The translations under genes were made by a program, and so were the position numbers. Of a stretch of 64,000 bases of DNA, positions 1 through 64,000 are shown one piece after another. Each line of letters begins with the position of its first letter. Within the stretch, counting starts at the first letter, position 1. Under the pieces are notes generated by a model that was not told where the DNA came from, did no database searches, and saw only the letters and a list, made by a program, of their open reading frames with translations. The DNA is from Isoetes taiwanensis (taxonomy: Eukaryota > Streptophyta > Lycopodiopsida > Isoetales > Isoetaceae). Location of the stretch: assembly GCA_021234155.1 (NCBI GenBank), contig JAJEKV010000075.1:682001-746000 (forward strand), read 5' to 3'.

Positions 1-2937
1 ATGCTACCAAAGGCGATCTGCTTGGTTATCGCCCAAAGGGATCCACCAACAACTAGCTCCAAAGAAAACTTCTTGCCATAGGGTGGAGATGGAAAAGCCG
101 CACGACAATATTCCAAGCATCAAGCAACCCTCCGAGGAAAGGAGACGATTAGGATAAGTCGACAACGGATAGAAAAGAGCCCAAGGAAGCAAAGGCCTTG
201 ATAGAAGGAGAGCCAAAGGAGACACAAAGCCGCAAATGATTGGGACAGAAGTCGTGAGCCAGGAGACACATCAACATTATTCAAGATCCTCCAGATGAAC
301 TTGGAAATTAATACTTTGCTCTGTAGGAGAAAGTCGATCATCCCAAGTCCCCCACAATGCTTTGGTAAGATGCACTTCACCCAACTGACCTTGACATCAG
401 CCCCTTCTTCTGTGCCACCCCAGATGAAATTCCGAACAATTCTGATGATGAGCTGCATCTTTGCTTGTGGTGCCAGTATAACTGAAGCCATATAGACATG
501 TGTGCCACTCAACACTGATTTGGCTACAGTAATTCGACCTGCCATGAACAATTTAGCTGTGGACCACCAGAAGAAGTGTTTTTCCAAGCCCTTAACAACA
601 GTATCCCACGCATCTCCAGCTGAAATATGAATCCCCACAGGAATACCAAGAAGCTTGGTCGCTTTGCCATGAGGAAGGACCTTCCATGGAAATGGCAAGA
701 ACACTTTCGGTGGAACTGGGTATCCTCAAGGCCCACAATGCAGTACACTTCTGCCATCCAACGAAGATACCAGATGCTAAGGAAAAGGAATCCAATAGTG
801 AGATAGCATTCTGCAGATTTTGCTCATCAGCCTTTAGGAAAAGAAAAGTATCATCCGCGTACTGATTACAAATCTCCTGCGACCCATTATCCATGGGGAG
901 TCCATGCAAGATGCCATCTTGTGCAAAGAAGTGAGAAAATTTGAGAGAGGACCTCTGCTACAATTGTGAAGAGCAATGGTGCCAATGGGCAACCTTGACT
1001 TAATGCCACGACCAACCGGAAAGAATGTCAAGACTCTCCTTGAAAAAGAACAAATGAGAATGAGCGTAATAGTGGAGTCTCATTACATCGCCAGATGAAG
1101 TGTGCACCAAAGCCAAGATGCAAGAGACACTTTTCCAAGAAAGTCCAATCAACACTGTCATAGGCTTTTGCAAAATCCAACTTCAAGTAAACAATCTCAT
1201 GAGCCTGCAATCTTGCCCAATAAATACCCTCATAGGCAGCCGCTACATTATTTAAAATACACCGTCCGCCAAGGAAAAAACCGACCGTAGAGGATATAGA
1301 ATCAGCAAGAATGTCACGAAGCTTTTGAGCATAAGCTTTAGCAAAGATCTTGTAAACAGAAGACAACAAGATAATGGGACGCCAATCAGAAATTGAAGAA
1401 GGCTCCTTACACTTGGGGATGAGGGAGATGCAGCTGAATTAAGGAGCTTATCCAGTCGTCGTTGTCTCTTGAAATCCAAAAAAGCATTATAGACATCCTT
1501 CCCAAGCCAGTGCCAATACTTCTGAAAAAACTCCATAGGAATACCATCAATTCCAGGGCATTTGCCTTGCTTCAAAAGAGATTATGCATCCGCCAAATCA
1601 TTGAGAGTGATCTCAACTTCCAGACTAGCCTTTTGCTCTTCAGAGACAATCTGGCGAACCTTTGCAAGCAATGCCTCTTGAAAATCCTGCTGAAAGGGAA
1701 GACGACGGGCCGCAAAGAAGCCAGAGAAATGATGATGCACAAAATTCTTGAGCTCATCTGGGTCAGAAATAAGAGAACCATCAGGAACTTCGAGCGACAC
1801 CAAAGCGGATGCTTGTCTCCTGGCCTTTGCGGCTCTGAAGAAGAAACTCGTACATCGATCTCCCTCCTGGAACCATTGCAGTCCAGCTTTAATGCGAGCC
1901 TGGTGAACCTGCTCAGACTCCATTTGCCGAATGTTTGCCAGAATTTGCTTCTCCATTTGGCCATCCGAAGGAAAACTTGATCTACATGCCACTAGTTGCT
2001 GATAAAGTTCCATTAAGATCCCTCGATTTGCAGTTGCATGCTCACGACCCCAGCCTTTAGCAAAGGACTTTACTGCAGCAAGCGCATCAACAATACCTGC
2101 CATCCCTTTCCGTCTAGAAAAAGCGACCAAGCTTGTCTGCAACGGGCCTGGAACTCCGCATCCTTTAAGAAAGAGACATTTAACTTGAAATAAGTTCTAG
2201 TCCTACTATGTGCAATATCCGGAGCAGAAGAAAAGCTTTGTGGATTGTGATCTGAAATAGAACTATCCAACACGTTTTTGCGAAAGAAAGTGGGCATGCA
2301 ACCAGCTGCCAAAGCATTATAGTACCCCCTATCATGTCTTGCATATGCCCTTCCATCACCCAACCAGCCATTGCACCAAGTGAAGCCCGGGTCCCCGTCC
2401 ACTTCTGCAAAGTTACAGTCTTGCATTAGGCATTGCCATTGTTCGTGTTCGAAACCTTGAACAGTCTCAGTCCCCCTGCCACACCTGTCGGCCTCAAGTT
2501 CAACCATGTTGAAGTCCCCCACTAGTAGCAAAGCCACATGAGCACCCAACCTAACCATTTTGTTTCTCAGTGTAGCCCAAAGTGCACCCCTTTGACGAGG
2601 TCTATTTTGAGCATAAACATTCACAAGCCCCCATTCTTGTCCATTGTCAAACCACTTGAATGATCCAGTGGCCAAACCTGTCAACCTGAGTGAATGTGAC
2701 TGCTATGTCATGCTTCCATGCAGTGAGAACCCATGCCTTTGCTGAGTCTGCTGCAGCTACAAGGACATTGTATTGCCTTCCAACTACTGAAGCAACTTTT
2801 TGCATATCATCTTTCTTACATTTATGCTCTTGTAGACAATAAAAATCTGAATTCAACCTAGCAAGGGCCATAGAAAGTCTGCTTCTTTTAGCCGGGGAAG
2901 AGGCAACACCCCTAACATTCCAAGAAATCAGTTTCAT
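1..2937 (-). pseudogene. LINE ORF2: AP endonuclease and reverse transcriptase, frameshifted, truncated by window edge
   Basis: The protein starts MKLISWNVRG at 2937, the usual start of plant L1 endonuclease domains. GDFN (about 2500-2515) and SDHNP (about 2250-2265) are the apurinic endonuclease metal and catalytic motifs. After a linker (about 2140-1580) come reverse transcriptase pieces: GIDGIP near 1550, AKAYDSVDW near 1160, and the catalytic YADD near 860. Further left is the conserved WGG...PK..GGLG segment (about 300-420). At least five frame changes or stops separate these pieces. In an active element this protein nicks target DNA and reverse-transcribes the LINE RNA. The zf-RVT tail is missing because the window starts first. 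Confidence 0.88.
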
Positions 2938-4354
2938 TGTGCAGAAGGGTCTGGTGGGCGATGCTCCAAATCCATAGAATCAGCATGAGCATGCAGCTCC
3001 TTTTCCATTTGGTCTGCCCAATTTTGTCTTGATGCCGCAGGGAATGTTGTAATAATGGTGGCCGACGTAGGCTCAGGAGGAGGAATGTACTCAGAGATAG
3101 ATGGTGGTGGTGCATAGGGATTCCTCCGCCGAGCAAGTCTCTTCATATGGGGAATGGACCAATCTGCTGATGAGGCCTCCAACCGTTCATGTTTACGTGC
3201 AATCTGTGCTAGTCTGTCATGCTCATCAACAGAAAAGTGGGTAGAAGATGTGGTGGTAGGGGGTGAAGGAGGAGGAGCTAGAGGAGCAGAGGCAAGAGAT
3301 ACAGTGCTAGGAACAGAGGGAGCAGGAGGTATAGAATCAGGGGAAGCAGAGGAAGACACATGAATTGGAACAGAGGAAACGATGGGAATGGAGGGAGTAG
3401 AGCGCCTAGTACGATAGGATGAGAAGGCTTCTACATTTGGAAACATATTAGCAAGCTCAGGACCATTAAGAAGAGACAGGTTATATTTGAAGAAAAGGGG
3501 GCCACTTTTAACAACAACAGACTTTGGAAGAGAAGCATTGGCAGGAAGGGAGATACACACACGTGGACCATTGACAATAGAATGAGCAAGGTGGATACCT
3601 AAGCCACTAGCAACCGCAATCATGAAGTCCGGGATTTGCATTTCAATAGGAAAATCCTCCAATGCGAACCAACATGGCATTCGGAGCGCGCCTGATTTGT
3701 TGGGCAAAAAGCCAGGGGTGTATACCTGATACAGAAGATAATGCCCTCACAAAGGATCCACTCCGTGCTCCACCAACTTATCAACTGCTACAGGTGAATT
3801 AAAATCAAGAACCTTCAAAGACTCATGCGAGCGGACCGAACACCAGATGTCATGTCACGCTTAATCCAGTCACTAAAGCGTGCACGTGAAACACGAGCAA
3901 CCGTATCAGTAGAGGTCCAGGGAGCAGGCCGAGACAGAGGGGCAGCGGAAAAGGAAGAGGAAGTAGAAGGAGGATGAGGCGACAAAAGATTGGCCGATGA
4001 AGAAGGCAAAGAGGAAGGGGAAGGCAAAAGACCAGCGGATGGAGAAGGCAAAGAGGCCATAACAGGCATAGGCAAAATGGGGCGCACAGAGGAAGCGATC
4101 AAAGACTTGGTAACAGAAAGTGGTGGAAATTGTTGCACATCTAGTACGGGATGAGAAGAGGCAAAGGCAAGAGGATTAAGGCGAGAATTAGATGGCAACC
4201 CGAGGGGAGCCATAGATATAGACATCCCTGCAGATGATGAATCCAAAACAGAAGAAACACCAAGAGATGAGGGCATACCAGGATTGGTTAAGGAGGCCGA
4301 AATTGAAAACCCTAAATCCGGCGTAGGAGCTGATGCCATACTGCCTAGAGGCAT
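2934..4354 (-). pseudogene. LINE ORF1 (plant L1 gag-like, DUF4283-type region), broken
   Basis: Two reading frames lie end to end on the minus strand. The first starts MPLGSMASAPTP at 4354 and is a Ser/Pro-rich N-terminal region ending about 3815. After a frame change of about 100 bases, the second (3707-2934) carries the segment LPNKSGALRMPCWFALEDFP, followed by FMIAVASGLGIHLAHS. That pattern is the one usual for DUF4283-like domains in plant L1 ORF1 proteins. The C-terminal part is low-complexity (Pro/Ser, then basic) and runs directly into ORF2. No CCHC zinc knuckle was found. The expected role is binding of LINE RNA. The CACTA element lies immediately upstream of the start codon. Confidence 0.7.
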
Positions 4355-4368
4355 ACACTACAAGAGGA

Positions 4369-4640
4369 TGAGGGTTTGGCGTCAGAAAAATCGTCAGGTA
4401 AATTGAATGGTTATGTCCTGACGAATATCCTGACGATTATCCTGACGATTAAATTCCTGACGATATATCGTCAGGTCAAAACGTCAGACAAATCGTCAGA
4501 AATTAAACGTCAGAAGAATCGTCAAAAAAATCGTCAGAATCTTGCGTCAGGTGTAACGTCAGAATTTTCGTCAGAAAAAACGTCAGATGATGCGTCAGAA
4601 GAAACGTCAGGGAAAACGTCAGGAAAAACGTCAGTTTTTT
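4369..4640 (+). repeat. CACTA left subterminal repeat array (CGTCAG motifs)
   Basis: About 25 copies of CGTCAG or its complement CTGACG with A-rich spacers (typically AACGTCAG) fill this stretch, followed by a T-rich run (about 4634-4657). In CACTA elements such subterminal motifs bind the TNPA-type protein. The motifs are mostly plus-oriented here and mostly minus-oriented at the other end. One group of inverted motifs near 4418-4470 makes a local hairpin possible. Confidence 0.9.
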
Positions 4641-4659
4641 TTTTTTTTTTTTTTTTTAA

Positions 4660-7600
4660 TAAATCATAACAATTGATCCAAAAGCCTGTTTTGAATGAAA
4701 TTTGTTGCATTGGAAAGCTCTCTTATAGATCTCTTCCATGGTGTATAATTGACTCAAGTTTGATTAAGTTATATGGTTGAAAAACATAGCCTTTTGGCTA
4801 GCTTTAGTTATGGTTTGTTCGGTGTAACCTCCATTTGAAAACCTCTCTGCATTAGTTACTTGGTAATTAACCTTTTGGTTTTGTGAACCCTATGGATAAA
4901 TGTAGGTTCTATAAAAGGTAATAATTATGATGGTTGAATCAATAGAAGAGTTGACCACTAGCATTCTAAACCTTCCTCCCATTTAATTGCTTTGTAGAAG
5001 CTTTGTTTGGAAGTCACTATGTTGAAGTTTGGAAGACCCCTTGTCATGGTATCTCAAATTTTAGCATCACTTTGCTCCTTTTATTTCCATTTCCTATTCA
5101 TTCTTGAACTTGCCCCTACATGCCATAATCCCCTAGCCATTATTTCCATCCCTACACCCATACCATATTTTTATCCCATGTTCACCATTTTGCCATGAAT
5201 CCACTCCTTGAATACTTTTGCCAAACCATTTTCTTAATTTCCTATGCATAACCCTTAGAATTATTCCCCTTGCCATATTATTTTTTTATCTCCATGCTTT
5301 CATTACCATTTTATACCCTTGTGCCATGCCCCCTACTTTAAATATTTTTGCATGGTCGCACGTTGCATTTGTGGCTCAAGGGCTTCCCTAGAAAAATCTA
5401 TAAGTTCATTTTTCGTGGTTAAAAACCTTGGGTAGGTGACTTCACTCGAATTTGCCTTGCACCAAATTGTTTCCCATGGTCGTATTGGGTTATTTTAACT
5501 CCTCCAGATCATGGTCGAAGACGTCTAAATACTTTAACAAGCGAATACGGCAACAATACAAAGACAAATAGTCTTGAATACATGCCTTCAATAATAATTA
5601 ACTTTTAATCCCTTTAACCACTGGGGGAAGGGGCGAGATTCGAAACCAAATTACCCCCTTCCTTTTCCCCGGTTGTTTGACTATGGCGCCAACGGAGATT
5701 TGTCTTTGAAGCAATTCTGCGAACAAACGTGCAGTTGGAGAATTTCTTTGCGAACAAACGAGAATCTCACACTTTGGCATTTTTTTGCACCTGTTTGCTT
5801 TTAAATAGCAAAAGGTATCTAGGTCAATAAACTTGTTATTGCACAAGGTGGTCTCTATTGAGCTCTTAAATGCTGGCTCTTATACGTGCTCAATTGACTA
5901 AGGCATCTATGCAAAAGCAAGTAAAGAAAAAAAAATAAAAAATTAGATGTAAAAGCAATAAGGTGTTTATGGCAAATACCTCGTTATTTGTACAAGTTGC
6001 AAGAGACATGAACTTGCCTAAAGTTCTTCTTTGGTGGTAAATTGTGGCATTAAAAAATATGATTGCTTGGGTCACTTGGGAAAATGATTCTTCAAAAATT
6101 TATTATAGTGGAATCGCTTGTTCTGAAACGAGCTCCTCCAAAAGTTATTTTAGTGGATATGCCTTGGTTTTGGATGTGCACAAGAGATGTATGAAAATAT
6201 TCATGGTTCGAATATTGCTTTGGAACCCTAATTCGTTTTTGCTTCTAATTCGTTTTTGCTTCTAGGGTTTTTGCGGAAGCAGAAATAGAGCGTATGTTGC
6301 CGGATTAGGCATGGCCTAAGTAGCCGACCTGATTCATTTTCCGCTCTTATACTGGTTTGGCGGAGTCTGCTAACAGGTTTGGGCTCTGGCCGAAATGATG
6401 CTGCCGCCCAATGTATTGGATCACCCTGGTAACAAGCTAGGTTTTGGCAAAATCTATCTAAAGAAAAATGTTTTCTGTAAGCGACCTTGTTCTCTTAGCT
6501 TCTGTGCTTGTGCTCATTTAAATTTTCAGGGCATGATCTGATCTGCTTATAGGCAGGACAGAGGCATTCTGTATGAAGCAAAATTTATGTATTCTTAGCC
6601 ACAAAAGGATCAACTCACGGCGCAACTCACAGATGTGGAAGGAGCGTCCTTAATCAGGTTCTTTATGGCGTTTCAAAATTTCTCATTCAAAAGTTTATCA
6701 CAATTATTTTTAAAATGTTACAAGATACGCGGATGCAACAGCAAATGGCAGGTAACTTGAGTTTGGCTAGAATTATTTCTCTGTTGCTATGTTCTATCCT
6801 GCTTTTAGGGCAAATGTGTTTTTGTGGGTCATTTGATACATAGTGCCATATATTCTGATTCCGAACTTTAGGAATATGGCCTCCTTATAGACACAATGAC
6901 CCCCAAGAAACACTGACAGATTTTTTAATCCCATGGCAACTTTAACTTGCTGTTCCTGTAGCTTAGGCTGACCTTATAGCCTATGCTGGTACAACTAATT
7001 CGAGTTTATGACTTAAATTGTGTATGCATAAGGCCAAATATTTTTAAACTTTGTTTGCTGAAGCAGTATAAGGACTGTTAGCTGACCTTAAATTAAATTA
7101 AATTAAGCAATAACAAAATGGTATTAAAAGCCTTTAATAGCCTGTGCAGGCACCAATATCTGCTGCTGAAGCGTGATTTACAGTTTGATGTGTCAGCATT
7201 GATCTTCCAAATCTCCACTAATATCTGCATAATGCTTATTAGGTTTATTTGAGATGGTGATTTGAGTGTTATAGATCTCAAGTATTTAGGCATAAATCAC
7301 TTTTGTCCTGTCCTGCACTGCAGATCTGATGTACATATTTTTTCTTCATGGATCTGCAAGATGTACATGTCTATATCAAAGTTTAAAAGGTAATGGATTG
7401 ATTTTGTGTTATGGTTGTTTTTTGCTAGTATTGACTGCACTATAGAATCAGGCAAATTACAGGAGGTGTAAAGACAAGTTATTAGAGGAGGTGCAATTTA
7501 CGATAGAGTTCAGAAAGTGAGTGAAGGCCAAAGATTGTAATGTTGGAAGCAGAGGAAGCGCATTGTTAGCATGGCATTGTAAAGATTGTTATTACATGTA

Positions 7601-7815
7601 ACTGTAACTTATGACTGGATTTAAATAAAGGAGTTTTTGTTTTACTTATGCTTTTATTTCTTTATAACTTGTAGCCTAAATTCATCTTAGACTTCATCAG
7701 CATTACAAGCTGTGTAATTGAAAATGCAGGCATAGTGCATATCAATAAAAATTTCAATTTGCAAACAAAATGTAAATCCAAACAAAATGTAAATAGACGA
7801 AAACCTGACAAAACT
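4660..7815. other. CACTA interior without recognisable gene
   Basis: AT-rich, no reading frame over about 85 codons, and no transposase motif on either strand. Short ORFs at 5007-5198 (+) and 5598-5846 (-) look like chance frames. A captured host transcript fragment is possible, because some stretches (5380-5560, 6250-6460) have a more balanced base composition, but I could not identify one. Confidence 0.6.
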
Positions 7816-7819
7816 GGTA

Positions 7820-8120
7820 AAAAAAAATTTGACGATTTTTTTGACTATTTTTTTGACGTTTTTTTCTGACGATTTTTTTGACGTTTTTTCTGACGTTTTT
7901 TCTGACGATTTTTTTGACGTTTTTTCTGACGATAATTGTGACGAACCTTGACGATTTCTCTGACGCTTAGTCGTCAGAAAGCTGACGATTTTGTTGACGA
8001 TTTTTCAGACGATTTTTCTGACGCTAAATCGTCAGGTAAAAATCGTCAGATAAATCGTCAGCCAGTAGGGTCCAGGCAGTTGTCTGTTTTGTGAAGACTA
8101 TCTGACGATTTTTCTGACGC
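7820..8120 (-). repeat. CACTA right subterminal repeat array (CTGACG motifs)
   Basis: About 25 CTGACG or TGACG motifs separated by T-runs mirror the left array in inverted orientation. A unique 50-base segment (8060-8100) interrupts the array before the last motifs. This is the counterpart binding-site cluster for the CACTA right end. Confidence 0.9.
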
Positions 8121-8272
8121 AGAACATGCATTCTCTTGTAGTGATACACCGACGGAAAGCTTACTGTCTGAGCTTTCCAACGCACCAAGAAACGTCTCAA
8201 TCCGACACCCGAGGAGAGAGATATGACAGAAAGCGGCGGAGCCTGTTCTCACATGGCCCCAGGACGAGTGCC

Positions 8273-8304
8273 CATTAGGGCGGATTTGGGGTCTGAAAAT
8301 GGCC
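8273..8304 (+). repeat. Left terminal inverted repeat of the 13.5-kb block
   Basis: 32 bases, exact reverse complement of 21726-21757. They start CATTAGGGCGG and end GAAAATGGCC. Homology continues weakly inward for about 40 bases. Confidence 0.85.
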
Positions 8305-8838
8305 CTTATCTTGGGCTAAAGATTTCCACGTCAGATTCGCCAGGACCAATCAGGTTTGCGCCTTTTTTACGAAAGTCAGTATTACTTGGCAGGTAGAAGG
8401 ATGAGCAGGCTTACTTGGCATCCACATGGCGTATTTTCATAGGGGATGCCTGCGCTTTTATTGCAACCATTTTAATGGCCCGTATTTTTCGGGAGTCGCT
8501 TCGCCACCCAAAATAATGGTGACTTTGACCGCCCTCTTGTCGCCGTCACCAACTCCCTTGTCAAATTTTGGCCAAACTTCAGATCATCACACCGGGCTAG
8601 CCTCTCACGTGCATCCGCCTCCGCCTTCACTCCTCATCCGCAATCCATGTCTCCTCCTGTAATTTACGTTCTTGCCCCATTTACGTAACTCCCAAGGTCA
8701 AGAGAAGTGGGAGGTTTTGTCTCAATAGGTTCAGTAGGTGAGTATCTTTGCGCCATCAACGAGGGGCGAGCATAGAGTTAAGCGACAAAAGGCGTCATCG
8801 CGTCGCGGACACATTGGATAGGTAGGATAAAAAGAGTT

Positions 8839-9015
8839 CAAGTTGAATTCTAGCGGTAAAGTGGAAAGTATAACAATACGACATGCATATACCCCTTCCG
8901 ATATGGCCAAAGAGCTAATCTCCACCAAAAACGACTTCCCAAAATTGCCCGCAAATGGTAACCACCTTAAACGGATCACACGACGCCGGCTAGTCATCGC
9001 CTACTTAAGCTGAGA
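8839..9015 (+). pseudogene. Unknown coding relic without start codon, inside 13.5-kb block
   Basis: An open plus frame of about 58 codons reads through SITIRHAYTPSDMAKELIST and a basic tail (KRITRRR), ending at TGA 9013-9015. There is no ATG at its start and a stop lies just upstream, so only a 3' part is preserved. It overlaps the left arm of the first inverted-repeat copy (8973-9038). I recognise no family. The minus-strand ORF over the same bases (8731-8997) is the less likely alternative. Confidence 0.3.
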
Positions 9016-9038
9016 GATAGTTTCGCGTCGTGGTGATC
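8973..9038. repeat. Inverted-repeat module copy 1 (GATCACACGACGC family)
   Basis: Left arm GGATCACACGACGCC (8973-8987); right arm GCGTCGTGGTGATC (9025-9038) with one extra G. Loop about 37 bases. Confidence 0.75.
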
Positions 9039-9263
9039 TCCTTATCTTTTCATTTCTTTTCGTTGACACGCGTGTTTACAAACAAATTTATTGTGCGGGT
9101 TTATGTTTATCGACGTCGTGGATGTCATTCCTACCGAAAGTATTAGTAGTGTACTTGTCGTGGTATCACATAGACATCGGAATTGTCCTTTTCCAAGGTA
9201 TGGATGCCGTGACCTTGCGGTATAGGCATCCGGTTTTACTGACATGATTATAACATAAAGGTC

Positions 9264-9641
9264 GTGAAACCGAGCTTGAGGCGGTTGAATTGCCCCCCTT
9301 TAAGTGAACTTTGTAAGCCACGCACTAATGAGAACAATGTAATTGCAATGAAGAAATGCATGGTCGACGAGGTGCAAGCGGGAATGTCCAGCGGAGGCGT
9401 GAGGATGAGTTTCAAAATCTTCACACCATTTGAGGTATTTGCTAACATATTCCGGATGGCGCAGAAGTTCAAAAGTCCGAAGACATATAATGCTTTCTCC
9501 CCTGCCGATTTTGTGGATGGCTTATTTTTGGTTCCGACTGATGTTCCGATTCCACGAATCATCCGTCAACTAACAGAGGTCCGCGTAGTTAAGTCCTCCT
9601 TTAAGTTCGCCAGATACTTTCTTCCAAAACAATATTTATAA
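9264..9641 (+). CDS. Unknown 125-aa protein inside 13.5-kb block
   Basis: An unbroken plus frame with ATG at 9264 and stop at 9639-9641. The middle is globular in composition: MSFKIFTPFEVFANIFRM, then AFSPADFVDGLFLVPTDVPI. No signal peptide or membrane segment is obvious. A further frame starts a few bases downstream and may belong to the same gene. I do not recognise the family. It is one of the few frames of its length in this block without a break. The minus frame 9248-9562 lies over the same DNA and is judged a shadow, because the plus strand is the coding strand for nearly all genes in this block. Confidence 0.4.
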   Translation: MKPSLRRLNCPPLSELCKPRTNENNVIAMKKCMVDEVQAGMSSGGVRMSFKIFTPFEVFANIFRMAQKFKSPKTYNAFSPADFVDGLFLVPTDVPIPRIIRQLTEVRVVKSSFKFARYFLPKQYL

Positions 9642-9645
9642 TTAA

Positions 9646-9953
9646 TTGTCAACTAGAACGAAGGAAACAAAAAAGAGAGGTCGCACAACTTTTTGGAGCC
9701 GCTTTGAGGACCATAATGCATTAATTCCGTGCGGTGGATATTCGAGTATGGAGAGGGGAGGAAGTCATTTATACGGCCACCATGGAAAGCGAATGGCCAT
9801 TATCGAGCTAAGAGTGCTAATGGAGACAGGGAGATTGGCGGCGACTTCCATTATTTTATTGATGGCATTAGGGTTGGTTACGTGCAAGAGGGAAATGTAA
9901 AGTTTAGTGAGTTCGCGATCAACAAGAAATTGTCTATCGGGCTAGCGCTTTGA
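9646..9953 (+). pseudogene. Unknown basic protein, frameshifted, inside 13.5-kb block
   Basis: Two overlapping plus frames look like one gene with a single frameshift near 9720-9740. The first part is basic (TRTKETKKRGRTTFWSRFED). The second continues RKSFIRPPWKANGHYRAKSA and DFHYFIDGIRVGYVQEGNVK and stops at 9951-9953. It follows the 125-aa frame at once, so the two could be one longer gene. I recognise no family. The 3' sequence (9960-10100) is T-rich. Confidence 0.35.
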
Positions 9954-10124
9954 ATCTCGGTTTTTATTTGTGTTTTTGTCCGATGTTTTTTAGGTTCCGT
10001 ATTTTGTCCGATATTTTTTAGGGTTCCGCATAATTATTTAAAAACGTTACCATCATATTTTACTTTAACTTCGCTTTTTACTATTTATCTCTTTGCCGCT
10101 TGTCTATTTTTGTCGTGTTCATAG

Positions 10125-10131
10125 TATAAAG
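10125..10131 (+). promoter_or_regulatory. TATA-like box upstream of the histone H3-like gene
   Basis: TATAAAG lies 26 bases before the ATG at 10151. This leader is shorter than the 93-152 bases seen for the coiled-coil cassettes, so its assignment is less certain. Confidence 0.35.
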
Positions 10132-10150
10132 CGCCATCCGCCGAGAAGCC

Positions 10151-11011
10151 ATGGCAAGAACTAAGCAAACCGCAAGGATCCATCCAGTGGTGTAAGGCCG
10201 TGATTACATTAGTCCGCCTTCTTCATCCGACTCAAGTCTCGAGAGATTCTCCTCCTCCCACCATGCCTAACGTAAGACCCGAAAAGAAATCCGCATGACG
10301 TGACGGGCGGAGAAGCAGCCCGGAGTAAGTAGGGAGGTGCACCGGCCCGGAGACAGGGATGAAAATGGGGAGAGACCTACGAAAGCAGAATATGACGCCG
10401 ATTAATTATTGGGCAGCCGCTTTTCTTGCTCTTTTTTCCTCGCCTCCTGTTTCTCCCCGTGGAGGTGCTGACCTTCAAATCAAAGGAGGAGGCCCAACGC
10501 CGTAAAGGGAAGGCTACTCAGAATGTGAGGAGACGGCCGGAAGAGTCGGGCCGAGGAACAGCCCGCAAAATGCCGGGTGAGGAGGCGGCGAAGAGTCGGC
10601 CGAGCAACAGCTCCAAATGCCGGGTGGGTGAGGGTAGTGGCCTAAGCGAAGACGGCCCTGGCATTGGGGTGAGCTTCGCGAGATTAAGAAGTATCGAAGA
10701 GCACCGAGATGGTCATTCCGCGTCTCCCATTTGCCGGGCTCGTCGTGAGAGATTCTCGCAAGAGTGTGGTGCGATACATCATACCATTCTGAGAATTCAA
10801 GCAACCGCCTTTAAATGCTCTTCAAATGGCTTCGGGCGGTTGGTGTCGGTCTGTTCGAGGACTCGCGGCTTTGCAACAATACATGCCAAGCGGTGACCAT
10901 CATGCCCAAGGACATGCCCTGCCTCTTACGATAAGGGATCCCGAGTACTATGGTCAAAATTTTATGGCTGAATACAACAAGAAGAAAGACCCCCGGAAAA
11001 AGGCCGTGTGA
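10151..11011 (+). pseudogene. Divergent histone H3-like gene, multiply frameshifted
   Basis: The ATG at 10151 opens MARTKQTAR, the H3 N-terminal tail, and the frame breaks right after it. Downstream, in three alternating frames, are H3 core pieces in the right order: LREIKKY (about 10676-10697), KSTE...LPF..LV (about 10697-10745), LRIQ (about 10790), ALQMAS (about 10816), VGLFED (about 10841), then HAKR and VTIMPKD (about 10880-10912). The distance from tail to core (about 500 bases) exceeds the ordinary 136-aa H3, so the tail region is expanded or carries an insertion. The end departs from normal H3: instead of the usual final helix there is a 25-residue basic tail (EYNKKKDPRKKA) to a stop at 11009-11011. 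H3 packages DNA in nucleosomes. The H3 identity is strong; its origin (host copy, element cargo or viral) is open. Confidence 0.75.
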
Positions 11012-11145
11012 AGTGCCTTTGTGTTTTTTCATATGTATAATATTTCTTAATGTAATGGCTTTATAAGCTTTAATCTCTTAGTCCATTTCTTTCTTAGAAG
11101 CCTAGCTTAGCACTTTGTATTTTTTTTTTTTTTTGTTATACGTGA

Positions 11146-11213
11146 GGATCACACGACGCCAAACAAGCATTGTGCTTTTTGTTGCACATAGTAGTCTTCG
11201 CGTCGTGTGATCC
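11146..11213. repeat. Inverted-repeat module copy 2, best preserved
   Basis: Left arm GGATCACACGACGCC (11146-11160); right arm GCGTCGTGTGATCC (11200-11213), a perfect 14-bp stem with a loop of about 40 bases. It follows a T-run (about 11120-11134) downstream of the H3-like gene and is followed at once by four AACCCT units. Confidence 0.9.
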
Positions 11214-11237
11214 AACCCTAACCCTAACCCTAACCCT
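11214..11237 (+). repeat. Four telomere-type AACCCT units
   Basis: AACCCT repeated four times, abutting the right arm of inverted-repeat copy 2 without a gap. This equals TTAGGG on the other strand, the six-base form, not the seven-base TTTAGGG form commonest in plants. Confidence 0.9.
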
Positions 11238-11238
11238 A

Positions 11239-11899
11239 AAATGTACGGACAAATCTCCCCACAACGGTACCGTGTCCCCTTTCATAATCGACAACGGCTA
11301 CTTGAGTTCAAAAGTGACAAATGCCTTACCGCTCCTAAACATCTTGTTTTCGCCGCTTGTTTCGGGCCATGGATTGTTATGTGAAGTTCCCGAATGGTAT
11401 GCATCCGCCCCTCATGACAACGAGGGAAGTTGCGCCCGGACGCGATTTATCCGGATTCTATTGCAAGGAGTTGGACATCATGGCAAACAATGAGCGAGCT
11501 TGATGCTATCGCGAGGTTGCCTTAGCTTTCACCCGACCGCTTGGTCTCGGTGACGCCCTTTGCGGATGTCCCTCGCTCGTGGATTCCAAAACCAGCTCTA
11601 GAGGAGGCGGCTTCCCATTTGCAAACAGGGGAAGATGTTTTTCAAGAATGCCGCGCGGCTCCTCCCCGGCCGTCCTTGTGCTTAAGAAGGTATCTTATTT
11701 CTCTTTGCCGTTTGCATTTGCTAGTTATTGCATTCTGCTCGGCCAAACCGAAGATACACTGGAAACAATGAAATCTTTAAGCCAAGGGGGGTCAGTTATG
11801 TGTGATGATACTGACTATGACGTAGAAATGGAGATAGATCTACAAGAAGAAGAGCAAGAATGTAGGAGTTTTAGCTTCGACACGACCGGCCTTGGGTGA
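11239..11899 (+). pseudogene. Unknown gene relic, frameshifted, inside 13.5-kb block
   Basis: Several plus frames overlap: one through GTVSPFIIDNGYLSSKV (about 11265-11315), one through FADVPRSWIPKPALEEAASH (about 11556-11615), and one ending in an acidic stretch (MEIDLQEEEQE, about 11828-11860). Coding potential moves between frames about every 100-200 bases, as in a decayed gene. I recognise no family. It begins right after the telomere-type units and ends at the start of the next acidic gene, so the two may be a single longer gene. Confidence 0.35.
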
Positions 11900-12816
11900 A
11901 CCAGAGAGGAGGGAGATGATTCAAGGTGATGAGGATGGGGATGAGGATGAAAAGAAGTTGTCCGACATAACGCCAATTTTAGTGGAAGGCAAAGAATACT
12001 TATTGCTAAGTGATATACTGAGGAACCCGTCTTTGTTACGAATGTGTGCTAGGGAAGACGAGCTTATCAGTACCTTGGCCGAATGGGTAAATTTAGGCCT
12101 AGATTTTGAAGAGGATTTGGACAAAGAGATGTTTGAAGTGTCTAATTATACCGGCAATGCTATAAAGCTTAAAGAAGCCTATGAGAGGTCGGAGTCTCGA
12201 TTTGCTCAAGATGAGGCGAATCTACCAACGGAAGAAGAATTCAAATGCCTCCGGTGCAAAGCCGCCAATCAGGGATCTGAGGTTTTTAGCGTGCCCTTCA
12301 TCAATCACCAAGGCAAAGATAAGCCCGGTAGATGAGGATAAATGTGAAGAAGATAATCTTGAGGGTTCTTATTTGTGGGAAGTAGATGATTTTTCTTGCC
12401 GACATGCACGCTGGGGACAGAAAGATTGAAGGACTCTACATTGTTACGATATATCTCAAGATTCGTTAATGGGGAGATAATCGCCTTCAGAGAACTTTCA
12501 AATCCAAAAGGTGCAGAGTTTGTCTATTACATCCGTGCATTATGCATGTTCGGGAACCATTCCCAATTGGCATCAAACACCGAAAGGGTGATAGCAATTC
12601 GCGGATGTTGTGTTACAATATTTTGACGACCGCTTCCGGTCTCATGCTGAAAGCAATATGTTAAATTTTTAGTCTGGCGGCTTGACTCACCCAAGGTTGG
12701 AAGTCAGGGTCGATAACATGGAAGTCATTGCCTTGTTGGATCGGTCTTGCGGGGGATTGAAAGAGAATGAAATTGACGACGGCTTGAGAAATATGTTTTC
12801 CAACTTGTATCGGTAA
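11892..12816 (+). pseudogene. Unknown acidic protein gene, frameshifted
   Basis: The first frame (ATG 11919, or open from 11892) gives a soluble acidic protein: DEDGDEDEKKLSDITPILVE, then ISTLAEWVNLGLDFEEDLDK. It stops at 12333-12335. Coding sense continues in other frames: GSYLWEVDDFSCRHAR (about 12366-12412), RYISRFVNGEIIAFREL (about 12446-12496), and a last piece VDNMEVIALLDRSCGGL to a stop at 12814-12816. The 3' sequence then has TAATAAAA (about 12851) immediately before inverted-repeat copy 3. Its length after joining would be about 300 residues. No family recognised. The 3' UTR resembles the one at 13740-13785, so genes in this block share UTR modules. Confidence 0.45.
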
Positions 12817-12879
12817 AATTATTTATGTAAAGATTGTCCTTCCGAAATTCCTAATAAAAATTATTTTATTTGTATTTAT

Positions 12880-12943
12880 TCACATCACGCCAAATACATC
12901 ATCCGATTTTCCACGTCATATCTAGGTTTTGGCGTCAGGTGAT
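12880..12943. repeat. Inverted-repeat module copy 3, diverged
   Basis: Left TCACATCACGCCAAA, right TTTGGCGTCAGGTGA (about 12929-12943); 12 of 15 positions pair. It starts about 22 bases after a TAATAAAA poly(A)-like signal. Confidence 0.6.
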
Positions 12944-13000
12944 ATCTATCTCAAGAAAATGAAATATTATTGGAAAAAAGACAATTAATTTATTTATTCC

Positions 13001-13030
13001 TCACACGACGCCAGAAGCAACTTCGTGTGA
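13001..13030. repeat. Inverted-repeat module copy 4, short loop, upstream of a TATA box
   Basis: TCACACGACG (13001-13010) faces CTTCGTGTGA (13021-13030). The TATA box of cassette 1 starts only 8 bases downstream. Confidence 0.7.
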
Positions 13031-13037
13031 CTCATGT

Positions 13038-13046
13038 TATAAATAG
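13038..13046 (+). promoter_or_regulatory. TATA box of coiled-coil cassette 1
   Basis: TATAAATAG followed by AAGACC, 93 bases before the cassette 1 ATG. The same TATAAATAGAAGACC string serves cassette 2. Confidence 0.7.
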
Positions 13047-13130
13047 AAGACCGATGTCCACGCCGACCTCCGACGCCTCCCTATACCTCATCTTCTACTT
13101 CCGACTTCCGCCTTCCACCTTACGGGCCCG

Positions 13131-13512
13131 ATGGCATCATCATCTTCCTCTAGCAAGCTTACCACGCCAAGATAGCACTCCCCGCCCCCGTGAGTCGCCA
13201 GTGGACATCACCCTTGCAAAGGGTGATGAAGAGATTCAAGGAGATCCATGATGAAAACAACCGCCTCGGCCGCCGAGAACAATGAGGCGGTCGACGATTA
13301 GCCTTCACGAGGGAGCCGCCGCACGAAAGACGCTGAGCTCGTGGAAACATTCGCCATGTACCAAGAGGCGACGAGCCGCAGGTCGAGGCGGTTGAAACCG
13401 CCACATGATTTCGCAGCCTTAGAAGATATGGAGAAGAAGATGAGAACGCAGCCTTACGGCCAAATGCTATTGCAGATATGAAAATCAGCTAGAGGATCAT
13501 GAAGATCCCTAG
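13131..13512 (+). pseudogene. MASSS coiled-coil cassette 1, frameshifted
   Basis: The ATG at 13131 gives a Ser-rich start (MASSSSSSK). In shifted frames follow DIT (about 13207), then VMKRFKEIHDENNRL (about 13223-13267), FAMYQEATSRR (about 13352-13382) and ALEDMEKK (about 13418-13441), ending at TAG 13510-13512. Heptad-like Leu and charged residues mark the middle and end as coiled coil. It parallels cassette 2 piece by piece, so the two are tandem paralogues. Single-base gains and losses break the frame at least three times. Function unknown; a small nuclear or dimerising protein is a guess. Flanked by inverted-repeat copies 4 and 5. Confidence 0.55.
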
Positions 13513-13610
13513 CCGCTTGTATCTATCTATTTTTGCTTCAAAGAAAAGTTTTCTCTTTTTTGCTTCTATCTATCCCGTTGTTCCAATGTATGTTCTCGCT
13601 TTATTAAAAT

Positions 13611-13674
13611 ATCACCTATCGCCAAATGCCTTGCTTGCAATTAGGTAGCAATCAATGGATTTCGCCGTGGTGAT
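13611..13674. repeat. Inverted-repeat module copy 5
   Basis: ATCACC...CGCCAAAT (13611-13627) faces ATTTCGCCGTGGTGAT (about 13659-13674). The loop contains TTGCAATTAGGTAGCAATCA, nearly the same loop as copy 7. It abuts a TTATTAAAA signal. Confidence 0.6.
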
Positions 13675-13836
13675 CTCCATGCCGCTCTATTTTGCTTCAA
13701 TGAGAAGTGCTATCTTTAGTTATGTATCAAGAAAAATTACTTATGTATAGATTGTATCACCGAATTATCAATAAAAATTATCACACGAGCTTTCTCTGGA
13801 TGAAAAGACGTTAGAAGAAGTAACGGTCCTTTTTCC

Positions 13837-13899
13837 TCACACGACGGCCGAGAAGTAACGGTCCATTTTCTGACCCACGGCATCCTTCGTGCGGTGTGA
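13837..13899. repeat. Inverted-repeat module copy 6, upstream of a TATA box
   Basis: TCACACGACGG (13837-13847) faces CGTGCGGTGTGA (about 13888-13899). A direct repeat AAGTAACGGTCC lies at about 13818 and 13854. The cassette 2 TATA box is 25 bases downstream. A lone left-arm-like TCACACGAGC follows a CAATAAAAATTA signal just upstream (about 13770-13790). Confidence 0.6.
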
Positions 13900-13923
13900 C
13901 TCAAGCTACTACGAAATCCCTGC

Positions 13924-13932
13924 TATAAATAG
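13924..13932 (+). promoter_or_regulatory. TATA box of coiled-coil cassette 2
   Basis: TATAAATAG followed by AAGACC, 152 bases before the ATG at 14076. Confidence 0.7.
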
Positions 13933-14075
13933 AAGACCTTCTATCTTGCCTTCGACCTCCATCCTCTTCCTTCTTAGCCTTACGCTCATCTTCTCCGCCT
14001 TCCGCCTTCTTCTCTCCGATCCTCTTCCGCTTCGCTCATCTTCTCCCCTTCCTTCGCCTTCCTCCTTCTCCTCCG

Positions 14076-14430
14076 ATGGCATCTTCATCCTCGTCCGAAA
14101 GCGACCCGCGCCCCGAAGCTGCCCGCGGACATCACCCCCTTTTGTGGTGATGAAGAGATTCAAGGAGGTTCCGCAATTTTAAAAGCCGCCTCGTCCGGCC
14201 GAAGATGGAGGCGATGGGATGTTAGAATTCACGAGGGGCTGGCCGATGAGCGACCTTGAGCTCGCAAGAACATTAACCAGTACCGAGAGGCCAATAGCCG
14301 TAGGGTCGAGGCAGTTTTAACTGCACACAATATTTCGCAGGCGCTAGAAGATATGGAGAAGAAGCTTCGAGCTGCGGAGGATGAGAACGCAGCTTTACGG
14401 CTTCAGCTACAGGATCATGAAGATCCGTAG
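14076..14430 (+). pseudogene. MASSS coiled-coil cassette 2, best-preserved member
   Basis: The ATG at 14076 starts MASSSSSESDPRPEAA. After frame changes come DITP (about 14127), VVMKRFKE (about 14139-14163), YREANSRRVEAV (about 14280-14316) and a clear leucine-zipper-like C-terminus, ALEDMEKKLRAAEDENAALR, then LQDHEDP and TAG (14428-14430). Leu and charged residues recur at heptad spacing. Expected intact length is about 118 residues. It shares a TATA box, order of motifs, poly(A)-like signal and 3' inverted repeat with cassette 1. No known family recognised. The whole block is preserved as a tandem paralogue despite at least two frameshifts. Confidence 0.6.
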
Positions 14431-14514
14431 CCATTGTATATATATTTTTTGTTTCAAAGAAAAATTTGCTCTCTTTCTTGCTTCTATCTGTTCTCTTGTT
14501 TTGTTTTATTAAAA

Positions 14515-14581
14515 GATCACACGACGCGAAATGCCATTCTTGCAATTACGTAGCAATCAATGGATTTCGCGTCGTATGATC
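14515..14581. repeat. Inverted-repeat module copy 7, 18-bp stem
   Basis: GATCACACGACGCGAAAT (14515-14532) faces ATTTCGCGTCGTATGATC (14564-14581), one mismatch, loop 31 bases. It directly follows TTATTAAAA at the end of cassette 2. Confidence 0.9.
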
Positions 14582-14822
14582 TCCACAACGTACACCTCGT
14601 TGTATGTATAAATTCCTAATTTATTAATGGAAAAGTATATGTAACACAAATATCTAGCTAGATTATGTGATAACTTGCAGGTAAATGCGAATTTGCATGT
14701 GGATGACAACGTCTATTCACATACGTGGCTTGTGGATGACAACGTCATGCCAAGGACGTGGCATGCGCTGCCACAATAACACTGTCTTTTGTACGGCCTG
14801 CATACAGTACGGCTAGGATATG

Positions 14823-14893
14823 ACGGATCCCATGATGCGAACATAGGCTACCGTTGCCTAATTGCATGCTATAATTTCGCCTCGTAGGATTAT
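14823..14893. repeat. Inverted-repeat module copy 8, eroded
   Basis: GGATCCCATGATGCGAA faces a right arm reading ATTTCGCCTCGTAGGATT (about 14873-14890). Only about 11 positions pair; recognised mainly by its likeness to copy 7 and its place upstream of the next TATA box. Confidence 0.4.
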
Positions 14894-14945
14894 TACACAA
14901 CTTTATCGGTACTCACAACCGTAGATTCCAACGCATTCTAGTTTC

Positions 14946-14954
14946 TATATAAAA
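14946..14954 (+). promoter_or_regulatory. TATA box of coiled-coil cassette 3
   Basis: TATATAAAA, 98 bases before the ATG at 15044. Confidence 0.6.
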
Positions 14955-15043
14955 CGCCGGAGGCCTTTGTCTTCTCCTATCCGCCATCTCTGTTTCTACC
15001 ACATCCGCCCTCAGCCATCTCTCCTTTTCTCCCATCACTTTCA

Positions 15044-15502
15044 ATGGCCTCCAGCTCCGCCCATCCCCGCCGAGATCTTGTCTCAAGTTTTGGTCAAGGA
15101 AATTCGTAACATTACGTCTTGAAGCGGAGGAACGGATCCGCCTTCTAAAAGAAAAAAGAATGATGAAGACGCCGCCAAGCTGGTTCGGCAGAGGAAAAGG
15201 CCGCCTTCTGGGGTGGAGGTGATTTTAGTGCGCCGACAATCAGCGGGCTGCCTTAGACCGCCGTGCGCATTGCGCCCGCGAGATATAACCTCCAAGAGAG
15301 GCTTAGGGCCGCAATCGGGCGGGAGAGGTCGCCCGAGCCCAACTCGATGAGCGGGAAGATAAGGTTGCGGAATATGAGAACGTGGTTGCGGGGCGCAGCC
15401 AATCATGTTGGAGGAGCAGAAAAAAATTATCACCGCCTCGGGAAGAGCTTGCCCGGCGATCATAGGCATCGGGCTCCTCCTAGAGGGGCCCCGTTTTTTT
15501 AA
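15044..15502 (+). pseudogene. MASSS coiled-coil cassette 3, frameshifted
   Basis: The ATG at 15044 starts MASSSAHP. In shifted frames follow AEILSQVLVKEIRNI (about 15068-15114), LRLEAEERIRLLKEKRMMK (about 15115-15170) and AQLDEREDKVAEYENVVAG (about 15338-15394). These are highly charged, helix-rich coiled-coil segments. The same start, promoter spacing and downstream inverted repeat link it to cassettes 1, 2 and 4, though sequence identity is low. The minus-strand frame at 15083-15469 is a shadow. Product and function unknown. Confidence 0.45.
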
Positions 15503-15614
15503 TGTTTGTAATTGGTTTTATTTCTCAATGGGAAAAGTTTTTGACAAATGTGCCGAATATTACGCTTCCTATTTTTAATTTTCAATATCCGTGGTAGAGA
15601 GAATGACAAAGATG

Positions 15615-15679
15615 TATCACACGGCTTAAACCCTTCATAGGGTTTTAAAGCTCGATGCAGATTTCAGCGTGGTGTGATA
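15615..15679. repeat. Inverted-repeat module copy 9
   Basis: TATCACACGGC (15615-15625) faces GCGTGGTGTGATA (15667-15679). The loop contains a second stem (TTAAACCCT / AGGGTTTTAA). Confidence 0.65.
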
Positions 15680-15817
15680 TACAATGTAGTTAGAATAGTT
15701 ATTGATGTGTTCCAAATGACAAGACCATTAATGTGTTCTAGCGACAACCGACAGAATCCGGGCCGACACGCAATACATGAAATGAAAGTGTGTTTAATAT
15801 GTTCAAGCGCTAATATG

Positions 15818-15826
15818 TATAAATTG
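15818..15826 (+). promoter_or_regulatory. TATA box of coiled-coil cassette 4
   Basis: TATAAATTG, 93 bases before the ATG at 15911, the same distance as in cassette 1. Confidence 0.55.
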
Positions 15827-15910
15827 AGGTCCTTGCATTGTGCTCCTTCCGCGGTTCGAAGTCTTTGCTCCTCACTTCTATAATCTTAACGCCCCTCCCA
15901 TTTGTCATCT

Positions 15911-16400
15911 ATGGCCTCCACATCCTCAACCGCACGATAATGGAAAACGCAAGAGGATAGAACTCCTTCCGACATAGTGTTGGGTGTTCTAATGAAGAGG
16001 TTGAAGGAGCAAGATGATCTTCTAAAGGAAAACGCTGTTACAATTCAGCAGAAAGAAGAAGAGAATGAATTCAACCTTCTCATGCTTCGTAGCCAGAGAG
16101 GCAAATCAGCGCTTGAATAGAAGGTCGGATGATGACATGCCCCAACAACCGCAGACCGAGGTGGTTATGACGGCAACGAGGATGCTAATTCAGGCGTAAG
16201 AACACGTTGTGCTATTGGGACAGGAGCGGGACATGTACAAAGAGATGGTGGATGATTGGAGGAACGCTTGGATAGGGTGATTGCTCGCTTGAGGGGAAGA
16301 GATGAAGACGAAGACGAGGGATCAGCTGATGATGATGATGAAGATAATGAAGAAGAGCTCGCATGCGGAGCAACAATGAGTCGTTGTATTTTGTTTTTCA
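15911..16400 (+). pseudogene. MASSS-type coiled-coil cassette 4 with acidic tail, frameshifted
   Basis: The ATG at 15911 starts MASTSSTA, then an early stop. The next frame reads SDIVLGVLMKRLKEQDDLLK (about 15966-16025), matching the DITP...VMKRFKE segment of cassettes 1 and 2, followed by more coiled coil (QQKEEENEFNLLMLRSQR). A later frame gives LDRVIARLRGRDEDEDEG and a run of Asp/Glu. So the order is Ser-rich start, VLMKR-type helix, coiled coil, acidic tail. The 3' limit is uncertain because the acidic frame stays open to 16525. The acidic tail and helix could suit a chromatin- or RNA-binding partner, but that is speculation. Confidence 0.45.
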
Positions 16401-16462
16401 ATGTAACATCTTTCACAACTTTAATCAAAAGTAACCCTTTTTTATTATTATCTTGTAAAGCT

Positions 16463-16527
16463 TCACACGACGCTGGCCACATAAATGCAAGCAATAGCTT
16501 AACTCCAATCGCTTTCGCCATATGATA
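16463..16527. repeat. Inverted-repeat module copy 10, right arm eroded
   Basis: TCACACGACGC (16463-16473) faces a weak arm TTCGCCATATGATA (about 16514-16527). Confidence 0.5.
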
Positions 16528-16534
16528 CAAATAA

Positions 16535-16598
16535 GATCACACGACGCCGGCTACAGTTGTGCAAACAAGGTTGGAGGCAAGTACTTGGGCCGTGTGAA
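16535..16598. repeat. Inverted-repeat module copy 11
   Basis: GATCACACGACGCC (16535-16548) faces GGCCGTGTGAAC (about 16588-16598). It lies back to back with copy 10, eight bases apart. Confidence 0.65.
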
Positions 16599-16790
16599 CA
16601 TGCTACACATTACAAGTATACTTTTACCGATTCTTTGTCTCTTAGATCTCCACCATTGCGATGCTAGTGGGGCCTAGAATTTTGCCAAGCAACTTTTCCG
16701 CTTTTTTCTCTTGACATTATGCCAATGGTGTTTACGACTTGGGTTGCTCCTTAAAGCGACCTTCTTGTCGTGATTTAGCCATCGCCCTTC

Positions 16791-16800
16791 TATAAAACCA
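16791..16800 (+). promoter_or_regulatory. TATA box without a clear gene
   Basis: TATAAAACCA, followed after 68 bases by ATGAAAGGC (16860). The frame after it breaks within about 20 codons, so the gene behind it is lost or overwritten by the minus-strand transposase-like sequence. Confidence 0.4.
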
Positions 16801-17299
16801 CTCTGTCATCTGTCTTAGAGGGTTGGTTCCCACATTTCCACCCCTCTTTGAGTGTTACGATGAAAGGCTATTTTAGCTTGTTTATGCGACTTCTCCATGC
16901 CTTGTGCACTCCACACCGCTAGGCTTCCATACTTCCTAAAACCAAGGTGCATGAGCCCAAAAGATGTGCAAGTAGTGCGTGACTTCACTCTCTCCCCATG
17001 CGCCTATGAAAGCTTTAATAAATTTGTTATTCGCTTGCACCTAACATTTCTCATCTTCTCTTGTGAGGTCCATTCTCAATGTATGGGAACAATTCGCATA
17101 ATGCATCCCATGCTTTTTTTTCCTCAATGCCGAACGAACGCCATCTCAGGCGGTCTGCTCCGCATCAACCAAAGAATTTTCCAAATTCATAGACCTTTTC
17201 TCCCATCCGGTTTCCGCTCGAGCCTCTCTATGATTCTTTATGAAGCGCCGAAGCTTTCACCCTCCAATTGACACCTTTACGAGGCACACTTGTTCTTCC

Positions 17300-18770
17300 C
17301 GCCCGCTTTCTCATCGAGCTCTAATCTTACATTGCCACCATGCAAACCCGCTTCGATAGAACATGTTCAACTCTCACGAATTCCTTCCTCTCTTCTCTTC
17401 TTGTCTGAAATGTTCCACACGAATCTGCAGCTCAAAAATATCATCTTGTCGATGATTCTCACAAAGCCGTGCAAAGTGCAGATATGAACCCTCTCTAATG
17501 GAATGGGGAAAATGCCATGATTGCATGATTGCAGTACAGACAACTTTTGCATGTTCCTTGTCCTCCTCCACTTATGTTGTACATTGCTTTCTCAGTTTTT
17601 AAATCAGACGCCAAGTGAAAAATTACTTTGTAAGATCCATAGTGATCTACTTGCAATTTTTCCCCTCCCTCGAATCTAGATATTAGACTCGGGATGTCAG
17701 TTTGATTGAACACCCATTTCAATACCTCGTGGGTTTCTTTCTGAACTTTAAAGAGACATAACCACCAGGTGTCATCTTCAGATTGACATGAGAACCATTT
17801 TTCCGCACGCTTCTTCTCCTCGTCCGTCACCTCTACATCTTTTTTGTTATTCTTGTTGCTCTTTGATTTAGCATGTGCAATTGCATTCTCAATTGCTCTA
17901 TTCATGATGACAACGGATACCCTCTCATACTTCTCAAACTTGGTCAGTTCCATTTCATCCAATTTTATGCAAACTTCAATCTCACCATTAGTTTCTCGTG
18001 AATCGTTAAGTCATAATATTTGACAAGGAATTGTAAGAGAGTTACTGTGTCAACCCAAAGATTATTATGCTCATTCATTCCAACTATATCACAACAATCC
18101 TTGCTATTCTTATCTTTTATGGCTATGGCGGTGACCAGCACATTCAACGTGGTGCATCTCTCCTAATATGGCATACACCATCTTTGTCCTAGTAACCCTT
18201 GTATTCTCGACAATTTGTGGACGGGAGCTTAATACTTTTTGTGCCCATTCTTTTCAACGCTTCGGGAATGGCTTGAATAGAGAACGGTAACCAAGCCTCT
18301 TGATGCCTACATCATCACAAAATACCAGACATCCGTAAACTTCTAACTTCTTGTAGATCTCCCCTAGTACCATTTCCAATACCATCTTCTTGAGAGGAGA
18401 GTTGTAGGGCTGACAAATCATGTCCACTATCTCCCCGCTCGGCCGCTAGGTTCTTCACTACGAACCAAGATTGCTTCTAGTTTCCCCGCATCTTAACCGC
18501 CTTTTGCTAGTGTTGTAAAAATCGACCTTGTGGCCGTGGACCTCGCGTCTGAATGCACCTGATCCAAACTTCAGTTCCTCTATCGGTCGATAATGCTTCT
18601 TCCTTTCTCGCAAGCCAAGGGGTTTTTCTTCAAATTCTTTAACCTACATTGAAGCCCAAAGTTTGCTCTTTCGAAGCTCTTGGATCTTTTCTTGCAGCTG
18701 CCCTATCACCAATTTGACTTGTCCACTTCAGATCTCAAAGAAGTTTCCCTCCCAAGCCGTCATTCCTTTC
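17300..18770 (-). pseudogene. Decayed transposase-like gene, unknown family
   Basis: Minus-strand coding sense runs across this stretch in several frames. The longest frame (17962-17495) reads EKWFSCQSEDDTWWLCLFKV, then DHYGSYKVIFHLASDLKT, and then GQGTCKSCLYC, a CxxC pair. Upstream (about 18450-18200) another frame gives LEMVLGEIYKKLEVYGCLVF and IKRLGYRSLFKPFPKR. A DLKT..AMY segment followed by a Cys pair resembles domesticated or transposon-like proteins seen in many eukaryotes. I cannot name the superfamily, and no complete DDE triad is visible because of frameshifts. Its orientation is opposite to the other genes of the block, so it may be the mobility gene or a later insertion. Confidence 0.5.
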
Positions 18771-18880
18771 CTTCATCACAAAGGAGTAATGAAGCGAGAG
18801 AAAAAGAGCTGCTTGTTTAAGTTATAATTCTCTTGTGACAATCGGAAGCAGCTCATCTCAAGGAACTCAGATTCGATTCA

Positions 18881-19362
18881 ATGCCTTCATCCTCTCAATC
18901 TCTCACAATATCCCAAGAGGCCGAGTTACCGCCACCACAAAATCGACTAAACTTGAAACGTCCCCGAAATGACGGTTTCTTGCCACTCAACGGATCCAAT
19001 GGATATAAACCGCCATCCGCCCGGATGTCGACACTTTTTTTGAGCACGCAAGGCGCAACATGTCGAGGTCTAAGTTCTTATTTTTAGACCTCCTTTTGCG
19101 ATTGAAGACCTGGAGCATATTCCCGAAGTCGCTTGGATCCTTATCCACACATCATTTGGAGCTTCCATACCGCTGTGGATCGCATGGGCGAAAAATGAAT
19201 GTGTACAATTTGTATGCCCCCAAAGACAATTAAGCCGCTTTGAGGCTCAAATTGGTACTAACCTCGCTTTTGAAATTTGCAACGTGCATATGGAAATCGA
19301 AAAGTCCATTCTCCTACAATCCATGCTTTTATACAAAGCAAATTCAAAATTCGAATTGTAGG
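18881..19362 (+). pseudogene. Unknown gene, frameshifted, its 3' part overlaps the duplicated element end
   Basis: The ATG at 18881 starts MPSSSQSLTISQEAELPPPQ and stops at 19085-19087. A second open frame in another phase (about 19080-19362) reads PPFAIEDLEHIPEVAWILIH, then CNVHMEIEKSILLQSMLLY, to TAG. Together they look like one protein of about 155 residues with a Ser/Pro-rich start. The last 100 bases lie in the segment that is repeated at 21250-21735. No family recognised. Confidence 0.4.
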
Positions 19363-19767
19363 GGGCGAAGCCCAGTATTGGGATGAAGTAAAGATCCCTT
19401 CTTTAACTTTTAAGGCGCAATCGCAAATAAACGAAAAGTCTAATACAAAGCTTCAACCTACACATTCAAATTTTGAAATGTAGAAGGAATGGACTCTAAA
19501 TGAAAATAGGGCAAGACAAGAATCGGTGATGCATGATTGGTATCCGACAAACCAAGAGACACCGCCATGAGTTGCCGGGTATGCTATAATGCAAGTGGCT
19601 TTTTAGAAGCGCCACCACGGTTAAGGCCAATCTGTCTGACAACCAAGAGAATTAAATACATATGGCGCCATAGATATGCGATTCCCTTATTCCGGAGAAT
19701 ATTCCAAGCAAATCTGACGAAAAAAGGGCGGAAATATGACGTGGAATGGCTGATAGGAGGCCATTTT
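19265..19767. repeat. Internal copy of the right end of the 13.5-kb block
   Basis: About 500 bases closely similar to 21250-21735, from CGCTTTTGAAATTTGCAAC to GGCCATTTT. It lacks the terminal CAGACCCC...CCTAATG part and carries several small indels. Confidence 0.85.
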
Positions 19768-19876
19768 AGTTCATAAAACATAATATAACTTGGAATGATA
19801 GATATTTTATATGCAAATGGGAGACTATTGACGAGGGACTTGTGTTTAATTTTAATTTGACAACAAATAAGAAAGT

Positions 19877-19945
19877 GGATCACACGATCACTTAATTTAG
19901 TGTGTTCCATTTTGTTGCATATGTACTATTCGCTTGGTGTGATCC
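19877..19945. repeat. Inverted-repeat module copy 12
   Basis: GGATCACACGA (19877-19887) faces CGCTTGGTGTGATCC (19931-19945). The flanking TTTAATTTGACAACAA segment recurs at about 21126-21145. Confidence 0.65.
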
Positions 19946-20338
19946 TTGAAAAATAATATGCTCTTTGAAAGGGATAATGACTTATGTACTTAAGAGTGGT
20001 AACACATGTACAAAAAAAAAAGTTAGGTATTCAAATGGAATTAGAAGCAAAAACTTTTACATTCAAAATTTTTATGGTCATGGCTTTACATCATTTTGTA
20101 AATTTAAATGCCCTGAGGCTTCAACTATTCACAACAAAAAGCCCGGAGGCTTGCAAATATATGGTAAGAAGTCGGAGGCAAGCTCGACTAAGAACAAGGA
20201 AAAAAAAAAAATAAGAGGTGCTCGCCTAACAAATTTCATTCATCCGCTTCACCATCCGCAAAAAAAAAAAAAAGAAATAACCGTTAGTTGAATGCTTAAG
20301 AAAAGAAAGAAAACATGCATGTACCATGAACTAACGCC

Positions 20339-20650
20339 ATGAGCTCCTCCAAGTCGCCAGATTCGCCTTCAACTTCTTCATCTTCTTCATCATCTTCGCT
20401 TCTTCTCCGGCCTGTGACCACTCATTTTTTTCAAGAATCTCCTATCCAGCCTTCAAGAACACCTGCGGATGAACTCCTGCTCCCGAAATTTCCTCCGATT
20501 CCTCATTCTCTGATTCCTCGCCAAAGGAATCGAGGGAATCGAGGCATTCGTGAGCAAGAACCGCGGGCGCCGGAGGGAATCATGGAGGGAACACCTCTTC
20601 CAGCCGTAATAGGCCTCTTGGAGGACACCTCCGGCTCTTCCGTGAGCTGA
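20339..20650 (+). CDS. Unknown Ser/Pro-rich 103-aa protein near the right end of the 13.5-kb block
   Basis: An unbroken plus frame, ATG 20339 to TGA 20648-20650. It starts MSSSKSPDSPS and has a poly-Ser run, a Pro-rich middle (LLLPKFPPIPHSLIPR) and an Arg-rich segment (RQRNRGNRG). Low complexity makes a chance frame possible, and no domain is visible. The Ser-rich start recalls the MASSS cassettes, but no later motif matches. The overlapping minus frame 20453-20659 is a shadow. Confidence 0.35.
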   Translation: MSSSKSPDSPSTSSSSSSSSLLLRPVTTHFFQESPIQPSRTPADELLLPKFPPIPHSLIPRQRNRGNRGIREQEPRAPEGIMEGTPLPAVIGLLEDTSGSSVS

Positions 20651-20854
20651 TCTCTTCATGGCGATGGACTAGAGAAATTGGGCGGAGGATCTAGCTAAGA
20701 TTGGGCGGAGATTGGGGAGAATGGGCGCAATCTAGGGCTGGAATAGATATAGGCTGGATTAGACGTGAAAATCGTAGGAATGATTCGTATTCCAGTCCTA
20801 TCAACCATCATTACATGCCATTATGTGCATATCTCGAAATTTGAGCCATATCTA

Positions 20855-20958
20855 ATATCTTCCTTTTTTTTAACCTTATACCTAAATATCCAATATCTTC
20901 CTTTTTTTAACCTTATTCCTAAATATCCAATATCTTCCTTTTTAACCTTATTCCTAAA
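20855..20958 (+). repeat. Tandem repeat, about 2.7 copies of a ~40-bp unit
   Basis: The unit contains AATATCTTCCTTTTT and AACCTTATTCCTAAATATCC. Copies differ mainly in the length of the T-run. Confidence 0.8.
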
Positions 20959-21249
20959 CCTATATGATTTGAGTTTAACCTGAAAATGAACACCGATATA
21001 ATTCGAATTTAACATACTATTTAATACCAAGATGCTACGCCACACTATGTCGATAATTGGGATTTAAAAAAAACACTCCAAACCTCCTCGAGAAAAACCA
21101 CGTAAGTGCCGACCTCACTTGTGTTTAAGTTTAATTTGACAACAAGCAACTTCCATATCGGTGTGTAGATCGTGACGGCCAAAATCAAGGTGTGGTATTT
21201 TATGCCCCAACACATTTCGCCCGTGTGAGCCGACGTCCGCATTCAACTT

Positions 21250-21735
21250 CGCTTTTGAAATTTGCAACGCGTATATGGAAATCGAAAAGTCCATTCTCCT
21301 ACAATCCATGCTTTTATACATTAAGCAAATTCAAATTTCGAATTGTAGGGGCGGAAGCCTCATTAGGATGAAGTGAAGATCGGTTAAATAGCAAAGCTAA
21401 ACCTCGAAATGAAAGTCCGATCCGATACAAAAGCTTCAACCTACACATTCAAATTTTGAAATGTAGAAGGCGGGACGCCGCACGCTTACCAAGAGACACC
21501 GCCATGAGTTGCCGTATGCTATAATGCAAGTGGCATTTTAGAAGCGCCACGTGTTGCATCAGTCCGTCTGACAACCAACAGAATTAAATACATATGGCGC
21601 CATGAATGTGCAATCCCCCTTATTCCGGAAGAATATTCCAAGCAAATCTGTAATTATGAGAGTTTGGTATCCTAGGTGGCATGGGAAAAAGGGAGCGGAA
21701 ATATGACGTGGAATGGCTGATAGGAGGCCATTTTC
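21250..21735. repeat. Outer copy of the right end of the 13.5-kb block
   Basis: Direct repeat of 19265-19767; continues into the 32-bp terminal inverted repeat. The two copies are 1.5 kb apart. Confidence 0.85.
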
Positions 21736-21757
21736 AGACCCCAAATCCGCCCTAATG
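21726..21757 (-). repeat. Right terminal inverted repeat of the 13.5-kb block
   Basis: Exact reverse complement of 8273-8304. It starts GGCCATTTTC and ends CCGCCCTAATG. An internal, truncated copy of this end occurs at 19265-19767 and lacks the outermost bases. Confidence 0.85.
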
Positions 21758-21789
21758 CGAAAGGAATTGCACTATCAAGACGAGCTAAA

Positions 21790-21861
21790 GGAGGCAACCA
21801 AGTTTGAACTGATGACCTATTGGACTGCAGCCAATTGCTCTACCACTGAGTTCTGCAAAAC
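21790..21861 (-). tRNA. tRNA-Cys(GCA)-like relic
   Basis: On the minus strand there is a D-arm (CTCAGTGGTAGAGCA), an anticodon arm ATTGG-CTGCAGT-CCAAT with anticodon GCA, and a T-loop TTCAAAC with weak pairing. The 3' acceptor strand TGCCTCC has no matching 5' partner. It is therefore a decayed tRNA gene or the head of a tRNA-derived SINE. Confidence 0.55.
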
Positions 21862-24800
21862 ATGAGGTTATATCCTTAGCAAAGGTTACATATAAAGTGC
21901 TCTTCTTTCTTTAAATCAGGCAACATAAATTTGTTGAATAAACATGAAGGCAAAATTTTAAATAGAGAAATATTCCTATCACGAGGAAATCACTTCCTCC
22001 TTCATTGGTAGTGACAAAAGTAACAAACAAAAGTCCCACCTGCCACATGACCAGTGAAGGTCAAACTCTCTCCATGGAAGTCTATTTTGCCAGCTGGCCC
22101 TTAGCTCCACATGGGTTGATGTAAAGGATGCCTTACCTCTTGTCTAATTGTGCATCACCTCTAGCTCTGAGTAGCCATCAGATTTAAACAGACACCTAGA
22201 TGCTGAATTTTGACCGCAACAGAACCAGAGACTTAGTCATGTCTTTCTCATAGATGGCTAATTCTCAGCAGATGGTAAACCTATGCTAATAGTATGTTTG
22301 TATAATAGGTAAACCGAAATATGAAGGTGTCAAAGATTCAAAGGCAACAGGCTCAGGACATGTTATAGCCAAGAGACCCATTCGTATCTGCAGAAAGTCT
22401 GATTGCACATATATTGATTCTTGTATTAAATCACTCTCTCCAATCCATCTATACTGGTATAGGATGGTCTGTCCCGTGCAAGGTTCACCACGTTAAAGAA
22501 CAAATTATCTCCAAGTCATACAAGTATTGACGCAGAGTTGTGATCTTGTGCCTTTCTTTAACAAGACTAATAACCTCATAGGCCTGGTAGAACCCATGCA
22601 CATACCCTTATGTCTTGCTTTAGAATAATCCAGGATATCGCAAACCTAGTAGGTCGTCTTAAATCTAATAGATCAATGTATCAGATTCAAAAAGTGCACT
22701 GCAGGCTATGATATTCATTGTATGGAAAGATTTTACGCAGAAGAAATATAGAGCATATCCAACTTCGTAACATTTACAAGGGTCCTTGCTCAGAAGTCTT
22801 CTATAAGATGGAGTGATGTGATCTGATCTACAACAGCTTAGTTGAGCTCTTAATCTTTTGTAAATTCTAATTTCTGGGTCAATCCTCTCTTAACTACGCA
22901 ACTCACAAGAAGCTCAGGTCTTTGAAGTATCTGCAAGATAAAATTAAGCAAAATCCCAATCTATAAGGCCACTCAGCCACCTTTCCTTTGAACCTGATGT
23001 GTCGTGGATGGCTCACGTATAAAATGAAATTCCTTGTCGCACAAGTAGCGACCTGCACGAATGTAATTTTTTGTTCTATGATCAATCATCACGTTCTGAG
23101 GCTTAAATCTCTATCTGTGATGCCTTGTCAGTGGCACTAATCAAGTGCCTGGAAATTTGAGAACAGTAATAAGTGCTACATGTAAAAGGATATCAAATGT
23201 GAAGCCAACCAAAAACAAGCATTCTATAACTCTACAAAACACTGTGTGAGATATGCTCATAAAAAAAAAAAAAAAAAAAAAAAAAAACACGAAAATAACA
23301 AGGATGTAACAAACGGTACTCCAAGTAAACTCTCGGTAATGTCAAAGAAAATAAAACTTACCACTTACGATCCATAGACTGTCCAAAGCATAAAAGTAGT
23401 AAACCCTCCCCGCTTTCACCAGAGCGTAAACAAACATTTAACAGTTCTTTTTCTAAAGAACCCACCAAATGCTATGAATCAATCACATAACTTGAATGGA
23501 GCAAGCTAGAAGCCAACCGCTCATCACATCGACAATAGATCGCATTAGAACATGCTATCTTTTCATTTTCTTGTACGTAATGAGTTGTAAGTGTTTTGTA
23601 AATGCTCCAAGTTCCCATCATGAAGCTCTCGTCACTAACAATAGATAGCATTAGAAAATGCTATCTTTCCATTTTCGTGTACATAATGAGTTGTAAGTGT
23701 GTTGTAAATCTGTTCCAAGTTCCCATCATCAAGCTCCCGATAATGAACATAATATTCAAATGACATTTTGAAATCCATGAGCCTCTGTTGCCTTTGGCAC
23801 TTGTGAGTTTGGTGTTGCCAGGTCCTAGACTATTGAAGCACTAAACCTCGCCATCGGTCAACTTTTTTGTACAGTCAGTTCTCAAGCAATGACTTCCTTA
23901 TCCTTTAAAGAAGTTAATGGAAGATTCTTGTCCAGGATAATCGAGTTGATATAGCTGTCTCTGTAGAGCAGTCCTGTGTAGATGATGTTTTAAAAAGCAG
24001 AGCTCTGCCTCATTGCCATATGTCAACAAAACGTCTAAGAGATAGAAAATAAATGTAGATAGAAAATAAATGTAGCAAACATCAAGACACAGAAAGATAA
24101 ATAAGAAGCAACCTTCTACAGGACAGAAGACAAAAAATCATGCCTTTGTGCGACCGAATGGAGTCATAACGATCCCACATTTGCATCACAGTCCAACAGG
24201 TTCAGGCCAAGTAGATGGAATCATTTTCATGGTGGGATTCAGCCTTTGTGCGACCTCATGGAATCATATTATAGCAGAGAGAAAAATATGTGGCATGTAG
24301 CTTTTGAATGTAACAAAAGCAAATGATGTTCTAGTACCTAGCATGGAAGAATGCTTGCACGGATTGTATGTGCACAAAGCTCTGCATATTAAATTAAATC
24401 TAACGAGTTTGCTACTTGCAACTAGTCAACATTACTTACTACAGTCAATAGCTGATTAAGGGTCTTACGAGGGTATTCTTGAAATGCACGCTCTGCTCCT
24501 CTCTAATGTCCACAGCAAACCGAAGTACAAAATTGTTGTATGTCAGACTGGCACGATAGCTACATGCAACACTTCAAATACAGCGTAAATTCTGATTTAT
24601 CGCATTAAAAAACTCCTTGCAAATACTTGGATAGTGCATAATAAACTCCATTAAGAAAATAGGCACTCACTATGCACTAAGCTAGCAACGAATTTTTGAA
24701 TCTGCACAAATGCATGGGTTAATCCGTACCTTTTGAGGTGCTAATGGTATAATATGAACAGGGTAAATGCCTCTTAATTCATTCCAGACCTAGATATGTC

Positions 24801-25229
24801 ACATTGGAAATAAAAACATTTTTGATCGTTGAAGATAAAAGAACAGCTTATAGTAGTCAAGGAAAGGCTAGAGGCAATCTAGATTCTATTACATTCTATA
24901 AACTCATCTACACAAAAAGAAGACCTAAAGAAGTCATTCTTTTGAAATATTTCATCCCAGTGACCTTCAGGTGCAGGCCATGTGCTTACCTCTAAGCATG
25001 AAGTCTTCAATCTTTGAATTGTGCATTACAATAGAACTCCAGCCCAAAATGCAAATGCAAGGCAAATGCAAGTGTGAAAGGGGAGCATAGCAGGATGTAT
25101 TGAATAACAACCTAAATCCCATGCAAATTTGCACGACGTCCTGATGTCTGTGCTTGTAAGAGACTTCTTAAGGTTATTATTAAGGTGTATCTAAATCCTG
25201 TTGACTCGAATTGGTTTAATTCTCAATGT
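21862..25229. other. Intergenic, no supported gene
   Basis: Only short chance frames. It holds an A-run (about 23260-23287) and two small tandem duplications. No conserved protein motif was seen on either strand. Confidence 0.6.
23532..23739 (+). repeat. Tandem duplication, two copies of about 106 bp
   Basis: Both copies start ACAATAGAT and contain TTAGAA.ATGCTATCTTT and AATGAGTTGTAAGTG. The second copy begins at 23638. Confidence 0.9.
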
Positions 25230-25413
25230 TAGCCGTATTATGCACATGAGAATAGTTACAATACAGTAGAACTTTAGCTGTTAGGATGCTGCACATGAGA
25301 ATAGTTACTAGAAACGTTCTCATCACCAAGATTAGATCAGAAAGAGCATATTTGCACATGTTCTTGGTATCTATATTGTGATTTTGAGGTTTGAATCGCC
25401 AGAAACTTTTATT
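25230..25413 (+). repeat. Locus segment A, copy 1 (184 bp)
   Basis: Matches 33932-34115 along its whole length as read. It ends AACTTTTATT, where the insertion at 25414 begins. Confidence 0.9.
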
Positions 25414-26250
25414 CCTAGGATGGGTCCTATGATAGGCATATACTGGCCTGAAGTGGTGTTCTCATTGAGCTTTGTAAAACATTGAGTACAACTGGATCCC
25501 TCACTAGGGGTAGATAAATTTAGAAATATGAACTTTAAATGCTCCGAAACTAGACAATCATCGAGAGCATGATGATACTAAAGATACATTTAAAAGATGG
25601 TTTCATCTGCCACTTGTTCGATTCAAAGGTGAGAAGACCTGGTGACTGCTTCTCATCGGGAAGAAGAACCATGCCTTCTCAAGTTTGTGAGAAAACCCAA
25701 GCAAATAGTTGAAGCACAACCCCACGCACTCTGGCAACCACAAGACCTTAAAAAATCCTGCAGAGTCAAGGCTAAAAGAAAAATAACCCGTCAATGAGTT
25801 AAATGCCATAGGCAAGAAGACTCGGAGGCTCCAGGGCCACGCCGAGAAAGAAACAACAGCCGACCAATCGGGAACCGTCCGCGGAAAATGACCCTCGCGG
25901 GAAAAAACTACCGATTAGTGCTGCCTCGGAGGCTACAATGCCACGCCGAGAGAAAATGAAAAAGAGTTATGCCTCAGAAGCTATAGTGGCATGCCGAGAA
26001 AGAGTAAACTAATAAGTATGCCTCAGAGGCTACAAAGCCACGCTGAGGAAATAACGAACACAATCAAATGCAAATAACCATCAAGGGAGGGAGGGTGAGG
26101 GAAACTGATAGGATAGAGAAGAAGGAGAAATCTAGCTCAAGAGAACGCCGATGATAGAATAATGAAGAGAGGCTGGATAAATAGGAATGACAAGGGGACG
26201 TCCCCATCCAAGGAATGGCGGTTCTATTGCTGTCGCAATAGAACCGTGGC
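25414..26250. mobile_element. Insertion unit 1 (837 bp), rolling-circle-like
   Basis: Starts CCTAGGATGGGTCC and ends with an 11-bp-stem hairpin (GGTTCTATTGC, TGTC, GCAATAGAACC at 26220-26245) plus GTGGC. ATT lies on both sides (25411-25413, 26251-26253). Unit 2 follows head to tail with the same first 36 bases. The unit has no coding sequence; it carries four tandem hairpins (25821-26048). End hairpin plus tandem units suggest Helitron or Helentron relatives, but there is no clear 5' TC / 3' CTRR. Confidence 0.6.
25821..26048 (+). repeat. Four spaced hairpin repeats with covarying stems
   Basis: Copies at 25821-25846, 25924-25950, 25972-25998 and 26021-26048. The type is CCTCGG-A-GGC-loop-GCC-AC-GCCGAG. 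In the last copy the outer stem is CCTCAG/CTGAGG, so both sides changed together. Confidence 0.75.
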
Positions 26251-26253
26251 ATT
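26098..26253 (+). repeat. 156-bp end repeat of insertion unit 1
   Basis: Identical as read to 32321-32476. Contains the 12-bp palindrome GGGGACGTCCCC and the terminal hairpin. Confidence 0.95.
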
Positions 26254-27811
26254 CCTAGGATGGGTCCTATGATAGGCATATACTGGCCGATAGAAGAGGA
26301 ACAAATTCAAAAACTACTCAGCATGGAGACTGAAAAGAAGAGAAGCTAAAGAGAAATATAGAATAAAGAAAGGGAGAAACGAGTCTACAAGGGTCACTGG
26401 AAAAGAATGCATAGATAAGGCTGACGGCAATCAGAATAAAACGAAGGAAGAGGAAACTAAGAAAAATGGAGGAAAAGGGGGATAAAGAGAAGACAGAGAC
26501 AAAGGAACAATGAAGAAGCAGAAAGAGCAAGTAATGCCGGAATGCAAACAACGGAATGTATAAAAATGAAGGAGAACACGATGGAAGAATGCTATGAGAG
26601 ATGGAAAAGGGAACATAAGAATGAAGAAGACAATGGAATAGTGCAGTAAGAGATGAGGGAAGGAACTTATGGGACAACAGCAGACAGAGCCACGAACATG
26701 ATGCCATCATCAAAGTAACGATCTCAAAATGACTAATGTACTAATAAATACTACACTAACAAAGATACTATAAAAGCAAACTATCCTAACTAGCAATATA
26801 AAAGGAGCAAGAAGACAAAGAAACCAAAGAAGGAACCAATGCAACTAATATAGTAATAATGTCATTAGAGTTAAACGGAACAATAAGCTAAAGAAAATAA
26901 ATCAAGGAAACAATGCAAACACAACCAAATAGAGAAATGATATCAAATGGAGCTACCGAGATAATGAGGAGTGTATAGCAAATGGAGCGCACCAAACCCA
27001 TAATGAAGCATGTAGAATCTAATAAAAGCGATTGAAAATGTGGTATAAAGAAAGGGAGGAACGAGTCTACAAAGGTCACTGCAACAAAATAGAATGCACA
27101 AACGAAGCGAAAGGACACATGGAACAAGTGGAGTGAATTCACAAACAGAGACAACAAAGGATCAATGCGAAACACATAGAAACAAACACCCAAGTGACCC
27201 AAGTGACCCAATATAAAACACCTAGAAACAAACAAATCGATTGATACACTGGAACAAATGGAGATAAAGGCACCAAGTACTTGGAAAAAGGGAAAATATG
27301 GAAAAAAGATGAGCAAAGGAGGGAAAAAGGCACATTTAGATAATGAAGCAATGGCAACTGGATGGATTAGAATAGCAAAACATGTCCAGGGAATACAGAA
27401 TAACTGGAATGATGATATCAAGAAAAGAAACAGAACCTAGAGCAAAAAGGACAACTGTGATAAACCGGACTAAGCATAGAAAAATTTTAGCGCACTTGGC
27501 AAAGGTGCACAACTCGCAGATAGAAGCATAGAAAAGTTATGCAAAAGACCCGAGTGAAACAACTAAAACAACGACATAAAAGGAGTTAGAGGTACCAACC
27601 ACGAGTAAATGGCACAAAGGGATCAATATCTATGTGAAGCAAAAGTTAATCTGAAGCAAAGGACTAAATGTTGCATGCAAAAGGATCAAAAGAACTTATG
27701 AAAGTATAGGGAAAAATGCCATAGGGACAATGGGTTAATGAAACAATGTCATGAACAAGAACTTACAAAGCAAAAGGACGAAACTAGAACCCATATGGCC
27801 AATTGGAATAG

Positions 27812-27857
27812 TTGCACAACCGGCACCGAGACAGTTGCACAACCGGCACCGAGACGA
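27812..27857 (+). repeat. 23-bp perfect tandem duplication
   Basis: AGTTGCACAACCGGCACCGA plus GAC occurs twice in direct succession. Confidence 0.9.
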
Positions 27858-29748
27858 GAAAGCTCCTGGCGAAATGCTAGAGGTAACATCAGATGTCCAT
27901 ACAAAGGTATGATGATTGGAACAACAAAACCACGAACAATATACATGATATCCAATGCATGGATCAAAAGATCAAATGAAACAAATGAGTTATAATGCTA
28001 AAAAGGATTAGAGAAGCAGAATGCATTAGCTAAATCAGATACGCACATGTACAAAGCCTAAAGTACAACAAAAAGCCATGTAGTACAAGCATCATCTACC
28101 TAATGCATATGACCAAAATATGCATTAAACTAACTGTGTTGAACGTTGAAGGCCAAAAGGACCTATATGAACGAAACTACAAAAGAATTGACGAAGAGAA
28201 ACTATGTAATGCCAATATCACCCACCAAATATACGATCATGAATCCACTAGGACGTCTGGAGCAAATAGGGCAAAAAAGGGGCCAACAACGCAAATAGGA
28301 GTAAAAAGGAATAGAACCATAGCAATGTGTACATGAAGCCAGAAATACGGCAATAAAACTAAGAGCAACTGAGGCAAATAATGACAAAGGGACAAAATGC
28401 AAAAGTCAGAAGATGGAGGCTAAAGAGACTAATGGACCAAATGGAGTAAAGAATGGACAACCATGACCGAAGGAACTGGTGGAATATCAAGAACAAAATG
28501 GGAGAAACGAAAACAAAATGAGGTCAACAAACCTACGGTGGAAAGGTTAAACTGTTGGAATGTGGATTGCACTAATGTGGCATGGGTAATGTAAAAACAA
28601 ATATGAATAAAACGAAGTAAAAAAGCAAAGGAATTAATGGAGAACAAAGAGAATAAAAATAAATAAATAAACAAAACAGAATAGGCAACATGACAAAAAA
28701 CTAAAAACGTCTACAAATGATCACAAAAATGAATGACTCCAACACGGAGGTAGGAAAGGACCCAAGTATATGTATTCAAAATGATGAAGTAAAGAAGGAT
28801 AGCCACTTGCAAATGATGCCCAAATGCGGACGTGATCTTCATAGAATAATAAGACTCAGCAACTAAACGAGAAGCACTTGGAGAAGATTGCAACCATGTA
28901 ACAAACCACAAATGAGACGTTATCTAAACTTTACAACAATCACGCAATAAACGACCCATTAACTAACTAACATCCACACAAAAGCACTAAAAAGAATGAA
29001 CCGATGAGACCATGTGAAAACTCGTTTGAAGCAAAGGTCAAATATGCCATCAAAATGTGCACATCTTGGCTATTGTATTTACCAAATGTGCACCTCAAAT
29101 AAGGCAACCACAACTAGCATCCTATGGGAATTAAAAGGCAAAAGTTATGAAAGCCAAAGAAAAAACATGTTTAAGCCGAAATAGACCATCTAAGCCCCAA
29201 GGCCCTAACTAGAACCAAGGTCCCAACTAGGCAAACCAACCAAACTACACGTGAGAGTTGAGGAAAAATAAGTGGGAAGATAAGATAGAAGACAAGTGGT
29301 AGGAGTCATGAGATATAAAGAATATACCTGGTTATGAAGAATATACCGGGTTATGAAATGCCATGTAGGATCACGATGACTACCATATAGTTCCAAAAAC
29401 CAGAAAAAGACAAAAAGGACGATTGTTCGAAGAAACCCACATGCTTCATTAGGAAAAATGAACCGACGATATACTATTAAAATGATGAGTTCAAGTACAT
29501 AAGATGATAAGATACAAATGCTAAAAAAGTTCCATCCACGTCATGACGCAAAGATCAATCCATGGACCCCAAGCCCTTTTTAAAAAGATGTACTAGGCCA
29601 ACAACCATACGAGACTTGGAAAACAAGGTATCATGCATATGTCCCTAAGTGGCTTGGCTCAAAATGAATTTGCAACCACAAGTGCAAGCAAACAAATTAC
29701 TAAGTCAAACAAATGCCAGATCCATTTTGCACCAGGAGGGAAGGCCGT

Positions 29749-31203
29749 GTGATAAGTAAAGGACACAAGGCAAATGCATATGAGATCAAGACTACAAGCC
29801 ACCATAAAATCCTTCAAAAGGATGTAAATGCCATAATATACTAATGCAGGGATACCGGAGCCGGGTCCTCCCTTAATTGCAAACAAACAGAAACTAGCAA
29901 GGCGGTGGTCCATAGTCCTGGGACGGTACTTTATCAGACTATGCCACGTGGCAAACGAACAAGAAAACGTGTTTGCATTTGACGTAGTCTGCCTTATAAC
30001 TAGAAGAGACATGCACTCACAAAGAAAACCGAGAAATAGCATACAGAGGTAACCTTGGATAACAAGAACGACATGGATTTAGAACAACATGGATAGATTT
30101 AAAACCTGCCGCGGGACCAAATCCATGGAAAACTGGTGAGGATATAATCATATAAAGAATATACGTGCTCTGAATCTGGTGCACCAACCATCTTAGAGAC
30201 AAATGTCGCTTATTGACATCACCCATACTCGTCACTTATCATACACGGTCCTGTAATCTGTCTTTTGATACCAGCATCATGTGTTGTGTGACAGCATAAC
30301 AAATAAATCCCTAAAAGTTAAACCTATACAATCATACAAGCTGGAAAACAGTTCGTTCTTTATCTGCAGAATGAATTTCATGGAAGATATGTACATGTTA
30401 TAACCAAAAAAGAACAGAATAGATTGCAAACCTGCAGCATAATCATGTAGATGCATGCTGCCTAACACATCTAGCAAAAGGACATGTGATAAGTACAGGA
30501 CACCGGGCAAATGCATATGAGATCAAGACATAAAATCCACAAAAGGATGTAAATGCCATAATATACTAAACCAGGGATACCGGAGCCATGTCCTCCCTTG
30601 ATTACAAACAAACAGATCCATGGTCCTGGGACAGTACTTTATCAGACTATGTCACGTGGCAAACAAAAATAAAAACAAGAAAACGTGTTAGAATTTGACA
30701 TAATAGTCTGCCTTATAACTAGAAGAGACATGTGCACAAAGAAATCCAAGAAATAGCATACAGAGGTAACCATGGATAGCAAGAACGACATGGATTTAGA
30801 CAACATGGATTTATCTAAAAACTGCCGTGGGACCAAACCCATGGAAAACTGGTGAGGATCTAATCATATAAAGAAAATACGCGCTCTTAATCTGGTGCAT
30901 CAACTATCTTAGAGACAAATGTTGCTTATTGACATCACCCATACTCAGTCACTTATCATACACAGTCCACGTAACTTGTCTTTTTGATACCAAAGATCAT
31001 GTGTTGTGTGACACCATGCATAACAAATAAATCCCTAAAAATTGAACCTATACAATCATACAAGCCGGAAAACAATTACCTTCTTTATCCGCAGAATGAA
31101 TTTCATGGAAGATGAGTACATGTTATAACAAAAAGACCGTATAGGACCGCTAACCCAGTAGCATAATCATGTATATGCATGCTTTGCCTAACACATCTAG
31201 CAA
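29749..31203 (+). repeat. Tandem duplication, two copies of about 720-730 bp
   Basis: Copy 1 is 29749-30478 and copy 2 is 30486-31203. They share GGATGTAAATGCCATAATAT, GGGATACCGGAGCC and ACACATCTAGCAAA in order, with small indels. Confidence 0.85.
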
Positions 31204-32320
31204 ATTGTACGAACCCTCGCCCATGACAATCACTAGCTTTAAATCAACAAAGACCTATGCTACAGCGCCATTACCAGAAAGCAAACCGCCTCGATTATAG
31301 AAGCTTCCATCACGAGCACTCATCCTTGTTCATTTGTTTTACGCAGGCATTCATCGCTCCATCCATAGCTCTTTGAGAGGAAAAAATCGGCTACTCACGG
31401 GTTTCGCCATCGCATCATAAACGCTTGTCACAAGTAAAATTCTTAAAGCACCGCTCAAACCGCAGAAAAGGTCGGGCCAGGCAAATCTCGGTGTCCATGA
31501 CGTCCAAGGCCCTGAGTACAATCACATATAAAACTGGAAGTGCAGAAGCCTCTGTTAAAATCCCGCAGAAGCCTCTGTTAGAATCCCCGATTAGCTGATG
31601 GAAAATAGAAGCTAGAAGCGAGGAGGCCTGCTGCAATGAAATGGTTCACCAAAGGAAGCTACCATAAGGTCGGAACCCAGTTATTCTGAAACCATTTGAT
31701 GCATGCATCCTTAAGCGGCATAGGCTCTGATCTGAAGACAGCCAGAGACAAAAAATAAAAGATGAAATCACCCCAAACCAAAGAAGGCCTACCGCAAAGA
31801 CCGCAAATCAGTTGCTTTGCAAGAAACCGGGTGTATATAAGAAGGGTTTATCTGTCAATCATTTCAAACCATTCCAAATCAGTGGGTAGGCGGTCTGGCA
31901 GGAAAGGATTTGGCAACAAAGGGGGCTTCAGGCGGCAACGGAATGGCCACAGCCAAGAAAAAATGAAGCGAAGAAACCAAAGCCCCAAATCGTCTGAAAA
32001 ATCCATGCCACAAAAAAGACATAGAAGAGAATAGCAACTTATCTAGAAAAAATCGCTCCATATTGTTGAAGAACAGTCGCCTATCGAATCTTGGCAAACA
32101 AAATCAGACGAGTTTCTCTGCAAACTACAGTCCATAGTCGGCCAGCACCACCGACCCAAAGCCAAATCCAAAAAGGGTGAGAACTACCCAGGTACTCAAT
32201 AAGCGTGAATGCCTACTTCTTAATCTGCCTAGGCCGCCTAACACAAGATTAGATGCTCAACAGAATCGGGAGACACGATAGGGAGAAGTTGAGACGAAGA
32301 GAATAGAATAGGAATAGGGT

Positions 32321-32476
32321 AGGGAAACTGATAGGATAGAGAAGAAGGAGAAATCTAGCTCAAGAGAACGCCGATGATAGAATAATGAAGAGAGGCTGGA
32401 TAAATAGGAATGACAAGGGGACGTCCCCATCCAAGGAATGGCGGTTCTATTGCTGTCGCAATAGAACCGTGGCATT
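32321..32476 (+). repeat. 156-bp end repeat of insertion unit 2
   Basis: Second copy of 26098-26253, including the terminal hairpin (about 32443-32468). Directly followed by locus segment D. Confidence 0.95.
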
Positions 32477-33931
32477 AGCACTATGTTAGCCACTTGTAGA
32501 TTCTAAATTCCAGATTCTATTTGTGCACCAAAAAGAATGAAGGCCACTCTTGCCTGTAATGTCTCTATCTTTGGGGCCACCGCTGAGCATGAAGTCTTCA
32601 ATCTTTGAACTGAGAATTACATTAAAACTTCAGCCCAAAAAGCAAATGCAAGTGTGAAAGGGGAGCATCCCCACTCATAAGACTACTGACTTACCTTCTC
32701 AATCAGGAACTTTGCACATCCGGTTGCATGAATGATTGCATGCAGTAGTAAGAACAGAGACATATATTACATAATAATTAAGTTATGCACCAATGGCAAA
32801 CAATCTAATGCAGTGCACATCTTTCTAAGCTTGGACAAGGCAATACAGCTATTGATGTACTTTTTTTCTATAAATCCATTGAGGCTGAAATTTTGTATTC
32901 CAAGGCGTAATATTAATGCGTTTCAGGGAAAAATATCAAAAAAATAAAATAAAAATATTTTTCGAAAATACAAAGAAAATGTCTCAAAAAGCACCCACTA
33001 AGCACCATGTGTCGCTGACACAAAAAGTGCCCCCCACCTCCATGCTTTAACCCTGAAGGCATGCACAAATGTAGATGAGCCAAGAATGGGAAAAGTTATC
33101 CATGATTAGATTATTACAAAGAGCTGCATAATTGACACAATTATAAGATCTTGCAGTATTGCAGAACATGGAGAAGGGCATCATGCCATCTATTTTTTTC
33201 TAAAGATGCGAGAAGAGGGCATACAACCAGTAATGATTACATTTTTGTAAGAACTTGTAAGAGCTAAATGGATATCATGCTTTTTACTCCTTCCAAATGC
33301 AAGTTTCCATTGCATAGTAATGCCTGAAGATACAGGGAACACATCCAAAGCATGTGTCAAGATAAGAAAGTATCAACAAGCAATAAATAGCACATAGACA
33401 TTGGATCTGATACTGGCATGGAATTGCGGGAAGCTTATCAAACCTGAGCATCATACATTGTAGGCCGTAGAAGATGCATTGTAGAAATGGCCTACCTGTG
33501 TGAATGCACACCGAAAATGAAGCTGGCCGTCTTTGTGTTGGGCTATTGTGTTTATGGCAACAGCCGCCTACAAGAACTCAGATGAGTGACAGAGAGCTCT
33601 ACAACATGGCCGGCAAACCCTACAGAACTCCAAGAACTAACTCTGGCAAATCGTCCCTGGCTAAATTTTCTGCCATAGCCAATTGAAATCAAAAGGCTAT
33701 TTGAGAATCGACCCAATTTCGATGTGGATGAGGCAGATGAAAATAGGATGGGTCAGGCTAAAAATTGCTGGAAATTTGGAGAACAAAGAAAAATTGAAGA
33801 AGGTGAGGGAGCGATCCACCTCTAAATTGAAAGCAATCCATCTTTGAATTGAAACAACCTTCCGGTAACCGACATCCCACTTGGAATTTCCTCAAATTTT
33901 CACAGCCATAGATGAAATCGAACGTTTGTAA
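32477..33931 (+). repeat. Locus segment D, copy 1 (1.45 kb)
   Basis: Closely similar to 34116-35650. Differs in the middle: about 32860-33055 holds unrelated AT-rich sequence where copy 2 has PPR-like coding sequence. The frame 33504-33686 (MHTENEAGRLCVGLLCLWQQ) is conserved in both copies but shows no known domain. Confidence 0.85.
33055..33265 (+). pseudogene. PPR repeat fragment in segment D copy 1
   Basis: Plus-strand pieces match the end of a PPR array: GHHAIYFF-like and MREEGIQPVMITF-like segments in shifted frames, corresponding to 34825-35030 in copy 2. Only the last one or two repeats remain. Confidence 0.5.
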
Positions 33932-34115
33932 TAGCCGTATTATGCACATGAGAATAGTTACAATACAGTAGAACTTTAGCTGTTAGGATGCTGCACATGA
34001 GAATAGTTACTAGAAACGTTCTCATCACCAAGATTAGATCAGAAAGAGCATATTTGCACATGTTCTTGGTATCTATATTGTGATTTTGAGGTTTGAATCG
34101 CCAGAAACTTTTATT
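33932..34115 (+). repeat. Locus segment A, copy 2 (184 bp)
   Basis: Second copy of 25230-25413, here joined directly to segment D. It represents the uninterrupted A-D junction. Confidence 0.9.
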
Positions 34116-35650
34116 AGCACTATGTTAGCCACTTGTAGATTCTAAATTCTAGATTCTATTTGTGCACCAAAAAGAATGAAGGCAACTCTTGCCTGTAATG
34201 TCTCTATCTTTGGGGCCACTGCTGAGCATGAAGTCTTCAATCTTTGAACTGAGAATTACATTAAAACTTCAGCCCAAAAAGCAAATGCAAGTGTGAAAGG
34301 GGAGCATCCCCACTCATAAGACTACTGACTTGCCTTCTCAATGAGGAACTTGGCACATCCGGTTGCATGAATGATTGCATGCAGTAGTAAGAACAGAGAC
34401 ACATATTACATAATAATTAAGTTATGCACCAGTGGCAAACAATCTAATGCAGTGCACATCTTTCTAAGCTTGGACAAGGCAATACAGCTATTGATGTATA
34501 TTTTCAGTCACCACATCTCAAGGTTAACAAATATATCCATCTTCCTGTTCTCACAACATATGCTACAACAGTGGCTGCAAACTCATTGATAATGGACTCG
34601 AAATTGTCTTTGTCAGGAACACTCTAATTTATATGTATATGGAGTGTGCAAGTCTAGAGGAGGCATGTAATGAGTTTCAAAATTTATCAAATAGAAAATT
34701 AATGAGATGGGGTGCCATATTTGGCAGATATGTGCAAAGTAGGAGAGGCTTCCCTGCTTTAATGAGTTTGGCATGATGCAACAAGAGGGCATACGTCCAA
34801 ACAAGACTATATTTTTTAGCTCGTTGAAGGCATGCACAAATGTAGATGAGCCAAGAATGGGAACAGTTATCTATGATTAGATTATTACAAAGAGCTGCAT
34901 AATTGACACAATTATAGGATCTTGCAGTATTGCAGAACATGGAGAAGGGCATCATGCCATCTATTTTTTTTCTAAAGATGCGAGAAGAGGGCATACAACC
35001 AGTAATGATTACATTTTTGTAAGAACTTGTAAGAGCTAAATGGATATCATGCTTTTTACTCCTTCCAAATGCAAGTTTCCATTGTATAGTACTGCCTGAA
35101 GATACAGGGAACACATCCAAAGCATGTGTCAAGATAAGAAAGTATCAACAAGCAATAAATAGCACATAGATATTGGATCTGATACAGGCATGGAATTGCG
35201 GGAAGCTTATAAAACCTGAGCATCATACATTGTAGGCCATAGAAGATGCATTGTAGAAACGGCCTACCTGTGTGAATGCACACCGAAAATGAAGCTGGCC
35301 GTCTTTGTGTTGGGCTATTGTGTTTATGGCAACAGCCGCCTACAAGAACTCAGATGAGTGACAGAGAGCTCTACAACATGGCCGGCAAACCCTACAGAAC
35401 TCCAAGAACTAACTCTGGCAAATCGTCCCTGGCTAAATTTTCCGCCAGAGGCAGATGAAAATAGGATGGGTCAGGCTAAAAATTGCTGGAAATTTGGAGA
35501 ACAAAGAAAAGTTGAAGAAGGTGAGGGAGCGATCCACCTCTGAATTGAAAGCAATCCATCTTTGAATTGAAACAACCTTCCGGTAACCGACATCCCACTT
35601 GGAATTTCCTCAAATTTTCACAGCTATAGATGAAATCGAACGTTTGTAAT
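34116..35650 (+). repeat. Locus segment D, copy 2 (1.53 kb)
   Basis: Second copy of 32477-33931, ending at GTTTGTAATAG. After this point the sequence differs (copy 1 runs into A2). Confidence 0.85.
34555..35035 (+). pseudogene. PPR (pentatricopeptide) gene relic
   Basis: One plus frame reads IDNGLEIVFVRNTLIYMYME, then ASLEEACNEFQNLSNRKLMR and WGAIFGRYVQSRRGFPAL. This is the standard PLS-type order (NTLIxMYxxCxSLEEA, then W.A...Y.Q). After frameshifts, pieces like NKT.FF.SLKAC, GSCSIAEHGEGHHAI and MREEGIQPV follow. Stops and frame changes make it non-functional. PPR proteins bind organellar RNA; this is a dead fragment carried by the duplicated locus. Confidence 0.7.
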
Positions 35651-36380
35651 AGCATCCACGTGAACAAAAGTCTCACCTGGCATCAACGTGGACACTCTAA
35701 AATTGTTTTAAAGTGTCAACTTGTGTTTGTGCAAACGTGCGGGAAAAAAAAAAAAAAAAAAAAACTGTTTAAATGCCGAGAGCTGTTCTGTGTGCTCCTC
35801 AGAACCTCCGTGAAACCAAACTCCAAGCTCTAATGAGGAGTAATCTGGAGACACAACCTAATACAAAAACCAGATGAACGGTTACTGCACTCTGGGGACC
35901 ATGGCAACCTCCTGCAGCCCACAAGCACGCAACCCCAAGATTTGAAAATCAGGGTGGATGCATGAATCGGCTGCGTCTAAAAGGGAAAGAACCTGCTTTC
36001 CAAAAATTTATTATGTCCAAGCTTTACAGAAAAAAAAATCCCATTCCAAACCGTTCAAAAAAAACCCAATTCCAAACCATTGAAAAAACCTTGCAAATCA
36101 TCTATAGCAAACCTTATTGAATGGCCCCATTTTTTCCATGGGATTAGCGTCAGGACTCTTTTCCTTGTTGTATGGTGGTATTTATTGGGTTAAAGGTTTC
36201 CTCTGATCCTAGATTTTTAGTATATGTTGAATTTTTAAGTGGATGCTTGGTTTCTAGACTTATAATATCTTATGAATTTTGGAATAGATGCTTGTTTTCT
36301 TTACTTGACTGGTGAAGTTGTTGTTCATTTAGCACCATCTTAATTTTTCATTTCAGGTTCTTATATTATGCTTTCATGAT
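35651..36380. other. Intergenic with an A-run
   Basis: A poly(A) tract (about 35742-35764), likely a retroposon tail scar. No supported gene. Confidence 0.5.
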
Positions 36381-36383
36381 TGC

Positions 36384-37600
36384 TCCCTCTTTGCTTTTTC
36401 GTCTTATTGTCTTAGATTGATTCTTTTTCCCTCTAAGTTTCTCCTTATTGGGAGTAACCTTTTTCATATGTTTAGCATCAGTAATGTCAGATTTGTTTTT
36501 TCCCAGTTTTATATTATTTACTCAAATTCCCTAAGTTTCAAGTTCGACATATTGCTTGATTAAGTCCACCTGATTTTCTCATAGACCATAACATGGGGTG
36601 GACTTGCATGTATCTAAGTTATTTGCATGAGGCATGATGTCTGGCATGAACATTCTTTATGGTTTAGCAAGCGGATGATATTGAGCATGTATATTATGGT
36701 TGACGTGGATAATTATTGACATTATGTTTTCAGGTCAAAGGGTTTGAAGTTTTCTATTTGCATGGATATCTACTCATGGACCTTATCATCATAATTGGCC
36801 CATTTGTCCCATTCTTCTATGCTTGTATTCTATTTTGGTATTTTGGATGCTTGCACTATCTCCATGTGCTACTTGACTTTCATTCTTGTCACTTATCTCA
36901 TTTGTTTCAGTTAACTTTTGGGGTTTAAACGCTTTGGGTTGATGTTTGTCTTTGTTTTGGCTCGTGATGTGATAATGAGCCTTAGTTATTCTAGTATTCC
37001 ATTTGGTACTCCTAATGCTTGCAATATTTCCAAATTCTGCGTGACTCATTTAGTCGCTTACCTCATTTGTGCCAATTATTGCATCGTTTCTTGTGCCACA
37101 TTCCTTTTTTTTTCATGGCTTTTTTATGGTGGCACCATTACCCCCTTGCTCTAGAAATCCATTGGAATTTGCAGGCTTATGGTCCGATAGAATGGGGGTG
37201 ATATGAGTCGATGATGGGATCGGTTCCAAATTGGCACCTACATAGTTCAACAAGGGACTGGCTTCTTGTTGTCGTGGTTTCTTAGGCCGAGCCATGTGGC
37301 TTCACAGTTTCAAATGGCATGGATGTGGTCCATCACATCACTTCGGTGTCTCTTACCACGGTTAGTCTTGTTTTATGGGTTTTTTATTGCAATTTTTCAC
37401 CGATGCATCCATCATATGTTTCACTTCGGTTGATTTCTTTTGGTTTTTATATATTTTGACTTTCTTGGTCAATGTTTGTTTTTCTTTTGGCTAGTCCATT
37501 TGGTTATCCTGATGCTTGCCCTATTTCCATGTGCTACATAACTCTCATTCTTGTCACTGATCTCATTTGTTTCAATTAGCATTGTTTCTCATTTCTATTT
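36384..37600 (+). repeat. Dispersed non-coding repeat R, copy 1
   Basis: The part 36384-36848 recurs in direct orientation at 40750-41221 plus 42471-42542. The part 36940-37600 recurs in inverted orientation at about 62430-63110. Pyrimidine-rich, with motifs such as CTCATTTGTTTCAGTTAAC. No coding sequence. Intron- or UTR-like composition; family unknown. Confidence 0.8.
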
Positions 37601-38029
37601 CTCCATGACTTGAGAATTGAGGAGAGGGTCTGCCATTGGCTATTGTTACCATTCACATCATCAGCATTATATATTTATGATAAGAAAGCTCTAAAATGCA
37701 AAGAGGCAAAAATAACTTTTGTTCATAGCTTAAAACTTTGGCCATTAGCTTTGCATACGAATCTCTCTATCAACATGTACAAGGCATTCCCGTGCAGTTA
37801 CTGAATTTCCTTTGTGTAATAACCATTAGGATAGGAGCTGGGCCAGCAACACCTGCAGCTGCACAAAAGCAACGTACATTATTGTAGTTGGTGAACAACG
37901 TCCTTGAAGTATCTAGAGGCACATTACTGTCGAACTCTAGCATTCCAAGAAACCACTACCTATACAAACATTAGCTTGGGAGCTAACATAAAAGACCAGA
38001 ATTAAGCAGGTGGCAAGTTCAGGCCTTAA

Positions 38030-38641
38030 ATGAAGATAGATCGTCCCTCATCTTCTTTTCATTCTTGCAATGATGATGAGAGCAAGACAAAACTTTTAGA
38101 CAGTGAATTTGAAGATCGTCATACTAGAGTACCTATTGGCATCAGGGATCAAGAATTTGAAGATTGTCATACTAGTATACCTGTAAGCAGCAGTGGTGAT
38201 GACGGTGAGACAAAAGTTTCAGATGATGAACTTGAAGATGATCATACAAGTACACATGGCAGCAGTGATGATGAGAAGAAGAAATTTAGAAGCTTACATC
38301 TTAGCAACGGAAATAAAGAGCAACAAGCTGATAAGCCTCAAGCAACCAAAACCTCAGAATGCCCCTACAGCAACCAATACCTCAGAATGCATGGGCAGAT
38401 GGTGCCACTTCCCAAATCTGCATGCAACAACAAGGTACATAAAAATAGTTTGTTAGAGCGAACATATCCTGACAAAACTTTGTCTCTTAGCCCATCTAAG
38501 AATGATTCAACATTCAGTAATAGTTCAACTAACAACTATGAGAGTAGAATTTATCATTTTTGCAAGATGGCTCTTCCGAAATGGAGCTTCTTGCTGAAAA
38601 TAATATGTCCAACTGCTGGCAAGGCAATTCACTGCCAATAA
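38030..38641 (+). CDS. Unknown acidic-repeat protein, 203 aa
   Basis: An intact plus frame, ATG 38030 to TAA 38639-38641. The first 100 residues contain about three acidic repeats centred on SEFEDRHTRVP, QEFEDCHTSIP and DELEDDHTSTH, with DDES/GDDGE spacers. The DNA repeat unit is about 90-110 bases. The second half is Ser/Asn-rich and ends in a hydrophobic stretch. No signal peptide at the N-terminus. I recognise no family. It may be an exon of a host gene or a retrotransposon gag fragment. Internal repeats with conserved frame argue mildly for real coding. Confidence 0.4.
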   Translation: MKIDRPSSSFHSCNDDESKTKLLDSEFEDRHTRVPIGIRDQEFEDCHTSIPVSSSGDDGETKVSDDELEDDHTSTHGSSDDEKKKFRSLHLSNGNKEQQADKPQATKTSECPYSNQYLRMHGQMVPLPKSACNNKVHKNSLLERTYPDKTLSLSPSKNDSTFSNSSTNNYESRIYHFCKMALPKWSFLLKIICPTAGKAIHCQ

Positions 38642-38743
38642 TCAGAGAATGCCAGTTCCAAAAGTGGAGCACTAATTTTAAGCTCAATCATGTCATTCAA
38701 ATGATGAACATAATGAAAAAAATAACTCTGGTAGAATTGGAAC

Positions 38744-38878
<135 letters not shown>

Positions 38879-39841
38879 AATTTTAGCGTCCGCGAAAACC
38901 CAATCGGGTTATGGGACCCAATACAAAAGGTGGGGCATAGGCCCGATGACAGTAACAAAAAATATCAACATAGCAAAAATGCAACAAAAATAATAATAAG
39001 TAGCTAAACACGGGCACATAAGCTAAGTGTACCCAAACCATAGGTTCTGAGGCCACTGGTCTCGAATGATTGTTGTACCTCCCCGATACACTGCCCACTT
39101 TTGCTGCAGCCTAGCCTCTCGCACTTTACACAATTCCTGTCGTCGTCTGGTCAGCTGGAGCGGAGAGAGATCCTCTTGAACCGAGAAGTGGGTGCCTTTC
39201 AGATGACTTCTGTGCTGAAGGACATACAGCCTGTCCTGTGGGCTATTGAACTGCACGACGATATGGCGGGGTCGGTCTGACCTCTGAGCTCCAACCCTGC
39301 GTGCTGTAACAATGGCGGGCCTCTGAATGTTCATAACATCTGTGAAGAAATTAGCTACCTGTTCTACGTCCAAGGCGGGATTTGCCTCTGGCACACCCAC
39401 AATGCGCAAATTCAAGCTTCTGTCCACTGCTATCTGAGCGAATTCTGCTGCCTATGTGCTCCCATGATCCTTATCTGGCATGCCACTATGACCCTGTGCT
39501 TGCGAGCCACCTGGATCTTTATCTATCATCTCCACATCGGTATCCATATGAGCCTCTGTTTGCACCCCGTCGGCAATGCACGTGCTCTCAAGGGTCTGGG
39601 TTTCAGCATCCGTATAGAATTTTGGGCAAGAGGAGAGAGGTGATTGCGGGGCTCCTGCTTCCAAGATGGCAGAGTAAAGCAAATTTAGTAGCAGGAAGAA
39701 AAGCTTACCTTCGAAGGAAATCGTCGGGCCTGCAAGAGATGCACCTTGCAAGGTGTCCAGAAGAAGATGCTGGTCTGATGAGGGCAAGAGCGGAAGGATC
39801 CGTGTCTGAAGTGAGGCGTGCTGATGTATGAGATTATGCAA
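38879..39841 (-). pseudogene. L1 ORF1p-type coding relic (RRM-like plus C-terminal domain)
   Basis: The minus frame 39427-39023 (134 aa) starts near SLNLRIVGVPE and continues with ARRVG, RPRHIVVQF, DRLYVLQHRSHLKG and LTRRRQELCKVREARLQQ. This is the order typical of the RRM-like and C-terminal domains of L1 ORF1 RNA-binding proteins (Transposase_22-like). An upstream minus frame (39841-39452) may be its N-terminal part, acidic and Gln/Asp-rich, separated by a stop. After the stop comes a 140-base T-rich 3' region and then (CTAT)n on the minus strand. No ORF2 follows. It binds LINE RNA in active elements. Confidence 0.6.
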
Positions 39842-40229
39842 AATGCTGGATATACAGAAGATGTCAAACGAGGCATTTGGTCTTGCTGCACGGAGATAGG
39901 CTTAAATTTTATTGTGTAAGTGCTCTACTAGCAACTAAAGATCAAAAATATATGGGGAAACACATACCTGAAAAGCGAAGCAGGAGCTTACTCAACAAGG
40001 CTCTCTAGTAGTGCAATGTCTCCAACAAACCCATGTTGATCAGTTCATTCCGAAAACGAAAAGATGAGAATGAGACTGTCGGATTTGGAGAAAGATAATT
40101 TGCAGATGAACCGGAAGGCAAGATCAGTCCTTCATCCAGGAAAAACTTCCTGCAAATTTTGATTGGCAATATGAACCCAAATGGAAGGAGAAGTTCTTCC
40201 CTTCCAAGAAGGACCCTTATCGGACTCTC

Positions 40230-40266
40230 TTATCGGACTCTCTAGTGTAAAGGGAGAGTCCGATAA
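40230..40266. repeat. Perfect 13-bp-stem hairpin
   Basis: TTATCGGACTCTC (40230-40242), loop of 11 bases, GAGAGTCCGATAA (40254-40266). The left arm is partly duplicated just upstream (about 40218-40229). Confidence 0.9.
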
Positions 40267-40318
40267 CTAGTTATTAGTACTACGAGATAATTAGTTATCA
40301 GCCCGATAATGTGGTTAT

Positions 40319-40503
40319 CGGTCTTTGCCTCGGCTGATAACCAAAAATGCGTGGCCTCGGTTGTACGTCCTCGGCCAGATATTTGCACGTAAGGCCTCGG
40401 CCTGGCCTTCGGCCCTAGCAGGCCTTTGCCTAACGTGCAAATATCTGGCCTCGAACGTACAGCCTCAGTCACGTATTTTTGGTTATCAGCCTTGGCTAGA
40501 CCG
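40319..40503. repeat. Long foldback, about 72-bp arms
   Basis: Left arm 40319-40390 starts CGGTCTTTGCCTCGGCTGAT. Right arm 40433-40503 is its reverse complement with about 12 mismatches or gaps. The 42-base loop starts AAGGCC and contains GGCCTTCGGCC-type self-complementarity. Could be a MITE-like foldback or a young miRNA-type hairpin. Confidence 0.85.
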
Positions 40504-40749
40504 ATCACCTTACCTTCGAGATCCCCAATTGTGAGAATATTTGAAAATTTCAAGGTTTCTTTGGTTTTTTTCTGTTTCATGGTGGTGGTTGTGTAGAATT
40601 TGGGTTGTTACTCGTGCTTTATGGATGGTGGTCGTTGTGTAGAATTTGGGTTGTTACTCGTGTTTTGTGGTTGTCCTTTGTTTCATGAGTCAGTTTGTAA
40701 TTAGTCTAGTATATTTCTGATCATCTTCTGATTTGTCCTGGCGATGTTT

Positions 40750-41221
40750 CCCTCTTTCCTTTTTCGTCTTATTGTCTTAGATAGATTCTTCTTCCTTCTA
40801 GGTTTCTCCTTGTTGGGAGTAACCTTTTCCATATGCTTAGCATCGGTGATGTCAGATTTGTTTTTTCCCAGTTTTATATTATTTACTCAAATTTCTTAAG
40901 TTTTAAGTTCGACATATTGCTTGATTTTTGGAACTCCAAGTCTACCTGATTTTCTCATAGACCATAATATGCAGTGGACTTGCATGTATCTAAGTTATTT
41001 GCATGAGGCATGATGTCTGGCATGAACATTCTTTATGGTTTAACAAGCGGATGATATCGAGCATGTATATTATGGTTTGACATGGATAATTATAGATATT
41101 ATGTCTGCAGGTCAAAGGGTGTGAAGCTTACTCTTTGCGCGGATATCTGCTTGTGGTTCTTAGATGTTTCATCATGATTAGTCCATTTGTTCCATTCTTC
41201 TATGCTTGTATTCTATTTTGG
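40750..41221 (+). repeat. Dispersed non-coding repeat R, copy 2 (interrupted)
   Basis: Matches 36384-36848 in direct orientation and resumes at 42471-42542 after a retroposon insertion. Confidence 0.85.
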
Positions 41222-42470
41222 TTTTTTTTTTTTTTTTTTTTTTTTTTAAGGAAAGGAAGTGCCACTTTTTAATTTTTGTAATAAAAGTACATGCAACAAC
41301 ACAGAAGGAGATTACTACAGGAGCTCACACCTCAACTTCTTCATCTCCCCCTGGCGTGCTTATTCAGTCTCCTAATGAGACAAATAGAAAATTTACATAC
41401 CAGATTACTCCTGTAACATGTAACAACACATGATGAAGTAGGAAAAATAAACAAGTATGTGATCTTTGCCTTGAGAACCTGCTTTTGAAGTAACCTGTAT
41501 GCAATCCTTAATGATGACAGAAGGCATGTTGTCCAAAACAACAGCCACTCAAGCATATTAGTACTTGAGTTTTACTTAAGCATCAGCACTTAAGTATTTA
41601 ATATGCTCAAGCTTATTAGTACTTGAACATCAATGGGCCTTTCAGTACCTGAAAATGCTCTAGTTAGAACATTTTAAATCCCTAGCTGTGCATAATGTCA
41701 CATTGTGGGGTTACACGCGCTGCCCCTCCAACAGAGAAGTGGACCCTAGTAACAGAAATGCTGCATTATGGGGATTATCTGCTCATGTGTTCTGATACAT
41801 CATTTTCATGCACTACAAGAAGCCTCCAAATGAACTCGCCATCAACACAAAAATTCATTATACCTGTCTCTTAACCATACTTTACCAGATGAGTTGTCTC
41901 TTCCCGCTAGCAAGGAAACAGGAGTGCAAAAGGAAGGGAATAACCATCTGAAAACAAAACCTTGAAATAATAGAAAACTGCTAAATCTCTCAAGAACCTG
42001 AAACCCCTTCTCTCAGCAGGTTCTACAACTTTTGTTCCACCTTATAAGCCTCTGTGCTTTTTTCGGTGTGCTCATCCACAAACAAAAAAGGAACAACAAG
42101 CTGTCCTGCAGCTTCTTAGGCCGGCTCAGTGCTAACTAACATGTATCTTCTGAGAAAGGGCCCAGATGCCTATTCCATTTGTGAAGTACAAAGAAGCTAA
42201 TACTGCTAAAAAACTGCAGAAACCTTACTTGTAATTCTCCAATATGCTTGTAGAAGATCATCATGCTTATCTGAAGCATTAGAACAAAATACCACGTTAG
42301 TGGTTTTTTGTGAGAACCAGAGAGTCCGCCTTGAAGCAGCCAAGAACCAAGAAATCAGCAGCCTCTGATGAAGAAACAGGTTTGTATCCAAGAAAGCAAA
42401 CCCTGGCTAGCACCAGATAGAAGAGATTCGATTATGGGTCATGCAGCAGTGCCGGAATAGAAGAGAAAGA
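41222..42470 (-). mobile_element. Poly(A)-tailed retroposon inserted in repeat R
   Basis: The insertion is defined by comparison with the uninterrupted R copy at 36848. It begins with 26 T (41222-41247), the poly(A) tail of a minus-strand insert, and ends at about 42470 where R resumes (GGATGCTTGC). It is 1.25 kb. It has no long frame (42206-42391 minus is the best, 61 aa). A target duplication is not clear because the target itself contains TATTTTGG twice. It may be a retroposed non-coding transcript or a truncated LINE. Confidence 0.75.
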
Positions 42471-43282
42471 GGATGCTTGCACTATCTTCATGTGCTACTT
42501 GACTCTCATTCTTGTCACTTATCTCATTTGTTTCAGTTAACTTGTGATGGCATCATCAGCTCGCCATCACTTAGCATACACACAAAGAAAAAAAACACAA
42601 AACAAATTTAAACATAAAAAACACAAAACTGGATCAGTGATGTAAATGCCCATTCATCCAAGTTTGCCAAAGCATGTCATAATGTTGCATATTGCATAAG
42701 AGCCCTTCCTCTGGGAAGAGCAGCTCTAATTATGTTAGCTTGACTCACGGATTGTCTTCAACCCCCAACATCCATGCATGATGTCAGCATTAGATTAATG
42801 CAACAATTAGTGTTGCTCATGGCGTCCGATAACTGCCCTAGAAATGCAGATAGCATGCCATATAATCCATCTACATTTTGGAGTTCCTCAATTTCAAGAA
42901 TTGGAATATCTAGCTCAGGGATAATGTGCACAGAGAAATCAGGATTTTGATTCAAAGGATTAGCAGGGTCTCGAGATTTCCACCATATCACCTGTCTCTG
43001 TGTTCTGGTCCTCAAGGAACCTATCTATAAGTAAAAAACATGAAAAACAAAGATCACAACAAAGCCAAGCTGCTAAAACAAAGCTTTAAGATCCTCAAGC
43101 CTCACACAAGGCCCCCAAAATTGAACCATTATAATTTTTTTTTAATGGTTTGTTGGTGAAAACCAAATCCATAAATCAGTACATGTTTGTGGGTTCAAAA
43201 GTTTACAAACCATGTCTAGTTATCTAATATGGTTCAAAAAAAAAGGACCTCTGGTAACAGCGACATCAGGTGCGATTGCAAG

Positions 43283-43455
43283 ACCTCAGTACAGATGGAT
43301 CCGATTGTACAGGTGGATCCGATTGGTTCGATTGCAAGACATCCGATTGGTGCGATTCAGAGGATCCGATTCATATCATATCAGGTGGATCCGATTCATA
43401 TCAGGTGGATTCAGAAAAAAGTACAGGAAGGATCTGATTGGAAAGATTCAGAGGG
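43283..43455 (+). repeat. Degenerate minisatellite, GGATCCGATT core
   Basis: About nine units of the type GGTGGATCCGATT, or variants with TTCATATCA spacers, irregularly spaced. Confidence 0.8.
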
Positions 43456-43582
43456 CGGGAGGGGCAGACAATCGAATGCACTCAGACTAGGTATGTCCCA
43501 GCTTCTTCCTTCTGTTTTACATTGCTAGCTTCTTCCTTCTGTTTTACATTACATTTCTGTTTTACATAGCGTCTGTTGCTGT

Positions 43583-46562
43583 ATGAATCCACTTTCTGAA
43601 TATGGGAATTGGCTGTGCAGAATGGGAGATCGGCATATGCCACTCCTGTGCAAGTGTGTTGCTTGTACAAGAGTTAATCCAGAAGGTGTTATACTGAGCA
43701 GAGAGCGACATAGGTACCACAATAAACCGAGGCAGCACCAAAGCAATGATCAGCCCACTCAGCTACAAGATGAGGGTAAAGTTATTTGCAAATGTCCTTA
43801 CTGTCTTTGGCGTTGATATGAGCTGCTCGTGCAAAAGGGATAGAGATGGAGTCATGGTTAGTAGATCTAATTGCATTGGGCATGAATCATGCTCAATTTG
43901 TGACAAGACCAGAAAGGATGCCGTCACTTTTTTATACAGTCCTATCAGCAGTATTATGAGACTAAGGTGTCAGAGCAAGACCATAGCATATAATGACAAT
44001 GAGCATTGGCGACAACGACAAACATGGCTAGGCAAGGGAATTGATGAGAGGCCTTCCAAGATTTCTGAATGTTGGCATGCAAAGCGATGGAGAGAAATGC
44101 AATACTTTTAAGACCCACAAACAAACTGGGAGTTGCCAATAGTATGCAAGCACTGCAAAACTGTAATAAAAATTTCAGCCCTTGATGTACAAAGTGAATT
44201 TGATGATTCTAGTCAGATGTACACTTTGACATGTCCACAATGTATTCGTTGTGATTCTTATCAATGCTTTGGTGATCCTAGAAACCTAGCACTGATGATG
44301 CATTGGGATGGATTTCAGTCAACACGAACCAAAATAAGAAGTAGTGGTGTTGTCCGACTCATAGTATTGAATGGTGGGAAGCATGTGGATGCTAAGATAA
44401 GGGATGTTACATTTCCAGTACTTTTTATTCCAAAGGAAAGAATCAGTTCAGGCACTAACAGCTTAGATCCCTTCCTACAACCACTTGTAGATGAGCTTAG
44501 AGACCTCTTCATAACTGGAGTAAAAGTCAATTATGCACTTGGAAGCGAGTATATTCATGAAGGGCTGCCACAAGTTTTCTACCAAAGGTGTTTCTTATAT
44601 GCTATAACGGCAGACCATCCAGCTCAATGTGAAATTCTAAAGTTCTCCTCAGGTGATACGATTGAATCTATTGATAAAATCTTTAATTTTTCTTTTCATT
44701 TAGGTGGAAAGGTACCATGTAGAAGATGTGATCTTGTGTTAGGTGCTGCAAATGATGAGAAGTACTACTATGAAGATATTTGGAGGAGAACACGAGTTCC
44801 AGATGCAAAAAAAAAAATGGACCATGTACTTCGAAGCATTCAACAATTAAATGATGGGGTGCCCCTGCACGAGATACATGTGTCCGAGGTACTAGCATGT
44901 TCTTGAGTTTATTTCACCTCTATGGTCTAGAGTTATTACATCATACTATTGTGGACCTTATGCACACCTTAGCATTAAATCTCCTGCAAAAGTGCAATAG
45001 GCTTATGTTTGATCAGATAAAGGAGGGGGGTAATGAAAAAATTGCTATGGAGAGGTTGCAGACCATGATTGGCACTCAGACACATAAAATGAAATCTGGT
45101 AGGTGCCCGAAAGATCCATTCAAATGCCTTGGTTTCTTCAAGGCACAGGAGCATCAGTTCTATTGCCAATGTATGCGGACTATGTGGCAACAAATTTAGT
45201 GTCTGCATCGCACTTTTCTGTTTCTCAAATTGCAACGGATCTTACTAGAATTTTCTATGACTTTGCAAGAACAAATGGGTGGTCTGAAGAAACAGTAAGT
45301 ACCACTAGAAAGTTATTGCAAGCTTGGCTCTGCATTGGAATGCTCTTTGTGGCCGTAATACAGCACCTCTTGAGCACATGATTGGAGAAGGCCATGTCTT
45401 GGATGATATAGAACTGATAGGTCCACCTGATGCTACATGGTGCTATTACTTTGAGAGCACATTTGCAAAACTAATTCAAATGCATACAAATAAGAAAGAG
45501 ATGGAACTGACCTATGCCCGTGTGGAGAACCGTATCTTATTTTCTAGGATCTTCCATCTAAAAAGTTTAGACAATGACGGTTTGTTACCTCCAGAGCGTG
45601 CTACTATGCAGTTGCAGTCAGCTTTGAGACATGTTAATCAAAATGTGTTTTCCACCGGTATACTTCATGCAAAGTCACAACCCATTGCCATTGGCTTATG
45701 GGAATCATGCAATAGGTATGACATGATTGAATGGAAGGATTTTATCTCTAAAAAGGGTATATTGATTGGATTCCATCAAACAAGGCAATGTACGCCAGAT
45801 GAAGCAAGGGCTATCCAAGATCTTCACTCTTTAATGGAGGTTCCAAGGGGTGAAGTTTCAGAATTTAAGTCTATCCTGATAAGGGGATCAATTTTTAGAG
45901 TGGATGACACACTTGTGGTAGAAAATAAAGATACAAATGATTGTCAATGGTATGGTAAGATGAGATACATTTTTTCTTATAAGCAGGGTGATGAAACGAG
46001 TGTATATTTTGCAGCAAATTACTACAGGTATCATATCCAAGACAATAAAGTTCAACTTGATGAACCAAGTGGGATGCCTATCTTAGCTACTAGTATGGAG
46101 CCATTCAATCATGAATCTATTTTGCCAGTCCAACATATTCTTCGAGAAATATGTCTTTTACCAATGCGAGCAGCAAAAGATAAAAGATTGATCGCATTTG
46201 AGACTATTACAACAAAATTGCCAGATAGGCTTCTCCAATTGCATAAGTGTGGTAATGTTCCAATTTGGCCTCTCGTGGATGACGTCGCGGCAATTCAAGC
46301 TATAAAACGGGGTGATGCCCCACATCTAGCATCATATGATGGTTACTGGTATGCTTGGATTAATGCAGTTAATGAGAAGGATAAAAAGATGAAGTTGACT
46401 TGGTTAGAGCCAAAGAGTAAGAAGGGGCGTAAATGTTTAGGAATTTCACATGTGGAAAAGAGATGGCAGTCTTGGGATTGTCTCTTAAGAGTATTAAACG
46501 TTATGAAGGAAGGTGCAGGAAAAAATATTTGCTTCTTCTTGATTGAAGAGCCTTCTATTTGA
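43583..46562 (+). pseudogene. Tnp2-family (CACTA-related) transposase gene, nearly complete, broken
   Basis: The start at 43583 (MNPLSEYGNW) leads into a Cys-rich zone (CKCVACTRVNPEG, CKCPYC). Then come SPISSIMRLRCQSKTIAY, HWRQRQTWLGKGIDERP, GDPRNLALMMHWDGFQS, LFITGVKVNYA, DHPAQCE and GGKVPCRRCDLV, all in the order of Tnp2-type transposases. After 44900: HHTIVDLMHTLALNLL and GFFKAQEHQFY. The long last frame (45324-46562) has PLEHMIGEGHVLDDIELIGP and a family-typical C-terminus. Defects: one in-frame TAA at 44109-44111 in an otherwise open frame, and frameshifts near 43800, 44900, 45190 and 45330. No matching CACTA termini were found. The DDE transposase would cut and join element ends. Confidence 0.85.
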
Positions 46563-47101
46563 GGTACTTGAGCTTAGTTCATCTCCTTTTGTTTTGTAAT
46601 CATAAAAATCTATTATGTTTACTCTAAGTTCAATCGCTTGCCATAATGTTAAGTTGGTTGCGATGTTTAGCTTTACATTTGGAGCGGTTTAATAAGCTAG
46701 CTATAAAATTATTTATTACTATATTAAGATATTAACCTTGACATTGTAGTAGTTTTTTGAGCTAAGCGTTATAAAATTGTTAGTTAAGATGGTGTCGATG
46801 GTATCTCTATATTTACATACAAGAAATTTATCGCGGCAGCCAAGGCCGCCGCGAACATTTCTCTTTTTCAAAACTGTGCAGTTGGACCCCAGTTAACGTC
46901 CAACATTCTCTTCTGCAATGGCCAAGTGATTCTAGATTGATGTGAAGCAACTTCGTAAGATCTTACATGCTAACTCTAATTTAGAAATTACAAAGTACAA
47001 TATTTAGCTTAGTCTTTTAAAAAGTTGGTCAATACTTTTTGTTATTGAAGGTTCATGTGTTCACAGACATCAAACATCAAGTAGAATTATCAATTTGCGA
47101 A
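46563..47101. other. AT-rich intergenic
   Basis: No gene. Contains a short hairpin CGCGGC...GCCGCG (about 46832-46853) next to ACAAGAAAT, faintly CACTA-end-like but with no partner. Confidence 0.5.
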
Positions 47102-47520
47102 TCAAGATGCCTCATCATCACTAGAATGATATTTTTGCGAATAATATAAATTACGAAATAAATCCAAAAGGAACTCCAATACAGCATCTCTCGACACAAA
47201 GGCTGGTGAGTTACCAAAGGCACTCATCCACCATCCATAAAAATCATCTAGATTTAGCTCAATAATGTAGTCTTTTTTCATCTGTGCCATCTCTGCAAAT
47301 CAAAATATAATTGCAAATCTACTCAAACATTCGCTACAATTTCACACAACGATAGAATCCACATACGCATTACGCCAAGATTAAGGATGAAAGAAAAATG
47401 CTAGTTTCATATTAAACAATCCAAGCTTTAGCAATGTAACAAAATGGGAGAATATTTACCTTGCATGCAATTAGTGAAGCAGAAGAGACACAATAGCTCT
47501 TCAAGTGCTCTCAATGCGTC
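47102..47520 (-). CDS. Small spliced gene, 62-aa unknown protein
   Basis: The coding exon runs from ATG 47290 to stop 47102 (MAQMKKDYIIELNLDDFYGW ... SSDDEAS). Upstream on the minus strand are a 3' splice site TTTGATTTGCAG (just before the ATG), an intron of about 167 bases (47459-47293) with 5' splice site CAAG/GTAAAT, a leader exon (about 47460-47520), and a TATA box at 47541-47548. This complete and unbroken layout, rare in this window, supports a real gene whose intron lies in the 5' UTR. The protein is acidic, with a Trp pair and aromatic C-terminal half. No family recognised. Tandem repeats lie upstream at 47682-48360. Confidence 0.55.
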
Positions 47521-47540
47521 GAGACAATAAGAAGACCTTC

Positions 47541-47548
47541 TATTTATA
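47541..47548 (-). promoter_or_regulatory. TATA box of the small spliced gene
   Basis: On the minus strand CTTATAAATAGAAGG, a strong plant TATA context, about 30 bases before the inferred transcription start. It resembles the TATAAATAGAAG boxes at 13038 and 13924. Confidence 0.6.
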
Positions 47549-47681
47549 AGATGGAGTTTTGTTGGATGATCGACACACATGACTAATCTAGGGCTATATT
47601 TATGCCATGTGCCTATATCACAACTCGCATGTAATCATTAATATCATTCGATATATATTTCATATCCATAATTATCCTAAA

Positions 47682-48026
47682 ACATGTCGTGCTTTGATAA
47701 TTCGCAATAAATGCAAAGCGTATTAATGGCCGCAATAAATGCAAAGCATATTAATGGCCGCAATAAATGCAAATGGTATTAATAGCCGCAATAAATGGAA
47801 AGTGCACACATGTCGTGCTTTGATAATTCGCAATAAATGCAAAGCGTATTAATGGCCGCAATAAATGCAAAGCGTATTAATGGCTGCAATAAATGCAGAA
47901 GGTATTAATGGCCAAATGCAAAGTGCACACATGTCGTGCTTTGATAATTCGCAATAAATTCAAAGCGTATTAATGGCCACAATAAATGCAAAGGGTATTA
48001 ATGGCCGCAATAAATGCAAAGTGCAC
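47682..48026 (+). repeat. Higher-order tandem repeat: three ~122-bp blocks of a 28-bp unit
   Basis: Each block starts ACATGTCGTGCTTTGATAAT and ends GTGCAC (starts at 47682, 47808, 47929). Inside each, 2-4 units of CGCAATAAATGCAAAGCGTA plus TTAATGGC follow one another. Confidence 0.92.
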
Positions 48027-48046
48027 AAATCTGCCATAAATGCGAT

Positions 48047-48360
48047 GAATGCAACGTGTCATTCTATGGTAATGCTCATATCTTCCTCCGCCATAAATGC
48101 TCATAAATGCCTCAAATCTGAAATTAATGCCATAAATCCTCAATGCAACGTGTCATGCTCTCCTAATTTTTAAGGAAGAAATTACGTGCGAACACAAAAA
48201 TGTAATGCAATGAATGCAACATGTCATTCTATGGTAATGCTCATATCTTCCTCCGCCATAAATGCTCATAAATGCCTCAAATCTGAAATTAATGCCATAA
48301 ATGCCTCAATGCAACGTGTCATGCTCTCCTAATTTGTAAGGAAGATATTAGAGGCGAGCA
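48047..48360 (+). repeat. Tandem duplication, two copies of about 165 bp
   Basis: Copies start at 48047 and 48212 with GAATGCAAC.TGTCATTC and share CCTCCGCCATAAATGCTCAT. The internal CATAAATGC motif resembles the 28-bp unit next door. Confidence 0.9.
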
Positions 48361-50310
48361 GAAAAATGTATCTGCCTTATAATAGGAAGGATGAGTTGTT
48401 TCCAGAAATAGACTAGACCATTGTATATGCATCTATAAAAGATATAGACGTAGCAGGACAAAAAGACCAAGTTGCAAAGTCTATTGTGCAATCTGAGAGT
48501 TCAAAGCTCTTCCTAACTGTGTACTATATGTCTCATTTGGTTCCATGGCCTGGTTGCTAAAGCAGAGCCTTCATTGTGCAAAGACTTTCAATAGTTGTTA
48601 GGAGCAATCGAATTTAGCTGCAACTCAAGAAGCTGCAAGAATTGCTGACTTTCATTTGCGCTCATGAATTTATTGACGAATCCACAGATTAGGCTGGCAA
48701 ATCCACCAGCTGTGTTTTGGAGAGAAGCCTATCTATTTGCTCAGTAAAGTCCATAAATTTGTACGAAAAACACTGGCTAAGTATCCTACGTTGCCAATAT
48801 ACCTCTTGTTTTTTTTGCCTGTCTTTCCTTCTTTTAGTTTGCCGGTTGTTTGCGCGCTCTCACAGAGAAAGTTCGCGTCTGCAAGTCCGTGTCCAGACAT
48901 ATTACTAAGACATATTACTAATTCCAGTATACATTGCATTCAAATAAAAGGAGAAACTAATACATTGAAATTGAGTCGGCCCTACATTCAAATAACTGAA
49001 GAAATTAATGGATTGAGATGGAATCGGGTCTGTATTCTTTCCTTAATTTAATCGAGCCTCTCACTGTAGACTTGACAGGAAGCAGGGAGCTCCAATCTCT
49101 GGAAGCAAGCAATGTTCAGAAGCATTCACATTGAAATTTTTTCAATCTTGAGCAAAGTATTACAGATCTGGGAACTTGTTAGAACTTTATGATCTGAGGC
49201 AACAATCTCGAAGCAGAATCAATAGGTTTTGAACCGCAGACTTGTTAAACCAATTAGAAATCACACGATTTCATCTTAGTTTTAACCAACACAGTCCAAT
49301 TCTGATGCTAGGAAGTCATTTTGTACAGACCTATTCTAAATGTTTGCCTGTTAATCCAAAATACATTTAATCTGCCCTGTCTGCTAAATGCATTTTGCCT
49401 TTTCACAGCTGCGAGCCCTTGCCTTTTTTCTTTTTGATTCAAGCCTTTGTTGCAGTTCCCCTATATGCAACAATCGGCATATTTATGGTATCAAATTTGT
49501 GGCCTCGTGGAATGATCGAAGAGCATTTCACACAAAAATTAGTCATCATAGCTGGAGTTAGCATTTTCTGCGGTGCAAAATGGAGCTTTAGGAAGATCAC
49601 CCAGTAATTCTTTTGCTCAGAACTCTCAGAAGACACGGACCTGGCATGCGACTGCTCTGCTCCAAAAAAATTTAAAAAAACAGCGGAAATTTGCAGGCCG
49701 AGAGTTAAAACTTCCCATTAATCCATCGGATTCATATGATCTCAGGCCGTTTTTTACTGATGGGTTCCTTGATTTATTCCAATCATGCCTTCTAATAATA
49801 GCCTGCTAACTTGAATCTTGTCTTTGGATAAGAACATAACTGTGTTCAATCTGAGAGTCAGAATTGTTGCTCTTAAGAGATCTTGCTCTTAAGATCATTG
49901 CTTGTATTTCATTTTCCGATCAATATATCAAAACTCCTTCTGTCTTTCATTACTAGCAGTACCTGCCTTGTTTTGCTAGCAACTTAGTAATCCTCTCGCT
50001 ATGCAAGACCTGGAAATTTTAAGTCCAAAATGGTGATCAACAACCCATGCTATAGAAACTCAGAATAATAATGCCAACTACCTTAGTATCATTTGCATTT
50101 GCGATTCGTCTGGAATCATTTGTTTCGACTTCTTTTTTGTATGCGCCAAATTGTCCTCACCAGCTTTGTCACTGGAAGAATCCATTGGCAATGACCGTAA
50201 CCTAACCTGTCAACTAAATTGTTTTGTAGTAGCCTTTGAGGCCAATGCTCAGCAGATATAGTGTTTCCTGGCTTGCGTATTTTCTCTGGATGGCTTCTCT
50301 CTCCTCTCTA
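48361..50310. other. Intergenic, no confident gene
   Basis: Short frames at 49395-49607 (hydrophobic, VPLYATIGIFMVSNLWPRGM) and 49573-49809 (+) show no known domain. TATAATAGGAAGGATGAG at about 48377 on the plus strand could be a promoter facing away from the small spliced gene, but no frame follows. Confidence 0.45.
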
Positions 50311-51862
50311 TTATAGCACTATTTGATGATGAGCTCTTTGGCTGCTAGACTCCAGATGAATAATATGCTCATAGCAGCTTCTTGCTACTTCAACATTTTT
50401 ATGCATTCTGCAAGCATTGAGCAAGGACACCAGACTTATCAATTTGTGGCATCGAATGCAACAGGCATTGTGCTTCATTCAGGAATCCTGCATGACCGAG
50501 AAGATCAACCATACATGTAGAATGAGTAATAGATGGAATGATCCCATGATGGTTCCTCATAGATTTTAAGTACCAATGCCCTTCTTCCACTAGGCCTGTG
50601 CGATTGCAAGCAGTGAGAATATTAGTGAGTGATGCACTATTTGGTTTTGTGTCTTTCTGCTGCATCGTTTCATGATATTCTCCAGCTAAATAACCTTCTC
50701 CATACTGTGCATATCCAGCAATTAGCGAATTCCATGACACTACATCTTTGTTCGCCAATTTATCAAAGTTTTTCCATGCTGCATCTAGGTTGCCACATTT
50801 TGCATACATATCAATCAAAATGTTCTTCATCATATCATCTGGTACAATTCCAATTTTAATTATTGTATCATGAATCAGGCTTCCCTGAGCTATTGCTCCT
50901 ATATTGCCACAAGCCTTTAAAATATTTGAAAACGTGAACATATCCTGCTTTATGCCTTCTAGTTCCATCATTGCATAATACTCTAAAGCTAGAATGCTTT
51001 CACCACACCGATCATATCCTGCAATCATTGCACACCATGAGACCTCACTGCGATTTGGCAACCTGTGAAACACTTCACATGCCTCCTCCATGCTGCCACA
51101 TTTGGCAATCCTGGCACGTTCTATTGCTCCAATGCTGGCACAACCTTTCATAACACTTAGAAATGTAACCTCATCTGGTTTTATTCCCCCCTGTTGCATC
51201 TTCTCAAAAGAAACTAGAGCCTGAAAGCCCTCCTCATGCTGAACATATCCTGCAATTAATGCATTCCATGAAACGACATTCGGCCTTATGCCTTCCTGTT
51301 GCATCTTCTTAAAACAATCTAGAGCTAGAGAATATTGCCCCCTCTGCGTATATCCAGTAGTCAATGCATTCCAATACACTACGTTAGGGTTCTGCACGTT
51401 GACAAAGCTTTTGACTGCCTCTTCAAAACTTCGACATGCAGCATACATGTGCACCAAGACACTTCCTATTATAACCTCTGATTGACATCCACTTTCTATA
51501 ACTTCTTCATGAGTAATCCTCGCATATGGGATGGTTTTCATAATCGAGCATGCCTTGAAAATTGCAACATAAACATGGGTGTCATTTCTACTGCCTGATA
51601 TTTCTATTTTATAACACAATTCAAGGGCTAAGAGAGTTTGCCCAAGTTTGGCATTTGCCATAATAATTACAGCCCATGAATACGCAGTTGGCTTTCCTAT
51701 GCTATCAAATGCTTGATTGGCTTCAAGTAAGCATTTATGATGTGCAAAGGACCGAATCAGAAGCTCTTGCAACGTAGCTATTGAATCGAGACAACTAAGG
51801 CACATAAGAGATTGGACTGCTCTAGCAGGACCCAGATCCTTTCGTTTTTCAGATTCCTGCAA
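50311..51862 (-). pseudogene. PLS-class PPR protein gene, late frameshift in the E region
   Basis: The main frame (51862-50399, 487 aa) has about ten PPR motifs, e.g. NVVYWNALTTGYTQRGQYSL, GIRPNVVSWNALIAGYVQ, GIKPDEVTFLSVMKGC, DMMKNILIDMYAKCGNLDAA. One motif is partly deleted (GAIERARIAKCGSMEEA). Near 50425 the frame is lost; in the next frame LLNACRMHKNVEVARSCYEH continues the E-domain pattern to a stop at 50311-50313. No DYW domain follows. The N-terminal start is unclear: VLLQESEKRKDLGPARAV, the usual lead of this family, continues upstream in frame until a TAG at about 51907. Such proteins bind organellar transcripts and guide RNA editing; this copy has probably lost that role. Confidence 0.85.
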
Positions 51863-53180
51863 AAGAACATAAGCATTGTTTCTTCTTAAGCCTATACGTT
51901 GCTGCTACAATGCCTTGGCTGTCTGAATCGCAACATCCAAGTTTTCTCCTTTATACAGTTTCAGTTTGCTTATATTTTCAAGCACCCTGTCCAGCAGAAG
52001 AAGTAAGCTCTAGAACCCAATTCGGAGAAAACTCATTTTAAAAACCACCATACCTAAGCTCATTTCTTCCACGCGAGAAAGTTCTCCAGCAGGCTGCCCG
52101 CATGGCAAATATTTCCGTAACCTAGTTTTCCAGGGTTTAAGGTTTGGAAAACGGGGTTTACGAAGCCGAAGAGTATTCAAGGCGCACCCTCTTCGGTTTT
52201 TACATGTCTATCCCTTCTCCGGCCATGGAGCTACAGCTTTCAGCAAATACCCATAATCAGATCTGCACCCATATTCCCCTCGGACAGTGGCTTGGGATGC
52301 AGTTCCTTGGCATTGCCAAAACTTGATCGATTGCACAACATGGCCTCTTCTTCATGCAAACACATTACTACAATGCCCAAGTTCAGGAGAAATCGAGCTC
52401 CTCTGATCTGTAGAGCTGGTTTAGAGGACGTTGTGGCCCCTGCCACCGCCGTTGTATATGGCTTCAAACCTGCGCTCATGTCTTGCCGGAAAAGAACCGT
52501 ACAAAAACGTAGATAATTCCAAAAACCAATTTTACTCTGCATTTATTCCCGGAAAATAGATATATATAATTCGAAATGGCCCTTTTTGGAGCCGGTTTTT
52601 TTTTTAATAATCTTATATATAGAAGGATGAGTGGTCATTATTCCTCCACTAAACCTCACGACATTACAAGGTTTCTTACAATATTAAGTAACAGAGGCAA
52701 AGCATTCACCTTTGGTTTTTGACGTTGCACTAATCACAAATTTCTAATATTGCTACGAAGTTACAAGCTAGATATCAATTCACTACAAAGTTTCCTTTAT
52801 TGCGAAGCAACACATTGATTTTAATCTATGTCATAAGTGACATGACGTTTATTTTTCTTTTGTAAAATTTATTGATAAGGCTCATTTGATTCTACGAAGC
52901 CTTACACGCGTATCCTTCCTATATATTTAGAAGCTTTGCATCTTTATTAAGGCTCACAACTGTTGCATTTGGAAAAATACAATATTAACAACACGATTAA
53001 CACAAGAATAAACTATTAACGAGCATAGTAAACAACCACATAAAGAAAACATTAGCATCTTTGCAAATCTTAATGTGGTTCTCAAACTAATAAGAAGAAC
53101 GCGGTAGAATACAAATTTGTGACAACTAGCATGTAAACGCATATGAAATTATGCTACTAAAAGTGTATATAGAAAAATCA
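51863..53180. other. Intergenic upstream of PPR gene
   Basis: Minus frame 52542-52240 (100 aa) lies upstream of the PPR gene and could be a former 5' exon, but no motif supports it. The rest is AT-rich without a gene. Confidence 0.4.
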
Positions 53181-53930
53181 TTCCATTAAATTAATGATGA
53201 TTTTAAAAGACCATCATAAACTCTAGAATTCATAAGTTAAATATAGTACGAACTAGGAATGGTTTTGCAAAATCAAGATGTGCTTAAAACACGTCTTCTA
53301 AACTATTGATGATTTCAAAAAACAATTGTACGATTGTAGAATTCATGTAAGTAAACATGATATGAACTAGCAATGATTTTGCTAAAAAACTGTACACTTA
53401 AAAACAATCTCACAAATTAATTATGATTTCTATAAATCTTTGAATTAGTACAAAAAATATGATATGAAGCACTATTGGTCTTGCAAAATCAATATATGCT
53501 ATACATCTTCTAAACTATGGATGATTTCAAAAAACTATTATATGATTATGGAATTCATGTAATTAAACATGATATAAACTATTAGTGATTTTGCTAAATC
53601 AATCTACACTTAAAAACAACCTTATGAACTAATAATGATTTCTAGAAACTAGTGTAAAATTTTGAATTAGTACAAAAAATATGGTATTAGCCACTATTGG
53701 TTTTTCAAAATCAATATATGCTTAAAACACCTCTTCTAAACTATTGATGATTTCAAAAACCTATTGTACAATCGTAGAAGTCATGTAATTAAACAGGATA
53801 TGATTTTGCTAAATCATTGTACATTAAAAAACAATCATACAAACTAATGATGATTTCTAGAAACTACTGTAAATTTATGAATTAGTACAAATAATATGAC
53901 ATGAACCACTATTAATTTTGCAAAACTAGG
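53181..53930 (+). repeat. Tandem repeat, about 3.3 copies of a ~220-bp AT-rich unit
   Basis: Units share TTCTAAACTAT.GATGATTTC (about 53296, 53508, 53735), ATTCATGTAA.TAAACATGAT and TTTTGAATTAGTACAAA. Satellite-like, diverged. Confidence 0.8.
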
Positions 53931-54705
53931 AAGAACACATGATTTTTCTTTACATTTTGTATTGTCGTATAAAAAAATCACATATATACTGGTTTTCATA
54001 CTAATTTTTTTATACAAGTTTATTTTTGGGGGCCTTGTGTCAATCACAAGTGGCAAAACCAAACAAGTGAAACTACTCCACATATATAAAGCATATCGAA
54101 ATAGCAACGCCAAGAAGTATGAGTTGCCCGCCAAGAAGCATGAGTCTTACGGACATAGCAACTCCAAGAGGCATGCACTGTCTGCCACAATTCAGCCAAA
54201 CCATGCTAACTATTACCACAGAAAACCCTCAAAAAACTGGTATTGATTGATTGGAGAATTCCTTCAATCTTCGTGAATTCCCAAATTCCTGCCTTAATAC
54301 ATTTTTAACTTACTTCTCTCCTTGACTTTGTGAAACTGTTAGAGGGATGATTCTCTAGTGCTTTATTGGATTTCCCATGATCTTTCTTATCCTCCAAAAT
54401 TAAGTTCTTTTTTGCTCGAATAGCACGATTGGGTGGTGAGCTTTGGGCTTAGGGGCTGGATTTAATTTTCTAAAGTGTCTTTCATCATTTGCATATCAGT
54501 TTGTGCTTATTCCATTACCAGTAAATTCTTAGATCCTTATCAAACATGAATGGCATCTCAGAATGGCCCTGTAGTAATTAAGAAGTCATAGGCTTTTCGC
54601 CCAAGTTCTCAAAGGGTAAATTTGCTACATCAGAGGTTGAATATTTAGAACATTGTTTCTTGGGATGTAATATCAACTAATCCATCTACAATGCTACGAA
54701 ATAGC

Positions 54706-55076
54706 TAGCTGGGTTGACAAGGTATTACAGACATTTTATCACGACTTTGCAAAGTTAGTAATGCCTTTAACTGATCTCACCAAGCTTGAACAAGTTAGTT
54801 ATTGGGTCAAGCATTGGCAAGATAAGGTTCAATCATTCTTTGATAGATTAAGCAAAGCATTAACCATGGCACATATTACCGGATCCACAAAAGAACAAGT
54901 GGATGGCAATGGATGCGAATAAAGGAAGAGTCGTAACTTATGATTCTAAGAAATTGCATGATATTAAGCAGCGTTATCCTAGGAATGACCATGAATTACT
55001 CGTAGTAGTGAGAGCCTTATGAATTTGGAGACGTCACCTGTTGTGGAGGAGATTTCGTTCTAATATTGATTATCGG
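54706..55076 (+). pseudogene. Ty3/gypsy RT-RNase H relic, 5' half
   Basis: GLTRYYRHFITTL is the RT end, and GRVVTYDSKKLHDIKQRYPR with HELLVVVRAL.IWRRHLLW is the RNase H core typical of Ty3/gypsy polyproteins. Frameshifts and a deletion lie between. It stops at an insertion; the frame resumes at 57641. Confidence 0.85.
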
Positions 55077-55081
55077 TGTCT

Positions 55082-56387
55082 ATGACATATTTAACAAAAT
55101 TTGGACTTATTCAAATCTAATAAATGTACTTCAAGGATGCCATAATAATATTATATGTATTTTTAGCTCTAATTGATTTTAATAATTTGTTATGTTTATG
55201 CTTTCTAAACTAATTCTCGGTTTCATCTATTTAGAATTAAATTTTCATATAAGGTAACTCTGTATAATTAAAATGCTGTTCTTTTCAAAATATTTAAAGA
55301 AAGTTTTAGATTGAAATTAATTAAATGATTATGTTTATATCTTTAATAAAAAATGAATAGTTTATAATTATTGATTAAATGTCAATATATTTTATTTCAT
55401 TGATAATAAATTATTTAATAGTTATTATTAAACCAATAACTTTATATCATTAATTAAATTCAACCTAAAACTTTTCTTAAAGTATTTTTAAAAGTGTAAA
55501 AGTTTATAAATTGTGAAATCTAATAATAGTTTAAGCCAATCGCTTATCAAACCATCAGATTTCATTTAATTATCATGATTGCTAATTTTTTTTTTTTTTT
55601 TTTGTTGAAGGACGTCAGACTTTATTCAATCAAAGAGTCAGATACAAGTATAAATGCAGAGACAGGAATAAAATCTCAGCGGATAAGCAGAGACCCACCG
55701 AGTGAAGCAACCTGCCTAAGCATAAGAGTGCACATCCAAATACTCCTCAAAAATCAATCGCCTCTTGCGAGGGGCAAGTGAAGAACAATGATACGACAAT
55801 GATTGAACTGCAACAGGTGGTCATCAACTTACTTCACAACAACACTGTGAACTTTGCTTGGTCTGCGGCATCAGAAAAAAATCTTGGAAACTCAGACAGG
55901 TCACCACTTCTGGCTGTTCGCAGCAATCCGGCAATGAAGAAGAAGTCGTCTAGCAATTTGTCAGAGAAGTCGAAGGATGATGGGAAAAAGAAGAACAAGT
56001 CCAAGCAGTTGTTAAGCCTTGTGAAATCATTGGTTGGTTGGACTCCGTGATGTATGGGACTCATGGTCATGGTTCCGGAGTTTCCACTACTAGTACTAAT
56101 TAGTACTAATTTTCATCTATTGTTGTTTTTGTGTTCTTTTTTTTAGAAGGGAGATGGTTTTCTTGAAATATCTAATTCTAAATAGATTCAAATGAAAATC
56201 AGTATGGAAATCAAGCTTATTCTTTGATAACCATTATAGTTTTAATTGAAAGATAAACATATATAATTAAAACTTATAAGAATTATAACAATCAAGAAGA
56301 ATCAAACAATACATATATTCTTATAATGGCATTCTTGAAATGCTATCTATTAAATCTGAATAAGTCCAAATTTCGTTGAATATGTCA
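55082..56387. repeat. LTR-like repeat, left copy, interrupted
   Basis: Matches 56833-57635 except for an insertion at about 55586-56155. Confidence 0.85.
55586..56155 (-). mobile_element. LINE 3' fragment with poly(A) tail, nested in the LTR-like repeat
   Basis: Starts with 18-19 T (55586-55604), a minus-strand poly(A) tail preceded on that strand by AATAAAGTCTGACG. The frame 55834-56070 (minus, 78 aa) or 55778-56050 (plus, 90 aa, Lys/Ser-rich) lies inside; neither shows a domain. Confidence 0.7.
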
Positions 56388-56832
56388 TAAAGGCAAGAAG
56401 CGGAAATCACCACCAATTTCTTATTCAGTTGAAGAAACACCACTGTCAGGTTCATGTTCAGTTCATGTATGTATCTAATAAATTATCGTCCTTAAAAAAA
56501 AAAAAATTGTTGTTCAGTTGAAGAAATGCCCGATATTTCTTGTTCGGATGTCTCTTGTTCGGCAGAGAAAGAAACGCCCAATCTTTCGGCAGAGACAGAG
56601 GTTTCAGGGCCAGATTCGACATGCATGTCAATTAGTCGCTTACGTGTCAATAATGTTCACATAATTAACTAGAGTAGTTTTATTTCACTATTCCATTAAG
56701 CAGTCATTTAACCGATGTGAAGTTTCGTTAATAATGAATTCAATTCTGCTAATGAATTACTTGCTTACGAACATACACCACCAAGCTGCTGAAAACACAA
56801 ATCCGAAGTTGCAAATAGTTAGTCTAACATTG

Positions 56833-57635
56833 ATGACATATTTAACAAAATTTGAACTTATTCAAATCTAATAAATGTACTTCAAGGATGCCATGATAAT
56901 AATATTATATGTATTTTTAGCTCTTATTGATTTTAATAATTTGTTACGTTTATCTTTAGATAAAAAAATATGATACTTATTAAGGTTTAAAGTTGCTTTC
57001 TAAACTAATTCTCGGTTTCATCTATTTAGAATTAAATTATCATCTAAGACAACTCTGTATAATTAAAATACTATTCTTTTCAAAATATTTAAAGAAAGTT
57101 TTAGATTGAAATTAATTAAATGATTACGTTTATATTTAATAAAAAATGAATAGTTTATAATTATTGATTAAATGTCAATATATTTATTTTATTAATAATA
57201 AATTATTCAATAGTTATTATTAAACCAATAACTTTATATCATTATTTAATTTCAATCTAAAACTTTTCTTAAAGTATTTTTAAAAGTGTAAAAGTTTATA
57301 GATTGTAAAATTCTAATAATAGTTTAAGTCAATCGCTTATCAAACCATCGGATTTCATTGATTGCTAAATTTTGAATCTGTTAAATCACTAGATTGAAAT
57401 TTTTATATTCTTGAAATATCTAATTCTAAATAGATTCAAATAAAAATTAGTTTGGAAATCAAGCTTATTCTTTGATAACCATTATATTTTTAATTGAAAG
57501 ATAAACATATATAATTAAAACTTATAAAAATTATAACAATCAAGAAGAATCAAACAATACATATATTCTTATAATGGCATTCTTGAAGTGCTATCTATTA
57601 AATCTGAATAAGTCCAAATTTTGTTGAATATGTCA
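56833..57635. repeat. LTR-like repeat, right copy (803 bp)
   Basis: Uninterrupted copy; imperfect palindrome over much of its length. Confidence 0.85.
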
Positions 57636-57640
57636 TGTCT

Positions 57641-57951
57641 GCAATACATTTTCACATAGCCACATCTTGGTTTCAGACAAATATATAGAATTTCTCAAGG
57701 AGTATGACTTTGAATTTGTATATAAGCTGGGAAAACATAATGTAGTTGCAATGCATTGTCTCATCATCCATCAATCACTAGAACTTATCGTAAAATTGAG
57801 CAAGTTATTCCCCATGATGCAGAATTTTGAGAAATATGGCAAAGTTTATGCAAGGGGGGCAGAACAGATAAGGAATGGGAAACCTTCAAACATTATAAAA
57901 ACGAAGGTAACACTAGAGTTATGTACTATAAAAATAAGCTATGTATACTAG
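57641..57951 (+). pseudogene. Ty3/gypsy RNase H relic, 3' half
   Basis: After the TGTCT duplication the frame continues CLQYIFT, then YIEFLKEYDFEFVYKLGKHN and VVA, the conserved end of Ty3/gypsy RNase H. Integrase does not follow. Confidence 0.85.
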
Positions 57952-59233
57952 ATGCATCGAAGTCATTCTCAATAATGCATATAGTAGTCCAATGCAGGAA
58001 TGTCAGTTTCATGATGATAAATTGTGTGCGATCTTGCATGTTGATTTTTGTTAGCTTATTTTGAATCGTTGATTTACCAGTTTGTTGTCTACAAATCTTT
58101 TTGGTCATTAGATTTTATTTTATTTATTTTATTTTTATTTTTTTTTCCACAACCTTATTAGAGGCCGTTAGATCATGACTTTTCTTGTAACCTCTCTCGA
58201 CAAAGTGCGCAAGAACGAGCTGGTGAAAGACACTCTATTGTGAGTTTGGGCCTGATCCTTACTAATTCAATTTGGTGCCGGTGCATGATAAGACCCTTAA
58301 TTTTTTTCTCTAAGTTTATGGCCGTCGATGTACGGTCAATCACAAAGTGGTTGCACAAGGGTCTCATAGCTATGCAGTTCATATGTCTGTGAAGCCATCG
58401 TTCTTCTAGAAGAAGGAGGCATTAATAAGAGGATAACAACAACCACTTTTTGCTCTTTATGGAGGATCTCTTTCTGGCGTATCATAACCCAACCACGAGA
58501 TGAAGCTGGCGCATAGGTCTGTATATCATTCTTGTGATTTAGGTTTGCTTAAAATTTTTGCTTGATTTTTGAAACTTCTTGTTCTACCATAATTCGACCT
58601 TGCTTATCCTAGAATATGTATATCGCCTCTGTCTCTATTTTAGGTTAAAATATCTGCTTATTTTGCACTGATCCCAGGGGCACCAGAGTGCTTTCAAAAA
58701 TTATGTGCATACATGGTAAGACCGAAACATCTTTTAACCACCATCATGATACTTTCTCCTACTATTATAAGCACAATTTCATTAAAATGACAAATTTCGT
58801 GATTCTAGTTGGGGTCGAATTATTTTTGAGTACGTCTTATGGCCATTTTTTGTGCTATTATGGCGCTACTATATGAAATCATGCATCTGAAGTGCCATTT
58901 TTCTGGCGCCATTAAAAACATTAACAGTGCAGATAATGGAGATAAATAGAATAGACCAATGGGACCCAAACAAAAAGAGAGCAGCAAGCGTATTACTATA
59001 TCGGGACTAAAAAACCCACGCCCCGAAGGGTTTTAGAGGGAAAAACCTTAGCAGTAATAAGTATATTGGTACACTGTACAATTGTATAGGACAATTCAGT
59101 CCTGTCCCAGAGGACACAACTGAGTCCGTGTATCTATAACCTCCTGGAGGTATGGCCCCAACAAGCCCACGGATGTTGTATTCAATAACTCATGCAGCGG
59201 TTGGTCAGGCACAACTAACCGAACATACCACGC
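57952..59233. other. Intergenic and LINE 3' UTR-like sequence
   Basis: No gene. A T/A-rich low-complexity stretch lies at about 58105-58145. The part 58940-59233 probably is the 3' region of the minus-strand LINE to the right. Confidence 0.5.
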
Positions 59234-59935
59234 TCAGATATGGGCAAATGTTGGAAAGATATGAAGGGCATGGTATTCATCTTCAATGGCGCCCTTGTGG
59301 CAACACTGACAAAGCCTATCCTCCCGTGCTTCCCGAGTCCAACGCCATGTCTCAATGCCGAGGCCATGTGCACCTGTGCGGATGGAAGCTATAAGTTTGC
59401 GCTTCTTCATGGGCAAATGGGTGCACAAGTACTGGTGTGGGCCCCTTGTGAGCATAGGATTGACTTGCTGCTGATAGTGTGCCATCTTAACATGTGTCAG
59501 AGCATCTGCATCCTAGAGCTTGCGAAGGAAACTAGCATCTAGGTATAGCTTTAGTGCATTGTGATCCTTCTTTGTACGTACATGTGCGCATCTGTTTGCC
59601 TGTACATCCCAACGTGAGAACCACTGAGCTTGCTTGTCCTTCCAGTAGGCTTTAAGGCCTTGGGGACCCATTGCTACGGACAAAGCAAGGTTGGGCAAAC
59701 GTGTATCACCCATAGCGACCACCTTATGGAAGTAAATAATATGGCGTTCCAATGCAGCCTTTTGAAGGGGTTTGTCATTCCAGGTGGTAAGGGATATTAC
59801 TGGACCCCACAGTGATAGCTTACAATAGATTACAATATTAGCAGAATTTGTATATTTATAGACATGAATTGACACACCAAGCCAAGACTTGGAAGAGTTT
59901 ATAAACAAAAGTATTATTGTACATGTGATCAACAC
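59234..59935 (-). pseudogene. LINE ORF2 C-terminal fragment (zf-RVT-type)
   Basis: Minus frame 59485-59234 reads KRKLIASIRTGAHGLGIETW, then CQCCHKGAIEDEYHALHIFP and FAHI. This matches the Cys/His pattern C..C..g.iEDE.H.l..Cp at the end of many LINE reverse transcriptases, except that the last Cys is replaced (HIFP). The frame before it (59935-59513) reads NLALSVAMGPQGLKAYWKDK and RKL, separated only by a stop/frame change near 59512. It is 5' truncated: no RT catalytic motif is present. Confidence 0.7.
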
Positions 59936-59968
59936 AATTTACAAATTTGTTCCATGACAGGATTTAGT

Positions 59969-60262
59969 TCACTTAGTGGGATCAGGTTCCCCAGTGCCAG
60001 TACCATGGCTGGAGGTCCCGGCCTTGGGATCAACTTGAAATGTCTCAAACCCTCTGGCAGGGAACTTGGGATCATTGAGAATGTCCAGATCGAAATCAGT
60101 ATTCTTGCTCACATCATAGTCCACATCAGGAACATCTTCAGGTATTTGTTGACTTGATTGTCCTGCACCTTGTTCAACAGAAACACCTTGTTTCTCGATC
60201 ACAGCGACTGCAGCCAAAATGCGGTTCAAGAGGCGGTCAAGCCTACTAAGAATGTCCTGCAC
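59969..60262 (-). CDS. Unknown acidic 97-aa frame
   Basis: Minus frame starting MQDILSRLDRLLNRILAAVA, an amphipathic helix, then an acidic Asp/Pro-rich region (IPEDVPDVDYDVSKNTDFDL). No domain recognised. It lies just upstream of the LINE fragment on the same strand and may belong to a gag- or ORF1-like N-terminus. Confidence 0.25.
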   Translation of the reverse strand: MQDILSRLDRLLNRILAAVAVIEKQGVSVEQGAGQSSQQIPEDVPDVDYDVSKNTDFDLDILNDPKFPARGFETFQVDPKAGTSSHGTGTGEPDPTK

Positions 60263-60679
60263 GCACTATCGCCTGGCCCGGTCATGCTCAAACACAATGC
60301 AAAATCTCTTATTGCCAAAGAAACAACTCGTGATGCATTAGGAAAGAAAGACAGAAAAGGGAAATTCCAAAGGGGGCAGAAAGCAAGCTAGAACACCGTG
60401 ATTAGCGACAGAAAGATGGAATAAGCCATCATGGGAATCAACTAGGGTACCTAAGAAAAATGTGAGATGACGTAATGACTTGGAACTGGATTGATTGCGG
60501 TAGAGAACGACGAAAAAAAGGTTGTCAACAACAGATGGGAAGCAATGGATCTCCTGGGCGCACCAACAATAAAACAACTTCTGAACGAGATTGGTAAACA
60601 CAAGGGAAGTCGAGAGAGACCATATGTGAGAACATTTAAGGTGAAAAAACTGGCCATCAATTGCAAAACTTAACAAAGA

Positions 60680-63110
60680 ATGGTGGGATTGTTAGATGGG
60701 GACATGATGATATCGGACTTCGTAAAGAAGATGCAAACCAATCACGATTAACAAATAAGAAAGACCAAAACCATGGAGCAGATGGAATGCATAAATCAAT
60801 TGAAAACATGAAAACCGAATAACAATCAACAAACTATGAACACAACAAAGAGGACATGAAAATGAAACTGAAGAATCAACATACCAACAAGCTACAGTGA
60901 GTACTATAATGGAAACACTATGAAAAAAATGAGGACTCGTATTCCTTACGTATACCATATATAGTAACAACATATCCTATTCGAACAAGGCGACAGAGAC
61001 CATGAGACGAATGAAGCAATCTAGAGAACTATGAAGTTTGGAAGAACAAATCCAAGGAACTTAAATGGAACTATATGGCACCGTCAGAAGATTCCACTGA
61101 GGGACTAACAGGCTCAAGAGAACAACTTGATGAACCACTCCAAATTGAATGAATGACAAGAACATCAGAGGAACTAACAGGACCAATATGGGAAAAACGA
61201 CACCAAGAACCAAGCAAACCAAGGAAAAGCCAAGGCTAAACTGAACAAAGGCACAAAGGCCCAACATGTAGCCAACACTAAAGATATGAGACATGTGCCA
61301 AGAAAGACAATGGGCTGCAATGACCAACTAGACGTGAAAGAATGTACTTGAGAAATGAAAACTTTTTTTTTTTTTTTTTGGGTGGGTTGGGGGGGGGGGG
61401 GGGGGGGGGACACGTCCCTACGGAATATGGAAGGGTAAGAGGAACAAATCACGCAATTGGATAGATGAACAAATTACAACTACCAAGATGCAATCAGTCA
61501 GACAGAACAACTGAGACAAATAGAGTTGTGTAACAAGAACCACGGAAGCCAATGGAGCACAACTGGGACCACTAGGATGAACAAGACATGGGAATACTAT
61601 TAGAGGAAAACTAAGGGATTCACAGAACTTCATGGGACAAATGTAGCCAAAGTGGTCAGCTGGGACTAAAGGAAGTGATGGATATCACACAGTGGAAACC
61701 ATGAAATTAACGAGACAAAAGAAACGACGGGGCATGCAGAATTAGGGTTCCATGCAAAGACCAATGCAATGCGGAATGGGCTCCACCAATAACTATATAT
61801 TAAATGGACTATATAACTATAGCAAATACCACTAACGTGTACAACCTCTGCAAATCAATTGTCAGCAACTATCATAAATGGTAACAATAGGCTGACGGTG
61901 GAAAAACCTAAGCTGCTTTATCCTAAGAACCGGACCACTCTTAACTATGTAAGCAACTCACCAGATCGGACCAACTGTGGCAAAACCACCAAAGTAATGT
62001 AATGGACCAAAACCCCATTGGGCAAAACCATGAAACTATGGTATATGAATGCCTAGACAATAAAGCTAAAGAGCTATGTGAAATGAACTACATCAACTAC
62101 CAACTCATCGCCACACATCTAAGGAAATGATTCTAAGGAAAGAAAATGCAAGAACCATATTGCTAGGGATAGTGGACAAGGGCTACAACTATATACAAAA
62201 CATCAGAAATAGCTTACTCTCCCGACAACCTGTGCCAACTCACTATCTTGGTTAAGTCCAATTAGTTCAAAAAGAGACAAACAATTTGCGTTGATTAATA
62301 CAAAACATGATGGGAAATGGCTAAGAAAATGCAACAAAGCAACAAAGTGCATAAATTGCCACCACCCAACTGGACCATAGCCAACAATCTCAATAGACCC
62401 CTAGAGTAATGGGGTATGGGCACCATTATCCTCAAGTCATGGAGAAATAGAAATGCGAAACAATGCAATAATTGAAACAAATGAGATCAGTGACAAGAAT
62501 GAGAGTTATGTAGCACATGGAAATAGGGCAGGCATCAGGACAACCAAATGGACCAGCCAGAAGGAAAACAAACGTTGACCAAGAAAGTCAAAATATATGA
62601 AAACCAAAAGAAATCAACTGAAGTGAAACATATGATGGATGCATCCATGAAAAATTGCAATAAAAAGTCTGTAAAACAAGACTAACCATGGTAAGGAACA
62701 CCGAAATGATGTGATGCACCGCATCCATGCCTTCCGAAACTGTGAAGCCACATGGCTCGACTTAAGAAACCACCACAACAAGAACCCAGTCCCTTGTTGA
62801 ACTATGTAGGCAAGTTGAAACCGGTCCCAATCATCATCGATTCAAATCACCCCCATTCTACCAGACCATAAGCCTACAAATTCCAATGGATTTTTAGGGT
62901 AAGGGGGTAATGGTGCCACCATAAAAAACCATGGAAGAAAAAAGGAATGTGGCACAAGAAACAATGCAATAATTGGCACAAATAAGGTAGGCGACTAAAT
63001 GAGTCACGTGGAATCTGGAAATAGTGCAAGCATTAGGACTAACAAATGGAATACTAGAATACTAAGGCTCATTATCACATCACCAGCCAAAACAAAACAA
63101 AAAACAAACA
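60680..63110 (-). repeat. Dispersed non-coding repeat R, inverted copy
   Basis: About 62430-63110 is the reverse complement of 36940-37600 (shared landmarks: GGTAATGGTGCCACCATAA, CCTCATTTGTGCC-type, GATGTGATAATGAGCCTTAG on the minus strand). The rest (60680-62430) has the same purine-rich plus-strand style and no gene. Confidence 0.7.
61363..61409 (+). repeat. T17 followed by G-rich tract ending in G21
   Basis: T run 61363-61379, then GGGTGGGTT, then 21 G (61389-61409). Strong G-quadruplex potential. Confidence 0.95.
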
Positions 63111-63481
63111 TCGACCCAAAGAATCAAAATTATCAAAGATATGAAAATCGAAAGATATTCTAGAACCCCATAAAATTATACCACATATTAAAGCTATGAT
63201 GTTTAAACCCCTGCTACATCTAATGTGATTTGGAAAAAACTATGATCTTTTTTATCACGCTGAAGTGAAGTTATTGACGAGATGAAGTTTCTTGGCGGAT
63301 GGGGGCAATACTCCAGCTCTAGGTCCATGCTTGAGTTCGATTCTTGAGGAGCTATTCTGCACATTTCATAATATATTTCTATTTAAAAGAAAGTGTTTTT
63401 CAACTTTATATTGTTCTACAGATGTCATTGATGTAGAAATCATATTCTTTTGTATTATCAATGTAGGCAAGACCATTACCC

Positions 63482-64000
63482 TTTTTTTTTGAGGAAAGGG
63501 GACTTTTAGTTACTCAATAAAAGACAGTACAATTTTTCCAAGGTTGAGATACCTTTGACAATATATAAATGAAAAAGACAATAACCAAAAGCTTGAAATA
63601 ATGAGGAAACAAGGCCCAGAGACCTTAAAACTATAACATAACTATGAGAAAAATTAAGCAGTTTAAGTCTTCGAAAATATCCTATTCCGATGGAATCCCT
63701 CGCCAAAATTCTTCCAAAGTCATTGAGGGACACCATAAATATCAAAATTTGTTGATGTATGTGCAACAGTAACTTCATATGAAGCCAGATACCTTGATCA
63801 GCCACCACCAATTATCCTTCCTAAAATTCTTTATTTTGTATCAATATGCACTCAGCTCGACCGTTCTTAATTCCAAGTTCCAGCATGCATGAAAGGTTTT
63901 GCCAAGGGATATCATTCCAACCATGATAAAAAACAGTTAACCAAAGGATGTGAAAGTTTATCTCAGCAAATGCACTAGTCAGTTCTACCACAAATCTGCC
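63482..64000 (-). mobile_element. Probable retroposon 3' end running off the right edge
   Basis: T-run (63482-63490), then GAGGAAAGGGGACTTTTAGT, resembling the start of the retroposon at 41248 (AAGGAAAGGAAGTGCCACTT). A minus frame 63811-63506 (101 aa) has no recognised domain. Orientation inferred from the T-run. Confidence 0.4.

Follow-up and report, generated by a model that had tools for sequence, protein, structure and literature searches.

Positions 8273-21757 of the window, the 64,000-nucleotide stretch of the genome of the lycophyte Isoetes taiwanensis analysed here, hold a single decayed copy of a mobile element that is 13.5 kb long and present in many copies. Its features are listed below by window coordinates and strand.

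8273..21757, no strand assigned: whole element, a single decayed copy, delimited by its ends, copy comparison and an empty site
8273..8304, plus: left terminal inverted repeat, 32 bp, beginning 5'-CATTAGGGCGG...
9297..9653, plus: stretch B, conserved from copy to copy, not certain to be coding
10151..11006, plus: histone H3-like gene, beginning MARTKQTARIHP, broken in the window copy and intact in other copies
11366..11648, plus: stretch C0, conserved from copy to copy, not certain to be coding
11819..12332, plus: gene D, a conserved stretch for an acidic protein, family unassigned, no Pfam match
13226..13459, plus: gene E, first copy; charged and, by eye, coiled-coil-like
14269..14427, plus: gene E, second copy, a remnant
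14514..14582, no strand: intergenic hairpin with 30-nt arms, 80% complementary
15078..15450, plus: gene F, charged, coiled-coil-like by eye
15936..16363, plus: gene G, charged, coiled-coil-like by eye
~16611..19038, minus: transposase gene, broken in the window copy; CMCT-like, as intact relatives have D-D-E, C(2)C and H(4)H
19260..19767, no strand: repeated right-hand stretch, inner copy
20314..20643, minus: gene I, acidic protein, family unassigned
21245..21734, no strand: repeated right-hand stretch, outer copy
21726..21757, minus: right terminal inverted repeat, 32 bp

The first-pass annotation had described about a dozen small genes, mostly on one strand. Several conserved coding-like stretches are indeed present, but they number 8 or 9, and the minus-strand transposase gene had been overlooked; the paralogous gene cassettes and the intergenic inverted repeat it reported are both found, the latter as the hairpin. 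Transposase, histone H3 and gene D are linked in a fixed order across copies. Among all listed places, the expected arrangement is seen for 34 of 35 transposase-histone neighbours, 64 of 65 histone-gene D neighbours and 39 of 42 transposase-gene D neighbours, and gene D is open for 300-500 aa in many other copies. Codon-position signal in old copies is weak for the histone (p 0.0495) and absent at the 0.05 level for the other stretches. A stretch of about 0.5 kb near the right end occurs twice. Neither the window nor 30 loci covering flanks and ends yielded a tRNA gene, although two right flanks resemble tRNA fragments by eye.

The terminal arms, claimed earlier as an exact 32-bp inverted repeat, are 100% complementary and enclose 13,421 bp. 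The element reads 5'-CATTAGGG..CCCTAATG-3', with terminal dinucleotides 5'-CA..TG-3'. Across the whole 1.658-Gb genome, a 30-base end pattern allowing up to 3 mismatches occurs at 1742 places (866 forward, 876 reverse), versus 0 forward and 0 reverse for a reversed control pattern, which identifies the 32-bp repeats as mobile element ends. The 100 exact end places listed include 20 facing pairs (plus then minus, less than 40 kb apart) and, within the same distance, no pairs in the other orientation. Pair lengths fall at 13.0-14.0 kb in 15 cases, 5.4 kb in one and 15.5-29.8 kb in four; the prospect that these ends belong merely to short MITEs is thus not borne out among the 20. The proposed search for further full copies with identical termini recovered two whose piecewise alignments, at about 90% identity, span the whole element and are interrupted by later insertions, and a third that aligns only partially; the flanks of the three element copies compared are unrelated.

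The element integrates with a zero-bp target duplication. At the joins of 18 full copies, 0-2 bp are held in common, matching chance expectation. Empty sites were found for four of the five insertions searched, including the window's own (98.7% identical), and all four show 0 bp gained and 0 bp lost; for the fifth junction, no empty site was among the matches listed. A hidden TA duplication (CAT-TA|GGG..CCC|TA-ATG) was considered and rejected, because CATTAATG is absent at the join in empty sites. Transib and RAG make 5-bp target duplications and have CAC-A/T heptamer ends, unlike the element, with its 0 bp and its CATTAGGG terminus. Neither a 5-bp duplication of that kind nor the 3-bp one of CACTA/EnSpm is recognisable in the 18 copies or the 4 empty sites. 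For the CMCT clade as a whole, 2-5 bp duplications and 5'-CA..TG-3' ends are given (Kojima 2025, PMC12730594); the element agrees in its ends, but no duplication of that length is recognisable at the same joins. Absence of a target-site duplication is shared with Spy, a member of the PHIS superfamily described as inserting within AAATTT and as having a transposase of the PIF/Harbinger kind (PMC4482050); in contrast, none of the 18 junctions reads AAA|TTT.

The CMCT clade comprises EnSpm/CACTA, Mirage, Chapaev, Transib, Plavaka, ESTA, Lanisha and RAG1, and in its transposases C(2)C and H(3-4)H separate the second D of the D-D-E triad from the E (PMC12730594). In six intact relatives the transposase residues run D, D, C(2)C, H(4)H, E, with D394, D499, C520, C523, H735 and H740 invariant in all six and E760 kept in five (V in L081). 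In a pairwise profile comparison (hhalign), the H-H-E block aligned with RAG1 at E 2e-4 (probability 46.7%, 46 columns, 37% identity), scoring 40.5 versus 30.1 for the highest of 41 controls. Mouse RAG1 (PDB 9jpu), the nearest tested, has the same C-C, H-H and H-E spacings of 3, 5 and 20 residues, and a D2-E spacing of 254 versus 261 in the element transposase. No convincing Pfam or PDB sequence match was obtained, and PHROGs gave a single match at E 0.04. The motifs and the one profile test support placing the predicted DDE enzyme in the CMCT group (CACTA, Mirage, Chapaev, Transib, RAG1). The element nonetheless departs from the clade in its zero-bp duplication, its H3 gene and the lack of a detectable match to curated families. 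Lanisha is presented as a moss superfamily similar to EnSpm and bearing CMCT motifs (PMC12730594). Going by this description, it shares those motifs with the element. Both have seed-free plants as hosts.

The histone-like gene noticed in the first pass can now be named: it encodes an H3, with a Pfam Histone match at E 5.2e-31, a PDB H3 match at E 7.5e-31, H3 chains making up all of the best 60 of 173 PDB matches, and an H3 N-terminus. PHROGs returned no match to it. Intact copies encode 291 aa and, like canonical H3, start with ARTKQTAR and have a fold nearest H3. Unlike canonical H3, the protein keeps the K4 motif but carries isoleucine in place of K9 and H in place of S10, a long new tail (178 residues before ALREI), a loop 1 with 4 extra residues and a C-terminal extension. 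Narrow phrase searches of the open-access literature found no published report of a histone-encoding transposon, which is not proof of absence.

The histone could be a captured passenger of no use to the element, an option that would leave the remaining reading unchanged and that we consider rather unlikely. Large plant transposons frequently capture host genes, many copies of the histone are decayed, and neither a histone nor gene D could be detected in the one sister-family copy examined (L047, 22.4 kb). Yet frames of 270-330 aa are retained in many copies, the start ARTKQT(A/T)RIHP is present in all seven copies that span it, and pooled pN/pS for the histone fold is 0.40 in seven copies picked for open frames. 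The tail value, 0.78, counts the other way. As to the sister family, nothing convincing was seen by way of inverted ends around L047, and none of 32 sister places (51-57% identity) has a histone within 20 kb among the best 150 histone matches listed.

Two further alternatives concern the element as a whole. A true but divergent CACTA/EnSpm element, its 3-bp duplications lost or blurred by age, would fit the CA..TG ends (one copy has a CACTA end), the transposase motifs, and the large size together with the repeats on the right-hand side. However, the empty sites show 0-bp joins, at 98.7% identity in the window's case, so the missing duplications are not due to age; moreover, none of seven scans of the transposase matched Transposase_21 (PF02992) at E up to 1, and this reading appears improbable. 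Less credible still is an origin as a large DNA virus that integrated, or as a Maverick-like relic, with terminal repeats. The first-pass annotation had entertained the viral option on account of the histone, close gene spacing and paralogous cassettes. Nine translated stretches from the decayed sequence have no capsid, packaging ATPase or polymerase match in Pfam, an IMG/VR scan with a sister transposase yielded 4 pattern matches and 0 relatives, and the element's many copies, fixed ends and seamless insertion sites speak against such an origin. The other option raised there, a giant cargo-carrying DNA transposon, draws support from the many copies of one length with the same ends, the DDE-type transposase and the precise empty sites.

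Our reading is that 8273-21757 probably derive from a CMCT-like DNA transposon that is 13.5 kb long, carries cargo, is present in many copies and leaves no target duplication, the copy here being decayed. In the mechanism we propose, the transposase would free the element by acting at the CA/TG termini and would join both ends to directly opposed target bonds, so that no gap would be left to be copied. Element-made H3, with its K4 motif and no lysine at K9, might then be deposited on element or target chromatin, where it might reduce local silencing. More tentatively, and with less than even confidence, the element may represent a new land-plant lineage of RAG1-like transposons with directly opposed target joins, whose own H3 (K4 motif kept, K9 removed) serves in resisting K9-based silencing or in guiding the transposase to chromatin.

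The pairing is unusual: a CACTA/RAG1-like DDE transposon whose insertion leaves no target duplication, as its empty sites show, and which carries its own full-length histone H3 in many copies. If the H3 is used, the element would offer a test case for how a genomic parasite might withstand K9-based silencing. Should the enzyme prove RAG1-like, this would bear on the reach of the RAG1 mechanism in plants and on what determines the stagger of target cuts.

The 13.5-kb block at window positions 8273-21757 is bounded, as the first-pass annotation had described, by inverted ends whose arms match exactly over 32 bp. We searched the window's own genome (G000; 1,658,258,908 bases, 1110 contigs), for which all counts given here are lower bounds, and found at least 866 and at least 876 matches to the end pattern and none to a reversed control pattern. 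Among 100 exact end places listed, 20 facing pairs lay less than 40 kb apart, 15 of them at a spacing of 13.0-14.0 kb, and no pair within that distance took any other orientation. Copies with the same ends, which that annotation had proposed to seek, do exist: two more align end to end at ~90% identity, in pieces, with later insertions within them and flanks unlike each other's.

The C1026 copy contains a 10.4-kb insertion with a 519-aa open frame (L012:284-1840, minus strand; Pfam DUF7869, E 2.3e-40) and, because its two edges share 5 bp of element sequence, it is probably a separate mobile element that duplicated 5 bp of its target; the C952 copy has a similar insertion, 12.4 kb long, whose edges share 7 bp. 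A deletion derivative of the element (L068/L069, G000:C907:31528501-31544500) carries an open 544-aa transposase piece, near which frames of 532 and 684 aa resemble a reverse-transcriptase element by eye. Directly left of the element, 12-bp units of the TTTTTTTGACGA type repeat in tandem (window 7817-8147); in the right flank, 21817-21856 resembles the 5' part of a minus-strand tRNA gene by eye, and ARAGORN finds no tRNA gene there.

The element inserts itself and nothing more, as the flanks of its copies and the gap-free joins at its empty sites indicate. In 18 full copies (the window's, the two aligned copies and 15 of the 20 facing pairs), the flanks share 0 bp at the join in 11, 1 bp in five and 2 bp in two, and no fixed base adjoins the ends; with shifts of up to 5 bases permitted, a 5-bp flank match appears in 2/18, at differing offsets. 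Searching the same genome with the joined flanks of five insertions recovered empty sites for four, and these sites align across the join gap-free within 20 columns.

Empty sites, with identical positions
Window's own insertion: C1060, 314/318
C952 copy: C1055, 312/326
C22 copy, site 1: C701, 396/400
C22 copy, site 2: C917, 381/397
C1026 copy: four paralogous sites, 366-368 of 395-399

The fifth insertion, for which no empty site is among the matches listed, lies within an apparent host histone H3 gene, near the gene's end (copy at 85420 on G000:C35, whose left flank is in L021/L022). Read by eye, its join is in frame, as is that of a copy within a gypsy reverse transcriptase.

Genes of the block, in window coordinates
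10151-11006: histone H3 gene, start MARTKQTARIHP, decayed beyond the start
11819-12332, plus strand: gene D, encoding an acidic protein
~16611-19038, minus strand: broken transposase gene, overlooked by the first-pass annotation

With a piece of the best-kept copy's transposase as query, 130 places were scored out of 3039 candidates, of which 32 are sister places (51-57% identity), 29 of these stop-free, with frames up to 931 aa. In one sister (L047, G000:C941:4812800-4817200) the transposase frame is intact over 858 aa and shares 53% identity with that of the block; element ends were sought around L047 and not found. Six aligned sister proteins (A1) share invariant D394, D499, C520, C523, H568, H735 and H740, while E760 is kept in five and is V in L081; the same motifs occur in the block's own family, one copy reading E at the second D.

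Plain Pfam and PDB searches with the transposase gave weak, unconvincing matches only. Mouse RAG1 (PDB 9jpu) offers counterparts in D708, C727, C730, H795, H937, H942 and E962, with the same spacing as the sisters (C-C 3, H-H 5, H-E 20). Aligning A1 to RAG1 657-1010 with hhalign matched the H-H-E block at 37% identity across 46 columns (E 2e-4, probability 46.7%), scoring 40.5 versus at most 30.1 in controls (40 shuffles and the reversed sequence). On these motifs and this alignment, and with Pfam and PDB matches so weak, we call the putative enzyme CMCT-like, with RAG1 its nearest tested relative, and place it in no named superfamily. Kojima 2025 (PMC12730594) gives shared motifs, CA..TG ends and 2-5 bp target duplications as traits of the CMCT clade; the joins of this element show no such duplication.

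Linkage was counted over the 130 transposase places, the best 150 of 6925 histone candidates (host H3 may be among the candidates) and the gene D places. A listed histone lies within 20 kb of 35/130 transposase places, on the expected side and strand in 34. A listed gene D place accompanies 65 of the 150 histone places, downstream on the same strand in 64 (59 of these at 0.96-1.57 kb), and 42 of the 130 transposase places, as expected in 39. None of the 32 sister places has a histone from the best 150 within 20 kb, and neither histone nor gene D is detectable in the 22.4 kb surrounding L047, so among these histone places H3 looks like a property of the block's own family. Many copies of gene D keep an open frame of 300-500 aa; for genes E (present twice), F, G and I, no Pfam match exceeded the cut-offs.

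Many of the best 150 histone places are open over 200-330 aa, and three intact copies (L085, L086, L088) encode 291 aa. The protein matches Pfam Histone (E 5.2e-31), and H3 chains fill the 60 best of 173 PDB rows (top E 7.5e-31). Its N-terminus begins as in H3, except that I replaces K9 and H replaces S10; this start is retained in all seven copies covering it, one with T for A7. The L085 histone lacks ARKS, having a single ARK followed by G. Intact copies place 178 residues ahead of the fold's ALREI, whereas ordinary H3 has ~47, and add four loop 1 residues and a C-terminal extension. Pooled over seven copies picked for open frames, pN/pS comes to 0.40 for the fold and 0.78 for the tail.

Between the giant transposon and the large-virus piece that the first-pass annotation had offered for this block of decayed genes, it is the transposon that the ends, copies, gap-free empty sites and transposase uphold. 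The parts agree with a cut-and-paste transposon carrying a RAG1/CACTA-like enzyme that would make its two strand transfers at positions opposite each other. An H3 that retains the K4 motif and has lost K9 would suit an element profiting from active chromatin; another possibility, since RAG2 reads K4-methylated H3, is that the element's histone may serve in targeting.
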